Assembly: GCA_944324425.1 (NCBI GenBank)
Contig: CALUWE010000014.1
Location: 1 to 47,393 of the forward strand
Direction of reading: 5' to 3'
Length of the DNA stretch: 47,393 nucleotides
From: Candidatus Gastranaerophilales bacterium
GTDB lineage: Bacteria; Cyanobacteriota; Vampirovibrionia; Gastranaerophilales; Gastranaerophilaceae
Every line of letters begins with the position of its first letter. Within the stretch, counting starts at the first letter, position 1. Made by a program: the position numbers and the translations under genes. The notes beneath the pieces were generated by a model, which saw only the letters and a list, made by a program, of their open reading frames with translations, did not search any database and had not been told where the DNA came from. Of the stretch, positions 1 to 47,393 are shown in pieces.

Positions 1-429
1 ACCTCGGACAACTTTAATGTAGTGATTAGCAAACTTATTCAAAAGCCAAAAATTATTTTTGTAGATGAAATCGACTACTTGATGAACAATTACAAAAGTG
101 TTGAAACCCTAAGAGATATCCACGATAAAACCGATTGCCCGATAATCTTTGTCGGAATGGGCTTGGCTCTTAGAAAACTTGAAAGATACAAGCACCTGTA
201 TGACAGATTTAGTGAGATTGTAAAATTCGAAACCTTTGGGGTAAATGATATTGCACAGATTATAAATCAGTTGGCCGAAATTCAATTTACTCCTGAATCA
301 ATTGAATACATTCACAAAAAATACAACCGATTCAGACAAATCGTCCAGCTTATAAATCAAATGGAAATATTTGCCAAAGATAATAATTTAACCGAGATTA
401 ATTTGGAGGTAATTCAACATATATTATGA
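1..429 (+). CDS. MuB-like AAA+ ATPase, 5'-truncated by window edge
   Basis: The frame is open from base 1, so the N-terminus lies outside the window; a GTG at 22 is internal rather than a convincing start. The visible ~142 residues are the C-terminal half of an AAA+ ATPase. A hydrophobic strand ending in a Walker B motif (IIFVDEIDYL) is followed by a sensor-like IIFVGMGLALR and a helical lid. This arrangement is typical of MuB/TniB-type target-selection ATPases that work with DDE transposases. The stop overlaps the next start by 4 nt (ATGA), so the three genes at 1-1384 form one unit. The partner transposase would be expected upstream, out of view. A generic AAA ATPase from another mobile element is the alternative. 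Confidence 0.6.
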   Translation, partial: TSDNFNVVISKLIQKPKIIFVDEIDYLMNNYKSVETLRDIHDKTDCPIIFVGMGLALRKLERYKHLYDRFSEIVKFETFGVNDIAQIINQLAEIQFTPESIEYIHKKYNRFRQIVQLINQMEIFAKDNNLTEINLEVIQHIL

Positions 430-986
430 ATATTGAAAAATTAGCAAAAAGATTAAAGGAATTTACTCTTGATGAAATCGAAATGATTGCCGAGTGTGAT
501 TGTAAAACAGAACTTGAACAGCTTTTGAACAGCAATAAAATACTTTTTGAAAATGGAATTTATAAATACAATGATAAACCAAAGGCGGGAGAAAATTATG
601 AAATATTCAGCCCGCAAAAGAATAAACACCTGAAAATCAGCATTGAAGACGCTAAAGATTATTTTATGAAAAATTATGTCAAAAAGTATTGCAAATTCGA
701 GACTTACAGAAATTATAATGCAATTTTTAATTTCAATATCCTGCCCTTTTTAAACTGCTATTACCTGCACGAAATTGATATTGAATCGATAAAAGAACTT
801 TTTAAGGTGTGCGAATTAAGACGCCTAAAGCCTCGCAGAATTAAAAACACGATGGCTCTTCTAAATCAGTTGCTAAAGTATTTTCAACAACTTGGAGTAA
901 TTGATAGAACCTGCGTTTATCAGGTGAAAAAAGTGCGGGATAAAAACCATTTTGGGATAGAAAACTTGATTTTTGAGGGATTTTAA
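426..986 (+). CDS. Mobile-element protein with recombinase core-binding-like domain, no catalytic domain
   Basis: A 186-residue protein that starts within the stop of the MuB-like gene. Residues ~75-150 (SIEDAKDYFMKNYV, then a TYRNYN...ILPFL stretch and an IKNTMALLNQLLKYF helix) resemble the SAM-like core-binding domain that precedes the catalytic domain in tyrosine recombinases. The protein ends before any R-HxxR-Y catalytic region could occur. It may therefore be a DNA-binding accessory protein of the transposition module, or a truncated integrase. Basic residues dominate the C-terminal third (RRLKPRRIKN), fitting DNA binding. The function is not established. The tight coupling to the neighbours on both sides argues that it is a real gene. 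Confidence 0.5.
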   Translation: MNIEKLAKRLKEFTLDEIEMIAECDCKTELEQLLNSNKILFENGIYKYNDKPKAGENYEIFSPQKNKHLKISIEDAKDYFMKNYVKKYCKFETYRNYNAIFNFNILPFLNCYYLHEIDIESIKELFKVCELRRLKPRRIKNTMALLNQLLKYFQQLGVIDRTCVYQVKKVRDKNHFGIENLIFEGF

Positions 987-1384
987 TGAGTAAAATGAAA
1001 TTATTTAAACAAGCAGAGCAAATGTATTTAAAAGGTTTGACCGTAAGTGAAATCTCTTTAGAACTTGGAATTGCAAAAAGGACGTTGTTTTACTGGAAAA
1101 AGCAATATGATTGGAATAAAAAGCGAAAAGAATCAATGTATGATAAATCCCAGTTCAAAGAGGATTTGCAAAAGTTTGCCCAAAAGCTTATGAATAGGAT
1201 TGCAAACAGCAAACAACAAGAAATCCCAATAAGCCAGGCTGAATATTATTCGCTAGTGAATATCTTGAAATTATTCCCGGAATTGAAGGAGCTTGAAACG
1301 CCAAACAAAACACCCCAAGCAAAAAAAGAACTTTCTCCGGACTTCATCCGCCAAATCGAGCGTGAAATTTTAGGTATAGAATAA
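986..1384 (+). CDS. Helix-turn-helix protein, phage terminase small subunit-like (DUF1804/Mu gp27-like)
   Basis: A 132-residue protein whose start overlaps the preceding stop by 1 nt (TAATG). Residues ~8-40 form a helix-turn-helix of the resolvase/terminase-small-subunit kind (MYLKGLTVSEISLELGIAKR followed by TLFYWKKQYDW). The rest is a basic helical region (residues 45-95) and a proline/lysine linker. Such proteins occur in Mu-like phages and transposons as DNA-packaging or targeting factors. With the MuB-like ATPase upstream, this looks like the tail of a degenerate or compact Mu-like element. No capsid or portal genes follow, so a complete prophage is not present on this side. Confidence 0.5.
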   Translation: MSKMKLFKQAEQMYLKGLTVSEISLELGIAKRTLFYWKKQYDWNKKRKESMYDKSQFKEDLQKFAQKLMNRIANSKQQEIPISQAEYYSLVNILKLFPELKELETPNKTPQAKKELSPDFIRQIEREILGIE

Positions 1385-1429
1385 CTCCTGCAAATTTTTA
1401 TGCTATCCTTGTAGAAAAGGGGGCAAATT

Positions 1430-3163
1430 ATGATGAATATGACAAATAATTCAAATAACAATAATTTTAGACCTAAAAAAGATAATGATAATTTAGATGG
1501 TTGTGGAAAAACATTTCTAAATATTTTTGCTTGGCTATTTTCAATTTGTTCTTTTATTATCGTTTTAGCTGAGGCAATAGAAGGGAAAATGTACTTTATA
1601 TTTCTTCTAATGTTTGCAATATTAATAACTCCGCCATTAAGTAAAAAAATAGAAAAAGTCACTAACTTAAAAAATTATGGATTATATAAAGGAATTAGTT
1701 GTTTATTTTTATATTTAATATATTTATCATTCAATATCAGTTTCAATCAAAATCAAGAAATTTTTAGTAATAATAATATTTTTACATTTGCATTCTTCTC
1801 ATTAATTCTCTTTTTAATAGTAACAACAGTGTTTGCAATAAAATTTTATCTATCAACAAAAAATTTAAAAACAAAGTATTCATCTATTATTAATATTGAT
1901 GATGAAATAGAAAAAAGATTGCAAGAAGATAATAATAGACACAACGAAATTTCTAAAAAATTAGAAGATTTAAATGAACAAATTGCAAATTTAAAAACAA
2001 ACTATAAAAGTAATAAAGCTATTTACGATGAATTAATAAAAAGAAAAGAACTACTAGAGGAAGATGTCGAAATGATGGTAGTAGGCTTATATCAACCTCA
2101 CTTTAATTTTGATGATTCATCTACATATAAAAATGCCATAACTAAAAATTTTGAAAAGCAGAAAGCTTTAGTCAAAAATAAAAAAGCAATAATTTGTCAT
2201 ACAGAATGGACGGTTGAAGGTAGCAAATCTAAAGGGCAACAAATGATTAACAGAAATATCAAGTTAATGCTAAAAGCCTTTAATGGAGAATGTGATTCTA
2301 TAATTTCAAAAACAAAATGGAATAACATTGATAAAATGGAAGTCAGAATAGAAAAAGCTTTTGATGATATAAATAAATTAGGAGAGCCAAATCAGATAGA
2401 TATTCAACATTCATATCTTCAATTAAAATTAGAAGAATTATATTTAACTTATGAATACGAAGTAAAGAAGCAAGAAGAAAAGGAAGAACAAAAAAGAATA
2501 CAAGAACAAATAAGAGAAGAACAAAAAGCTCAAAAAGAGTTAGAAGCAGCAAGGATTAAAGCTGAAAAAGAAGAAGCTGATTTCCAAAAAGCTTTACAAA
2601 AAGCACATGAAGAATTAGCAAAAGCAAATGCCGAAGAACGTTCAAAATATGAAGCACAAATTGCCCAATTACAACAAGAGTTAAAAGAAGCAGAAGAGAG
2701 AAAACAAAGGGCAATATCACAGGCACAATTGACTAAATGTGGACACATATATGTAATTTCCAATATAGGTTCTTTTGGAGAAAATGTCTATAAAATTGGT
2801 ATGACAAGACGTTTAGACCCAATGGAAAGAATCAATGAACTAGGAGATGCTTCTGTACCATTTAAGTTTGATGTACACGCAATGATATTTTCAGAAGATG
2901 CACCAGCTTTAGAAAATAAACTACATGAAACATTTAGAGACAAAAGTGTTAATATGGTGAATATGAAAAAAGAATTTTTCAGAGTTTCTCTTGAAGAAAT
3001 TGAAAAAGTTGTAAAAGATAATTATGCAGAAATAGAATTTACAAAAATTGCAGAAGCAAAAGACTATCGGGAAACGCTTGCAATATTAAAGGCTAAAGAA
3101 AAAGTTAATAATATACAAACAGAAAATAAAAATAATAAAGACGATTTGCCTGTAGAATTATAA
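1430..3163 (+). CDS. DUF4041/GIY-YIG (T5orf172-type) protein with N-terminal membrane segments
   Basis: A 577-residue protein with AAGGGGG about 7 nt before the ATG. Hydrophobic stretches at roughly residues 22-65, 85-100 and 115-140 look like membrane helices. They are followed by a coiled coil (~150-210), a DUF4041-like region (~205-340, including EMMVVGLYQPHFNFDDSS), a long charged coiled coil (~345-435) and a C-terminal GIY-YIG-related T5orf172/Mug113 domain (GHIYVISN, then VYKIGMTRR). This domain order is common among phage- and defence-associated proteins, but the biological role is unknown. The membrane anchor suggests it acts at the cell envelope, perhaps on incoming DNA (inference). 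Its 3' end overlaps the convergent gene at 3158 by 6 nt. Confidence 0.8.
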   Translation: MMNMTNNSNNNNFRPKKDNDNLDGCGKTFLNIFAWLFSICSFIIVLAEAIEGKMYFIFLLMFAILITPPLSKKIEKVTNLKNYGLYKGISCLFLYLIYLSFNISFNQNQEIFSNNNIFTFAFFSLILFLIVTTVFAIKFYLSTKNLKTKYSSIINIDDEIEKRLQEDNNRHNEISKKLEDLNEQIANLKTNYKSNKAIYDELIKRKELLEEDVEMMVVGLYQPHFNFDDSSTYKNAITKNFEKQKALVKNKKAIICHTEWTVEGSKSKGQQMINRNIKLMLKAFNGECDSIISKTKWNNIDKMEVRIEKAFDDINKLGEPNQIDIQHSYLQLKLEELYLTYEYEVKKQEEKEEQKRIQEQIREEQKAQKELEAARIKAEKEEADFQKALQKAHEELAKANAEERSKYEAQIAQLQQELKEAEERKQRAISQAQLTKCGHIYVISNIGSFGENVYKIGMTRRLDPMERINELGDASVPFKFDVHAMIFSEDAPALENKLHETFRDKSVNMVNMKKEFFRVSLEEIEKVVKDNYAEIEFTKIAEAKDYRETLAILKAKEKVNNIQTENKNNKDDLPVEL

Positions 3164-3391
3164 ATCCTCAATATACCAATTGGAATTTCCAAAGTGATTG
3201 AAATTCCACTGTAATTGGAAATAAAAATTGTATTCCATAGAATTATCATCTTTAAAGTTATAAGAATATTTATTTAATTGTGTTCTTCGATAACTTTCAA
3301 AAGCTGTTTGTAGTTCCTTTACAAACTTTTTTCTAAATTCAGGATATGTTATTTCTAAGTTTTCTCTTGTTAGCTTATTTTTCAAAATCAT
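3158..3391 (-). CDS. Small hypothetical protein
   Basis: A 77-residue protein with no recognised domain. I place the start at the ATG at 3391, because GAGG lies 8 nt upstream; the longer TTG start at 3415 has no such site. The protein is rich in Asn, Tyr, Phe and Lys (FYFQLQWNFNHFG near the end) and has a basic N-terminus. It overlaps the preceding small gene by 17 nt and belongs to the same minus-strand string of small genes. Small accessory proteins of this kind often come from mobile elements. Confidence 0.5.
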   Translation of the reverse strand: MILKNKLTRENLEITYPEFRKKFVKELQTAFESYRRTQLNKYSYNFKDDNSMEYNFYFQLQWNFNHFGNSNWYIEDL

Positions 3392-3578
3392 CTTCAAAAC
3401 CTCGGATGTTATCAAGCTCTATATTGTATCTTTTACCTTGCTTATCAACACAAGTTGCGTAATCTATCTCAGCATCGGCAAACTTGTTTTTCCATATACA
3501 AATCAGTAATCCGATTTCTTGTGTTTTTAAATTCAAAACCTTTGTGCCATAAAGTGCATAGTCTTTTTCTGTCATCAT
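3375..3578 (-). CDS. Small hypothetical protein, probable beta-barrel
   Basis: A 67-residue protein whose ATG overlaps the upstream stop in an ATGA arrangement, which supports translational coupling. Alternating hydrophobic/polar strands (TKVLNLKTQEIGLLICIW, YATCVDKQGKRYNI) suggest a small SH3-like beta-barrel. I recognise no family. It sits among small genes between a GIY-YIG protein and the restriction locus. Confidence 0.5.
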   Translation of the reverse strand: MMTEKDYALYGTKVLNLKTQEIGLLICIWKNKFADAEIDYATCVDKQGKRYNIELDNIRGFEDDFEK

Positions 3579-3790
3579 TCTTTCCTTTCAAGTATCAAAT
3601 CTGAATAGATATCATCAGACTTTTGTGGATCAATTAAAAACTCTTTCATAAATACAAACCTTTCTCCGCAAGTGTTTCCACAAATTAAAGTGTCGAAGTT
3701 GTAGAAACCAATTACTTTGTAATACTCATTATCAGAGTTTTCAAAACCTTTAATCTTTTTAAGTTTGTATTTTTTGCCTAATTCAATCAT
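3575..3790 (-). CDS. Small hypothetical protein, start codon inside a hairpin
   Basis: A 71-residue protein beginning MIELGKKYKLKKIKGF, predicted mostly beta with a Cys pair (CGNTCGERF) that might bind metal or form a disulphide. The ribosome site GAGGT lies in the loop of a 7-bp stem that also contains the ATG (see 3788-3811). It is the first gene of the small string 3790 to 3158. No function can be assigned. Confidence 0.5.
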   Translation of the reverse strand: MIELGKKYKLKKIKGFENSDNEYYKVIGFYNFDTLICGNTCGERFVFMKEFLIDPQKSDDIYSDLILERKE

Positions 3791-3811
3791 TGCTACCTCT
3801 TATCAGCAATG
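3788..3811 (-). promoter_or_regulatory. Hairpin enclosing ribosome site and start codon
   Basis: CATTGCT at 3788-3794 pairs with AGCAATG at 3805-3811 around a 10-nt loop. On the minus strand the loop contains GATAAGAGGT and the 3' arm contains the start codon of the gene at 3790. Folding would mask the start codon, so translation may depend on unfolding or on a bound regulator (inference). Confidence 0.4.
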
Positions 3812-3892
3812 ACATTCATCACTCTTAATGAGTAAAATATCAAGCAAACTCTTTCTAAATGTATCATTCAGACACAATTCATTTTTCGAACA

Positions 3893-3927
3893 CTTTTTGA
3901 ACGGTATTTAAACAAGAGTTAAATACC
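3893..3927. repeat. Palindromic repeat related to the 20438-20480 repeat
   Basis: GGTATTTAA (3903-3911) and TTAAATACC (3919-3927) form a perfect 9-bp stem with a 7-nt loop. Read on the minus strand, 3913-3900 is GTTTAAATACCGTT, which matches 20450-20463 on the plus strand (GTTTAAATATCGTT) at 13 of 14 positions; a TTCAAAAA motif follows close by in both. It lies in the 139-nt gap between two small genes. No T-run follows the stem, so it is a poor terminator. Confidence 0.5.
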
Positions 3928-3929
3928 AT

Positions 3930-4154
3930 CTAAAAATTTTTGTTGTCAGGATAATTTATAAAATAAGCGTTTATAGTATCAGAATCTCGCCTTAAATTCT
4001 TAACTATTGGAGTAAGATTGTCTAACTCTTCAATCTCTTGTTGTGTCCTGCAAAAATAATCAATAACAGTAACTGTATTATAAATCCGCTCAGCTAGTTT
4101 TTCTAACTTCCTAAAATCTTTTTGTTTAATTCTGTATTTCTTACTCTTACTCAT
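3930..4154 (-). CDS. Small basic hypothetical protein
   Basis: A 74-residue protein preceded by a strong ribosome site (AAGGAGG, 5 nt from the ATG). The N-terminus is very basic (MSKSKKYRIKQKDFRKLEK) and the rest is probably helical. I recognise no family. It is 58 nt downstream of the last gene of the restriction/HNH unit and in the same direction, so it could be its distal member. Its ribosome site and start are within an inverted repeat (4153-4179). Confidence 0.55.
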   Translation of the reverse strand: MSKSKKYRIKQKDFRKLEKLAERIYNTVTVIDYFCRTQQEIEELDNLTPIVKNLRRDSDTINAYFINYPDNKNF

Positions 4155-4179
4155 ACGACCTCCTTTTTAGGTGTCGTAT
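4153..4179 (-). promoter_or_regulatory. Hairpin over ribosome site and start codon
   Basis: ATACGAC (4153-4159) pairs with GTCGTAT (4173-4179). The enclosed 13 nt carry most of the GGAGG site, and the stem includes part of the start codon. The same sequence ATTCATCACT follows here (4178-4187) and beside the 3788-3811 hairpin (3814-3823), so the two small genes share an upstream element. Confidence 0.35.
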
Positions 4180-4212
4180 TCATCACTTAAAAATCAAAGC
4201 TAGTCAAGTTAT

Positions 4213-5004
4213 TTAATTGATACCAGGTGGTTTTGGGGGGACAAACCCTTTTTCGTATAAGTTTCTCATTCTCATATTATATTCTTGTTTTATTCGTTTT
4301 GAAACTTCAGGAGTTTCAATAATATGGGCATAAGTAGGGTTTAAAAAGTATGTTTCATATTGCAACTTATATTTATTTGTAATTCTTGTAGAATCAACCA
4401 TAACCTCAATACGATAGCCAGCCATTTGAATAATATATTTTTTATATTTTGAAGTTTTTCCCTTTGCAATAAGAACTTCTTCATTTATATCTTCAGTATA
4501 ACTATTTTTGTAAATTAAAATTTTGAATAGCTCTGGATACTCTCTTTCCCCTATCAGTATATCAAACGCTTTTCTTTCATAGCCTCCAAGATTTATATTT
4601 GTCCATTCTTCTAATTGAGAGATAGAAGCCCGCCACAGGATTGAAATAAAAAAATTACGAAGTTTTGTATAATCAAAATTGTTACTATCAAGCTGATAAA
4701 TTTTACCTTGAGGATAGGTTTGTATATATTTGTATTTGTTAAAATCCCCAAATAATACACGATAACCCTCTTTATCAAATTCTCCTAATATATGGTTATC
4801 ACAATCCTTGCATAAAATATTCGAATCATATCCACCCTGCTGTTGATAGGTATATTCCCCAGTTTTAGAATTTATGCATAAGTATTTGTCATTTTTTCTT
4901 GCTAAATAAAAATTTTTTGGAATAATATGTGCTTTTATTAGTTTCTCTTCTTGTCCACAGAACTTGCATATCCCTATATTTTGCTTTGCAGATTCTTCTT
5001 TCAT
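4213..5004 (-). CDS. HNH-like zinc-binding protein, last gene of the composite defence unit
   Basis: A 263-residue protein starting 1 nt after the preceding stop. The N-terminal ~75 residues form an HNH/treble-clef fold: C13xxC16, AHIIPKNFY with H26, then a CKDCDN knuckle at C65/C68. This AHIIP-type family is common near restriction and defence genes. The remaining ~190 residues are an uncharacterised, Tyr- and Ile-rich domain ending in a proline-rich tail. A nuclease role is plausible from the family; whether it cuts DNA or RNA, or only senses it, cannot be told. It differs clearly from the HNH protein encoded just upstream, so the unit contains two distinct HNH proteins. Confidence 0.65.
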   Translation of the reverse strand: MKEESAKQNIGICKFCGQEEKLIKAHIIPKNFYLARKNDKYLCINSKTGEYTYQQQGGYDSNILCKDCDNHILGEFDKEGYRVLFGDFNKYKYIQTYPQGKIYQLDSNNFDYTKLRNFFISILWRASISQLEEWTNINLGGYERKAFDILIGEREYPELFKILIYKNSYTEDINEEVLIAKGKTSKYKKYIIQMAGYRIEVMVDSTRITNKYKLQYETYFLNPTYAHIIETPEVSKRIKQEYNMRMRNLYEKGFVPPKPPGIN

Positions 5005-5005
5005 A

Positions 5006-5881
5006 TTAAAAAAAACTCATATTCATAGATTTCACTTCGTCCCAAAGTGCCATAAGTTTACATTCATCATACAGAATATTTTCAATAAATTCTTGCCAAA
5101 TTTGTGGACTATTATTTAAAGAATAGCCATCATTAATCTCATGCCAGTTACTTGAGACCATATTTTCAAGCAATCGTTCTAAAGATTCTGGTGAACGAAT
5201 ATCAGAATGTCTAATTATATTGAATAAAATGTCATAACAGCGTGATGCCATTATTTTAATTCTATTTTCAATTCCGTAAAAACTTAAAAATTCTTTTGTA
5301 GTTTCACTACAATTTTTATTAATGTGAATGTTTAAATTGTCATCATAATCTATGGTGTATAATTTCCATAATTCAAGTGGATGCATGTTATCTGTATCTA
5401 TGTGTAAATCTTCTAATACAGTTCTAAAATTTTTGATTGGCTCTGAAGTAAAAAACTCATCTTTTTTGAGTGCTTCATTGCATTCTTTACAACACGGTGC
5501 CCAATTATCTATATGTAAAGTAAATTGAGGAAATTTACTTTTAGGAAAAATATGTTCAATATCAGCAATAATATATGTTTCATTGTGTGTATTACGAGTT
5601 TCTTCTAAAATTTGTCCACAAAAACAACATCTTGGAGTTGTACCATTAAAATAATCTTTTATAAACGCTTGTTTAAAAGATAAATGACCAAATTTATCTC
5701 TAAATTCAGAACTGCTACAAGTAATTTTATCAAATTTATTAATTATTTTTGTTTTTAAATCTTCTGAAATATCTTTTACTGTCCATGAAAATTGCTCATA
5801 GTCGCTTTTTAGGATACTAGTCCCTGGAATTTTAAAAAACCTTTCTTTTAAAATTTTTTTAAAAAGATTTTTATTTTTCAT
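5006..5881 (-). CDS. HNH endonuclease, Septu PtuB-like
   Basis: A 291-residue protein whose start overlaps the ATPase gene by 11 nt. The HNH core lies at residues ~85-140: C85xxC88, DIEHIFPKSKFPQF with E109-H110, N126, and CCKECNEALKKD with a second zinc knuckle (C131/C134). The pairing of an IEH(I/F)FPKSKFP-type HNH protein with an ABC-like ATPase is the hallmark of the Septu (PtuA/PtuB) anti-phage module, also found as effector in some retrons. The C-terminal 150 residues are helical and may contact the ATPase. I infer that it is the DNA-cleaving effector of the unit. No reverse transcriptase lies nearby, so a retron is not indicated. Confidence 0.75.
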   Translation of the reverse strand: MKNKNLFKKILKERFFKIPGTSILKSDYEQFSWTVKDISEDLKTKIINKFDKITCSSSEFRDKFGHLSFKQAFIKDYFNGTTPRCCFCGQILEETRNTHNETYIIADIEHIFPKSKFPQFTLHIDNWAPCCKECNEALKKDEFFTSEPIKNFRTVLEDLHIDTDNMHPLELWKLYTIDYDDNLNIHINKNCSETTKEFLSFYGIENRIKIMASRCYDILFNIIRHSDIRSPESLERLLENMVSSNWHEINDGYSLNNSPQIWQEFIENILYDECKLMALWDEVKSMNMSFF

Positions 5882-7247
5882 TTTCTAACTCTTGATCTTT
5901 TATTTTAAAGTTACAACACATATCAGCTTTTTCTAATTGATTAATTTTACTTCTAATTTTCCAACGCCATTCACCTGCACCAACTTGGTGTAGTAGTTTG
6001 TTTAATTTTTCAACATTATCATTATTTAAAGCTTCTTTAATTTCATCTTTTGCTCTTTCTCCAATATCAGAATCCATTTCAAAAAGAGTTCTACCTATAT
6101 CTATTACATTACCCCCAAAGGTGCAAAACGGTATTGTTGTTGCTTTAACCCCTCCATGTTGTGTTTTATACAATCTGTGTAATTCTTCTTTTTTTAAATC
6201 TGTTACTAACATTGCGGAATGAGTCGCAATAAAAATATCGTGTTGAACTTTTGCGTTAGAAAAAATTTTGTCTATTAAATTTATAAAATGTATCTTCCAG
6301 TTTTCATTAAAATGAGTTTCAGGTTCATCTAAAAGAATTAAATATTTTTCTGGAGTTTCTACATTTTTATTTTCAATACCTAAAATAATTAATAAAGCAA
6401 GCCTGCTAAAAACACCTAATTCTCCATCACTTAATGATTGTTCTGTATAATATAGACCAGGTTTTTCTGATTTTTCGTAAAGAAAACCTGCATCTACTAT
6501 GTGTGGAGCTTCTAACATTGTATAAAGAATATTAAGCGGCTTATTTTGGACATTAGTTGTAATATCTTTGTCGATTTTCCAAAAACATTTTATACTATTT
6601 TTTTCGATACTTTTGTAATCAGGTTGCTTAATATTTAAAATTTTTATTACATCATCGAGAGTGTAACCTTCATCGATATTTATTTCTAACCATACAACTA
6701 CTGGATTAATTGTACTTTCACAATCATCATTTATATTACAACCTGACGTTAACTTTAGAATATCTTTAATATTAGAATCTTCCGTGTATTTTGTAAGATT
6801 AGTCCCGTATGATGTAAAAAATATTGCAGGAAGAATATATTTTATATTTTTTTCATTAAAATCCATTATATTTTGGCTAAAGTCACTACTATACCTTTTT
6901 GTTGAACCTGTGTATAGCCTAAAAATTTTATCCCACAAAAACTTTTTAGGTTCATCTACCATTTCTGTATTTTTAATGTTAGGTTTAGCACATAGAGTCT
7001 TAGTACCATTCTCTGTTTTAATTTTTATTTGATATTTAAATGAAGTTGCATCTTCTTCTGACTCTTTTGATTTCAAATTATTAGTTCCAATCTCAAATAA
7101 TGCATCCAATAGGCAGCTTTTACCTGTACCATTTTTGCCAATTAAAACATTTAAGTTTATATTTGATATAGTATCCTTTTTATTTTCAAATTCCATTTCA
7201 AAGTTTGTGAGATTACAAAAATCCTCAATTTTTATATATGAAAACAT
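5871..7247 (-). CDS. SMC/RecF-like AAA ATPase, Septu PtuA-like
   Basis: A 458-residue ATPase. Walker A GKNGTGKS is at residues 37-44, the ABC-type signature LSDGE at 272-276, Walker B LILLDEPE at 303-310, and an H-loop ATHS at 341-344. This is the OLD/RecF/PtuA-type head-domain layout with a short insert rather than a long coiled coil. In Septu, the ATPase assembles with the HNH nuclease and controls its activity. Here it starts 3 nt after the methyltransferase-like gene and overlaps the HNH gene. A GGAGG lies 11 nt before the ATG. The residues needed for ATP hydrolysis all appear to be present. It could also be classed simply as a defence-associated AAA_21 ATPase. Confidence 0.75.
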   Translation of the reverse strand: MFSYIKIEDFCNLTNFEMEFENKKDTISNINLNVLIGKNGTGKSCLLDALFEIGTNNLKSKESEEDATSFKYQIKIKTENGTKTLCAKPNIKNTEMVDEPKKFLWDKIFRLYTGSTKRYSSDFSQNIMDFNEKNIKYILPAIFFTSYGTNLTKYTEDSNIKDILKLTSGCNINDDCESTINPVVVWLEINIDEGYTLDDVIKILNIKQPDYKSIEKNSIKCFWKIDKDITTNVQNKPLNILYTMLEAPHIVDAGFLYEKSEKPGLYYTEQSLSDGELGVFSRLALLIILGIENKNVETPEKYLILLDEPETHFNENWKIHFINLIDKIFSNAKVQHDIFIATHSAMLVTDLKKEELHRLYKTQHGGVKATTIPFCTFGGNVIDIGRTLFEMDSDIGERAKDEIKEALNNDNVEKLNKLLHQVGAGEWRWKIRSKINQLEKADMCCNFKIKDQELENEK

Positions 7248-7250
7248 TGT

Positions 7251-9164
7251 CTATTTATCCTCCATAAAGTTTATTTTGGGACGATAAGTATTGTAAATAT
7301 ATAAATCATCTTTTTTTGTATTTGGATTTATTACTTTTTTCAACAACCCTAATTCTGAAAGAAGTTTTACTGCTAGTATAATTTCTTGTTTTGGATGATT
7401 TGATCTCAATACATCAATATTGTTTTCATCCAAAATCCAATATTCACAATATGCATTGTAAACATCTTTATAAATTTGATTATTCAAAAATGGAACAAAA
7501 CTATCTTTTAAATACAAATCAGCAAATTGTCTAACAAAATAATCTTTGCGAACTCTATACCTATTATCCAGCGTCTGTTCTATGTTAATTTGTAAAGTTT
7601 TTGGATCAAAACGCGATTGTTTATATAACTCAAGTAATATAACAAAAATATTTTTTAAATTATCTTCTTTAATTTCATCTGTATTTAATTTTCCGAAATT
7701 TATATTAGAAGATATAGAAATATAATTTTTAATTTGATTTAATATTTTAGCTTCAGGTGTATTTATATGCACTTCTTCTTCAAACCAAAAAATATTATCT
7801 TTATTATCATTGTAATCTATATCACTTTGATTTTCTTGCAAATTTGTATCTTGAACCAAGTTATTAATACGATAAGCTAACTCTAATATTACTTTTTCAT
7901 TTTCTAAAATTTGAGTAGTTAATGTTTTTAAAGGCAAAACTTTCTTTATTTTGTTTTTGTCTAAAATACGTGAGGGCATGATTATTCTATATAAATTATC
8001 AAAATTCTCTCTACTTATTGTGTTTTTGATAATATTTTGATTTGCATTAACATAATTACTTTCTGAGTTAAGGATATTAACTAATTCTTTAATCCCTTCA
8101 GTATTATATATTTTTATTAATGAAATATCATTATTTAATTTTTCTTTTACTTTAGTTCCAACAAGTATAACTAATCTTGATAAATTAGAGTTTTCATATG
8201 ATATTACATAATTTAAGTATTCTTTGATTAATAATTCTCTTAAGTTAGGATATTCTTTGGTATTATTATTTAATATACTTTCTGGAAAGATTCCAATAAA
8301 AGAAGATTTTGAATCTGCATTTATTAAATAATTTATTAAAAATAAAATATCAGATGATGATTCATTTATTTCATTATTTTTAAATATTTTTTTGTACAAA
8401 TCTGTATTTTTAAAAAAGGCAGGATGTTCTTGTATACTTTTTGCACCAAGAGGAGGATCAAAAATAAAGACTGGATTTTTTTCTTTCCACTCTGGAAATT
8501 TCAAATTAGAATAATCGTTTCTTATACTATCATTAAATTTTCTGCTTTCAAATTCTATTTTTACAATAGGAAGCTTATATTGATAATTTAACAAGGCATC
8601 AGCCAAATATCTAACATTAAGATCAATATCAAAACCATAGTTATATAAATCTATATCCTGTATATTCTTATATAAATTATTTCCCAATACAGTATTTGAT
8701 GTTTGTTTTTTTATATTAACAAGAGGCATGTTTTCAAGCAATTTACCTGTACCTAAAGCCAAGTCTATATATGGCCCATCAGAAATACATCTTGCAACTT
8801 TTTGTATTATCCTTACTAAAGATTCATTTGTAGAGTGATTAGTATTGGTAATATCAAGATTATTCCAAGTTTCAACGAGCCAGTTTATAGCTTTTTTATA
8901 TTGAAGTTCTGATAACGGTAACTCATTATTTTCAGTATCATAAAAAATACGAAACATAGAATCAGATTTATCAATATTATTAATTAATAAAGGTTGAGAT
9001 TTTATGTTTTCAATTGTTAACTTGTTTATATGCAACTTTTGATAATGATTTTTAGTTAATTGTGCCAAATAAGCTATAATTTCTTCTTTAGAAGCTATTT
9101 TTTTTAATGATAAATCATTATATACTGCTTTCAGTCTATTGATAAATACTTCTTTTTTAGCCAT
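7251..9164 (-). CDS. Divergent N6-methyltransferase-like protein with altered catalytic motif
   Basis: A 637-residue protein. I prefer the ATG at 9164, 7 nt after GGAGGT, over a TTG at 9179. It overlaps the hsdS stop by 8 nt. The central part has the order of motifs of gamma-class N6-adenine methyltransferases: a SAM-binding-like YIDLALGTGKLL (residues ~132-143), an acidic YGFDIDLNVRYLADALL, and FIFDPPLG at ~234-240. The catalytic tetrapeptide is DPPL, where active enzymes have N/D/S-PP-F/Y/W; the adenine-stacking aromatic residue is therefore missing. The long C-terminal region ends in a winged-helix-like segment. It may be an inactive methyltransferase used for DNA recognition or sensing in the Septu-like half of the unit (inference). 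The DNA is more AT-rich than hsdM. Confidence 0.65.
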   Translation of the reverse strand: MAKKEVFINRLKAVYNDLSLKKIASKEEIIAYLAQLTKNHYQKLHINKLTIENIKSQPLLINNIDKSDSMFRIFYDTENNELPLSELQYKKAINWLVETWNNLDITNTNHSTNESLVRIIQKVARCISDGPYIDLALGTGKLLENMPLVNIKKQTSNTVLGNNLYKNIQDIDLYNYGFDIDLNVRYLADALLNYQYKLPIVKIEFESRKFNDSIRNDYSNLKFPEWKEKNPVFIFDPPLGAKSIQEHPAFFKNTDLYKKIFKNNEINESSSDILFLINYLINADSKSSFIGIFPESILNNNTKEYPNLRELLIKEYLNYVISYENSNLSRLVILVGTKVKEKLNNDISLIKIYNTEGIKELVNILNSESNYVNANQNIIKNTISRENFDNLYRIIMPSRILDKNKIKKVLPLKTLTTQILENEKVILELAYRINNLVQDTNLQENQSDIDYNDNKDNIFWFEEEVHINTPEAKILNQIKNYISISSNINFGKLNTDEIKEDNLKNIFVILLELYKQSRFDPKTLQINIEQTLDNRYRVRKDYFVRQFADLYLKDSFVPFLNNQIYKDVYNAYCEYWILDENNIDVLRSNHPKQEIILAVKLLSELGLLKKVINPNTKKDDLYIYNTYRPKINFMEDK

Positions 9165-10377
9165 TTGCATCACCTCCAAATTTGTGGCGAGTTAGTTCGC
9201 CGGTGAAGGTGTGGTGAAGGAGGGATTGGAACATGGTTTTGGCATTTTCCAGTTCAGCTTGCTGTGTTTTTATATATGCCTCTATCTCTTGTGCTTTTTC
9301 TGCAAAAAGATCCTGCTTAGGTTTTGGTGGTTTAGGTATAATTATATTTTCAAAATTACCTTTATTTAATATTGGTAAAGTTGTATGACTTGCTTTGTTT
9401 CTAATTAAAGGAGCAATTTGCCTAAATAAATATAACCCAAAAATATCATTAATACTTTCGTCCCATTCAATTGCATTAATCTGTTGATTAAAACAACTAT
9501 CAACAATTGCTTTATCAACTTTTCCTATTGTTGCACCAATACAACAAACTAAAGTACTTCCAGCTCTAACTATCCTACTATTTTTAGCACCTTCTTGCGT
9601 AACATAACGACCATATTTATCTTGTCCTGATTCTAAATCTGCAGGTGTTATGAATGGAATATCACCACCAAACATATTTTCTTTTTTAGACGAAGGTGTT
9701 GAGCCTGTTGTAACTTTTCCCAAGTTTTTAATTTTAAATAATTCATAACTATTGGTATTTTTAGACATATCGCCGAACATTTCTTGGAAGAGAGCGGGGA
9801 TGAGGGATTGGGCACTTTCGATACAGGCAGTGCGTAAACGAATTACTTCATTCGCTGCATCTAATACATCTACTATCTCTTGTTGCTCTTCTAATGTTGA
9901 TGGAATTGCTATATCTAAATTTTCAATATATTCTTTTCTTAAATTATTGATATTTATACCTGTAGATAATTCTGAAATTTTTGTTCTATAAAAATCGGTT
10001 TGAAAATAGTAACCAATAAATTTAGGATTAATAATTTTTGGACGAACAATACTACAAAAAGCTCCAAATGAACAATTTAGGTCTGAACTACTTTGGGCAG
10101 CTTTACCTACTAAATCCTTACTCCCACTTGACATAGCAACTAAAATATCGTTCTTTTTTATAATTTGTTCATCTTTAATATTTTTATTTGAAACATATAT
10201 AACTTTATCAAAATTTATAGTTCCATTGGAAGATATATTATTCGCTCTTAATAAAGTCGTAGTATCAGGAGTTACAACATCATAAGCTTCATTTGAGTTA
10301 TAATTAACTCCTCTAATAATGTCAATATAATTTTTTAATTTATCTTTTTTCCAATTTTTAGGTATATTTTCAAACAT
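9157..10377 (-). CDS. hsdS: Type I restriction-modification specificity subunit HsdS
   Basis: A 406-residue HsdS with two target-recognition domains (residues ~5-155 and ~210-360), each followed by a conserved helix: QEEIVDVL...SLIPALFQEMF in the centre and AELENAKTMFQSLL near the end. It pairs with HsdM to choose the methylated sequence and with HsdR for restriction. The start overlaps hsdM by 8 nt. The conserved helices are noticeably more GC-rich (about half GC at 9181-9240) than the very AT-rich recognition domains, as expected when recognition domains are exchanged by recombination. Both conserved blocks share a 10-bp direct repeat, GAGGGATTGG (9220-9229 and 9802-9811). No spare hsdS copy is in the window. 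Confidence 0.92.
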   Translation of the reverse strand: MFENIPKNWKKDKLKNYIDIIRGVNYNSNEAYDVVTPDTTTLLRANNISSNGTINFDKVIYVSNKNIKDEQIIKKNDILVAMSSGSKDLVGKAAQSSSDLNCSFGAFCSIVRPKIINPKFIGYYFQTDFYRTKISELSTGININNLRKEYIENLDIAIPSTLEEQQEIVDVLDAANEVIRLRTACIESAQSLIPALFQEMFGDMSKNTNSYELFKIKNLGKVTTGSTPSSKKENMFGGDIPFITPADLESGQDKYGRYVTQEGAKNSRIVRAGSTLVCCIGATIGKVDKAIVDSCFNQQINAIEWDESINDIFGLYLFRQIAPLIRNKASHTTLPILNKGNFENIIIPKPPKPKQDLFAEKAQEIEAYIKTQQAELENAKTMFQSLLHHTFTGELTRHKFGGDANG

Positions 10378-11827
10378 TTAGTTTCCCTCCAAGTTTTTCT
10401 TTTAGGGATTCAAGGAGTTCGATTGATTTTCTTTCTGAGTCCAAAAGAATTTGAACATACTCTAGTGGTGTGTGCTCAAAAGTTGGCGGAGTATATTCTA
10501 TTTTTTTGTATCTTGATGGGAGCAGATTGTATTCATTTTCTCTCAGGTCTTCTATTGAGACATTGAAAGATTTGTTTGATTCTGCTTTTGTTTTGTATTT
10601 TTCAATAATATCAGGAATATCGTTTTCTTCGATTTCATTTCTTTTATCATCAAGAGTAAAGCCATCATTTTCCATTTCATAGAACCAAGTTGATTTAGTT
10701 GGTTCACCTTTAGTAAAGATAAGAACTGCGGTTGCAACACCTGCATAGGGTTTAAAAACTCCTGATGGCATAGAAATTACTGCATCAAGCCTATTTTGCT
10801 CAATGAGTTTTTCTCTCAATGTTTTATGAGCTTTTGAATCCGTAGATAAAACACCTGTTGGAATAATTACGGCAGCTCTGCCTCCGATATCAAGCATATG
10901 CATAAATTTTGCCATAAAAAGAAGTTCTGTCTTTTTAGTTTTTACGATTGATGTTATTTTATCTGATACATCATTTTCATCTAAATTACCTGTGAAAGGT
11001 GGATTTGCAAGTACCAGAGTATATTTATCTTTTTCATCAGCGTCTTTTGATAAAGAATCTTGCAGTTTTATGTTTTTAGGCTTTATGTTATGCAAAATCA
11101 TATTCATAAGACCAATTTTATACATTGTAGGGTCAAATTCTCTGCCGAAAAAAACATTATCATCAATATTTTTTCTATCTTCATCACTCAAGAGGTCCCC
11201 AAATATAGGAGAAATTTCTTTGAAATCATCAGATGTGCCTTGTTCTAAAATATATCTGTAAGCACCACACAAAAAGCCACCTGTACCACATGCAGGGTCG
11301 CAAATTTTGTCTTGTGATGTCGGTTGCATTAGTTTGACCATCATTTCGATAATATGGCGAGGGGTTCTGAACTGCCCGTTTTGTCCTGCTATTGCAAGTT
11401 TATTCAGCATATATTCATAGATATCACCTTTTCTGTCGTTTCCGTCAGAAAAATCCATTTTATCAAGGGTTTGAACAGCGGTATCAAGTAGTGACGGTTT
11501 TGTAATTAAACAAACTGAATCTTTTAGTGCAGGGTTAATTTCGCCTAAAAGTGGAAAAACTTTCTCTCTATATGTTTTTAACATTTCATCAGCAGATAGT
11601 TGTTTGAAATTGCTCCATCTCAAGTTTTCTCTATTTTCAAAAAAAGATTTTCTTGTTTTGCCAAAATGTTTTGCCTTTTTGTCTTCTAAATCCTCTTGAG
11701 ATTCAAACATCTTAAAAAATATCAGGTAAGTCATTTGTTCTACTACTGATATTGGGTTACTTATACCTGAGGACCAAAATTTGTCCCATAATTCGTCAAT
11801 AATTGCTTTAAATTCTTTATCTGTCAC
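10370..11827 (-). CDS. hsdM: Type I restriction-modification methyltransferase HsdM
   Basis: A 485-residue N6-adenine methyltransferase. It has the HsdM N-terminal helical domain (residues 1-135), SAM motif DPACGTGGFL (177-186) and catalytic NPPF (275-278), all intact. It methylates the sequence chosen by HsdS and forms the core of the restriction complex. It starts 4 nt after hsdR and overlaps hsdS by 8 nt. Its gene order (R-M-S) fits the rest of the operon. Unlike the methyltransferase-like protein encoded at 7251-9164, nothing suggests loss of activity, so the cell's DNA is probably methylated by this enzyme. Confidence 0.95.
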   Translation of the reverse strand: MTDKEFKAIIDELWDKFWSSGISNPISVVEQMTYLIFFKMFESQEDLEDKKAKHFGKTRKSFFENRENLRWSNFKQLSADEMLKTYREKVFPLLGEINPALKDSVCLITKPSLLDTAVQTLDKMDFSDGNDRKGDIYEYMLNKLAIAGQNGQFRTPRHIIEMMVKLMQPTSQDKICDPACGTGGFLCGAYRYILEQGTSDDFKEISPIFGDLLSDEDRKNIDDNVFFGREFDPTMYKIGLMNMILHNIKPKNIKLQDSLSKDADEKDKYTLVLANPPFTGNLDENDVSDKITSIVKTKKTELLFMAKFMHMLDIGGRAAVIIPTGVLSTDSKAHKTLREKLIEQNRLDAVISMPSGVFKPYAGVATAVLIFTKGEPTKSTWFYEMENDGFTLDDKRNEIEENDIPDIIEKYKTKAESNKSFNVSIEDLRENEYNLLPSRYKKIEYTPPTFEHTPLEYVQILLDSERKSIELLESLKEKLGGKLNV

Positions 11828-11831
11828 TCGT

Positions 11832-14800
11832 TTATCCTGCTACTTCTTTAACTATATATCCATCTAATACTTGTTTTAATTCATTCAACTCTGTTTCTGA
11901 AAAAATATCAAAGCCTAACCTAGTAAACGGTTGTTCATACAAACTTTCAAAATTGAAATATCTGTTTGTTTTTAATTGGTTTTCAATTAGTTTTAGACAT
12001 TGTAATTGTACAGATGTAAGTGTTGTATGTTTTTCAATAAAATTCTTTATTCTTGAATGAACTTCATTCTCATCAACGCCAATAATTGAGCGGATCAATA
12101 AATCAATATCTTGAGCTTTATCCGGGTATAGCTTTTCCAGTTGCTTCAATGTAAAATGCGGATTTTGTTCAAGAACAATTGAAACAAGTGATTGGATATC
12201 TTGTTCTGTTGTTTTTTGCCCTCTTTTGATTTTTTGAAGAACTATATTTTCGCTCGCTATTTTATTCAAGAATTGTTCTATATTATATTTAAAGCCTTCG
12301 CCAAATGCGGCAAAAAGATTTAGTTGAAGTTCTTCATTAATCTCGACATTATCAGTAATATCAATTTCTATAATATCATCATCCAATGCACTTCTTTGAC
12401 TATACTGCATAATCGGAGCTAGTTCATCTTTGATAGTTTCCATTTCATCAAAATTAAAAGGCGTACCAAAATTTTGAGATTTAACTTTGTTTATCGTCTT
12501 TGTTTTTTCCTTGACCTTGTTAATAGTTTCTCTTAGATGGAAAACTGATTTTCTTATTTTATTTTTTACAAGTTCTATTTTTTTATCTTGTTGAGTGGTT
12601 TCAATTTGTCTTTGTTGAAGAATTAACCTTTCAAGTTCCAACACTTCCAGTTGAATTACATTAATTTCAAACTGCATTGCTCTATCTTGCGAAAATGTTG
12701 TTTGATGTCTTTTCATCAAAGGTCTTACAATAGTATCAAGCACATGTAAAAAATCATCATTCAAGTCTTGCCAATAATAATCAGTTTTTAAGATTTCATC
12801 AAGTTTCATTGCGTGTTCTTGAACATCAACTGATTTTTTAGGCAGTGTTTTTATATCATTTTTCAACAGTTCAACAGTCTTATTTAGAATCTTTTCATCA
12901 CCTAATTCTTTTGCAGTTACTGCTAGAGAAATTCTCGACATAAAGAGTCTTTCATATAAGGATAGCTGTTCTTTTGGAACATAACCTTCCGGATTTTCTC
13001 CAAAGAATTCAAAATTAGAATAATGATCGAAAATTACAAAACCTTCTTTATCTTTGCCAGGACCAAGTAAGTTTTCACAAAGTCTTGTGCCTCTACCTAT
13101 CATCTGCCAGAATTTAACTTTTGAATAAATAGGTTTTGCAAATACAAGATTCAAAATCTCAGGGACGTCAACACCTGTATCTAGCATAGAAACAGAAATC
13201 GCAATATTGATATTATTCTCTTGCTCTTCTCCTTTAAAATCATCAAGTAAAAGCGATGCATTAGGATCGTGTGAATCGATTAGTCTTGCATATTTCCAAC
13301 CATATTCTGGGTACATTTGATTAAATAAATCTTCAAGAATTTCACCGTGTTTATGGCTTCTTGCAAAAATTATTGTTTTACCTAGTCTACCGTTAGAATC
13401 TCTTAGCCCATTATCCATAAGGTTTTTTATGATTTTTCTATTGGTATCTTTATTTGTTATTTGAGATTCAAGTTCACTACTTTCAAAATCAAATTTTTCA
13501 GGGTCTTCGACTTGCTCAGCTAATTCCTGCTTTTGTTTTTGGCTTAAGTCAGAATATTTGATACCTCTTTCAAGAAACTGAGTTTGAACTTTTTGAACTT
13601 TATAAGGCACAAGATATTTTTCCTTAATCGCATCATCAAGTTCGTAGCTGAAAGTAGGGTTTCCATCTTCAGTGTCAAACATTGAGAATGTGTTTCTTGA
13701 TATATAATCAACAGGTGTTGCTGTTAAACCGATTTGGAAAGCATCAAAATATTTGAAGATTTCGCCATACACATTATAAATTGAACGGTGTGATTCATCT
13801 GCGATTATTAAATCAAAAAATCCTGGTGTATATAGTTGATAAGCCTTTTGCATTGCAGGATATGTCGCAATATAGACTTTTGAATTCATATTGCCTCTGG
13901 TTTCAGAATTCAACAGAACTCTTGATAATGAGTTTAAATGTTTGTTAAAAGCACTATCAGCTTGTTTCCTTAATTCATCTCTATCAACTAAAAATAGAAT
14001 TCTTTTAACCCAATTAGCATTAACTAAGCCTTTAATAGTTGACATTGCAGTTCTAGTTTTACCTGTTCCTGTTGCCATTACAATAAGTGCTTTTCTTTGA
14101 CCTACGCTAAAAGCTTCATAGGTCTTTCTGATAGCAGAAATTTGATAATCTCTGTTTGTTATTGATGTATCAATTTCAACGTTTTCTAATGGCATACGGT
14201 TTTGTCTTTGGAAAAGTCTTGTTTCAATATCGTCTTTAGAAAACATTCCATAAATGCGTCTAGGAGAATAATTAACATCATCCCAGAAATAAGTCTCAAA
14301 ACCATTCGTATAGAAAATTAAAGGTCTAAAACCAGTTTCCATTTCAATAGAATTTGCATAATAGAATGCTTGTGTTTTACCTTCTTTTGGATCTCTTCTA
14401 GTTTTTTTAGCTTCTATAATTGCAATAATTTTACCTGTAGCATCATATAAAGCATAATCAATATAACCTTTTCCGGAAGGTGTATTTGGCAAATTGTTTA
14501 CTGCAACTTCACGTTTGACTTCTTCTGTATCATATTCTTTGATTTCTTTATTAAAGTTTTCAACTTTTTTGATGTTCCAACCAGCTTCAATAAGCATTTC
14601 ATCAATTATATAGTTTCTTGTTTGAGCTTCAGTTAAATCACCAAGTCTATCGGTCGTTTCTCTGTTTTCGTTTTGATTATTTATAAATTCTTCTTTAGAT
14701 GCAGCTGTTACTTTACTTAACTGCTCTTCTTTAACTTTTAGTTCTGCTTCAAGTTCAGCACTTCTTTTTTTAGCTTCCTCAAGCTCTTTTTCAAGTAAAA

Positions 14801-15209
14801 GTTTTCTACTTACAGGTCTTTCATAAGGCTTAATAAGAGAGCTATCTCCGCCACAGTTAGTTACATAATGCCAAACACACAAACCCCAAGCATATTTTAG
14901 AAGAATATGTGCATTTTCTTTGCTCCCAATATTTGCATGAGTTGCTGAATTTCCCTTTTTTCTTATAATATGAAACACATCCATATATTTAGAATCAATA
15001 TAGGGTTCTAATTCTTTTAAAAGATCTATTTGTTTTTCATAAGACTTTTCTTGGAAATATCTAAAATAAATATCTTTTGCGATATATTCTGCAATTAAAC
15101 GCAATTTTGTAAGACAAGATGCAGCATCAGTATCTATTAACTCCTCTGCTATAGCTCCAAGTTCAGCCAATTCAGGATATTTATTTTTTAAAAATTCAAA
15201 ATTGCTCAT
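11832..15209 (-). CDS. hsdR: Type I restriction endonuclease HsdR (EcoEI-like)
   Basis: A 1125-residue motor/nuclease subunit and first gene of the unit. I start it at the ATG at 15209 (MSNFEFLKNKYPEL), with AGGGA about 8 nt upstream; the earlier ATG at 15218 has no spacing for a ribosome site. Domains in order: DUF4145-like N-terminus (~15-115), coiled coil (~135-175), HsdR_N nuclease with D251 and E266-A-K, helicase lobe 1 (Walker A MATGTGKT ~378-385, DESH, TATP), helicase lobe 2 (ARSHKHGE, QMIGRGTR), and an EcoEI-type C-terminal domain. It translocates and cuts DNA lacking the HsdM methyl mark. All key residues look intact. It is divergent from the operon starting at 15336. Confidence 0.93.
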   Translation of the reverse strand: MSNFEFLKNKYPELAELGAIAEELIDTDAASCLTKLRLIAEYIAKDIYFRYFQEKSYEKQIDLLKELEPYIDSKYMDVFHIIRKKGNSATHANIGSKENAHILLKYAWGLCVWHYVTNCGGDSSLIKPYERPVSRKLLLEKELEEAKKRSAELEAELKVKEEQLSKVTAASKEEFINNQNENRETTDRLGDLTEAQTRNYIIDEMLIEAGWNIKKVENFNKEIKEYDTEEVKREVAVNNLPNTPSGKGYIDYALYDATGKIIAIIEAKKTRRDPKEGKTQAFYYANSIEMETGFRPLIFYTNGFETYFWDDVNYSPRRIYGMFSKDDIETRLFQRQNRMPLENVEIDTSITNRDYQISAIRKTYEAFSVGQRKALIVMATGTGKTRTAMSTIKGLVNANWVKRILFLVDRDELRKQADSAFNKHLNSLSRVLLNSETRGNMNSKVYIATYPAMQKAYQLYTPGFFDLIIADESHRSIYNVYGEIFKYFDAFQIGLTATPVDYISRNTFSMFDTEDGNPTFSYELDDAIKEKYLVPYKVQKVQTQFLERGIKYSDLSQKQKQELAEQVEDPEKFDFESSELESQITNKDTNRKIIKNLMDNGLRDSNGRLGKTIIFARSHKHGEILEDLFNQMYPEYGWKYARLIDSHDPNASLLLDDFKGEEQENNINIAISVSMLDTGVDVPEILNLVFAKPIYSKVKFWQMIGRGTRLCENLLGPGKDKEGFVIFDHYSNFEFFGENPEGYVPKEQLSLYERLFMSRISLAVTAKELGDEKILNKTVELLKNDIKTLPKKSVDVQEHAMKLDEILKTDYYWQDLNDDFLHVLDTIVRPLMKRHQTTFSQDRAMQFEINVIQLEVLELERLILQQRQIETTQQDKKIELVKNKIRKSVFHLRETINKVKEKTKTINKVKSQNFGTPFNFDEMETIKDELAPIMQYSQRSALDDDIIEIDITDNVEINEELQLNLFAAFGEGFKYNIEQFLNKIASENIVLQKIKRGQKTTEQDIQSLVSIVLEQNPHFTLKQLEKLYPDKAQDIDLLIRSIIGVDENEVHSRIKNFIEKHTTLTSVQLQCLKLIENQLKTNRYFNFESLYEQPFTRLGFDIFSETELNELKQVLDGYIVKEVAG

Positions 15210-15230
15210 AGAAAACATCCCTTTTTATTA

Positions 15231-15239
15231 GTGTAACAC
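15231..15239. promoter_or_regulatory. Small inverted repeat in the divergent region before hsdR
   Basis: GTGTAACAC is a perfect 4-1-4 inverted repeat 22 nt upstream of the chosen hsdR start. It could be an operator for hsdR, but it is short and may be chance. Confidence 0.2.
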
Positions 15240-15256
15240 AAAAATCCAAAGATACA

Positions 15257-15283
15257 TGTAAGAAAATCTAACACGTTGTAAGA
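15257..15283. promoter_or_regulatory. Direct repeats upstream of the ACP-XRE operon promoter
   Basis: TGTAAGA occurs at 15257-15263 and 15277-15283, exactly 20 bp (two helical turns) apart, just upstream of the -35 box at 15288. The wider copies are similar but not identical. Such spacing suits binding of two dimers on one DNA face, so this may be the operator of the XRE protein encoded at 15638 (inference). Confidence 0.35.
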
Positions 15284-15287
15284 TAAC

Positions 15288-15316
15288 TTGACAAAAATAA
15301 AAAAATAATTTATACT
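15288..15316 (+). promoter_or_regulatory. Sigma-70 promoter of the ACP-XRE-ImmA-TS operon
   Basis: Consensus -35 TTGACA (15288-15293), a 17-nt spacer and -10 TATACT (15311-15316). Transcription would begin near 15322-15324, almost on the ribosome site AGGAGGT (15324-15330), giving a leader of only about 12 nt before the ATG at 15336. This is the strongest promoter match seen in the island, as expected for a promoter held by a repressor. Confidence 0.75.
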
Positions 15317-15335
15317 ACACATTAGGAGGTTAAAC

Positions 15336-15626
15336 ATGACTAAAGCAAATATAAAACTCAAACTTATAGAAATAATTGAGCACTACTACTCTCAAACATA
15401 TCCTAGTAATTCTATGCCAGATATTTCATCAAGTAAAGAGGCATTAATTGACCTACTTGCTATTGATAGTTTAATGAGTGTTGAACTCACTATAGACATT
15501 TTAGACGGCTTCAATATTAACGATGAAAAAATTCAATCTATATTTACAGATAATGATAAGTTAAAATACCCAAATTATTTAAATATTGATCAAGTTGTTG
15601 AGAAAATTTCTACTTATCTAAATTAG
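15336..15626 (+). CDS. Acyl/peptidyl carrier protein-like protein
   Basis: A 96-residue protein with an excellent ribosome site (AGGAGGT). Residues 40-60 (LLAIDSLMSVELTIDILDGF) match helix II of acyl carrier proteins, where the Ser of DSL (Ser45) receives the 4'-phosphopantetheine arm. The last ~15 residues (IDQVVEKISTYL) match ACP helix IV. It is slightly longer than the usual ~78 residues because of an extended loop at 64-82. As the first gene of a repressor/protease-controlled operon, it is unlikely to be the fatty-acid ACP. It may carry an acyl or aminoacyl group for the modifying enzymes downstream (inference). No phosphopantetheinyl transferase or acyl-ligase gene is in the window. Confidence 0.65.
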   Translation: MTKANIKLKLIEIIEHYYSQTYPSNSMPDISSSKEALIDLLAIDSLMSVELTIDILDGFNINDEKIQSIFTDNDKLKYPNYLNIDQVVEKISTYLN

Positions 15627-15637
15627 GAGTCAAATAT

Positions 15638-15985
15638 ATGAAAGAAAACGAGAAACGAAAAATTATTGCAAATAGAATATCACTTGCAAGAGAACGGGCC
15701 GGATTAACTCAAAACCAGTTAGCTAAATTATTGAATATCCCAAGGCCATCGGTAGCAGAAATTGAATCTGGAAAACGAAAAGTTTCTGCAGAAGAATTGA
15801 TCTCAATGTCCGACATATTTGAAGTTGATATTAATTGGCTTGCAGGTAAAGGAGAAAATAAAAGTGATGAACAAAGAGATAAAATACAGTTAGCAGCACG
15901 AAATCTATCAGGGCTTAAATCCGAAGACATAGATAAAATAGTTGATCTTTTAAATTCTTTAAAACCCAAAGGAGATAGTCATTAA
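15638..15985 (+). CDS. XRE-family transcriptional regulator
   Basis: A 115-residue Cro/CI-type regulator with a helix-turn-helix at residues ~8-62 (ARERAGLTQNQLAKLLNIPR, then SVAEIESGKRKVSAEELI). The helical tail (~75-110) probably dimerises. It ends in a TAATG overlap with the ImmA/IrrE-like gene, a pairing seen in ICEBs1-type and phage switches, where the protease cleaves the repressor to release expression. It therefore probably represses its own operon from the promoter at 15288. It starts 11 nt after the carrier-protein gene, behind TAGGAG. Confidence 0.85.
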   Translation: MKENEKRKIIANRISLARERAGLTQNQLAKLLNIPRPSVAEIESGKRKVSAEELISMSDIFEVDINWLAGKGENKSDEQRDKIQLAARNLSGLKSEDIDKIVDLLNSLKPKGDSH

Positions 15986-16836
15986 TGGAAAATCGTGATC
16001 AATTGGTTTTAAAAGCATTGAAAGCAGCAGAACAGCTTAGGAAAAAACTTAACATTAACTCTCTGTCCATAATAGATCCTGTTGATATTGCCTTAAAAAT
16101 GGGTTGTTCAGTGAGATACGAAAACATAGAATCACTAGAGGGTATGTATGCAAAAGAACCAAGCCCAACAATAATTATAGGGTCATATCGTCCAAATGGA
16201 AGAAAAGTTTTTACTTGTGCACATGAATTAGGACATCATTATTTTAATCATGGCACAAAGATTGATCAACTAACAACTCAAAATGTTTCAGGTTTTGACT
16301 CTGATGAATTTTTAGTAGATTGTTTCGCAGGTTTTTTATTGATGCCAAAACGAATAGTAATGAATATGTTATCAAAACAAAACATCAACATCAAACATGT
16401 AACTGCCATGGAAATTTTCAAACTTTCCTCAATTTTTGGTGTAGGTTATGGAACAATCCTAAATCATTTAACATACTCGCTTAAAATGATTACAAAAGAG
16501 CAACTTCGGAATCTGAAAAAATTTACACCAAAAGATATAAAAAGACAGCTTGGTGTTGATACCTCTAACGATTTAATAATAGTTGATAATAATTGGCCGA
16601 ATAAACCAGTTGATTTACAAGTTGATGATTATATCGCTTGTCCTAAAAGTTTTAAAATTGATAATCATTTTTTAGAAATATCATATGAAGCTAAATCAGC
16701 TGAATTTTCTTTTTACAAAGCAAAAAATGTGGGCTATTCAAGAATTTTGAATAATAACTGGGCGGCAAATATAAGAATATCAAGAAGAGAATATTCTGGT
16801 TTGGCAAGATATAGATTTTTAAGCGAAGAGGATTAA
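15985..16836 (+). CDS. ImmA/IrrE-family metallopeptidase
   Basis: A 283-residue protein with the zinc-protease motif HELGHHYFNHG (residues ~78-88) and a downstream acidic zinc-ligand region (DEFLVDCFAGFLLMP). The first ~180 residues are the ImmA/IrrE domain. The C-terminal ~100 residues are an additional, uncharacterised beta-rich part that could sense the signal. In related systems the protease inactivates the XRE partner encoded beside it. Here the two genes overlap, with AGGAGA as ribosome site. I infer that stress or infection activates this protease and derepresses the operon. It could alternatively act on another protein. Confidence 0.85.
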   Translation: MENRDQLVLKALKAAEQLRKKLNINSLSIIDPVDIALKMGCSVRYENIESLEGMYAKEPSPTIIIGSYRPNGRKVFTCAHELGHHYFNHGTKIDQLTTQNVSGFDSDEFLVDCFAGFLLMPKRIVMNMLSKQNINIKHVTAMEIFKLSSIFGVGYGTILNHLTYSLKMITKEQLRNLKKFTPKDIKRQLGVDTSNDLIIVDNNWPNKPVDLQVDDYIACPKSFKIDNHFLEISYEAKSAEFSFYKAKNVGYSRILNNNWAANIRISRREYSGLARYRFLSEED

Positions 16837-16839
16837 GTT

Positions 16840-17592
16840 ATGATACATACTATAGAAGAAAAAGATTTACCAACTGCTTGGGCTAAAGCATTCATAAAAT
16901 GCTATAATGCTCCAAGAGGAAATATTTTACCTATGATTGTTAAGTTTGATGCAACTGCTGATGAGTTCTGGGATAAAGATATTATCAAAATTTTAAATCT
17001 GAATCTCAAGCGTACTAAGAATTTTCCTATAGAAACTGTAAGAAATACCATATTCCCGGAATATTTATGGCAAACATCAAATAATGATCGTGAAACTTTA
17101 TATGCAAGATATTTGAAAATATGGCCTAAGTTGAAAAAGACTCAACAAAACCGATTAGGCAGTTATTTTAAAAGATTAATTGCGTTCGGCGATGTCAAAA
17201 ATCAAAAAAATCAGTTAGAAGAAATTATTAAAACATGGAATCAGGGTACTCATAGAAAATCAGCTCTTCAAGCTACAATTTTTAATCCGTATGAAGATAT
17301 ATCTAAAGCTCCTAGAAGGGGGTTCCCATGTTTGCAACAAGTGGTCTTTGTCCCCGAAGGATCTAATGGGCAAGAAGGTCTTACTATTGTTGGTTTTTAT
17401 GCTTCCCAAGACTGTTTTAGCAAAGCTTTTGGTAATTATTGGGGGTTATATTCTCTTGGTAAATTTGTTGCTGAGGCAATGGGTATCCCGTTTAAAAGTG
17501 TTTGTTGCATTGCTAGCAATTATGTTTTAGGTAGTACAAAAAAGAATTTAAAAGAACTTTATAACGCAATTGTTAATATTATGAAAGAATAA
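16840..17592 (+). CDS. Thymidylate synthase-fold protein (possible pyrimidine hydroxymethylase)
   Basis: A 250-residue protein. GAGG lies 8 nt before the ATG, 3 nt after the protease gene. The C-terminal half follows the thymidylate synthase superfamily motif order: NQLEEIIKTW, HRKSALQATIFNPYED (residues ~138-153; compare SRR...WNP), a catalytic Cys in GFPCLQQ (Cys164), LTIVGFYASQD (~181-191; compare LYQRSxD), and FGNYWGLYSLGKFVAEAMG (~197-215; compare FNIASYALL). The final GDxHxY-like motif is replaced by IASNYVLGS. The N-terminal ~110 residues do not match thymidylate synthase. A role on a dUMP- or dCMP-like substrate, adding a one-carbon unit, is inferred. Phage hydroxymethylases of this fold start base hypermodification pathways. 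Confidence 0.65.
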   Translation: MIHTIEEKDLPTAWAKAFIKCYNAPRGNILPMIVKFDATADEFWDKDIIKILNLNLKRTKNFPIETVRNTIFPEYLWQTSNNDRETLYARYLKIWPKLKKTQQNRLGSYFKRLIAFGDVKNQKNQLEEIIKTWNQGTHRKSALQATIFNPYEDISKAPRRGFPCLQQVVFVPEGSNGQEGLTIVGFYASQDCFSKAFGNYWGLYSLGKFVAEAMGIPFKSVCCIASNYVLGSTKKNLKELYNAIVNIMKE

Positions 17593-17615
17593 TGAAGTAT
17601 TAGTAGGTTAATAAA

Positions 17616-18620
17616 ATGAAAATAAAATATAAAGACAAATATAATATAGATTCTTGGTATCCAGTAAAAACAACTGAAGTTTTTGATGCATATTGGTATT
17701 TTGCAGCAGAAAGACAAGAAATATTTTTTAAAAAATTTTATAATGAAAAACAACCTTGGACACATGATGAAATTTTAAATACATACAAATTTACGAATGC
17801 TTATCGTGCTTCAGATCGTGTAAGCCAATATTTAATACGAAATGTTATTTATTCAAACAAATATAATGAAGAAGATTTATTGTTTAGGATATTATTATTT
17901 AAAATTTTTAATAAAATTGATACATGGGAAATATTACAAGACAAACTAGGCGAAATATTGTATAAAACGTATTCCTTTGAGACTTACGATAAAATATTAC
18001 AAGAAACGATGAAAAAAAAGTCTATATATTCTGCAGCATATATAATGCCATCAGGTGGTAATTGCTTTGGTTACCACAAAAAGCATCAAAATAACCTAAA
18101 AATGCTTGAAGAAATCATAAGTCCAAAATCATTGATAAAAATAGTGAAGGCAAAGTCTTTACAGCAAGTTTTTACTCATTTGAGAGAATTCCCAATGTTA
18201 GGTGATTTTTTGGCATTTCAATATGCTATAGATATAAATTATAGTGAATTAACTAACTTCTCCGAAATGTCATTTGTAGTTCCTGGTCCAGGTGCATATT
18301 CTGGAATTCAAAAATGTTTTTCAGATTTTGGAGGATTAAATGAGGTAGATTTAATATATTTAGTTGCAGAGAGACAAGATGAAGAGTTCAAAAAACGTGG
18401 TATAAAATTTAGGACGTTAGGAGGTCGACAACTACAATTAATAGATTGTCAAAATCTTTTCTGCGAAATTGATAAATACTCAAGAGTTGCATTTCCTAAT
18501 GTAAAATCAAAACAAGCAAGAACCAGAATAAAACAGAAATACAAATGTAATTCTTCAAAAATTGATTTTTATTTTCCACCCAAATGGAATATTAATGATA
18601 ATCTTGGTATAAAGAAATAA
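17616..18620 (+). CDS. Protein of the 5-hmU DNA kinase / thymine pyrophosphorylase helical family
   Basis: A 334-residue protein. Its N-terminal pattern (YWYFAAERQEIFFKKF, PWTHDEILNTYKFTN, YRASDRVSQYLIRNVIY) and its central FPMLGDFLAFQYAID with VVPGPGAYSGIQKCF resemble the helical (HhH-glycosylase-like) domain of 5-hydroxymethyluracil DNA kinases and alpha-glutamyl/putrescinyl-thymine pyrophosphorylases, known from phages with hypermodified thymidine. I identify it from memory of those families, not from a search. No classical P-loop GxxxxGKS is visible, so the phosphate-transfer mechanism, if any, is unclear. Its position next to a thymidylate-synthase-fold gene fits a shared modified-pyrimidine pathway. 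The ribosome site is weak (TAGGT). Confidence 0.55.
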   Translation: MKIKYKDKYNIDSWYPVKTTEVFDAYWYFAAERQEIFFKKFYNEKQPWTHDEILNTYKFTNAYRASDRVSQYLIRNVIYSNKYNEEDLLFRILLFKIFNKIDTWEILQDKLGEILYKTYSFETYDKILQETMKKKSIYSAAYIMPSGGNCFGYHKKHQNNLKMLEEIISPKSLIKIVKAKSLQQVFTHLREFPMLGDFLAFQYAIDINYSELTNFSEMSFVVPGPGAYSGIQKCFSDFGGLNEVDLIYLVAERQDEEFKKRGIKFRTLGGRQLQLIDCQNLFCEIDKYSRVAFPNVKSKQARTRIKQKYKCNSSKIDFYFPPKWNINDNLGIKK

Positions 18621-18632
18621 TAGGAGATCACA

Positions 18633-19643
18633 TTGAAAAATTTTCATCTTAAAGAATTAAAAATAGAACTTACAGATGCATGCAATCTTTGTTGCAAGCA
18701 TTGTTCTAGTCTGGCGAAGAAAATATCTACAAAAGAGATTTCCCTTAATAAAGCTAAAATAATTATTGAAGAAGCAATAAGAATGGGAGTGGAAGAAATT
18801 AAATTTTCTGGCGGGGAACCTCTCTTATGGAAAGGAATTGATGAATTAATAAATATTTTAAATAATAATAATATTAAAACTTGTGTTTATACAACTGGGA
18901 ATATATCATTATTCAATGAAAAGATAGAAATACTTAAAAGTATGGGATTAAATAGGATAATATTCTCCTTATTTTCATCAGATAGAAAACAACACGAAGA
19001 TGTAACAAAAATAAAAGGTAGTTATAATAAAACTATATCTGCGATAGAAAAATGCGTGTCTTTGAATATTTCAACGGAAATTCATTTTGTCCCATTAGCA
19101 AGTAATTATAAAGAATTACCTCAAATAGCTTGGCTTGGAAAAAAAATAGGTGTAAGTAATATAAGTATATTACGTTTAGTACCACAGGGAAGGGCAACTA
19201 AACATAAAAAAGAATTCCTCAGTATTGAGCAGAATATTGAATTGCGAGAAATTATTATTACTCTCAGAAAACAAGGATATAATATAAGAGTTGGTTCTCC
19301 TTATAATTTTTTAGGTCTTGAAGATAGTAAACCTTGTAATTCCGGTACTGAAGAATTAACAATAAGACCAGATTTGACCATATGTCCTTGCGATGCTTTT
19401 AAAGGAATTACACCAAAAGATTTAGGAATTAAAGATAAGTACTATTCATTAAAAAATAACTCTTTAAAAGAATGTTGGGAAAAATCAAATTATTTAAATG
19501 AAATCAGAAAATTTTCAACTGATAAAAATTATAAACAGTGTACAACATATAAACAATGTAATTGTGGATGTCTTGGTCAAAAATTTTATTCAATAGGATA
19601 TCTTAATTATTTATCAGATCCGATGTGTTTAAAGATACAATAA
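18633..19643 (+). CDS. Radical SAM/SPASM protein
   Basis: A 336-residue enzyme starting at TTG (18633), with AGGAG 6-7 nt upstream. The cluster motif is C17xxxC21xxC24 (TDACNLCCKHC), followed by FSGGEPLL (~58-65). The C-terminal part has a cysteine-rich SPASM-like region (ICPCDAF, QCNCGC, PMC) that would bind an auxiliary iron-sulphur cluster. Such enzymes usually modify peptides, and less often nucleosides or sugars. No small precursor peptide gene is evident here, so the substrate may be the modified base or the group on the carrier protein (inference). It is the last gene of the operon and converges on the recombinase gene with a 14-nt gap. Confidence 0.85.
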   Translation: MKNFHLKELKIELTDACNLCCKHCSSLAKKISTKEISLNKAKIIIEEAIRMGVEEIKFSGGEPLLWKGIDELINILNNNNIKTCVYTTGNISLFNEKIEILKSMGLNRIIFSLFSSDRKQHEDVTKIKGSYNKTISAIEKCVSLNISTEIHFVPLASNYKELPQIAWLGKKIGVSNISILRLVPQGRATKHKKEFLSIEQNIELREIIITLRKQGYNIRVGSPYNFLGLEDSKPCNSGTEELTIRPDLTICPCDAFKGITPKDLGIKDKYYSLKNNSLKECWEKSNYLNEIRKFSTDKNYKQCTTYKQCNCGCLGQKFYSIGYLNYLSDPMCLKIQ

Positions 19644-19657
19644 AATTTCTTGTATTT

Positions 19658-20197
19658 CTATAAATAAAAATTCATATAACTTTCGTCGATTGTGTCTTGT
19701 TCGATGCCGATGTAGCGGAGTGTTACTGATGGCGAGGAGTGGTTAAAGATTTTTTGCAGGAGTACTATATCATTATATTTTTTATAATGATGATACCCGA
19801 ATGTCTTTCTCAGTGTATGTGTTCCGATTCTCTCCTTCACCCCAACGGCTTGTGTAGCCTTATTCAAAATTCTATATGCCTGTGCTCTATCAAGCCTGCA
19901 ATGTTTTTGTGTATAAAATAGCGGTTGTTCCCCAGGCAAACCTTCTACAAATAAATCAATCTCCTCCTTCAAAAACCTATTAAGCGGGAATTTCTTATAC
20001 TTATTCGTCTTTTTCTCTCTAATTTCAATATGATCTCGGCCCTTTACATCCCCAACATCAAGCGATAATATATCAGATATTCTGAGCCCTGTATTTATCC
20101 CAAAACTAAAAAGCAGTACATCTCTTGGCTTTTTTGCCAAATATTTTTTAATCTTTTGAATATCTTCTATCTTTTTTATGGGTTGTACTACATTCAT
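19658..20197 (-). CDS. Compact tyrosine recombinase (catalytic domain only)
   Basis: A 179-residue integrase/XerC-type catalytic domain without the N-terminal arm or core-binding domain. I choose the ATG at 20197 (AGAGAG ~9 nt upstream) over TTG at 20203. Catalytic residues are all visible: R39 in TGLRISDIL, a lysine in EKKTNKYKKF, H127-x-x-R130 in HTLRKTFG, H153 in FNHSS, and Y162 in LRYIGI. Recombinases of this short type are common as integrases or DNA invertases in gut bacteria. It adjoins the hairpin- and repeat-rich stretch at 20204-20636, which may hold its recombination site. Whether it moves the island or inverts a segment cannot be told. Confidence 0.88.
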   Translation of the reverse strand: MNVVQPIKKIEDIQKIKKYLAKKPRDVLLFSFGINTGLRISDILSLDVGDVKGRDHIEIREKKTNKYKKFPLNRFLKEEIDLFVEGLPGEQPLFYTQKHCRLDRAQAYRILNKATQAVGVKERIGTHTLRKTFGYHHYKKYNDIVLLQKIFNHSSPSVTLRYIGIEQDTIDESYMNFYL

Positions 20198-20438
20198 TTT
20201 CAAACTCTCTTAATCACTCACAATGATTGCTTCTTTCCTATAAAAAGTAAAGTCGAATGACACAAAATTTAAACACTTGAGTTTGCGGAAAAATTGACAT
20301 TTTTCTCGCAAACTGCGTGGAACGGTTTCGCATCAAGTTGTGTGCTATCCCGCACACGACCTGATGCTCACACACCTAAAGTCGGATTTGAAAAATCTCA
20401 AAAATTTGTCAATTTTTGGATTTTTCCACATCCTCATT

Positions 20439-20468
20439 ATTTAAACAGTGTTTAAATATCGTTTAAAT
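20439..20468. repeat. Three GTTTAAAT boxes at 11-bp spacing
   Basis: ATTTAAAC (20439-20446), GTTTAAAT (20450-20457) and GTTTAAAT (20461-20468) are separated by AGT and ATC, one helical turn apart; a further ATTTAAAC is at 20267. The spacing suggests a protein-binding array. The region 20450-20463 matches 3913-3900 on the opposite strand at 13 of 14 bases. Confidence 0.5.
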
Positions 20469-20528
20469 AGCATTCAAAAACTTCCGCCTGCAAAAAATCT
20501 ATTTACACTACCCTTATACATTTACCCC

Positions 20529-20563
20529 AAAAATACAACACAACTTCATTATGTTGTATTTTT
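20529..20563 (+). terminator. Terminator-like hairpin upstream of hipBA
   Basis: AAAAATACAACA (20529-20540) pairs perfectly with TGTTGTATTTTT (20552-20563) around an 11-nt loop. The 12-bp stem is AT-rich but ends in a T-run, so it could end a transcript from the hairpin region before the hipBA promoter. Confidence 0.4.
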
Positions 20564-20580
20564 CGATTTATTAAATATTG

Positions 20581-20635
20581 GATAATATATTATCTAAACA
20601 TTGACTTTTTAGTTAAAAAAGTATAATATATTATC
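20581..20635 (+). promoter_or_regulatory. hipBA promoter with two palindromic operators
   Basis: GATAATATATTATC (20581-20594) is a perfect 14-bp palindrome. It recurs with one changed base at 20622-20635, covering the -10 (TATAAT, 20622-20627). A TTGACT -35-like box lies at 20601 with a short 15-nt spacer. The second operator ends 1 nt before the hipB ATG, so transcription would start at or within a few bases of the start codon and the message would be practically leaderless. HipB-type autorepression is the obvious regulation. Confidence 0.6.
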
Positions 20636-20636
20636 C

Positions 20637-20915
20637 ATGAATAATTTTTTATTTAATCCCAAAACCCCTAATGATATAGCGCATGAATTGGTTGAAAAAA
20701 TTAAGCAACGCCGAAAAAAGCTTAAAATTTCTCAAGCTCAACTTGCATCAAAGTCAGGTGTTAGTCTTGGTTCTGTAAAAAGATTTGAATCTAAGTATGA
20801 AATTTCCCTGAATTCATTTATAAAAATCTTAATCGCTCTTAATTTGGAACAGGATTTGGAAAATTTGTTCACGCAAAAAAACTACAACTCAATTGATGAG
20901 GTTATAAATGGATAA
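20637..20915 (+). CDS. hipB: HipB-like XRE antitoxin
   Basis: A 92-residue protein with a helix-turn-helix at ~20-70 (IKQRRKKLKISQAQLASKSG, then VSLGSVKRFE). It precedes and overlaps a hipA gene by 8 nt, the standard antitoxin-toxin layout. As antitoxin it should bind HipA and repress the operon through the palindromes at 20581 and 20622. There is no ribosome site, which matches a leaderless transcript. It is unrelated in context to the XRE gene at 15638. Confidence 0.85.
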   Translation: MNNFLFNPKTPNDIAHELVEKIKQRRKKLKISQAQLASKSGVSLGSVKRFESKYEISLNSFIKILIALNLEQDLENLFTQKNYNSIDEVING

Positions 20916-22014
20916 CTATAAATATTTAAAAGTTTTTTATAATGATATTTTAGTTGGCACTTTAGCTAAAACTCCTGATAGAGTTGTTGCTTTTGAATAC
21001 GATTCAGATTGGTTGAATAACGGATTTAGCATTTCACCTTTTAGTTTGCCGCTTATCAAGAAAGTTTTTATTCCGAAATATGACCCATTTGGCGGTTTAT
21101 TTGGAGTTTTTAACGACAGTTTGCCTGACGGTTGGGGACGGTTGCTTGTTGACAGATTGTTTTTGAAAAACAAAATAAATCCTGCTGAAATTGATAATCT
21201 TAATCGTCTTGCTGTTGTTCAGAAAAGCGGGATGGGTGCCTTGACTTATAAGCCTGAACACATATTTGAAACGGAAAACAAAATTTGCGATTATGATATT
21301 CTTGCTCAAGAGTGTTCAAAAATATTAGAATCACAAAATTCAGATAATTTGGACGAACTTTTTGTCTTAGGCGGCTCATCTGGTGGGGCAAGACCGAAGA
21401 TTTTGACCTCTATTGACAATGAAGATTGGATTATTAAGTTTCCATCATCATCTGATCCTAAAAATATTGGAGAAAAGGAATATCAATATTCATTATGTGC
21501 AAAAGATTGCGGAATAAATATGACAGAAACAAGACTTTTCCCATCTAAAATTTGTTCAGGATATTTTGGGATAAAAAGGTTTGACCGCAAAAATGGTAAA
21601 AAAGTTCATATGGTATCCGCAAGCGGGCTGTTAGAAACAAGTCACAGGTTTCCTAACCTTGATTACAATACATTAATGAAATTAACACTTGAATTAACAA
21701 GAAATTATCAAGATATTGAACAATTATTCAGGCTAATGTGCTTTAATGTATTTGCACACAACAGGGATGACCATTCAAAGAATTTTTCTTTTCTTTTTGA
21801 TGATACAAAAAAAGAATGGCATTTATCTCCTGCATATGATTTGACTTATAGTTTTTCATTTAATGGCGAACACGCAACTACGATTAATGGTGAGGGTAAA
21901 AATCCGACTTTAGATGATATTTTAGCTGTTGCAAAAAATATAGGGATTAAGGAAAAATTTGCAAAAGGTATTGCATCAGATATTAAAGAAAAATGTTCAA
22001 AATTATTCAATTAA
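20908..22014 (+). CDS. hipA: HipA-family serine/threonine kinase toxin
   Basis: A 368-residue kinase of the single-chain HipA family. Visible motifs are GVFNDSLPDGWGRLL (N-terminal subdomain, ~66-80), a Ser/Gly-rich LGGSSGGARPK (~154-164) that includes the usual phosphorylation loop, catalytic NRDDHSKNF (285-293) and metal-binding AYDLT (309-313). Family members phosphorylate glutamyl-tRNA synthetase or other targets and arrest growth. All key residues are present. GAGG lies about 7 nt before the ATG. It ends next to a weak minus-strand small ORF and 190 nt before tRNA-Gln. Its precise target is unknown. Confidence 0.9.
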   Translation: MDNYKYLKVFYNDILVGTLAKTPDRVVAFEYDSDWLNNGFSISPFSLPLIKKVFIPKYDPFGGLFGVFNDSLPDGWGRLLVDRLFLKNKINPAEIDNLNRLAVVQKSGMGALTYKPEHIFETENKICDYDILAQECSKILESQNSDNLDELFVLGGSSGGARPKILTSIDNEDWIIKFPSSSDPKNIGEKEYQYSLCAKDCGINMTETRLFPSKICSGYFGIKRFDRKNGKKVHMVSASGLLETSHRFPNLDYNTLMKLTLELTRNYQDIEQLFRLMCFNVFAHNRDDHSKNFSFLFDDTKKEWHLSPAYDLTYSFSFNGEHATTINGEGKNPTLDDILAVAKNIGIKEKFAKGIASDIKEKCSKLFN

Positions 22015-22135
22015 TCTCATCTTTTTGTGTATTTAATCTTTGAACAGAAGTTTCTTTATACGAAGAAAACTCGCCTGAGTTTATGGAATATTTGTCCACA
22101 CACCCGAATACAAAAAACAGAATTAAAGCAATCAA
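22007..22135 (-). CDS. Possible tiny lipoprotein
   Basis: A 42-codon frame from TTG (22135) encodes a hydrophobic stretch followed by a possible lipobox (IALILFFVFGC) and a polar tail (VDKYSINSGEFSSYKETSVQ). In-frame codons before the TTG (K-V-L-K-F) would complete a normal lipoprotein signal, but there is no better start and no ribosome site. The 3' end overlaps the hipA stop. It could be a real short lipoprotein or a decayed one. Confidence 0.3.
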   Translation of the reverse strand: MIALILFFVFGCVDKYSINSGEFSSYKETSVQRLNTQKDEIN

Positions 22136-22150
22136 AAACTTAAGAACTTT

Positions 22151-22181
22151 TTAACAATTGCAAAAGAGGGAATTTTATAAT
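22151..22181 (+). promoter_or_regulatory. Probable promoter of tRNA-Gln
   Basis: TTAACA (22151-22156) and TATAAT (22176-22181) are 19 nt apart, a rather long spacer, and lie 24 nt upstream of the tRNA. The perfect -10 box is the stronger part of the evidence. Confidence 0.45.
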
Positions 22182-22204
22182 AAAATCGGCTTATAAATTA
22201 ATAT

Positions 22205-22275
22205 TCCGGGATCGTCTAGCGGCAGGACAGCAGACTCTGGATCTGCTTACGGTGGTTCGAATCCATCTCCCGGAG
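22205..22275 (+). tRNA. tRNA-Gln (anticodon CTG)
   Basis: The acceptor arm TCCGGGA (22205-22211) pairs with TCCCGGA (22268-22274), with discriminator G. The anticodon arm is GCAGA/TCTGC with loop CTCTGGA, giving anticodon CTG, which reads CAG (Gln). The T arm contains GGTGG-TTCGAAT-CCATC. CCA is not encoded. It sits at the junction between accessory genes on the left and housekeeping genes on the right. Confidence 0.93.
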
Positions 22276-22280
22276 AAAAT

Positions 22281-22317
22281 AAAAAGACCGAAAACATTAA
22301 GCTTTCGGTCTTTTTTT
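22281..22317. terminator. Bidirectional terminator between tRNA-Gln and hppA
   Basis: AAAAAGACCGAAA (22281-22293) pairs with TTTCGGTCTTTTT (22303-22315) and the T-run continues to 22317. The A-run on the left gives a T-run on the minus strand, so it can end both the tRNA and the hppA transcripts. Confidence 0.9.
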
Positions 22318-22330
22318 ATGTGGTTTATTT

Positions 22331-24745
22331 TTATCCTCTTTTTGGAATTCTCATTGCATAGAATGACCTTAAAACAAAGATTATTGCAATTAACAAGAAT
22401 ATTGCGCCCGCAATTTTTGAATATTTCATAAATTCGCTGCTGATTGCAATTTCCATTGCAAGAAGCCCAAATAAGGTTGTGAATTTAATAATAGGATTCA
22501 TTGCAACGGAAGATGTATCTTTGAATGGGTCGCCCACCGTATCACCCACAACGGTTGCATCGTGGAGAGGCGTTCCTTTTTCTTCAAGGTCAACTTCTAC
22601 AATTTTTTTAGCGTTATCCCAGCAGCCGCCCGCATTTGCCATAAACACAGCTTGGAATAAGCCAAAAACGGCAATTGCAATTAAGTAGCTGACAAAGAAT
22701 GAAACAGGCGCATTGCTTGTTGTTGTCGGAGATGATAAAAACGCAAGTGCAAGAGCAAACGCAAAGAGAGCTACAAATATGTTGAACATGCCTTTTTGTG
22801 CATATTGTGTGCATATTTTAACAACTTCTTTTGAATTTTCAAGGTTTGCTTTTTTATCATCGGCTTCGCCCAATTTAATATTCTTTTTAATAAATTCAAC
22901 CGCACTATAAGCACCTGTTGTAACAGCCTGCATTGAAGCGCCAGAGAACCAATAAATAACAGCGCCGCCTGTAATAAAGCCAATTAAAGTATATGGGTTT
23001 AAAATGTTTAAAATGCTTTCAGGCGTGATATTTAAGGTTTCTTTAATTACAAGAATTAAAGAAAATATCATAGTAGTTGCACCAACAACGGCAGTTCCAA
23101 TTAAAACGGGTTTACTTGTTGCTTTAAAGGTGTTGCCTGCACCGTCATTTTCTTCTAAGTATTTTTTAGCATTATTAAAATCAGGTTTAAAACCGTAATT
23201 TTTTTCAATTTCTTCACCGATATTCGGCACTTCTTCAATTAATGATAATTCATAAACCGATTGAGCATTATCTGTTACAGGGCCATAGCTGTCCACTGCG
23301 ATTGTAACGGGGCCCATACCCAAAAAGCCAAATGCTACAAGGCCAAATGCAAAAACTGAAGGGTAAATCATAACATTATCTATATAAAGGCTTGCAAAAT
23401 AAGCAAGACCCATTAATAAAACAATGATTGCACCAATCCAAAAGCCTGAAAAATTACCGGATACAATACCTGATAATATGGTTAAAGATGCACCGCCTTC
23501 ACGAGAAGCAGTAACAACTTCTTTTGTATGTTTTGCTTTTGGGCTTGTAAATATTTTGGTAGCTTCAGGAATTAAGGCAGCGCCTAGGGTACCGCAAGAA
23601 ATAATTAATGATAAAACAAACCATAAATTATTTTCTATACCGCCAAGCAGCCATTTACTAACGGAAAATGTCATTATGATTGATAAAATGGATGTTAACC
23701 AAACAAGGTTTGTAAGTGGAACTTCAAAATCAAACCTTTTATTTTCGCTTTCGCATTTTTTAGCATAAAAATGAGTGATGATTTTATTAAACCAATATGC
23801 AATTACAGAGGTTGCAATCATCAAAAATCTCATGGTAAATATCCAAGCTAAAAGCTGAATTTGATATTCTTTAAATACACCCAATAAAATGAAACTTACA
23901 AGCGCAACACCCGTTACACCGTATGTTTCAAAACCATCAGCCGATGGGCCGATTGAATCGCCTGCGTTGTCGCCTGTGCAATCTGCAATAACACCGGGGT
24001 TTCTCGGGTCATCTTCTTTAATTCCGAATTGAATTTTCATTAAATCAGAACCAATATCCGCAATTTTTGTAAAAATGCCGCCTGCAACCCTTAATGCAGA
24101 TGCACCCAAACTTTCACCGATTGCAAAACCGATAAAGCAAGCGCCTGCAAGGTTCCCCGGCACAAATAATAAAATTACAAGCATTAAAATTAATTCAACT
24201 GAAACAAGCAAAACCCCAATGCTCATGCCGGCTTTCAACGGCACATTCAAGCAATTCAGAGGTTTTGATTTTAGGGCTAAAAATGAAGTTCTTGCGTTTG
24301 CTAAAGTGTTCATTCTGATACCAAACCAAGCAACCAAATATGAACCTAAAATGCCTATTACAGACCATAAAAGAATTAATAAAACGCTTTTAACACCCAT
24401 TTTTTCTAAAACACCAAAATAATAAGCGATACAAAGCGCAATTAAAATTTCTAATACGATTAAAAATTTGCCTTGTTGAACAAGGTATGTTTTGCAGGTT
24501 TCAAAAATCGTTGTTCCCACTTGTTCCATTACAGGGTGAACAGGAATTTTTTTAACTCTTGCAAATTCAATTAACCCGAAAATTGCCCCGATAACAGCAA
24601 CGCCGATACCAACCAATAAAAGTTGATAGTGAAAAGGGTCTGCTTTAAAATCGGGAACTACAAGCGAAGCTTCGCTTGCAAATGCGGGAGTTGAAAAAAG
24701 AAAAACGGCAATTAAGCTAAATGCCTTTTTTAAAAAGTTTTTCAT
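22331..24745 (-). CDS. hppA: Membrane-bound proton-translocating pyrophosphatase
   Basis: An 804-residue polytopic protein with a cleavable-looking signal (ends FSTPAFASEA) and about 16 membrane helices. It couples pyrophosphate hydrolysis to ion pumping. The substrate-binding loop EDDPRNPGVIADCTGDNAGD is easily recognised, and GNTFKATSKP (near residue 540) has Lys where potassium-dependent enzymes have Ala, so it should be potassium-independent. The loop DIGSDLMKIQFGIKEDD departs from the common DVGADLVGKVE pattern, so it may belong to a divergent clade; sodium-regulated proton pumps are a possibility I cannot decide. It is a single gene with its own promoter (24783-24812). Confidence 0.93.
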   Translation of the reverse strand: MKNFLKKAFSLIAVFLFSTPAFASEASLVVPDFKADPFHYQLLLVGIGVAVIGAIFGLIEFARVKKIPVHPVMEQVGTTIFETCKTYLVQQGKFLIVLEILIALCIAYYFGVLEKMGVKSVLLILLWSVIGILGSYLVAWFGIRMNTLANARTSFLALKSKPLNCLNVPLKAGMSIGVLLVSVELILMLVILLFVPGNLAGACFIGFAIGESLGASALRVAGGIFTKIADIGSDLMKIQFGIKEDDPRNPGVIADCTGDNAGDSIGPSADGFETYGVTGVALVSFILLGVFKEYQIQLLAWIFTMRFLMIATSVIAYWFNKIITHFYAKKCESENKRFDFEVPLTNLVWLTSILSIIMTFSVSKWLLGGIENNLWFVLSLIISCGTLGAALIPEATKIFTSPKAKHTKEVVTASREGGASLTILSGIVSGNFSGFWIGAIIVLLMGLAYFASLYIDNVMIYPSVFAFGLVAFGFLGMGPVTIAVDSYGPVTDNAQSVYELSLIEEVPNIGEEIEKNYGFKPDFNNAKKYLEENDGAGNTFKATSKPVLIGTAVVGATTMIFSLILVIKETLNITPESILNILNPYTLIGFITGGAVIYWFSGASMQAVTTGAYSAVEFIKKNIKLGEADDKKANLENSKEVVKICTQYAQKGMFNIFVALFAFALALAFLSSPTTTSNAPVSFFVSYLIAIAVFGLFQAVFMANAGGCWDNAKKIVEVDLEEKGTPLHDATVVGDTVGDPFKDTSSVAMNPIIKFTTLFGLLAMEIAISSEFMKYSKIAGAIFLLIAIIFVLRSFYAMRIPKRG

Positions 24746-24782
24746 AAAAAATCTTCCCTTTATAAACTCTAATTCAACTTGA

Positions 24783-24812
24783 ATTATAATATATGAAGTG
24801 GAGTTTAGGCAA
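24783..24812 (-). promoter_or_regulatory. Probable hppA promoter
   Basis: On the minus strand, TTGCCT (24812-24807) and TATAAT (24788-24783) are separated by 18 nt, with the ATG of hppA about 38 nt downstream. It lies in the 89-nt gap after uvrB. Confidence 0.5.
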
Positions 24813-24834
24813 GGTTCAAAGAAAATAAGAGTTT

Positions 24835-26826
24835 TTAGTTCAGAATATCTCTTAATTTTTTAATTTTATCTCTGATTTCAGCAGCCCTTTCAAAATCTAA
24901 AAGTTTTGCTGCTTTCATCATGTCTTTTTCAAGTTTTGTTAATAGTTTTGGCAGGTCTTTTTTATCTATTTTTAATTCTGTCATAGATTCTGCAATTATA
25001 TCTTCAACGCTTCTATAACTTTGAACAAGTGCCAATAAATTGTTTTCAACTGGTTTTTTGATTGTTTTTGGAGTTATATTGTGGTCTTTATTATATTTTA
25101 ATTGAATTTCACGCCTTCTTTTTGTTTCATCAATTGCCATTTTCATAGAATCTGTTATTTTATCGGCATACATTATAACTTTGCCGTTAACATTTCTTGC
25201 AGAACGCCCGATTGTTTGAATTAAAGAGGTTTCACACCTTAAAAACCCTTCTTTATCAGCATCCATAATGGCAACCAAAGAAACCTCGGGAACATCAAGC
25301 CCTTCTCTTAAAAGGTTTACGCCAATTAAAACATCAAAAACGCCAAGCCTTAAATCTCTTAAAATTTCAACTCTTTCTATTGATTGAATTTCTGAATGAA
25401 GATAACGAACCTTGACACCTTTTGAATTAAGGTATTCTGATAAATCCTCGGCCATTTTTTTAGTTAAGGTGGTTACAAAAATTCTTTCATTTTTTTCAAC
25501 AACTTTTTCAATTTCTTTGATTAAATCATTCACTTGCCCATCAGTCGGGTGAAGTTCAATTATGGGGTCAACAAGCCCTGTCGGGCGAATTATTTGTTCA
25601 ACCAAATTATTGGAAACTTCTTTTTCAAAGTCGCCGGGGGTGGCTGAAATAAAGATTTTTTGGTTAATTTTTCCCCAAAATTCATCAAAAGTTAATGGGC
25701 GGTTATCTTTTGCACAAGGAAGCCTAAACCCGTAATCAACCAAAACATCTTTTCTTGACCTGTCCCCAAAATACATTCCCCTTAATTGGGGAATTGTTAC
25801 GTGAGATTCATCTATTACAACCAAAAAATCTTCCCTGAAATAATCAAGTAAAGTTGCGGGCGGAGTTCCCTTTTCTCTTCTTTCCAATATTCTTGAATAG
25901 TTTTCAATACCTGAGCAATAGCCCATTTCTTTAATCATTTCAATGTCATAATTTACTCTTTGCTCCAGCCTTTGGGCTTCAACAAGTTTATTTTGAGAAT
26001 AAAGTTCCCCTAAACGTTCTTTTAATTCTTCTCTTATCATCCTTATGGATTCATCCGTATTATCATCATCCGCTAAATAATGAACCGCAGGGTAGATGAC
26101 AGTTTCAGGGATAGTTTCTATAACTTCGCCTGTTGTTGAATCTATTCTTGAAATTTTTTCAATTTCATCACCAAAGAGGGAAATTCTTGTTATAACTTTT
26201 TCAAAAGCAGGCATGATTTCAATTAAATCGCCCCTGACTCTGAATGTTGCCCTTTTCAGTTCAACATCGTTTCTCTCATATCTTGTTAAAATAAGGTGAT
26301 TTAACAAGGCTTTTCTGTCTATTTCATCACCAATATGAAGCGTTACGGCACCTTTAAAATAATTTTCCGGTAACCCCAAACCATAAATACAGCTGACAGA
26401 AGCTACAACAATAACATCGTTTCTTTCATATAAACTTCTTGTTGTGTTGTGGCGTAATCTATCTATTTCATCATTTATGGAAGCTGTTTTTTCAATGTAG
26501 GTGTCTGTTCTTGGGATATAGGCTTCAGGCTGGTAGTAATCATAATATGATATAAAATATTCAACCGCATTATTTGGAAAAAGCTCTTTAAATTCGCCGT
26601 ATAATTGGGCGGCAAGCGTTTTATTGTGGGCAATTACAAGGGTTGGTTTTTGAACTTTTTCAATAACATTTGCGATTGTAAAAGTTTTGCCGGAACCCGT
26701 TACCCCTAAAAGTGTTTGGTTTTCATACCCTTTATTTAAACCGGAAACCAGTTCATCTATTGCCTTTGGCTGGTCGCCTGAGGGTTTATGATCTGATACT
26801 ATTTGAAATTTATTTTCCTGTGCCAT
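24835..26826 (-). CDS. uvrB: Excinuclease ABC subunit B
   Basis: A 663-residue DNA damage-verifying helicase of nucleotide excision repair, acting with UvrA and UvrC. Visible motifs are Walker A GVTGSGKT (~40-47), the beta-hairpin region [12 protein letters not shown], helicase motifs ([35 protein letters not shown]) and the C-terminal UVR domain ([19 protein letters not shown]) that binds UvrC. Full length. It starts only 24 nt after the outer-membrane efflux gene, so it is probably also transcribed from the efflux operon promoter, an unusual partner for a repair gene. Confidence 0.97.
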
Positions 26827-26850
26827 AAATAAATTTTTGCACCGAAATTA

Positions 26851-28572
26851 TTAAATTTCAACATTTTCATGGTTTTCAACAGGTTTTAAAGATTGGCCGA
26901 TTGCTTTTTCTAAGCTTGCTTTAGCGCTATTATAGGTGTAAACATTTGAAACGTATGCAAGTTTTGCATTTTCATAAGTTACTTGAGATTCTTTTAATTC
27001 AACCGCATCACAAACGCCTGCTTTATATCTTCCCTGAGATAATTCAAAGCTTTCTCTTGCCTGTTGCACTGCAACTTTAGATGCTGCTATTCTTTCTCTT
27101 GCGTCATTTAATTGAACGTATGCCGTTTGAATTTCATAGTAAATATCGTTAACGGAAGCTTTTGTATTATATTGCTGCTGTTTCATTTCAGCCTTTGCCT
27201 GTTTAATTTGAGATGTAATTGTAACAGGGTTTATAACGGGAAATTCAAAATATCCGCCGACTGAATACCAAGTGGTGTCTGTAAAATGATCTCTGCCCCC
27301 CATGGAAAGATCAGCTGAAACTGAAATTTTTGGCATATAGGTTTTTTTGGCTAATTTAACATATTCATCCGCCATTTTCATTTGCAAAATTGCCATTTTA
27401 AGGTCGGGGCGCGCTTCGTTTGCAATTTCAATTGCGCCTTTCATTGTAATATCGGTTGCTTCGTAAGGCATAACGGTATTTACAACGTATGGTTCAATAA
27501 ATGGAGTTCCCATAACGTTATTTAACTTTGAAACTGCCAAATCAACCGCATTTGTTGCTTCAATATAATTTGCTTTTGCATCTGCCAAATTAGCTGATGC
27601 TATTGTAACGTCAACTTTCGGTCTTGTGCCGATTTCATAAAAAGCAAGTGCCTGTTTATACATTGTTTCATATTGTTCAACGGTTTCTTGCCTTACTTGT
27701 TTAGCGCTTAGTGCATATAAAAGGTTGTAATAAGCGTCTTTAACATCGCAAACAACAGAATTTACAACGGATTCAATATTTTGTTTGGCATTTTCCCATT
27801 CAAGTTTATTAATTGTATATTGGTTTTGTGTAACACCAAAGTCATAAACCAATTGAGACAATGAAATTGTTCCGAGCAAATATTTTGTATAAGTTGGAAT
27901 TTTAAAGCCTGAAGGCATACCTGACATATCGGGTTTATTTCTTGTTAAACCTGTTGAAGTTGAAATGCTTGGCGTGTAGTTTGCAATTGTTTGAACTTTG
28001 TTTTCTTTAACGGCGGATGAATTTGCGTAAGCTGCTTGAATTTTTGGGTTATTATTTAAAGCAAGTTCAAGACAATCCGCCAAAGATAATTCTTCCGATT
28101 TTGAAACCGCACCTTGAATTGTGATGTGTTTATCTTCAACGTCCCCAACGGGGTAATAGCCGTCTTCAGGGATTAAGTATTCTGAATAATCGTTTTTATT
28201 TTTCTTTTCTTTTTTAACTTTTCTTTTTTCAAGCTTTTCACCCTTTTTATCCAAGGTGATTTCTTCTTCAGCGTTATTTTCACCCGAAACTGCAGGAAGT
28301 TCTTCTTTAGCTTCCTCTTTGGTTACTTCTTTTGCCGTTTCTTTAGTTTCTTCTTTTATTTCTTCTTTTTTTGTTTCAGCTTGTTTTGTTTCTTTTTCAA
28401 GTTCATTATTTTGTTCAGCAGGTGTCTGCACGGCAGGAACTGGTGCTGTTACATTTGCATCTTGCTCGGATATTAAAATGGGTTCATTTGCAAATGCCAT
28501 ATTAACTGATAAGGCAACAGGCAATATCAAATATAAAAATTTTCCATAAAATTTCTTATTGAAATTTTTCAT
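26851..28572 (-). CDS. TolC-family outer-membrane efflux protein
   Basis: A 573-residue outer-membrane channel, third gene of the efflux operon. It has a signal peptide ([17 protein letters not shown]), then an unusually long Glu/Lys/Ala-rich linker (~residues 40-135, for example [19 protein letters not shown]). Two OEP repeats follow, starting at [20 protein letters not shown] (~160) and ending with a [14 protein letters not shown] segment near 520. The linker is absent from classical TolC (~430 mature residues) and may span or bind the envelope. It overlaps the pump gene by 17 nt. Its presence indicates a Gram-negative-type envelope. Confidence 0.9.
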
Positions 28573-31500
28573 TTTCTTTCATTTCCTCAATGTGTTTTTG
28601 CTTTCTTAATTTACTTTTTTCTTTTGCTCTTTCTCTTTGGTTTTGAATGTGAGCATAAAATGCGGGAACTAAAATTGCACCGACGGTAACTGCAACTATC
28701 ATGCCGCCAAAAACTGCCGTTCCCAATGATTTTCTGGATTCCGCACCTGCGCCTGACGCCATAACCAAAGGCACCATACCTAAGATGAACGCAATACCTG
28801 TCATCATAACGGCCCTGAACCTTATATTTGCAGCTTCCATCGCAGCTTCATATACAGTTTTATTTTCGTCTTCCCTTGCAACTTTCGCAAATTCAACAAT
28901 CAAAATTGCTTGTTTAGCTGCAAGGCCTATTAACATGATAAGCCCTATTTGAGCGTAAATGTCAAGTTGGTTTCCTGTAACATATTGAAGGAATAATGCC
29001 CCCAGCATTGCAATAGGTGTGATTAACATAACACCCACAGGCAACATCCAGCTTTCATACAATGCAACCAAGAATAAATATACAAACACCAAACTCATCA
29101 TAAGAACAGATGTTGTTTGACCGGTTGATTCAATTTCCTGCAAAGAAGTACCTGACCAAGCAAAGCTTAAATCGGATTTCAATTTATCTTTTGAAATTTT
29201 TGCCATTTCGTTAATAGCATCACCAGAAGATTGGCCTTTTGCAGGGCTGCCTTGAATTTGAATTGAGTTATACATATTAAATTTGGTAACACTGTATGGG
29301 CCTGTAACAGGAGTTATATTTAAAACGGAACTTAAAGGAGCAGATTTGCCGTCATTTGTTTTTATATAGATTTTATCCATATCAGAAGGAATTCCCCTAT
29401 AAGGTTCATCTGCCTGCATCATAACCCTAAACACCCTGCCTTGAAGGTTGAAGTCGTTAACATAATATGCACCAAATTGTGATGACAATGCTGCAACAAC
29501 TTCAGATTCAGATATATTTTGAGCTTTTAATTTTTGATAATCAATATCAATTAAAAACTGCGGAATATTTGCGTTAAATTGGGTAAATACGTTTGACAAT
29601 TTTGGATTTTGGTTTGCGGCAGCCATTAAAGAAACTGCTTCATTATAAAGCTCCTGAGAAGTTCTTCCGCCTTTATCCAACAATTGATATTCAAAACCGC
29701 CAAACATGCTCATACCTGAAATTGCAGGCGGTACGAACGTTACAATTTGCGCTTCATTATATTGTGATGTAATTTTTGCTATGCTTTGTTTATAATCAGC
29801 TAAAGTTGTTGCCCATCTTGCTTTTTCTTCAGGGGTCATAAATAATTTTCTTAATTTTGAAGGACCTTTTCTTTCTTCAAAGGATTCAAATACGGTAAAT
29901 ATCAAAGCGGTGTTATCACCGTTCATACCGATAATACCACCGATTTGCCTGATACCGGGGAGCTCCATTAATTGTTTTTCAATTTCCATTGAAAGGTCTG
30001 AAGTTTTTGCTAATGAAGTACCGTCAGGCATAATTATGTTTGTTAAAATTGCACCCATATCTTCTTCGGGCAAAAAGCCTGTCGGAATTAATTTGAATAA
30101 GCCGCCTAAACCGGCAAGAATTAAAACATAAACTAATAGTGTTTTGCCGCCGCGTCTTATAAAGTAATCCGAGCCTTCTAAGAAAACTTTCTTAACTCTG
30201 TCAAAGAACCTGTTATATTTTTTAATGCAGATTTCCCAAGCGGATGCTATAAATTCGCCCCAAGCTCTTATTTTTTCTTTTGTAGTTTTAGGGTGGCATT
30301 TTGACCAGAAATCCGTATACAATTCTCTGAATTTTTCGTGGAATGTTCTTTCGGGGATTTCATCTTTACCTCTTAAAATTGTTGCGCAAAGCGCAGGGGC
30401 TAAAGTTAGTGCTACAACAACAGAAAAACCTATTGAAGCTGCGATTGTAACTGCAAATTGCAAGAACATTTTACCTGAAATACCTGAAATAAAGCAGCAA
30501 GGAACAAACACGGCCATCAATACAAGCGATGTTGCAACAACAGCGCCCGTAATTTCCTGCATTGAAATTATTGTTGCTTCTTTAGGGGAAACACCCATTT
30601 CAATGTGCCTTTGAACGTTTTCAACAACAACGATACTATCATCTACAACGGTACCTACCGCCAACACAAACCCGAATAAGGTTAGAGTATTAATCGATAT
30701 GCCGCACACGGCAAATATCGCTAAGGTACCTATCAAAGAAACAGGAATTGAAACGAAAGGAATTAATGATGTTCTCCAGTCGCCTAAGAACATATATACA
30801 ACAATTGTAACCAAAATAACGGCAAGAACAATAGCATGAACAACTTCTGCCAATGATTCTTTAATGGTTTCCGTTGTATCTCTTAATATTTTATAACTTA
30901 TGCCGTCAGGAAAACTTTTTGAAAGTTCAATCATTTTATTATTACAATCGTTTGCAACCTGAATTGCGTTCGCATCGGATAATTGCATAACGGACATAAC
31001 GGCAATTTCTTTACCGTTTAAACGGCCGATACTTGCATAGCTTTCACCGCCTAATTCAACCCTTGCAATGTCTTTAATTCTGATTGAAGAACCGTCCGTA
31101 TTTGACCTTACAATAATATTTGCAAATTGTTCAGGTGTTGTTAACCTGCCTGTTGTTTTTAAGGTTATTTTCATTTGGTGTTTATTTACCAAAGGTTCTG
31201 CACCAATATCACCCGCAGGAATTTGAACGTTTTGACCTTGAATGGCATTTTGAACTTCTAATGGTGAAACATTTAGGGCTGCCATTTTATTTGCATCAAG
31301 CCAAACTCTAATAGAATAATCTCTTGCACCATATACGTTAACTTGACCAACACCGTTTACACGGGCAAGTTCATCTTTTAAATAAATTGAAGCATAGTTT
31401 GAAACATCAATTAAGCTTTTTGAATCATCTGGTGAATAAACGGCATACATAACAAGGCCGGCACCTTGTGTTGACCTTTTTGTGGTTAGGCCGTATCTTT

Positions 31501-31867
31501 GAACATCAGACGGAAGTCTTGGTGTTGCCAAAGAAACCCTGTTTTGAACGTTTACAAGCGCCATATCAGGGTCTGTACCTGTTTTAAAGAATACGTTTAA
31601 TTGATAAGTACCGTTGCTTGAAGTACTTGTCATATAAATCATATCTTCAACACCGTTTACTTGTGCTTCAATAGGCTGTGCCACGGTTGATTCAACAACT
31701 TCTGAGCTTGCACCTGTGTATGTTGCCTGAACCACAACCTGAGGCGGTGTAATATCGGGATATTCTTCCAAGGGAAGGTTTTTAAGACAAATAAGCCCGA
31801 CTAAAACTATAACCAGTGATAATACTATGGCAAATCTTGGTCTTTCTATAAAAAATTTGGCAAACAT
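28556..31867 (-). CDS. RND-family efflux pump inner-membrane subunit (HAE1/AcrB-like)
   Basis: A 1103-residue proton-driven exporter with 12 membrane helices and two large periplasmic domains. The proton-relay aspartates are visible in [13 protein letters not shown] (helix 4) and the lysine in [14 protein letters not shown] (helix 10). It starts [17 protein letters not shown], typical for the family. It is ~50 residues longer than AcrB, with extra charged sequence in the cytoplasmic loop between helices 6 and 7 (~500-570) and a charged C-terminal tail. It should export drugs or other amphiphiles with the adaptor and TolC-like proteins encoded on either side. Substrates cannot be predicted. 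Confidence 0.95.
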
Positions 31868-31874
31868 TATTTAA

Positions 31875-33086
31875 CTATCCTTTTGTATTTTTTGCTTCGT
31901 CTTTTTTGGCATTTTCATTGTCTTGAGGTGCGGCTGCAGGCTCTTGTTTTTCCATAATTCTTACCTGAACACCGTCTCTTACTTTTATAATGCCTGTTTC
32001 AACATATTTTTCATCTTTACTTATGCCGGATTTAATTATCCAGTTATTGCCCTGCTCGCCGTCTGTTTCAATTGATCTTTTATGAGCAATGTTATTTTCA
32101 TCAATTACAAATAAATATCTTCCGTTTGTGTCTTGAAGAACAGCAGACATAGGAACGGCCATTCTTTTAACTTTTTTATTTGAATAAACTTTAACATTTA
32201 CAAAATCTCCGGGGATTAAAGTTGAATCGGGGTTTGGAAATGTTGCTCTCAAGGTAATTGAACCTGTGGTTTCCGATATTACGTTATCAAAGAAATCCGC
32301 ATTACCGGTTTTATCGTAAATTGAACCGTCGGGAAGTTTAATTTCAACTTTTATCGGCTTTTTGTTTTTAGAATTCGGAATGATTTCATCTTCTTTTAAT
32401 GAACTGAAAATTCCGGAATCAAGAGAATATGTAACATAAATTGGGTCAATGCTTACAACTTTTGTTAAAACCGTATTCGGAGATGACAAGAAGTTGCCGA
32501 CAGTTACAACGGGCAAACTGATTTTACCTGTAATGGGGGCCGTTACTCTCGTGTATGATAAAAGCCTTTTTGCATCATTCACGGCAGCTATATTTGCTTT
32601 AACGGTTGCGTTTGCAGCATCTCTTGCGGCAAGTGCGTTATCATATTCCGATTTTGAAACAAAATCGTTTGCAACAAGTTCTTTTGTTCTTTCAAAATCT
32701 TTTTGAGCTTGATATTGTTGAGCTTTTGCAGTATCTAAGTTTGCTTTTGCCTTGTCATATGCAATTTGAAACTCTGTCGGGTCAATTATATATAATAATT
32801 GGCCTTTTTTAACCAAATCGCCGTCTTTATAGTGCTGGCTCATAATCATACCTTGAACTCTGGCAATAACATCCGCCGACCTGACGGCAACAACTCTGCC
32901 GGGGGCTTCGATTACACTTGAAGTTTCAATATCAAAAGGGGTATTGGCTTCAACGTTCGGTATCATTGACTGTTTAATTGCCTGACTTTGTTCTTTTTCT
33001 GAATTTTTGGTTTCAAAAAATCTGTATGCGATACTCAACGCTAAAACCAAAACTATTGAAATCGTAATTGTTAACTTTTTATTCAT
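31875..33086 (-). CDS. RND efflux periplasmic adaptor (membrane fusion protein)
   Basis: A 403-residue adaptor, first gene of the operon. I choose the ATG at 33086 (MNKKLTITISIVLVLALS), because GGTGA lies 7 nt upstream and the N-terminus then begins with the membrane anchor; the longer frame adds 18 unlikely residues. Domains: anchor (6-24), barrel-sandwich/lipoyl halves around a coiled-coil hairpin (~75-190; ADVIARVQGMI, GQLLYIIDPTEF), beta-barrel and membrane-proximal domains, and a disordered Ala/Lys/Glu tail. It bridges the pump and the outer-membrane channel. A 7-nt gap separates it from the pump gene. Confidence 0.92.
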   Translation of the reverse strand: MNKKLTITISIVLVLALSIAYRFFETKNSEKEQSQAIKQSMIPNVEANTPFDIETSSVIEAPGRVVAVRSADVIARVQGMIMSQHYKDGDLVKKGQLLYIIDPTEFQIAYDKAKANLDTAKAQQYQAQKDFERTKELVANDFVSKSEYDNALAARDAANATVKANIAAVNDAKRLLSYTRVTAPITGKISLPVVTVGNFLSSPNTVLTKVVSIDPIYVTYSLDSGIFSSLKEDEIIPNSKNKKPIKVEIKLPDGSIYDKTGNADFFDNVISETTGSITLRATFPNPDSTLIPGDFVNVKVYSNKKVKRMAVPMSAVLQDTNGRYLFVIDENNIAHKRSIETDGEQGNNWIIKSGISKDEKYVETGIIKVRDGVQVRIMEKQEPAAAPQDNENAKKDEAKNTKG

Positions 33087-33205
33087 ATTTTTCACCATAT
33101 TCGAATATACATTTGACTGACAATATATAGATATTAACACTTAAAACAAGCTTCGGGCAATATAAAGAGCTACTCCGTATGTATGATTTTATCCGAAGAT
33201 AAGAG

Positions 33206-33259
33206 AGATTTTAACATCATTGTGTTTCTTTTGCAACATGTTTCTAAAAAAACATATGT
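33206..33259 (-). promoter_or_regulatory. Efflux operon promoter with overlapping palindromes
   Basis: On the minus strand, -35 TTGCAA (33234-33229) and -10 TAAAAT (33211-33206) have an ideal 17-nt spacer; the leader is ~115 nt. AACATGTT (33233-33240) overlaps the -35 edge and AAACATATGTTT (33248-33259) lies just upstream, both perfect palindromes. They are plausible operators for a TetR- or MarR-type regulator, none of which is encoded nearby. The remainder of 33260-33446 shows no further clear element. Confidence 0.5.
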
Positions 33260-33446
33260 TTAAAGTAGCAAAAAATTTTATTTTCGCGTTTTCAAATTCA
33301 AGTTAGGTTATAAGATTTGGAAATTAAGCGAAAAGAAACAGATATTCCCCCAAACAGATAAGCAATTTATCTAAACTTTCAGAGGTTTAATTCCTTAATA
33401 AAATGCTTCAACATAAGGTTAAACAGTTTATTAAATGAGATTATTA

Positions 33447-33605
33447 ATGGATTTTAAGGAATACATAAAAAAGGTAAATAAAAAAGTAAGAAAGGCTGAC
33501 AAAAAGGCAAAAAACCCCTTTTTAGAACACAGTTTTGCCTATAACCCTTTTATGAGCGCAATTGAGCAAACTTATATTTGGGTTGAACAAAAAAAGTGGC
33601 ATTAA
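33447..33605 (+). CDS. Small basic hypothetical protein
   Basis: A 52-residue frame (MDFKEYIKKVNKKVRKADKK, ending IWVEQKKWH) starting at the ATG at 33447; an in-frame ATG at 33435 would add four residues. Only a weak GAG precedes it. The first half is very basic and helical; the second half is aromatic. It is in the same direction as, and 73 nt before, the glycosyltransferase gene. No family recognised. Confidence 0.4.
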   Translation: MDFKEYIKKVNKKVRKADKKAKNPFLEHSFAYNPFMSAIEQTYIWVEQKKWH

Positions 33606-33678
33606 GAATTGTTAATGCTTTTATTTAACCTTCCTCTTTATGGTACGATTTAATAAAATCGGAATTTAAGAGGAATTT

Positions 33679-34776
33679 ATGAAAACTTTAAGCCTTATTA
33701 TACCTGTTTACAACGAAGAAAGAACTTTAAGAAGTATAGTTCGACAAGTTATAGAAAAAATTAAATCGGATGAAGTTGATTTGGAATTAGTTTTGGTTGA
33801 TGATTGTTCATCCGATAAAAGCTTGGAGATCGCAAAAGAAATTGCAGGTGAAATTCCTTTTGTTAAAGTTTTTCACCATGAAAAAAACCAAGGAAAAGGG
33901 GCTGCCTTAAAAACCGGTTTTATGAATGCAACAGGCGATTTCATAGGTATTCAAGATGCCGATATGGAATATGACCCTAAAGATTATCTTAAACTTTTAA
34001 AACCCTTATTAGAAGATAAAGCAGATGTTGTTTACGGCAGCAGATATTTAAAAAGAGATACAAGGCGCATTTTATATTTTTGGCACACCTTTATGAATAA
34101 AGGCTTAACCCTTTTAACAAATATGTATACAAACCTTGATATAACAGATATGGAAACCTGTTATAAACTTTTTAAAAGAGAAGTTATTCAAGAAATTGCA
34201 CCGAATTTAAAAGAAAACAGGTTTGGTTTTGAGCCTGAAGTTACAATTTATGTTTCAAAAGGAAAATACAGACTTTATGAGTGCGCCATAAGCTACAACC
34301 CAAGAACTTTTGAAGAAGGAAAAAAAATCGGCGCAAAAGACGGGCTTAGAGCACTTTATTGCATCTTCCACTATGGCGGCCACGTTGCGCCCGTTCCCAT
34401 GCAAATTTTATTGTATCTTTTTATAGGCGGCATTTCCGCTATTGCAAACATAATTTTCTTTATGATTTTTAACCACTACAAAATGGATTTAATTTACAGC
34501 GTTTGGTTTGCATTTATAATTTCTGCAATGATTAATTATTTCCTCTGCATTGCAATTTTATTCAGACATAAAGCAAGATGGACAACATTTGGCGAAATTG
34601 TTTCATATATTATAACTTTGGCCATTATGGGCGCTCTTGATTATGTATGCACATACGGGCTTATTTTTGTCGGAATTTCAAGCTTTTGGTCAAAAACAAT
34701 TTCAAGCCTGATTGGTGTTGTCGGCAATTTTGTTTTAAGAAAATATTTTGTATTCAAAGAAAAAAGCAAAAAATAA
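33679..34776 (+). CDS. Family 2 glycosyltransferase with C-terminal GtrA-like membrane domain
   Basis: A 365-residue protein. AAGAGG precedes the ATG. Residues 1-~235 are a GT-A domain of the dolichyl-phosphate mannose synthase type (LSLIIPVYNEERTLRSIV, VLVDDCSSDKS, IQDADMEYDP). Residues ~245-365 hold four membrane helices of the GtrA type. Such enzymes move a sugar from a nucleotide donor to a polyprenyl phosphate, and the GtrA part may flip the product. The next gene, which overlaps by 1 nt, is a polyprenyl-sugar-dependent glycosyltransferase, so the pair should make and use a lipid-linked sugar. Confidence 0.9.
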   Translation: MKTLSLIIPVYNEERTLRSIVRQVIEKIKSDEVDLELVLVDDCSSDKSLEIAKEIAGEIPFVKVFHHEKNQGKGAALKTGFMNATGDFIGIQDADMEYDPKDYLKLLKPLLEDKADVVYGSRYLKRDTRRILYFWHTFMNKGLTLLTNMYTNLDITDMETCYKLFKREVIQEIAPNLKENRFGFEPEVTIYVSKGKYRLYECAISYNPRTFEEGKKIGAKDGLRALYCIFHYGGHVAPVPMQILLYLFIGGISAIANIIFFMIFNHYKMDLIYSVWFAFIISAMINYFLCIAILFRHKARWTTFGEIVSYIITLAIMGALDYVCTYGLIFVGISSFWSKTISSLIGVVGNFVLRKYFVFKEKSKK

Positions 34777-36281
34777 TGTTTGAAAATTATTTCAATAAAA
34801 TTACGGCAATAATAAAAAACAAAAACATAACAACAGCCAAGCTTGCGGTTTTATTTATTATAATCACGGGCATTGTTTTAAGGGTCAAAATTTATTTATA
34901 CAATCAAGGCTTGTGGACGGATGAGCTTTCCTTGGTATATTTCAATTTCATGAAAAAGGGATTTTCCGAGTTTTTGTATCCGCTTAACGACAATCAAGTT
35001 GCTCCGCCGTTATTTTTAATTTGCAGCAAATTGTTTTTTGAAATAGGAAGAAAAATTAATCCTTGGTTGTATGCAGATTTAGGAGCAAAGTTTTTTTCTT
35101 TGGTTTGTTCCGTTTTGTCTGTTTTTGGGTTTTATTTTCTTTTAAATAAGGTCTTTAAAAATAAAATTTATACAACGGTATGCTTGTTGCTTTTTTGTTT
35201 TAACCCGATTGCACTCAGCTATGCACAAGAAGTTAAACAATATTCAACAGACCTTTTATTTTCAATTTTATTAATTTATATTTTTTATTCGATTAATTTC
35301 AAAGAAGATTCAATTAAGAAGCTTTCGATTTACTCTTTAATATCGGCTCTTTCATTATGGTTTTCAAGCTCTGCGCCTTTTGTTCTTGCGGCAGGCTTTT
35401 GCTATTTGTTATTTGATTTTATAAAAAATAAATCGTATGACAAGAAATTTTTTATTTTCTTCACACCGTTTATTTTAAGCTTTTTAATGTGGTTTGTTGC
35501 ATATTACATTCCTGTTAAAGAAGTTAACTATCGTTATATGTTTAATTATTGGGGCAAGGGAGTACAAAAATTTTTAGTATATGATATTCTTGGCATATTT
35601 AACAGGGAAGTAAAAGCTCTGACCGCTTTTAACTATATTCTGCCCGCACTTATAAGCGGCGTTTTTATTCTGCTTTATAAAAAAGAATATAAAATTTTAA
35701 CATTGGTCGGTTTACCTGTGATATTTTGTACAATTGCCTCTTATAATTATTTTTACCCTTTCGAATTAAGATTAATTTTATTTCTTTTGCCTTCTTTTAT
35801 AATCATTTCAAGCTCATTTTTGCTTTTAATTAAAGAGAATATAAAAAGCCGCCTTGCGCTTTTAATTTTTGCAATTAGTGCAATTATACTGCAATTTAAA
35901 CATCCTGTTTCGGAAAATTTATATTTTAAAACAGATATCAGAAACCAAGTGCAATATATAATCAACAACAAAAACGAGACAGAAGGAATATATACACCGA
36001 GCATTTCCGCTTTTCAATACTATTTTCAACTGCTAAATACAGATTTAAAACCTGCTTGCATAGAATATCCTTTTGAGAAAAAAACCGCCGATAAACTGTT
36101 TGGCACCCTTAAAAAAAACAAGACATATATTCTTGCTATCCCTACAATTGCAGGTTTTTGCGAAGAGTTCGCTTCTGACATAAAAGCGTATATGAAAAAC
36201 AACAAAAATATAGAAATTATCGAAAAGGTTATTTCACCCCGAGGCAACAGTATTTATTTAATAAAATTTAAAGTAAAATAA
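34776..36281 (+). CDS. GT39/ArnT-like membrane glycosyltransferase
   Basis: A 501-residue protein. The ATG at 34776 sits in a TAATG overlap with the preceding stop, so the longer frame upstream is not used. About 10-11 membrane helices. The first luminal loop carries the family's acidic motif (LWTDELSLVYF), and YAQEVKQYSTDLLF matches the QE-motif region. The last ~120 residues are a soluble periplasmic domain. It probably transfers a sugar from polyprenyl phosphate to lipid, protein or polysaccharide outside the membrane. The acceptor is unknown. Confidence 0.8.
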   Translation: MFENYFNKITAIIKNKNITTAKLAVLFIIITGIVLRVKIYLYNQGLWTDELSLVYFNFMKKGFSEFLYPLNDNQVAPPLFLICSKLFFEIGRKINPWLYADLGAKFFSLVCSVLSVFGFYFLLNKVFKNKIYTTVCLLLFCFNPIALSYAQEVKQYSTDLLFSILLIYIFYSINFKEDSIKKLSIYSLISALSLWFSSSAPFVLAAGFCYLLFDFIKNKSYDKKFFIFFTPFILSFLMWFVAYYIPVKEVNYRYMFNYWGKGVQKFLVYDILGIFNREVKALTAFNYILPALISGVFILLYKKEYKILTLVGLPVIFCTIASYNYFYPFELRLILFLLPSFIIISSSFLLLIKENIKSRLALLIFAISAIILQFKHPVSENLYFKTDIRNQVQYIINNKNETEGIYTPSISAFQYYFQLLNTDLKPACIEYPFEKKTADKLFGTLKKNKTYILAIPTIAGFCEEFASDIKAYMKNNKNIEIIEKVISPRGNSIYLIKFKVK

Positions 36282-36283
36282 AT

Positions 36284-36316
36284 AAAACCCCTTATCAATA
36301 ATGACAAGGGGTTTTT
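36284..36316. terminator. Bidirectional terminator between glycosyltransferase and rplL
   Basis: AAAACCCCTT (36284-36293) pairs with AAGGGGTTTT (36306-36315), with T-runs available on both strands. It lies between convergent genes. Confidence 0.9.
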
Positions 36317-36336
36317 GCTGTGTATTAAAATTAAAA

Positions 36337-36717
36337 CTATTTAATTTCAACAGTAGCACCGGCTTCTTCAAGTTTTTTCTTGAGTTCGTCAGCTTCTTCT
36401 TTTTTAACGTTTTCTTTAATCGGTTTAGGAGCGCCATCAACTAAATCTTTAGCTTCTTTTAAGCCAAGACCTGTGATTTCTCTAACTAATTTAAGTACCG
36501 GAATTTTGTTAGCGCCGGCTGAAGCCAAAACAACGGTTACTTCAGAAGGTGCATCAGCAGCAGCTGCATCAGCAGCACCGGCAGCAGGAGCAGCAGCAAC
36601 TGCAACGGGAGCAGCAGCTGAAACGCCGAATTTTTCTTCCATAGCTTTAACTAATTCTGATGCTTCGATTAAAGTTAATTTTTCAATTGATTCTAAAATA
36701 GCTTCTACATTGCTCAT
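36337..36717 (-). CDS. rplL: 50S ribosomal protein bL12 (L7/L12)
   Basis: A 126-residue stalk protein. It has the dimerising N-terminal helices (residues 1-35), an Ala/Pro-rich hinge (~33-58) and the factor-binding C-terminal domain ([20 protein letters not shown], then [19 protein letters not shown]). It lies 32 nt downstream of rplJ in the standard order. It recruits translation factors to the ribosome. The high alanine content gives this stretch a higher GC content than the neighbours. Confidence 0.98.
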
Positions 36718-36749
36718 TATTTTTTCTCCTTATTTTAATTTTTTCTAAC

Positions 36750-37268
36750 TTACGCTTTTGTTTTTGCTACAGCATCGATTGCTCTGACTAATGCGCTCAT
36801 AACGCCATTGATAGAGTAAACAATGCCTGAAGCGGGTGAATTGATTGAACCGAGGATCTTTGCATAAAGTTCTTCTTTTGAAGGAAGATTTGCAAGTTTT
36901 TTTGCTTCATCCGCGTTTAAAAGGTTGCCATCCAAAACAGCGCCTGTGATTTCGCCTTTTTTGGAATCTTTAATAAATTTTGAAACGATTTTTGCAGCGG
37001 CAACTTCATCGCCAAAGCCGAATGCAATAGCTGAAGGGCCTTTTAATAATGCTTCAATGGCTTCAAAATTTGTGCCTTTTGATGCGATTTTGCAGAGTGT
37101 GTTTTTTGTTACCGTGTAATCGCAATTTTCTTTTTGCAATTTTCTTCTTAAGTCGGTAATTTCTTCAACACTGTATCCGCGGTAATCGGTAACAACCGCA
37201 ACTTTAGCATTTTCAAAACTTTTTTTGAAGGCTTCAATTTTTTCGTTTTTGAAAGCTTTTGTTGTCAT
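36750..37268 (-). CDS. rplJ: 50S ribosomal protein uL10
   Basis: A 172-residue protein that anchors the L7/L12 stalk to 23S rRNA. It begins with the family pattern (EKIEAFKKSFENAKVAVVTD, then YRGYSVEEITDLRRKL) and ends in the helix that binds L12 dimers. The usual upstream partners rplK and rplA are absent; a divergent sigma-factor gene lies there instead. An L10 leader-like RNA precedes it (37338-37412), so autoregulation by the L10-L12 complex is likely. Confidence 0.97.
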   Translation of the reverse strand: MTTKAFKNEKIEAFKKSFENAKVAVVTDYRGYSVEEITDLRRKLQKENCDYTVTKNTLCKIASKGTNFEAIEALLKGPSAIAFGFGDEVAAAKIVSKFIKDSKKGEITGAVLDGNLLNADEAKKLANLPSKEELYAKILGSINSPASGIVYSINGVMSALVRAIDAVAKTKA

Positions 37269-37337
37269 AATGTTAACCTTTCTTTTGGGTGTTTACATAA
37301 AATAAATTTGTATGCACAAAAACGGTAAACAACTATA

Positions 37338-37412
37338 AGGTTCTTTTTTCTACCTGAGCAGGAGATTAAGACACAAAATGCCACCTGCCGTCTTTGGCAT
37401 AATACAAAGTTA
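37338..37412 (-). ncRNA. L10 leader-like autoregulatory RNA
   Basis: On the minus strand, the sequence contains GCCAAAGACGGCAGGTGGC, then a spacer and CTCCTGCTCAGGTAG, which resemble the conserved AGGTG and CCTGC-AGG elements of the L10(L12)4-binding leader found before rplJ. It lies ~70 nt upstream of the rplJ start, where such leaders are expected. Identified by pattern only. Confidence 0.65.
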
Positions 37413-37523
37413 AACAAAACAAGAAAAATTGTCAATTCAAATTTATTTTTTGTAACAAAGCTTTGAAAATGGTTTGAATTCATGGTAATAATTGAATATA
37501 TCCATTTTTTAAGAATGATATAT

Positions 37524-38153
37524 ATGGAAAATTCAAAAGAAAAAATTGAACACAACGTCAAGTTACGGCAGTATTTGGGGCTTATTAATAAAATTGCCAA
37601 GGTTGAGTATAAATCAATGGCAGCTCAGCATTTGATAGAATTTGATGAGCTTATTAATATCGGAATACAAACAATAGATGTATTATTTTTGTCCCAAGAT
37701 GAAAATAAAGAAGAGTACAATGAATCCTACTTAACAACTGCAATTAAATGGGCAATCAGAAACGAGTTAAGAAGGCGTTATCGTTGGCACGGCGTTAAAA
37801 CGCACACGGAATCGGGTGCGGAACCGGACAGAAACGAATTAAGAGAAGCCATCTATAAAACAATTTTATCCACGGATGAAATGCTTGATAATGAAAAACC
37901 TTTCGAAGTTAAGGATCAAAGAAAAAATCCGGAAGAAACCTGCGAATTTAACCAAATGTCAATAATGCTCCGAAAAGCCATAGCAGAGCTTCCAAAACGC
38001 GAAAGAGAATTAATTGAAGCCAAATTTTTTAAAGAAAAAAAATTAATGGAATTATCCGAAGAGTTTTCAATTTCAGCTTCGAGGATTTCAAGAATTATAA
38101 AATCAGGGCTTGATAAAGTCAGAGATTATTTAATTCAAAACGATTTAACATAA
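37524..38153 (+). CDS. Small sigma-70 family factor
   Basis: About 209 residues from the ATG at 37524 (MENSKEKIEHNVKLRQYLGL). The start is uncertain because no clear ribosome site is visible; the frame is open further upstream. Region 2 is at ~35-90 (DELINIGIQTIDVLFL, then YLTTAIKWAIRNELRRRYRW) and region 4 at ~150-205 (LPKRERELIEAKFFKEKKLM, with a helix-turn-helix SISASRISRIIKSGL). Region 1 and a full region 3 are missing, as in SigB/FliA-like or ECF-like alternative sigma factors. It is divergent from rplJ. No anti-sigma gene is adjacent, so its control is unknown. Confidence 0.82.
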   Translation: MENSKEKIEHNVKLRQYLGLINKIAKVEYKSMAAQHLIEFDELINIGIQTIDVLFLSQDENKEEYNESYLTTAIKWAIRNELRRRYRWHGVKTHTESGAEPDRNELREAIYKTILSTDEMLDNEKPFEVKDQRKNPEETCEFNQMSIMLRKAIAELPKRERELIEAKFFKEKKLMELSEEFSISASRISRIIKSGLDKVRDYLIQNDLT

Positions 38154-38224
38154 AATTACAAACCTGTTTTCTTTTTGTTGTTTTCTTGGCATTATTATTC
38201 ATAGTGCAGAACAACTTTTTAGCT

Positions 38225-39280
38225 ATGAAAATAGAACCTGAAAAATACAGTTATCATCAGCCCGATTTTAAAGGAATATATAATAATAAGGCCTTTTTAA
38301 AAGGATTAGAAACAATATCAGACCATGGAACAAGCTTTGCTGCGGGCGTTTCTTTGGCATCATCTTTGTTTTTAAGACCGTTTGCAATTCAAATGGCCCC
38401 AACGGTTGAAAAAGAAAATAAAAAATATGCAGGGGTTAATTCAATAGCATCGGGCATTTCAAGATTTTTAATGGTAGAAGCAATTGCACTTCCGATTGAA
38501 AATGCCATCAAGAATATAGACAAAAACCCCGATAAATTTTTAAAAAAAGAGACCATTGATACATTAAAAAACGGTGCAAAAAGCCTTGTCGAATCTAAGG
38601 ATTACAAGTTTGCAACACAAGTTTTAAAATTGGGAGTAAATTTTATAACCGCAATTCCAAAGTCTATGCTCACAATTGCCTTAATTCCCGTCATAATGGA
38701 TAAAATCATAAACAAAAAAAAGGAAGCTGAAGGCAAAACAGCTGAATTTGCTTTAAAAAAGGAAGATTACAACCCTGTTTTTTCGCCGTTCTTTAAAGGC
38801 GGCATGCAGGATAAACTCTCAAAAGGCGTAGGCAAAATTTTGGATATTGAGAATATTCAAGAGCTTGTCAAAAAAATCAGCAAAAATGACCAAAACATTG
38901 CAAGAAATATTTCAATGGCAACAGATATTTTGCTGACGTCGACTTTCGCAATTCAAACAAAAAGAAACAAAAAAATTAAAGAGGAAAGAAAAAACCCGCT
39001 AATATTAAACAATCTTATTTCAACAGGAATAACTTTAACAAGCGGCTTTGCAATTGATAATCTGGTTCAAAAAGGCGGAAAAAAATTCCTTGAAAAATTT
39101 AAAACAGCAAACATAGACAATCCTAAACTTCCGAAATATATTGAAGGGTTAAACATTTTAAGGCCCACGCTTATTTTTGCAGGGCTATATTACGGAGTTT
39201 TGCCGATTTTATCAACTTTCTTGGCGGAAAAAACAGATAAATTAACCAAAGAATCAAACCTTAACGGCAAGCTTGCCTGA
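38225..39280 (+). CDS. FKG-motif hypothetical protein with hydrophobic helices
   Basis: 351 residues from the ATG at 38225 (MKIEPEKYSYHQPDFKGIYN); the longer frame begins at a TTG without support. The N-terminal DFKG motif and Gly/Ala-rich amphipathic helices (FAAGVSLASSLFLRPFAI, NFITAIPKSMLTIALIPVIM, ISTGITLTSGFAIDNLV, PTLIFAGLYYGVLPILSTFL) recur in the two genes that converge on it. I know of no function. The shared style points to a lineage-specific family, possibly membrane-associated. The last 27 nt overlap the 3' end of the convergent gene. Confidence 0.7.
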   Translation: MKIEPEKYSYHQPDFKGIYNNKAFLKGLETISDHGTSFAAGVSLASSLFLRPFAIQMAPTVEKENKKYAGVNSIASGISRFLMVEAIALPIENAIKNIDKNPDKFLKKETIDTLKNGAKSLVESKDYKFATQVLKLGVNFITAIPKSMLTIALIPVIMDKIINKKKEAEGKTAEFALKKEDYNPVFSPFFKGGMQDKLSKGVGKILDIENIQELVKKISKNDQNIARNISMATDILLTSTFAIQTKRNKKIKEERKNPLILNNLISTGITLTSGFAIDNLVQKGGKKFLEKFKTANIDNPKLPKYIEGLNILRPTLIFAGLYYGVLPILSTFLAEKTDKLTKESNLNGKLA

Positions 39281-39745
39281 TTTTTCTTCTTTTTTGCCTC
39301 CGTGATATGATACAATTTTGGTTGCAATCAAAGGTGTTAAGATTCTTTTTGCACCGATTGAAGCCAACACAAGCGTTGAAACCGCATTAAATGCCGCTTT
39401 CGCATTTTTCAATTCTTTGGGAGAATTTTTTAATGACTTAAACAATTTATCCGTAAAGAAGCTTTGGAATTTTTCGCTTGAAACAACAAAACCGGCTCCG
39501 ATTTGAGTTATTGCGGTAGCAGCGCAGGTAGCAGCATCCATTTTTGCTGTAAAATTTTTCTTTTCTTTGGGAATTTCATCATTGTTCAATGTATTTTTAA
39601 CTCTCAAAGCATAAGCAAAAACGTCTTTTGAAACGCTTGTTATAAGAAGTGTTCTTGCAAGAAACTTAGGGTCTGTACCGCTTTTTATTATGTGTTTTTT
39701 AACCGGAGAAGAGTTTGCTATACCGGATACAATTTTTTGAATCAT
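39254..39745 (-). CDS. Lineage-specific hypothetical protein related to FKG family
   Basis: A 163-residue protein whose ATG overlaps the upstream stop (ATGA), so it is coupled to the gene at 40545. It has several hydrophobic helices (AATCAATAITQIGAGFVVSS, NAVSTLVLASIGAKRILTPL) and a basic C-terminus. It lacks the N-terminal F-x-G motif but resembles its neighbours in helix pattern and in Lys/Ala content. No function known. Confidence 0.65.
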   Translation of the reverse strand: MIQKIVSGIANSSPVKKHIIKSGTDPKFLARTLLITSVSKDVFAYALRVKNTLNNDEIPKEKKNFTAKMDAATCAATAITQIGAGFVVSSEKFQSFFTDKLFKSLKNSPKELKNAKAAFNAVSTLVLASIGAKRILTPLIATKIVSYHGGKKEEKSGKLAVKV

Positions 39746-40545
39746 AACCTTCCTCCTTTATGCTGTGCCTTTGTTGCCGCAGAATTTTTTCTGCCGTTCA
39801 GGAAGGAGTGAAAATCAGGCATTTTAACCATTTTAGAAGGATTTTTCTCTGCTCTTTTTTCATAAATTTTATTCATGATTTTAGGATGAATATAGTTTTC
39901 AATTGCGCAAAGCAAAGGTGTTAGTATAAGAGCGGCCGCAAAACAAATTCTGTTTTGCAGGTGGAATTTGTTTTCGTGAGCATGTTCAAAATTTTTAAAA
40001 GAATCTATTGTGGCCAATTTTACCTTCTCATCAACCCCGTCAAGAATTTCAACCAAATCATCCGCCATTTTTTTGCTGTAACCGCCATTTTTAATCGACT
40101 CCGCAAATTCTTTTGATTTTGCCCTTATAGAAGGAGTTTTATCCGCCAATTTTTCAAAAGTATCGATAAACTTTTCTTTTTGCAATTTTTCATTATATGA
40201 AAAACCTTTTTTTACCGATTTTGCTCTGTCGAAATATCCTTTGTCAGCTAAATCGCCCACTATTTTTGAACCTGCCATTAAAACAGGAACTTCTAAGCCA
40301 AGCTGAATAAACGCAGCAACCGGATTTTTAAATGCTGAAAATTCCTTATTTTCTTTCGGTTCATCACTTGCAGCCATAATAACTACGGGCACAACAACCG
40401 CTTTGCCCAAAAAATCGCATGCGATGCTTGTGCCCTCACCTATATTTCCTGCTTTTGCAAAGGATTTCGCAATTTTTGCCGATATACCCGAGGCACCTCT
40501 AAATGCGGTTTGGTTATTAATGCTTGTTTGATTCTGAACTTTCAT
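39742..40545 (-). CDS. FRG-motif hypothetical protein with hydrophobic helices
   Basis: A 267-residue protein starting MKVQNQTSINNQTAFRGASG, with an AFRG motif comparable to the DFKG motif of the convergent gene. Hydrophobic helices lie at ~40-60 (AIC-like CDFLGKAVVVPVVIMAA), ~80-95 and ~200-220 (CFAAALILTPLLCAIENYI). A charged middle part (100-185) separates them. The N-terminal polar segment with F-x-G looks like a sorting or docking tag (inference). First gene of a two-gene operon. Confidence 0.65.
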   Translation of the reverse strand: MKVQNQTSINNQTAFRGASGISAKIAKSFAKAGNIGEGTSIACDFLGKAVVVPVVIMAASDEPKENKEFSAFKNPVAAFIQLGLEVPVLMAGSKIVGDLADKGYFDRAKSVKKGFSYNEKLQKEKFIDTFEKLADKTPSIRAKSKEFAESIKNGGYSKKMADDLVEILDGVDEKVKLATIDSFKNFEHAHENKFHLQNRICFAAALILTPLLCAIENYIHPKIMNKIYEKRAEKNPSKMVKMPDFHSFLNGRKNSAATKAQHKGGRL

Positions 40546-40689
40546 GGCCTTCTATCGTATAAAAAACCGAAAATATATTTTTTTACCTCATTTTAAAAGT
40601 TGATTATTTTCATATAAATTGATATTATAATACTTAAGTTAATCAGAATTAATTGTTATATTGTTTATTAATTAGGGAATTATAAGTTT

Positions 40690-41586
40690 ATGAATACGGA
40701 TAGATTTTTTGTAGTTGAGATTGTTGACAAATTCTCAAGAGCGGTGATGTTATTTTTTGCAGGGTTGGTTTTAGGCGCTGTGTTGGCCCTTGGCTATTAT
40801 TACATATTAGAGCCGTCAATAGGTGCAACGGTTGCATTTCTTGCCGTTTACTGCGCGGTTTTTGCAACGTATGTGGCAATTACTAATTCTTTAAGAAAAA
40901 TAACAAAGGTTGAAATTTTTAAAGATAAACTTTCTTTTGTTTTTGAAAAGAAAAACGAAATTTCATCAAGAAAAGATGTTTATTACGGCGATATTAAATC
41001 GTACAAAATTTCTCCGCTTTCAGACAAGAAAAATCTTATGAAAGAAAATCCGGATAAAGATAAATTTTCTTTAAGGGTTTTTGGTTTTAAAACAGAAGTC
41101 GAACTTAATAACGGCGAAAAAATTACATTCCAAGACAGCTACTCTGACGGCGTTTTAATTTATTCACCCTCATATATTTACAGAATGATTGACGTTAAAA
41201 GGTTTAATCCGAATTTCCCTTTAATTTTGGAAAATTTTGAATCCAAAAAGGAACCCGAAAACTTTAACTATCAATTCAAATATTATGAAGAATTAGATAA
41301 AAATCTTTCAATCTTCCAAAACAAAAGATATTTATTGTGCTTAATTAAATACACATTAATATTCACATTTGTAGTTGTTATTTTATCAAGCGCCGCAATT
41401 GCAGCTTGCTCATATTACAAAGTTTTAAAAAGCCAAACCGATATGCTTATGTTTATATATTCGGCATTAGGCATTTTAATCGGTATTTTAGTTCCTATGT
41501 GGCTTGTTGCGGGTTTAACTTCATTTTGCGGCGGAAAGCTCAACTTGAAAGCTAAAAATACAATTAAAAAAATAATCAAAGAATAA
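40690..41586 (+). CDS. Membrane protein with central PH-like domain
   Basis: A 298-residue protein with two membrane helices near the N-terminus (~15-35, 42-65), a soluble beta-rich part (~72-200, including KVEIFKDKLSFVFEKKNEIS and FGFKTEVELNNGEKITFQDS) and two more helices (~215-242, 250-275). The middle resembles a bacterial PH-like domain by its strand pattern only. It is followed after 1 nt by an EamA-type transporter gene and is probably co-transcribed with it. Function unknown. Confidence 0.65.
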   Translation: MNTDRFFVVEIVDKFSRAVMLFFAGLVLGAVLALGYYYILEPSIGATVAFLAVYCAVFATYVAITNSLRKITKVEIFKDKLSFVFEKKNEISSRKDVYYGDIKSYKISPLSDKKNLMKENPDKDKFSLRVFGFKTEVELNNGEKITFQDSYSDGVLIYSPSYIYRMIDVKRFNPNFPLILENFESKKEPENFNYQFKYYEELDKNLSIFQNKRYLLCLIKYTLIFTFVVVILSSAAIAACSYYKVLKSQTDMLMFIYSALGILIGILVPMWLVAGLTSFCGGKLNLKAKNTIKKIIKE

Positions 41587-41587
41587 A

Positions 41588-42424
41588 ATGTTTATATCGG
41601 TTGTTGCACTAATTTCAAGAATTGTATCAAACCCGATAGCAAATTTTTTTCAAAAGAAATTAACGGTAGCGGAATCTTCCCTTACCGTTAATTTTTGGTC
41701 ATATTTATTTATGGCAATTTTTTGTCTGCCCTTTTTATACAACAATCAAATATTAGGATATGCCGGCAATTTTTATTTATATGTTCTGTTGACAGGGCTT
41801 CTATGTTTTTTGGGCACAATTTGCCTTATAAAAGCACTTTCAATAGGCGAGCTTTCTGTTTTAGGGCCGATTAATTCTTATAAGTCAATAATAGGTTTAA
41901 TAACTGCATTTTTTCTTTTGGGTGAAATTCCGAATTTAAAAAGCTTAATAGGCTTTTTTCTTATAATCGGTGCAAGCTTTTTATTTGTTGATGAAAAAGG
42001 AAAGTTCATTTTAAATAAAAGCGTGCTTTTAAGAATATCGGCACTGATTTTTACAGGAATTGAAGCGGTTATATTAAAACAAATTATTTTGCTTTCAAGC
42101 CCTGTTGCTTGTTTTATTTGGTGGAGCATAGCGGGGCTTATTTTCTCATTTGTTTTTGCTGTCGCAAATAAAAAATTAAAGCCGCATTCAAATAAAACAA
42201 TTCAGACTTGTCTTGTAATCGGAATTTTGCTTTTTATAATGCAGCTATCCACAAACATTGTTTTTGAAAATTTTGATGTAGGGTTATCTTTATCCTTATT
42301 TCAATTATCAAGTATTGTTTCTTTATTTTTAGGGTTTAAATTTTTAAAAGAAAAAGGAATCATAAGAAAAACAATTGGCACAATAATTATGATTTTAGGT
42401 TCAATTTTAATTTTAATAAAATAA
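41588..42424 (+). CDS. EamA/DMT-superfamily transporter
   Basis: A 278-residue protein with ~10 membrane helices arranged as two repeats. Each repeat ends with the characteristic PxxxxxxGxFLIxGASFLF-like pattern (LIGFFLIIGASFLFVDE and TIGTIIMILGSILILIK), and GELSVLGPINSYKSIIGLI precedes the first. The family exports or imports small metabolites such as amino acids or nucleotide sugars; the substrate here is unknown. It directly follows the membrane protein gene. A bidirectional terminator lies at its stop codon. Confidence 0.82.
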   Translation: MFISVVALISRIVSNPIANFFQKKLTVAESSLTVNFWSYLFMAIFCLPFLYNNQILGYAGNFYLYVLLTGLLCFLGTICLIKALSIGELSVLGPINSYKSIIGLITAFFLLGEIPNLKSLIGFFLIIGASFLFVDEKGKFILNKSVLLRISALIFTGIEAVILKQIILLSSPVACFIWWSIAGLIFSFVFAVANKKLKPHSNKTIQTCLVIGILLFIMQLSTNIVFENFDVGLSLSLFQLSSIVSLFLGFKFLKEKGIIRKTIGTIIMILGSILILIK

Positions 42425-42456
42425 AATCCGACACAAAAAAAGATGTCGGATTTTTT
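42423..42456. terminator. Bidirectional terminator between EamA gene and ilvC
   Basis: AAAATCCGACA (42423-42433) pairs with TGTCGGATTTT (42444-42454), followed by further Ts. It serves both convergent genes. Confidence 0.9.
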
Positions 42457-42475
42457 AAAACCTTAAATTAAAAGC

Positions 42476-43483
<1,008 letters not shown>

Positions 43484-43589
43484 TTAAATTGGTATAAGTT
43501 CTTATAGCCCCTAGTGTAGCCCTTAATAAACTATTAGTCAATCAAATATTTTCAATATATAATTCAATTATCAAAGGAGAAAACAAAAA

Positions 43590-44831
43590 TTGAATAACTT
43601 GGCAGATATTAATAACGCAATTGTAAACATTTCACTTTTAACCGTTTATAAGAATTTTTTATGCGATGAGGTTTGTATTAAATTTGTTGTGTTGCTTGAA
43701 GCAATAAAGGAAAATGAGGAACTTGCAAAAGTTATTGAACTATACACGGATTTTATTTCAGAACTCTACAAATCCGAATTTAAAGGCGATTGGTCAAGCT
43801 ATGTAAGAAATTTTGTTTTATGCGACAACAACCCCGTTTCAATTGAATGTGCCAAAAATAATTATTCAAATATTCCAAGGTATATTTTAGGTTCTTTTGA
43901 ATATGAGCTTCGAATTTTATCGGATATTGCAAGCATTAAATTTGAAGATATAAGAGAAGTTTTATTTGCACATTATCCTTTGGCAAAAGATGCAATTAAT
44001 TCTATTCCTTCTTTTGATTCATACAAGCTTTTATTTACGAAAGATCAAATTCAAGAAAGCTATAAAAAAGACGGTTATGGAGTTATTGCAAAATATTCGG
44101 CTTTTAAATACAGCTATGACGAACTTTTAAAACCCGTTACAACACCCGATGACATTGCATTGGAAGATTTAAAATTATACGACTACCAAAAGAGCATTTT
44201 AAAAGAAAATACTTTGTCATTTATAAACGGCAAAAAAGCAAACAACATTTTATTATATGGCGACCGTGGCTGCGGCAAGTCATCATCCGTTAAAGCAATT
44301 GCAAATGAATACAAAAATTTGGGACTTAAAATTATTCAAATATACAAAGAAAATATTTCTGACTTAGAAGCTTTGTGTGAATATTTGGCAAATTTTCCCG
44401 CAAAATTTATTATTTTTATAGATGACCTTGTATTTGATGAAAACGATTCCGAATTTTCATCTGCCAAAGCGGTTTTAGAAGGGTCTTTAGCAAAGCACCC
44501 CGACAACATTTTAATATACGCTACAACAAACAGAAGGCATTTAGTTAAAGAAACCTTTTTAGCTCGTGAAGGGGATGAAGTTCACCTGAATGACACAATG
44601 GATGAAGCAGCCTCATTATCTGACAGGTTTGGAATTACAATAACATTTTCATCTCCCGATAAAAAGAATTATCTTGAAATTGTGAAACAATTGGCAGACG
44701 AACTAAACATAGAAGAAGATGAAGAAAAATTGTTTAAAAAGGCGGAAGCTTTTGCCCTTTTAAAAGGCAACAGGGCGCCAAGAATTGCAAGACAATTTTT
44801 AATGGCATATCAGGCAAACACTTTAAATTAA
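43590..44831 (+). CDS. DUF815 AAA+ ATPase
   Basis: A 413-residue protein starting at TTG (43590) behind AGGAG (43575-43579); no in-frame ATG is near. Residues ~1-185 are a helical region. An AAA+ module follows with Walker A GDRGCGKS (224-231), Walker B FIIFIDDLVFD (~265-275), a sensor-like LIYATTNRRHL and an arginine-rich RAPRIARQF near the end. This order matches the DUF815 family, ATPases of unknown role widespread in bacteria. It is divergent from ilvC. Confidence 0.85.
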   Translation: MNNLADINNAIVNISLLTVYKNFLCDEVCIKFVVLLEAIKENEELAKVIELYTDFISELYKSEFKGDWSSYVRNFVLCDNNPVSIECAKNNYSNIPRYILGSFEYELRILSDIASIKFEDIREVLFAHYPLAKDAINSIPSFDSYKLLFTKDQIQESYKKDGYGVIAKYSAFKYSYDELLKPVTTPDDIALEDLKLYDYQKSILKENTLSFINGKKANNILLYGDRGCGKSSSVKAIANEYKNLGLKIIQIYKENISDLEALCEYLANFPAKFIIFIDDLVFDENDSEFSSAKAVLEGSLAKHPDNILIYATTNRRHLVKETFLAREGDEVHLNDTMDEAASLSDRFGITITFSSPDKKNYLEIVKQLADELNIEEDEEKLFKKAEAFALLKGNRAPRIARQFLMAYQANTLN

Positions 44832-44894
44832 GCCTTGAAGTTTAACTTGGTTTTAATTATAATTAAACCAAGTTAGTTGTATTTGGAGAATTTA

Positions 44895-45146
44895 ATGAAC
44901 ATTAATTTAATAGGCTTAGAGGATGGTTTAACAGTACTTTGCGTCGGATTTTTTACGGTTTTTCTTTTTCTTGGTATCTTAATTTTTGCCATGAATGTCA
45001 TGGGAAAACTGGTTAAATATTTAAACAAAGTTTTTCCTGCCGCACTTCCTGCAGGTGCTGCAGTTAAAAAACAAACGGCAGGTGCGGATGAAGAAATTGC
45101 AATTGCAATTGCAAGCGTGCTTATGAAAAAATATATGACAAAATAA
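44895..45146 (+). CDS. OadG-like sodium-pump decarboxylase gamma subunit
   Basis: An 83-residue protein. The ATG at 44895 has GGAG 6-7 nt upstream and is preferred over a TTG at 44877. It has one membrane helix (~12-35, GLTVLCVGFFTVFLFLGILI), a short Ala/Pro linker and the EEIAIAIASVLMKKY helix typical of OadG, which assembles the biotin-dependent sodium-pumping decarboxylase. The alpha and beta subunits are not adjacent: a terminator follows immediately. They must lie elsewhere, or the protein serves another complex. Confidence 0.7.
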   Translation: MNINLIGLEDGLTVLCVGFFTVFLFLGILIFAMNVMGKLVKYLNKVFPAALPAGAAVKKQTAGADEEIAIAIASVLMKKYMTK

Positions 45147-45172
45147 AAATACCGCCATAAGGCGGTATTTTT
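45145..45172. terminator. Bidirectional terminator after oadG-like gene
   Basis: AAAAATACCGCC (45145-45156) pairs with GGCGGTATTTTT (45161-45172) around the tetraloop ATAA. It also ends the convergent LysM gene. Confidence 0.93.
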
Positions 45173-45174
45173 AC

Positions 45175-46011
45175 TTATTCAGCCAATTTTTGCTGGAATT
45201 GAATTGCGTTTTGTTTTATCACTTCGGCTGCATCTATTGCCGAGCTGAATGAATTAATATCAATAGCCCCGTCAGCGTTTCCGTCAGCCATATCAATTAC
45301 CGAATATACGCTTTGAATTTCATCGGTGCTTAAAACTTCATCACCGTTTAAATCCATCATGTTGAAGCCTTTTTGGATTATTGCTTCCGTTTGAGCATCC
45401 GCATCAACGAGTCCTGCACTCTTTAATTCTTGCGTGCGATATTCTTCGTAGGAAATGCCTTCTTCATCATCTTTTTCCCAATGTTCGGTAAGGGCTTCCG
45501 CAAATTTCTTGCCTTCTTGAGCGTAGAGATCAAAGTCGGTTGTTCCGTCGTCTTTTTTAACATTAACGCCTTCGCTGATAAATGTAAAATCACCTATTTG
45601 ATCTTGTGCAGCCAAATATTCCTGTTCATATTGAGCGTACAATTCGACTGCATTAGGGTCATTATTTTGAACAAGCCCGTCAAGTTTTGCTATATAAGCG
45701 TCAGTAGCTTCATTTTGTTTGTCCAGCCAACTGTCAAAAGCAGTTGCCAATGTTTGCGCAAGCGTATTATCTTCAGCAGGCGCTTGCGGTTCCGCAGCTT
45801 GAGCCGCCGGCTCCTGTTGCACATGAGGTTCATCAAAAAGATTTTCCGGCAATTTTAAAGATGCGCCGGCAATAATTAAATTTGCATCCGCAAGTCCGTT
45901 TTGTTGTGCCAAAATCTCCACAGCGCGCGCAATATCGTTATTGCTTTGTAATCCGTACTGCTGCTGTGCAATTTTCCACAAACTGTCTCCCTTTTGAATT
46001 TGATAATCCAT
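45175..46011 (-). CDS. LysM and EF-hand protein
   Basis: A 278-residue protein. Residues 1-55 form a LysM domain (MDYQIQKGDSLWKIAQQQYG, ending ASLKLPENLF), which binds peptidoglycan-type glycans. After an Ala/Gln/Pro linker and a helical region, two EF-hands follow: DLNGDEVLSTDE (~217-228), with good calcium ligands, and DGNADGAIDINSF (~238-250). No signal peptide is visible, so it may be exported by a non-Sec route or act inside the cell. Calcium-dependent binding at the cell wall is inferred. The gene has a higher GC content than most neighbours. Confidence 0.8.
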   Translation of the reverse strand: MDYQIQKGDSLWKIAQQQYGLQSNNDIARAVEILAQQNGLADANLIIAGASLKLPENLFDEPHVQQEPAAQAAEPQAPAEDNTLAQTLATAFDSWLDKQNEATDAYIAKLDGLVQNNDPNAVELYAQYEQEYLAAQDQIGDFTFISEGVNVKKDDGTTDFDLYAQEGKKFAEALTEHWEKDDEEGISYEEYRTQELKSAGLVDADAQTEAIIQKGFNMMDLNGDEVLSTDEIQSVYSVIDMADGNADGAIDINSFSSAIDAAEVIKQNAIQFQQKLAE

Positions 46012-46194
46012 AAATAAACCTTTCTTGAAAGATACGACATAAGCGATTTATCGAAATGTTTTTTTCACATCTTTATAAAATATTTAAAAAAAATTTACAA
46101 AGATTAATAATTATTTTCGAAAGGCGCAATTTTTAATCAAATTTATGTTTTAGTTTATATATAAATCTTTTTATGGAAAAAGGAAGTATTACTG

Positions 46195-47393
46195 ATGGCA
46201 TTTTTTGGAATGTACCCAAGTAAATATATAGGCGGAAACCCATACGGGCTTAACGGTTTGTATGGTTTTGGCGCACCTTCCTTTTTTATGGGCGCTCACC
46301 CGAACAGCATCCAAACAGGCAATGTAAATTATTTTAACGGCAATATTCAAGGAATGACAGCGGTTCAAACCCCAAATGCCGTTATCAACAATAACGCAAA
46401 TCAGGTTCAAAACGCAAATTTAACGGCTCCAACCCAAGATTCATACCAGCCGCAAACAAAAGATGCACAAGTTCAAAAACTTCAAAATACATTAATTCAA
46501 GCTAAAAATGAACAAGGTGTTATTGGTAAAACTTGGGATGGAATCAAGGGTTTAACAGGAATTGGCTTATCCGAAAAGAAATGTCAAAAATATATAAATA
46601 ATGTTCAAAACGGCTCTATGAGCTATGACGAAGCTTATTCAAAGATTTCAAAATATTCAGGAAAACAAAAAAGCGGCGTAAACCTTATTACAGGCATTAC
46701 AACAGGTGTTGTAACAGCAGCCGCCTTAGGCTTTGCACCCGTAACGGGCGGTGCTTCGATTTTGGCGGCAGCAGGAATAGGTGCTGCAACAAAAGCTGGT
46801 TTAAAAACTGTTGACAGAGCAACAAACAATATACAAAATGATGCATTTAACGCAAAACAAATAGCTAAAGACGGTCTTTCGGGCGCCTTAGACGGTGCGG
46901 TTTCAGCAGCTACAATAGGCATTGGCAAGGAAGCAGTTTTAAGTGCAACTACTGCAAAAGAAGCAATGAAACAAGGGGCAATTGCAGGTGCTAAGGGCGG
47001 AGCAATATCAGGTGCCGCAATTGGTGCAGGCGATTATTCAATTGATTGTGCGTTTGGTGATCAAAAATTTGAAGCGGATGATTTAATTATAAATACAGTA
47101 TATGGTGCAGCAGCAGGAGCTGCAACAGGTGCCGTTATAGGCGGAATTCAAGGCAAAAAAGCATTTAAGCCGCAAGATTCAACCCCGCCGACGGGCGAAC
47201 CGCCAAGAACAACACCCGAACCAAAAGCAGAACCGAAAGTTGAGCCAAAAGCAGAGCCAAAAACAGAACCAAAGGCAGAACCGAAAGTTGAGCCAAAGGC
47301 AGAACCTGCGCCTGCTCCAAAAACAGAACCAAAGGCAGAACCGAAAGTTGAGCCAAAGGCAGAACCGAAAGTTGAGCCAAAAGCAGAGCCAAA
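46195..47393 (+). CDS. Gly/Ala-rich protein with PKAEP tandem repeats, 3'-truncated by window end
   Basis: Open from the ATG at 46195 (AGGAAG ~9 nt upstream) to the end of the window, at least 399 residues. The N-terminus is Gly/Asn/Phe-rich (MAFFGMYPSKYIGGNPYGLN). Hydrophobic Gly/Ala-zipper segments follow (TGITTGVVTAAALGFAPVTG, AIAGAKGGAISGAAIGAGDY, AAAGAATGAVIGG), resembling membrane-inserting or pore-type segments. From residue ~340 it turns into repeats of PKAEP/PKVEP/PKTEP, like the stiff Pro-Lys linkers of TonB-type envelope proteins. No signal peptide is obvious. Function unknown; a surface or envelope-spanning role is inferred. Confidence 0.75.
   Translation, partial: MAFFGMYPSKYIGGNPYGLNGLYGFGAPSFFMGAHPNSIQTGNVNYFNGNIQGMTAVQTPNAVINNNANQVQNANLTAPTQDSYQPQTKDAQVQKLQNTLIQAKNEQGVIGKTWDGIKGLTGIGLSEKKCQKYINNVQNGSMSYDEAYSKISKYSGKQKSGVNLITGITTGVVTAAALGFAPVTGGASILAAAGIGAATKAGLKTVDRATNNIQNDAFNAKQIAKDGLSGALDGAVSAATIGIGKEAVLSATTAKEAMKQGAIAGAKGGAISGAAIGAGDYSIDCAFGDQKFEADDLIINTVYGAAAGAATGAVIGGIQGKKAFKPQDSTPPTGEPPRTTPEPKAEPKVEPKAEPKTEPKAEPKVEPKAEPAPAPKTEPKAEPKVEPKAEPKVEPKAEP
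47218..47393 (+). repeat. Coding tandem repeat (12-bp units)
   Basis: Twelve-base units of the types CCAAAAGCAGAA and CCGAAAGTTGAG (encoding P-K-A-E and P-K-V-E) alternate from 47218 to the window end, interrupted once by an APAP segment (47306-47317). The unit length is a multiple of three, so copy-number changes keep the frame. The array continues beyond the window. Confidence 0.9.

Follow-up and report, generated by a model that had tools for sequence, protein, structure and literature searches.

Defence systems containing thymidylate synthase (TS), 5-hmdU DNA kinase, dNMP kinase or NMAD domains are described by DefensePredictor, a 2026 study that validated TS and 5hmdU-kinase domains in defence and also predicted systems with aGPT-Pplase, MazG, MazG-C, dUTPase and UDG (PMC13092281). 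A TS-family enzyme, PF18723 and an NTP pyrophosphohydrolase likewise occur in phage thymidine hypermodification (ViI, M6, phiW-14 and PaMx11; PMC6449724, PMC5977210), and an XRE repressor with an M78-type protease lies near the operon promoter both in CapH-CapP, which controls CBASS and other immune operons, and in PprI-DdrO (PMC13373217, PMC10904395). The TS fold with a catalytic Cys is also that of AfhB from phage HY126 (PDB 9iqc, 9iqu) and of the CMP hydroxymethylase MilA (5b6d).

All of these resemble parts of a six-gene operon in the window, by which we mean the whole 47,393-nucleotide stretch analysed, from contig CALUWE010000014.1 of Candidatus Gastranaerophilales bacterium (assembly GCA_944324425.1). 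This cassette and its relatives share TS, the 5hmdU-kinase label, MazG/MazG_C, UDG and dNMP kinase with the DefensePredictor systems, but the main text of that paper names neither a carrier protein nor an ImmA protease, nor a phosphopantetheinyl transferase (PMC13092281); the cassette may still overlap with one of those systems. The original prediction, that no described system has this gene set, therefore stands in part: TS and 5hmdU-kinase domains were already validated in defence (PMC13092281), whereas we found no description, in that main text or elsewhere, of the set that includes the carrier protein. Unlike phage hypermodification, the cassette is bacterial and repressed, includes a carrier protein, lacks a P-loop kinase and has a TS family without the folate-linked Asp; unlike CapH-CapP, its repressor-protease pair sits behind a carrier gene and governs a putative nucleotide-modification pathway. 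Two NAR papers, of 2013 and 2015, that deal with predictions of base- and nucleotide-modifying systems are also relevant. The cassette is probably best read as a CapH/CapP-type, derepressible pyrimidine-modification defence system.

Gene content, spread and transfer of the cassette

Six co-directional ORFs fill positions 15336-19643 of the forward strand, encoding in order an acyl-carrier-type protein (96 aa, 15336-15626), a CapH-like XRE repressor (115 aa, 15638-15985), a CapP-like ImmA/IrrE (M78) metalloprotease (283 aa, 15985-16836), a TS-fold enzyme (gene 4; 250 aa, 16840-17592), a PF18723 (HMUDK_hel) protein (gene 5; 334 aa, 17616-18620) and a radical SAM enzyme (gene 6; 336 aa, 18633-19643), with gaps of 11, -1, 3, 23 and 12 nt between them. 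Recomputed ORF coordinates and gaps agree with the tight operon first proposed, and profile matches bear out the carrier, XRE, HExxH ImmA/IrrE, Cys164-bearing TS-fold and radical SAM identities; the TS-like and kinase-like proteins, on whose superfamily membership the prediction had hung, both match by profile search.

We collected 91 loci through the TS gene, spanning about ten phylum-level groups of bacteria. XRE and ImmA genes precede the TS gene in every one and the carrier gene in 90, and recurrence of the same order in 90 of 91 loci, as expected if the genes belong together, indicates that the arrangement is more than chance. The TS gene is followed by either PF18723 (81/91) or, in clade B, a UDG-superfamily protein (8/91), never both; MazG-MazG_C (78/91) and a radical SAM enzyme of the gene 6 type (4/91) are also never found together. 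Other recurrent neighbours encode dCTP deaminase (25 loci), dTMP kinase (13) and ThyA-like proteins (8). The possibility that a Rhizobium cassette (L113) is missing its TS was rejected: a TS-like piece, apparently broken or split, is present (E 2.9e-8).

The distribution is patchy, with several relatives on conjugative plasmids and many copies on large contigs without plasmid signs. Copies of the operon in two other genera match that of the window at 99.4-100% identity, compared with 88-97% for flanking genes and 90-93% for the tyrosine recombinase just outside the cassette (19658-20203, reverse strand), which points to recent transfer across genera: the unit moved alone, not as part of a whole element.

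The promoter and its proposed switch

The best promoter match in the region is a near-consensus sigma-70-type sequence on the forward strand (TTGACA-17-TATACT, 15288-15316; 11 of 12 consensus positions). Beside it, on the same strand, lies an operator (15258-15283) with half-sites GTAAGA (15258-15263), TCTAAC (15267-15272) and GTAAGA (15278-15283), one mismatch away from the longer consensus GTAAGA-N3-TCTTAC-N5-GTAAGA. The conserved GTAAGA-N3-TCTTAC motif is present at the promoter, with at most one mismatch, in 67 of 90 loci; the immA segment, serving as a control, carries it in 0 of 90, and across 1.5 Mb it is nearly absent outside cassette promoters.

In Pfam profile searches the XRE protein matches HTH_3 (E 1.5e-14) and the ImmA protein Peptidase_M78 (E 1.3e-9), with HEXXH kept in all nine aligned homologues, and the best PADLOC matches of the pair are capH (E 9e-16) and capP (E 9.7e-18). 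We infer that XRE is the protein bound at the GTAAGA-N3-TCTTAC operator. The CapH/CapP matches, the promoter and the conserved operator together support the inducible system that had been proposed.

The enzymes and the carrier protein

Gene 4 falls within the TS superfamily (E 4.7e-12) and its AF2 model matches MilA/TS with a Foldseek probability of 1.0, the closest structures being AfhB, an FAD dCMP hydroxylase (Z 17.7), and MilA (Z 17.3). Cys164 is kept in 47 of 47 family sequences and the uracil-reading Asn (Asn199) is retained, but the folate-linked Asp169 position (E. coli numbering) is D in a single sequence, that of the window itself, with Q in 19 and Y in 14 of the 47, and a canonical folate-dependent hydroxymethylase is accordingly not supported; the His147 position is not conserved either. 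In the alignment AfhB is likewise non-Asp at the Asp169 position, but it carries Asp where gene 4 and its family have Asn at the base-reading site, a residue difference suggesting that the substrate may be dUMP rather than dCMP. The nine TS sequences first aligned diverged too far to serve as a search profile, and a tblastn search of phages with the TS-like protein gave no match.

Gene 5 matches PF18723 HMUDK_hel with E 4e-103 and 345 bits, against a curated cut-off of 25. No Walker A motif was found in it, and the string GxxxxGK[ST] occurs in just one of 43 PF18723 members; the predicted 5-hmU-kinase-like protein is thus confirmed as to family, "kinase" being a family label only, and a P-loop kinase was rejected. 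Its helical structure resembles the 5-PmdU glycinyltransferase PUGT (Z 9.5) and HhH-GPD glycosylases (Z 8-10) with a Foldseek E of about 1, and orthology with PUGT by sequence was rejected (E 0.21); as modelled, the glycosylase likeness is one of fold only. PF18723 was found in 428 phage records, adjoining an NTP pyrophosphohydrolase gene in phiMAM1 and lying inside a TS/glucosyltransferase cluster in LuckyBarnes.

Gene 6, which begins with TTG behind an upstream AGGAGA and stands where MazG-MazG_C would, matches Radical_SAM well (E 2.9e-21) and SPASM weakly in Pfam, and has a C-terminal Cys cluster. A viperin-like identity was rejected because pVip (E 8.5e-16) is far outscored by other families of radical SAM enzymes (NirJ2, E 2.6e-32). 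Its closest plasmid homologue adjoins a PF18723 gene, and radical SAM enzymes also belong to the M6 and ViI hypermodification pathways.

The carrier matches PDB carrier proteins with E 2e-8 when its family profile (A9) is used and only 4e-5 by single-sequence search, and its phosphopantetheine Ser45 (IDSL) is present in 77 of 77 homologues. The cassette encodes no enzyme to load it. AcpS recurs nearby in 49 of 91 loci, and a longer Sfp-like phosphopantetheinyl transferase occurs in L089 (by Pfam ACPS) and L087 (by eye). An invariant Ser and two recurrent types of transferase indicate that the holo-carrier matters; since searches of the window's genome and of most of its genus gave no PF01648 transferase, the carrier may stay apo there.

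Proposed mechanism and competing explanations

The gene set and its order, the operator, the recent transfer, the folds and the altered active sites are computed results; from them we infer the chemistry and the defensive role. In the reading we prefer, which we give about an even chance, the operon belongs to a widely distributed and laterally transferred kind of cassette, normally kept silent by its repressor, whose enzymes produce an abnormal pyrimidine nucleotide and act on it within DNA; its most likely purpose is damage-triggered anti-phage immunity. Defence genes near cassette loci (the type I RM system beside the window copy, TIR and Nmad2, and GajB, DpdF and DruE) fit this reading, although among 89 neighbours scanned with PADLOC and Pfam defence is a minority, mixed with conjugation and metabolic functions, and we claim no enrichment. 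The TS fold, the dCTP deaminase, dTMP kinase and MazG neighbours, and the phage hypermodification relatives support the original proposal that a modified pyrimidine is made or installed. XRE would occupy the operator and keep the promoter shut until a trigger such as ssDNA, by analogy with CapP and PprI, caused ImmA to cut it and switch the operon on. Cys164 would then attack C6 of a dUMP-like substrate while Asn199 read the base, and the enzyme would add a non-methyl group at C5 without ordinary folate chemistry, holo-ACP acting as donor or scaffold. Among relatives, dCTP deaminase, MazG and dTMP kinase would supply dUMP, remove canonical nucleotides and take the product to the dNTP; in the window cassette the radical SAM enzyme, replacing MazG, may tailor the added group. 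Once incorporated into DNA under replication, the modified base would be acted on by PF18723, the glycosylase-like protein, or in clade B by UDG, spoiling replication of the phage and perhaps of the host. That the TS-fold enzyme performs carrier-dependent C5 chemistry on dUMP, for example with an acyl or aminoacyl group from holo-ACP, and so yields an abnormal DNA base on demand for immunity, we offer tentatively and regard as doubtful; we know of no described precedent for such chemistry.

The cassette might instead hypermodify thymines of its own mobile element or plasmid and so escape restriction, as phages do. PF18723 does occur in phage lineages with thymidine hypermodification, several relatives are plasmid-borne and a type I RM system lies beside the window copy, but a promoter that is repressed by default and released by a protease suits an emergency response better than steady marking, and with many copies showing no sign of a plasmid and the window unit having moved alone, we think self-marking unlikely.

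Also unlikely is a signalling role in which the cassette makes not a DNA base but a modified nucleotide that acts as messenger to an effector, in the manner of CBASS or Thoeris. Such signalling would fit PF18723 genes that adjoin a ThsB-type TIR, Nmad2 and a CBASS-type phospholipase in Gloeothece, TIR-Nmad2 in Parabacteroides, and TIR with DUF4231 in Natronomonas, as well as the Nmad2 and TIR-like ORF flanking the cassette at L028 and the TIR at L085; no effector gene, however, is constant in the cassette, and Nmad2 had no match in the window's genome, a weak test in that no control matched either.

An addiction module, in which plasmids and islands are stabilised by a toxic nucleotide pathway under the control of XRE and ImmA, would accord with the frequency of XRE-ImmA pairs on mobile elements, the plasmid-borne relatives and HipBA and VapC genes nearby; it is made very unlikely by the six to eight biosynthetic genes, unusual for such a module, the lack of an obvious antidote, and the invariant carrier Ser and transferases, which indicate a synthetic pathway. 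A spare TS operon of ordinary nucleotide metabolism, for which the fold and the dTMP kinase, dCTP deaminase and ThyA-like neighbours of relatives speak, is hardly credible for a patchy cassette recently moved as a unit, with neither the Asp169 nor the His147 position kept and a host that encodes ThyX.

Through the operator and the invariant Ser, Cys and Asn residues, the cassette model can be tested directly in laboratory strains. Were immunity by pyrimidine modification to prove correct, bacterial immunity would gain a controlled pathway of nucleotide modification in several steps, the biochemistry of carrier proteins would be linked to that of DNA bases, and phage thymidine hypermodification would have a bacterial counterpart.

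Gene set and conservation

The six genes at 15336-19643 form the tight co-directional run of the original prediction (intergenic gaps of 11, -1, 3, 23 and 12 nt), and the families proposed for them were likewise borne out: an acyl-carrier-type protein, an XRE repressor, an M78 (ImmA/IrrE) protease, a thymidylate synthase (TS)-fold protein, a PF18723 (HMUDK_hel) protein and a radical SAM enzyme. For the carrier, the single sequence gives a weak assignment (E 4e-5) and the profile a firm one (E 2e-8 vs PDB carrier proteins), and the phosphopantetheine serine is kept in 77 of 77 homologues. Closest matches place the organism in Candidatus Gastranaerophilales.

Searching plasmids with the TS-like protein (tblastn) recovered copies from cyanobacteria, rhizobia, sphingomonads and Streptomyces that share this gene order, and a genome scan with TS gave 140 relatives, from which 80 loci were retained. 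Across a set of 91 loci (the window, plasmids, genomes and two viral contigs), XRE and ImmA lie upstream of TS in all 91 and the carrier in 90; as loci were collected via the TS gene, its presence is by construction and the co-occurrence of the other genes is the result, among loci that are not phylogenetically independent. The TS tree comprises about ten phylum-level groups. At the sole locus without a scored carrier (L087), the carrier position is occupied by a 94-aa ORF that was not scored but has a carrier-like DSI motif. PF18723 occurs near TS in 81 of the 91 loci and a UDG-superfamily protein (Pfam UDG, E 9.5e-5) in eight, never together; MazG-MazG_C (PF18722, E 3e-84) is near in 78 and the window-type radical SAM in four, again never together. 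Because three of these four are near-identical Gastranaerophilales copies and the fourth is from Phycisphaerae (40% identity), the radical SAM variant represents two lineages. PADLOC, NCBIfam, PHROGs and Pfam returned models for parts and none for the whole set, and no description of the carrier-protein set was found in the literature searched, whose coverage of directly relevant work is incomplete.

Candidate enzymes

The model of the TS-fold protein (AF2, pLDDT 94.5) best matches AfhB, an FAD-dependent dCMP hydroxylase from a phage (Z 17.7), on a par with the CMP hydroxymethylase MilA (17.3); ThyAs score about 16. Equivalents of Cys146 and Asn177 are invariant in 47 of 47 TS-fold homologues, among the 47 aligned the window protein alone has Asp at the Asp169 position, the His147 position is Leu or Met in the family, and the Arg166 position is Ala across most of the main clade. 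In a profile alignment, AfhB has Asp opposite the cassette Asn, a difference consistent with reading of cytosine versus uracil. Taken together, the invariant residues, the three changed positions and the contrast with AfhB make a dUMP-like substrate and non-canonical chemistry likely. That this protein serves as the cell's TS is unlikely, given that the window's own genome encodes ThyX and yields no match to PF00303.

Gene 5 matches PF18723 very strongly, and a Walker A motif is not conserved in that family (one stray string among 43 members). The closest structural alignments of its model (AF2, pLDDT 90) are to DUF2419 (a queuine salvage enzyme), AGOG, PUGT (the phage 5-PmdU glycinyltransferase; Z 9.5, a score inflated for helical proteins) and HhH-GPD glycosylases; as Foldseek alone gave weak matches only and PUGT has no match in sequence, the putative likeness to glycosylases and PUGT is tentative and at the level of fold. 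PF18723 occurs in 428 phage records, adjoining an NTP pyrophosphohydrolase gene in phiMAM1 and lying inside a TS-glucosyltransferase cluster in LuckyBarnes, and on plasmids alongside TIR, Nmad2 and CBASS-type phospholipase genes. A Parabacteroides plasmid (L112, 5334-10492) carries TIR, Nmad2, PF18723, radical SAM and an unknown 521-aa protein consecutively, a related yet distinct defence-like operon; a Gloeothece plasmid (L114, 114-4660) lines up a CBASS-type phospholipase, PF18723, a MazG-type NTP pyrophosphohydrolase, a ThsB-type TIR and Nmad2. A plasmid search over 72,556 records gave a single match below 1e-20 for the window's radical SAM, and a PF18723 gene adjoins it.

Predicted carrier loading and regulation

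Recurrent neighbours include genes for dCTP deaminase-like (25 loci), dTMP kinase (13), DUF1643-like (9, named by eye) and ThyA-like (8) proteins. AcpS lies near the cassette in 49 loci, and L089 has a longer Sfp-like transferase of the same superfamily (Pfam ACPS, E 6e-11), as does L087 (assigned by eye). The recurrence of dedicated transferases beside the carrier suggests that its phosphopantetheinylation is required. A cellular ACP ordinarily needs a phosphopantetheinyl transferase; a PF01648 transferase was not found in the window's genome nor in seven of eight other genomes of the genus searched, where it may be divergent or absent from the assemblies, and this is a weakness of the holo-carrier reading for the window copy. 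Ten loci encode a papain-like protein between ImmA and TS, with Q, C, H and N conserved. Two loci encode metallophosphoesterase-TS fusions (L063, 11481-13643; L023, 10864-13038), which distantly match NF053862 (DS9_1_antiphage), under its cut-off.

In PADLOC, XRE matches capH best and ImmA matches capP; ssDNA activates CapP and PprI, each of which cleaves its repressor (PMC13373217, PMC10904395). The window promoter reads TTGACA-17-TATACT. Ahead of the carrier gene, 54 of 90 loci have an exact GTAAGA-N3-TCTTAC, and the number rises to 67 if one mismatch is allowed, compared with 0.1% of mononucleotide-shuffled sequences and none of 90 control segments inside immA; in 1.5 Mb, near-exact copies occur 60 times at the cassette promoter, with a single further copy lying 43 nt inside a carrier ORF. 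Most aligned examples have a third half-site 5 nt further on. The window copy (15258-15283, one mismatch) lies immediately upstream of the -35 box, and in relatives the motif lies downstream of TTGAC, roughly at the expected -10 position; it is absent from Actinobacteria loci and from clade B, the group with a UDG-superfamily protein in place of PF18723. We infer that XRE binds this putative operator. A second operator-like site at 4012-4026 (GTAAGATTGTCTAAC, one mismatch from consensus) may have arisen by chance, the DNA being AT-rich.

Transfer and proposed role

Between the window and the loci of two Gastranaerophilales outside its genus (L026, L027), all six genes share 99.4-100% DNA identity, the flanks less (HsdR 96%, HsdM 91-97%, recombinase 90-93%, HipA 88%), with sharp changes at ~15183-15287 and 19684, so the cassette was transferred recently and largely alone. 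Both compared genomes, at least, are metagenome assemblies, and contamination is argued against by their differing flanks. On the TS tree, Pseudomonadota require six changes; transfer is plausible, with long branches uncertain. Beyond HsdS, the minus strand at 4213-9179 encodes a 642-aa protein that no Pfam family matches, an ATPase of the AAA_15 type, an HNH-containing protein and a 263-aa protein of unknown kind; together these may be a second defence system. HsdS itself (9157-10377) differs from relatives, with HsdM/HsdR 91-97% identical, and the tyrosine recombinase (19658-20203) has a second copy, 91% identical, elsewhere in the genome (G000:C9); specificity switching is possible.

The gene set reads as a repressed pathway in which dCTP deaminase would lead towards dUMP, the TS-fold enzyme with holo-carrier would yield a 5-substituted dUMP, dTMP kinase and MazG would act on nucleotide pools, and the glycosylase-like protein would act on DNA. 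Constant self-marking suits emergency expression less well than sabotage of replicating DNA would. A putative defensive role is supported by context, namely the type I RM adjoining the window copy and TIR and Nmad2 near relatives, and by TS and 5hmdU-kinase domains validated for defence in E. coli (PMC13092281). We file the carrier-protein cassette with the nucleotide-modification defence systems, as a variant.
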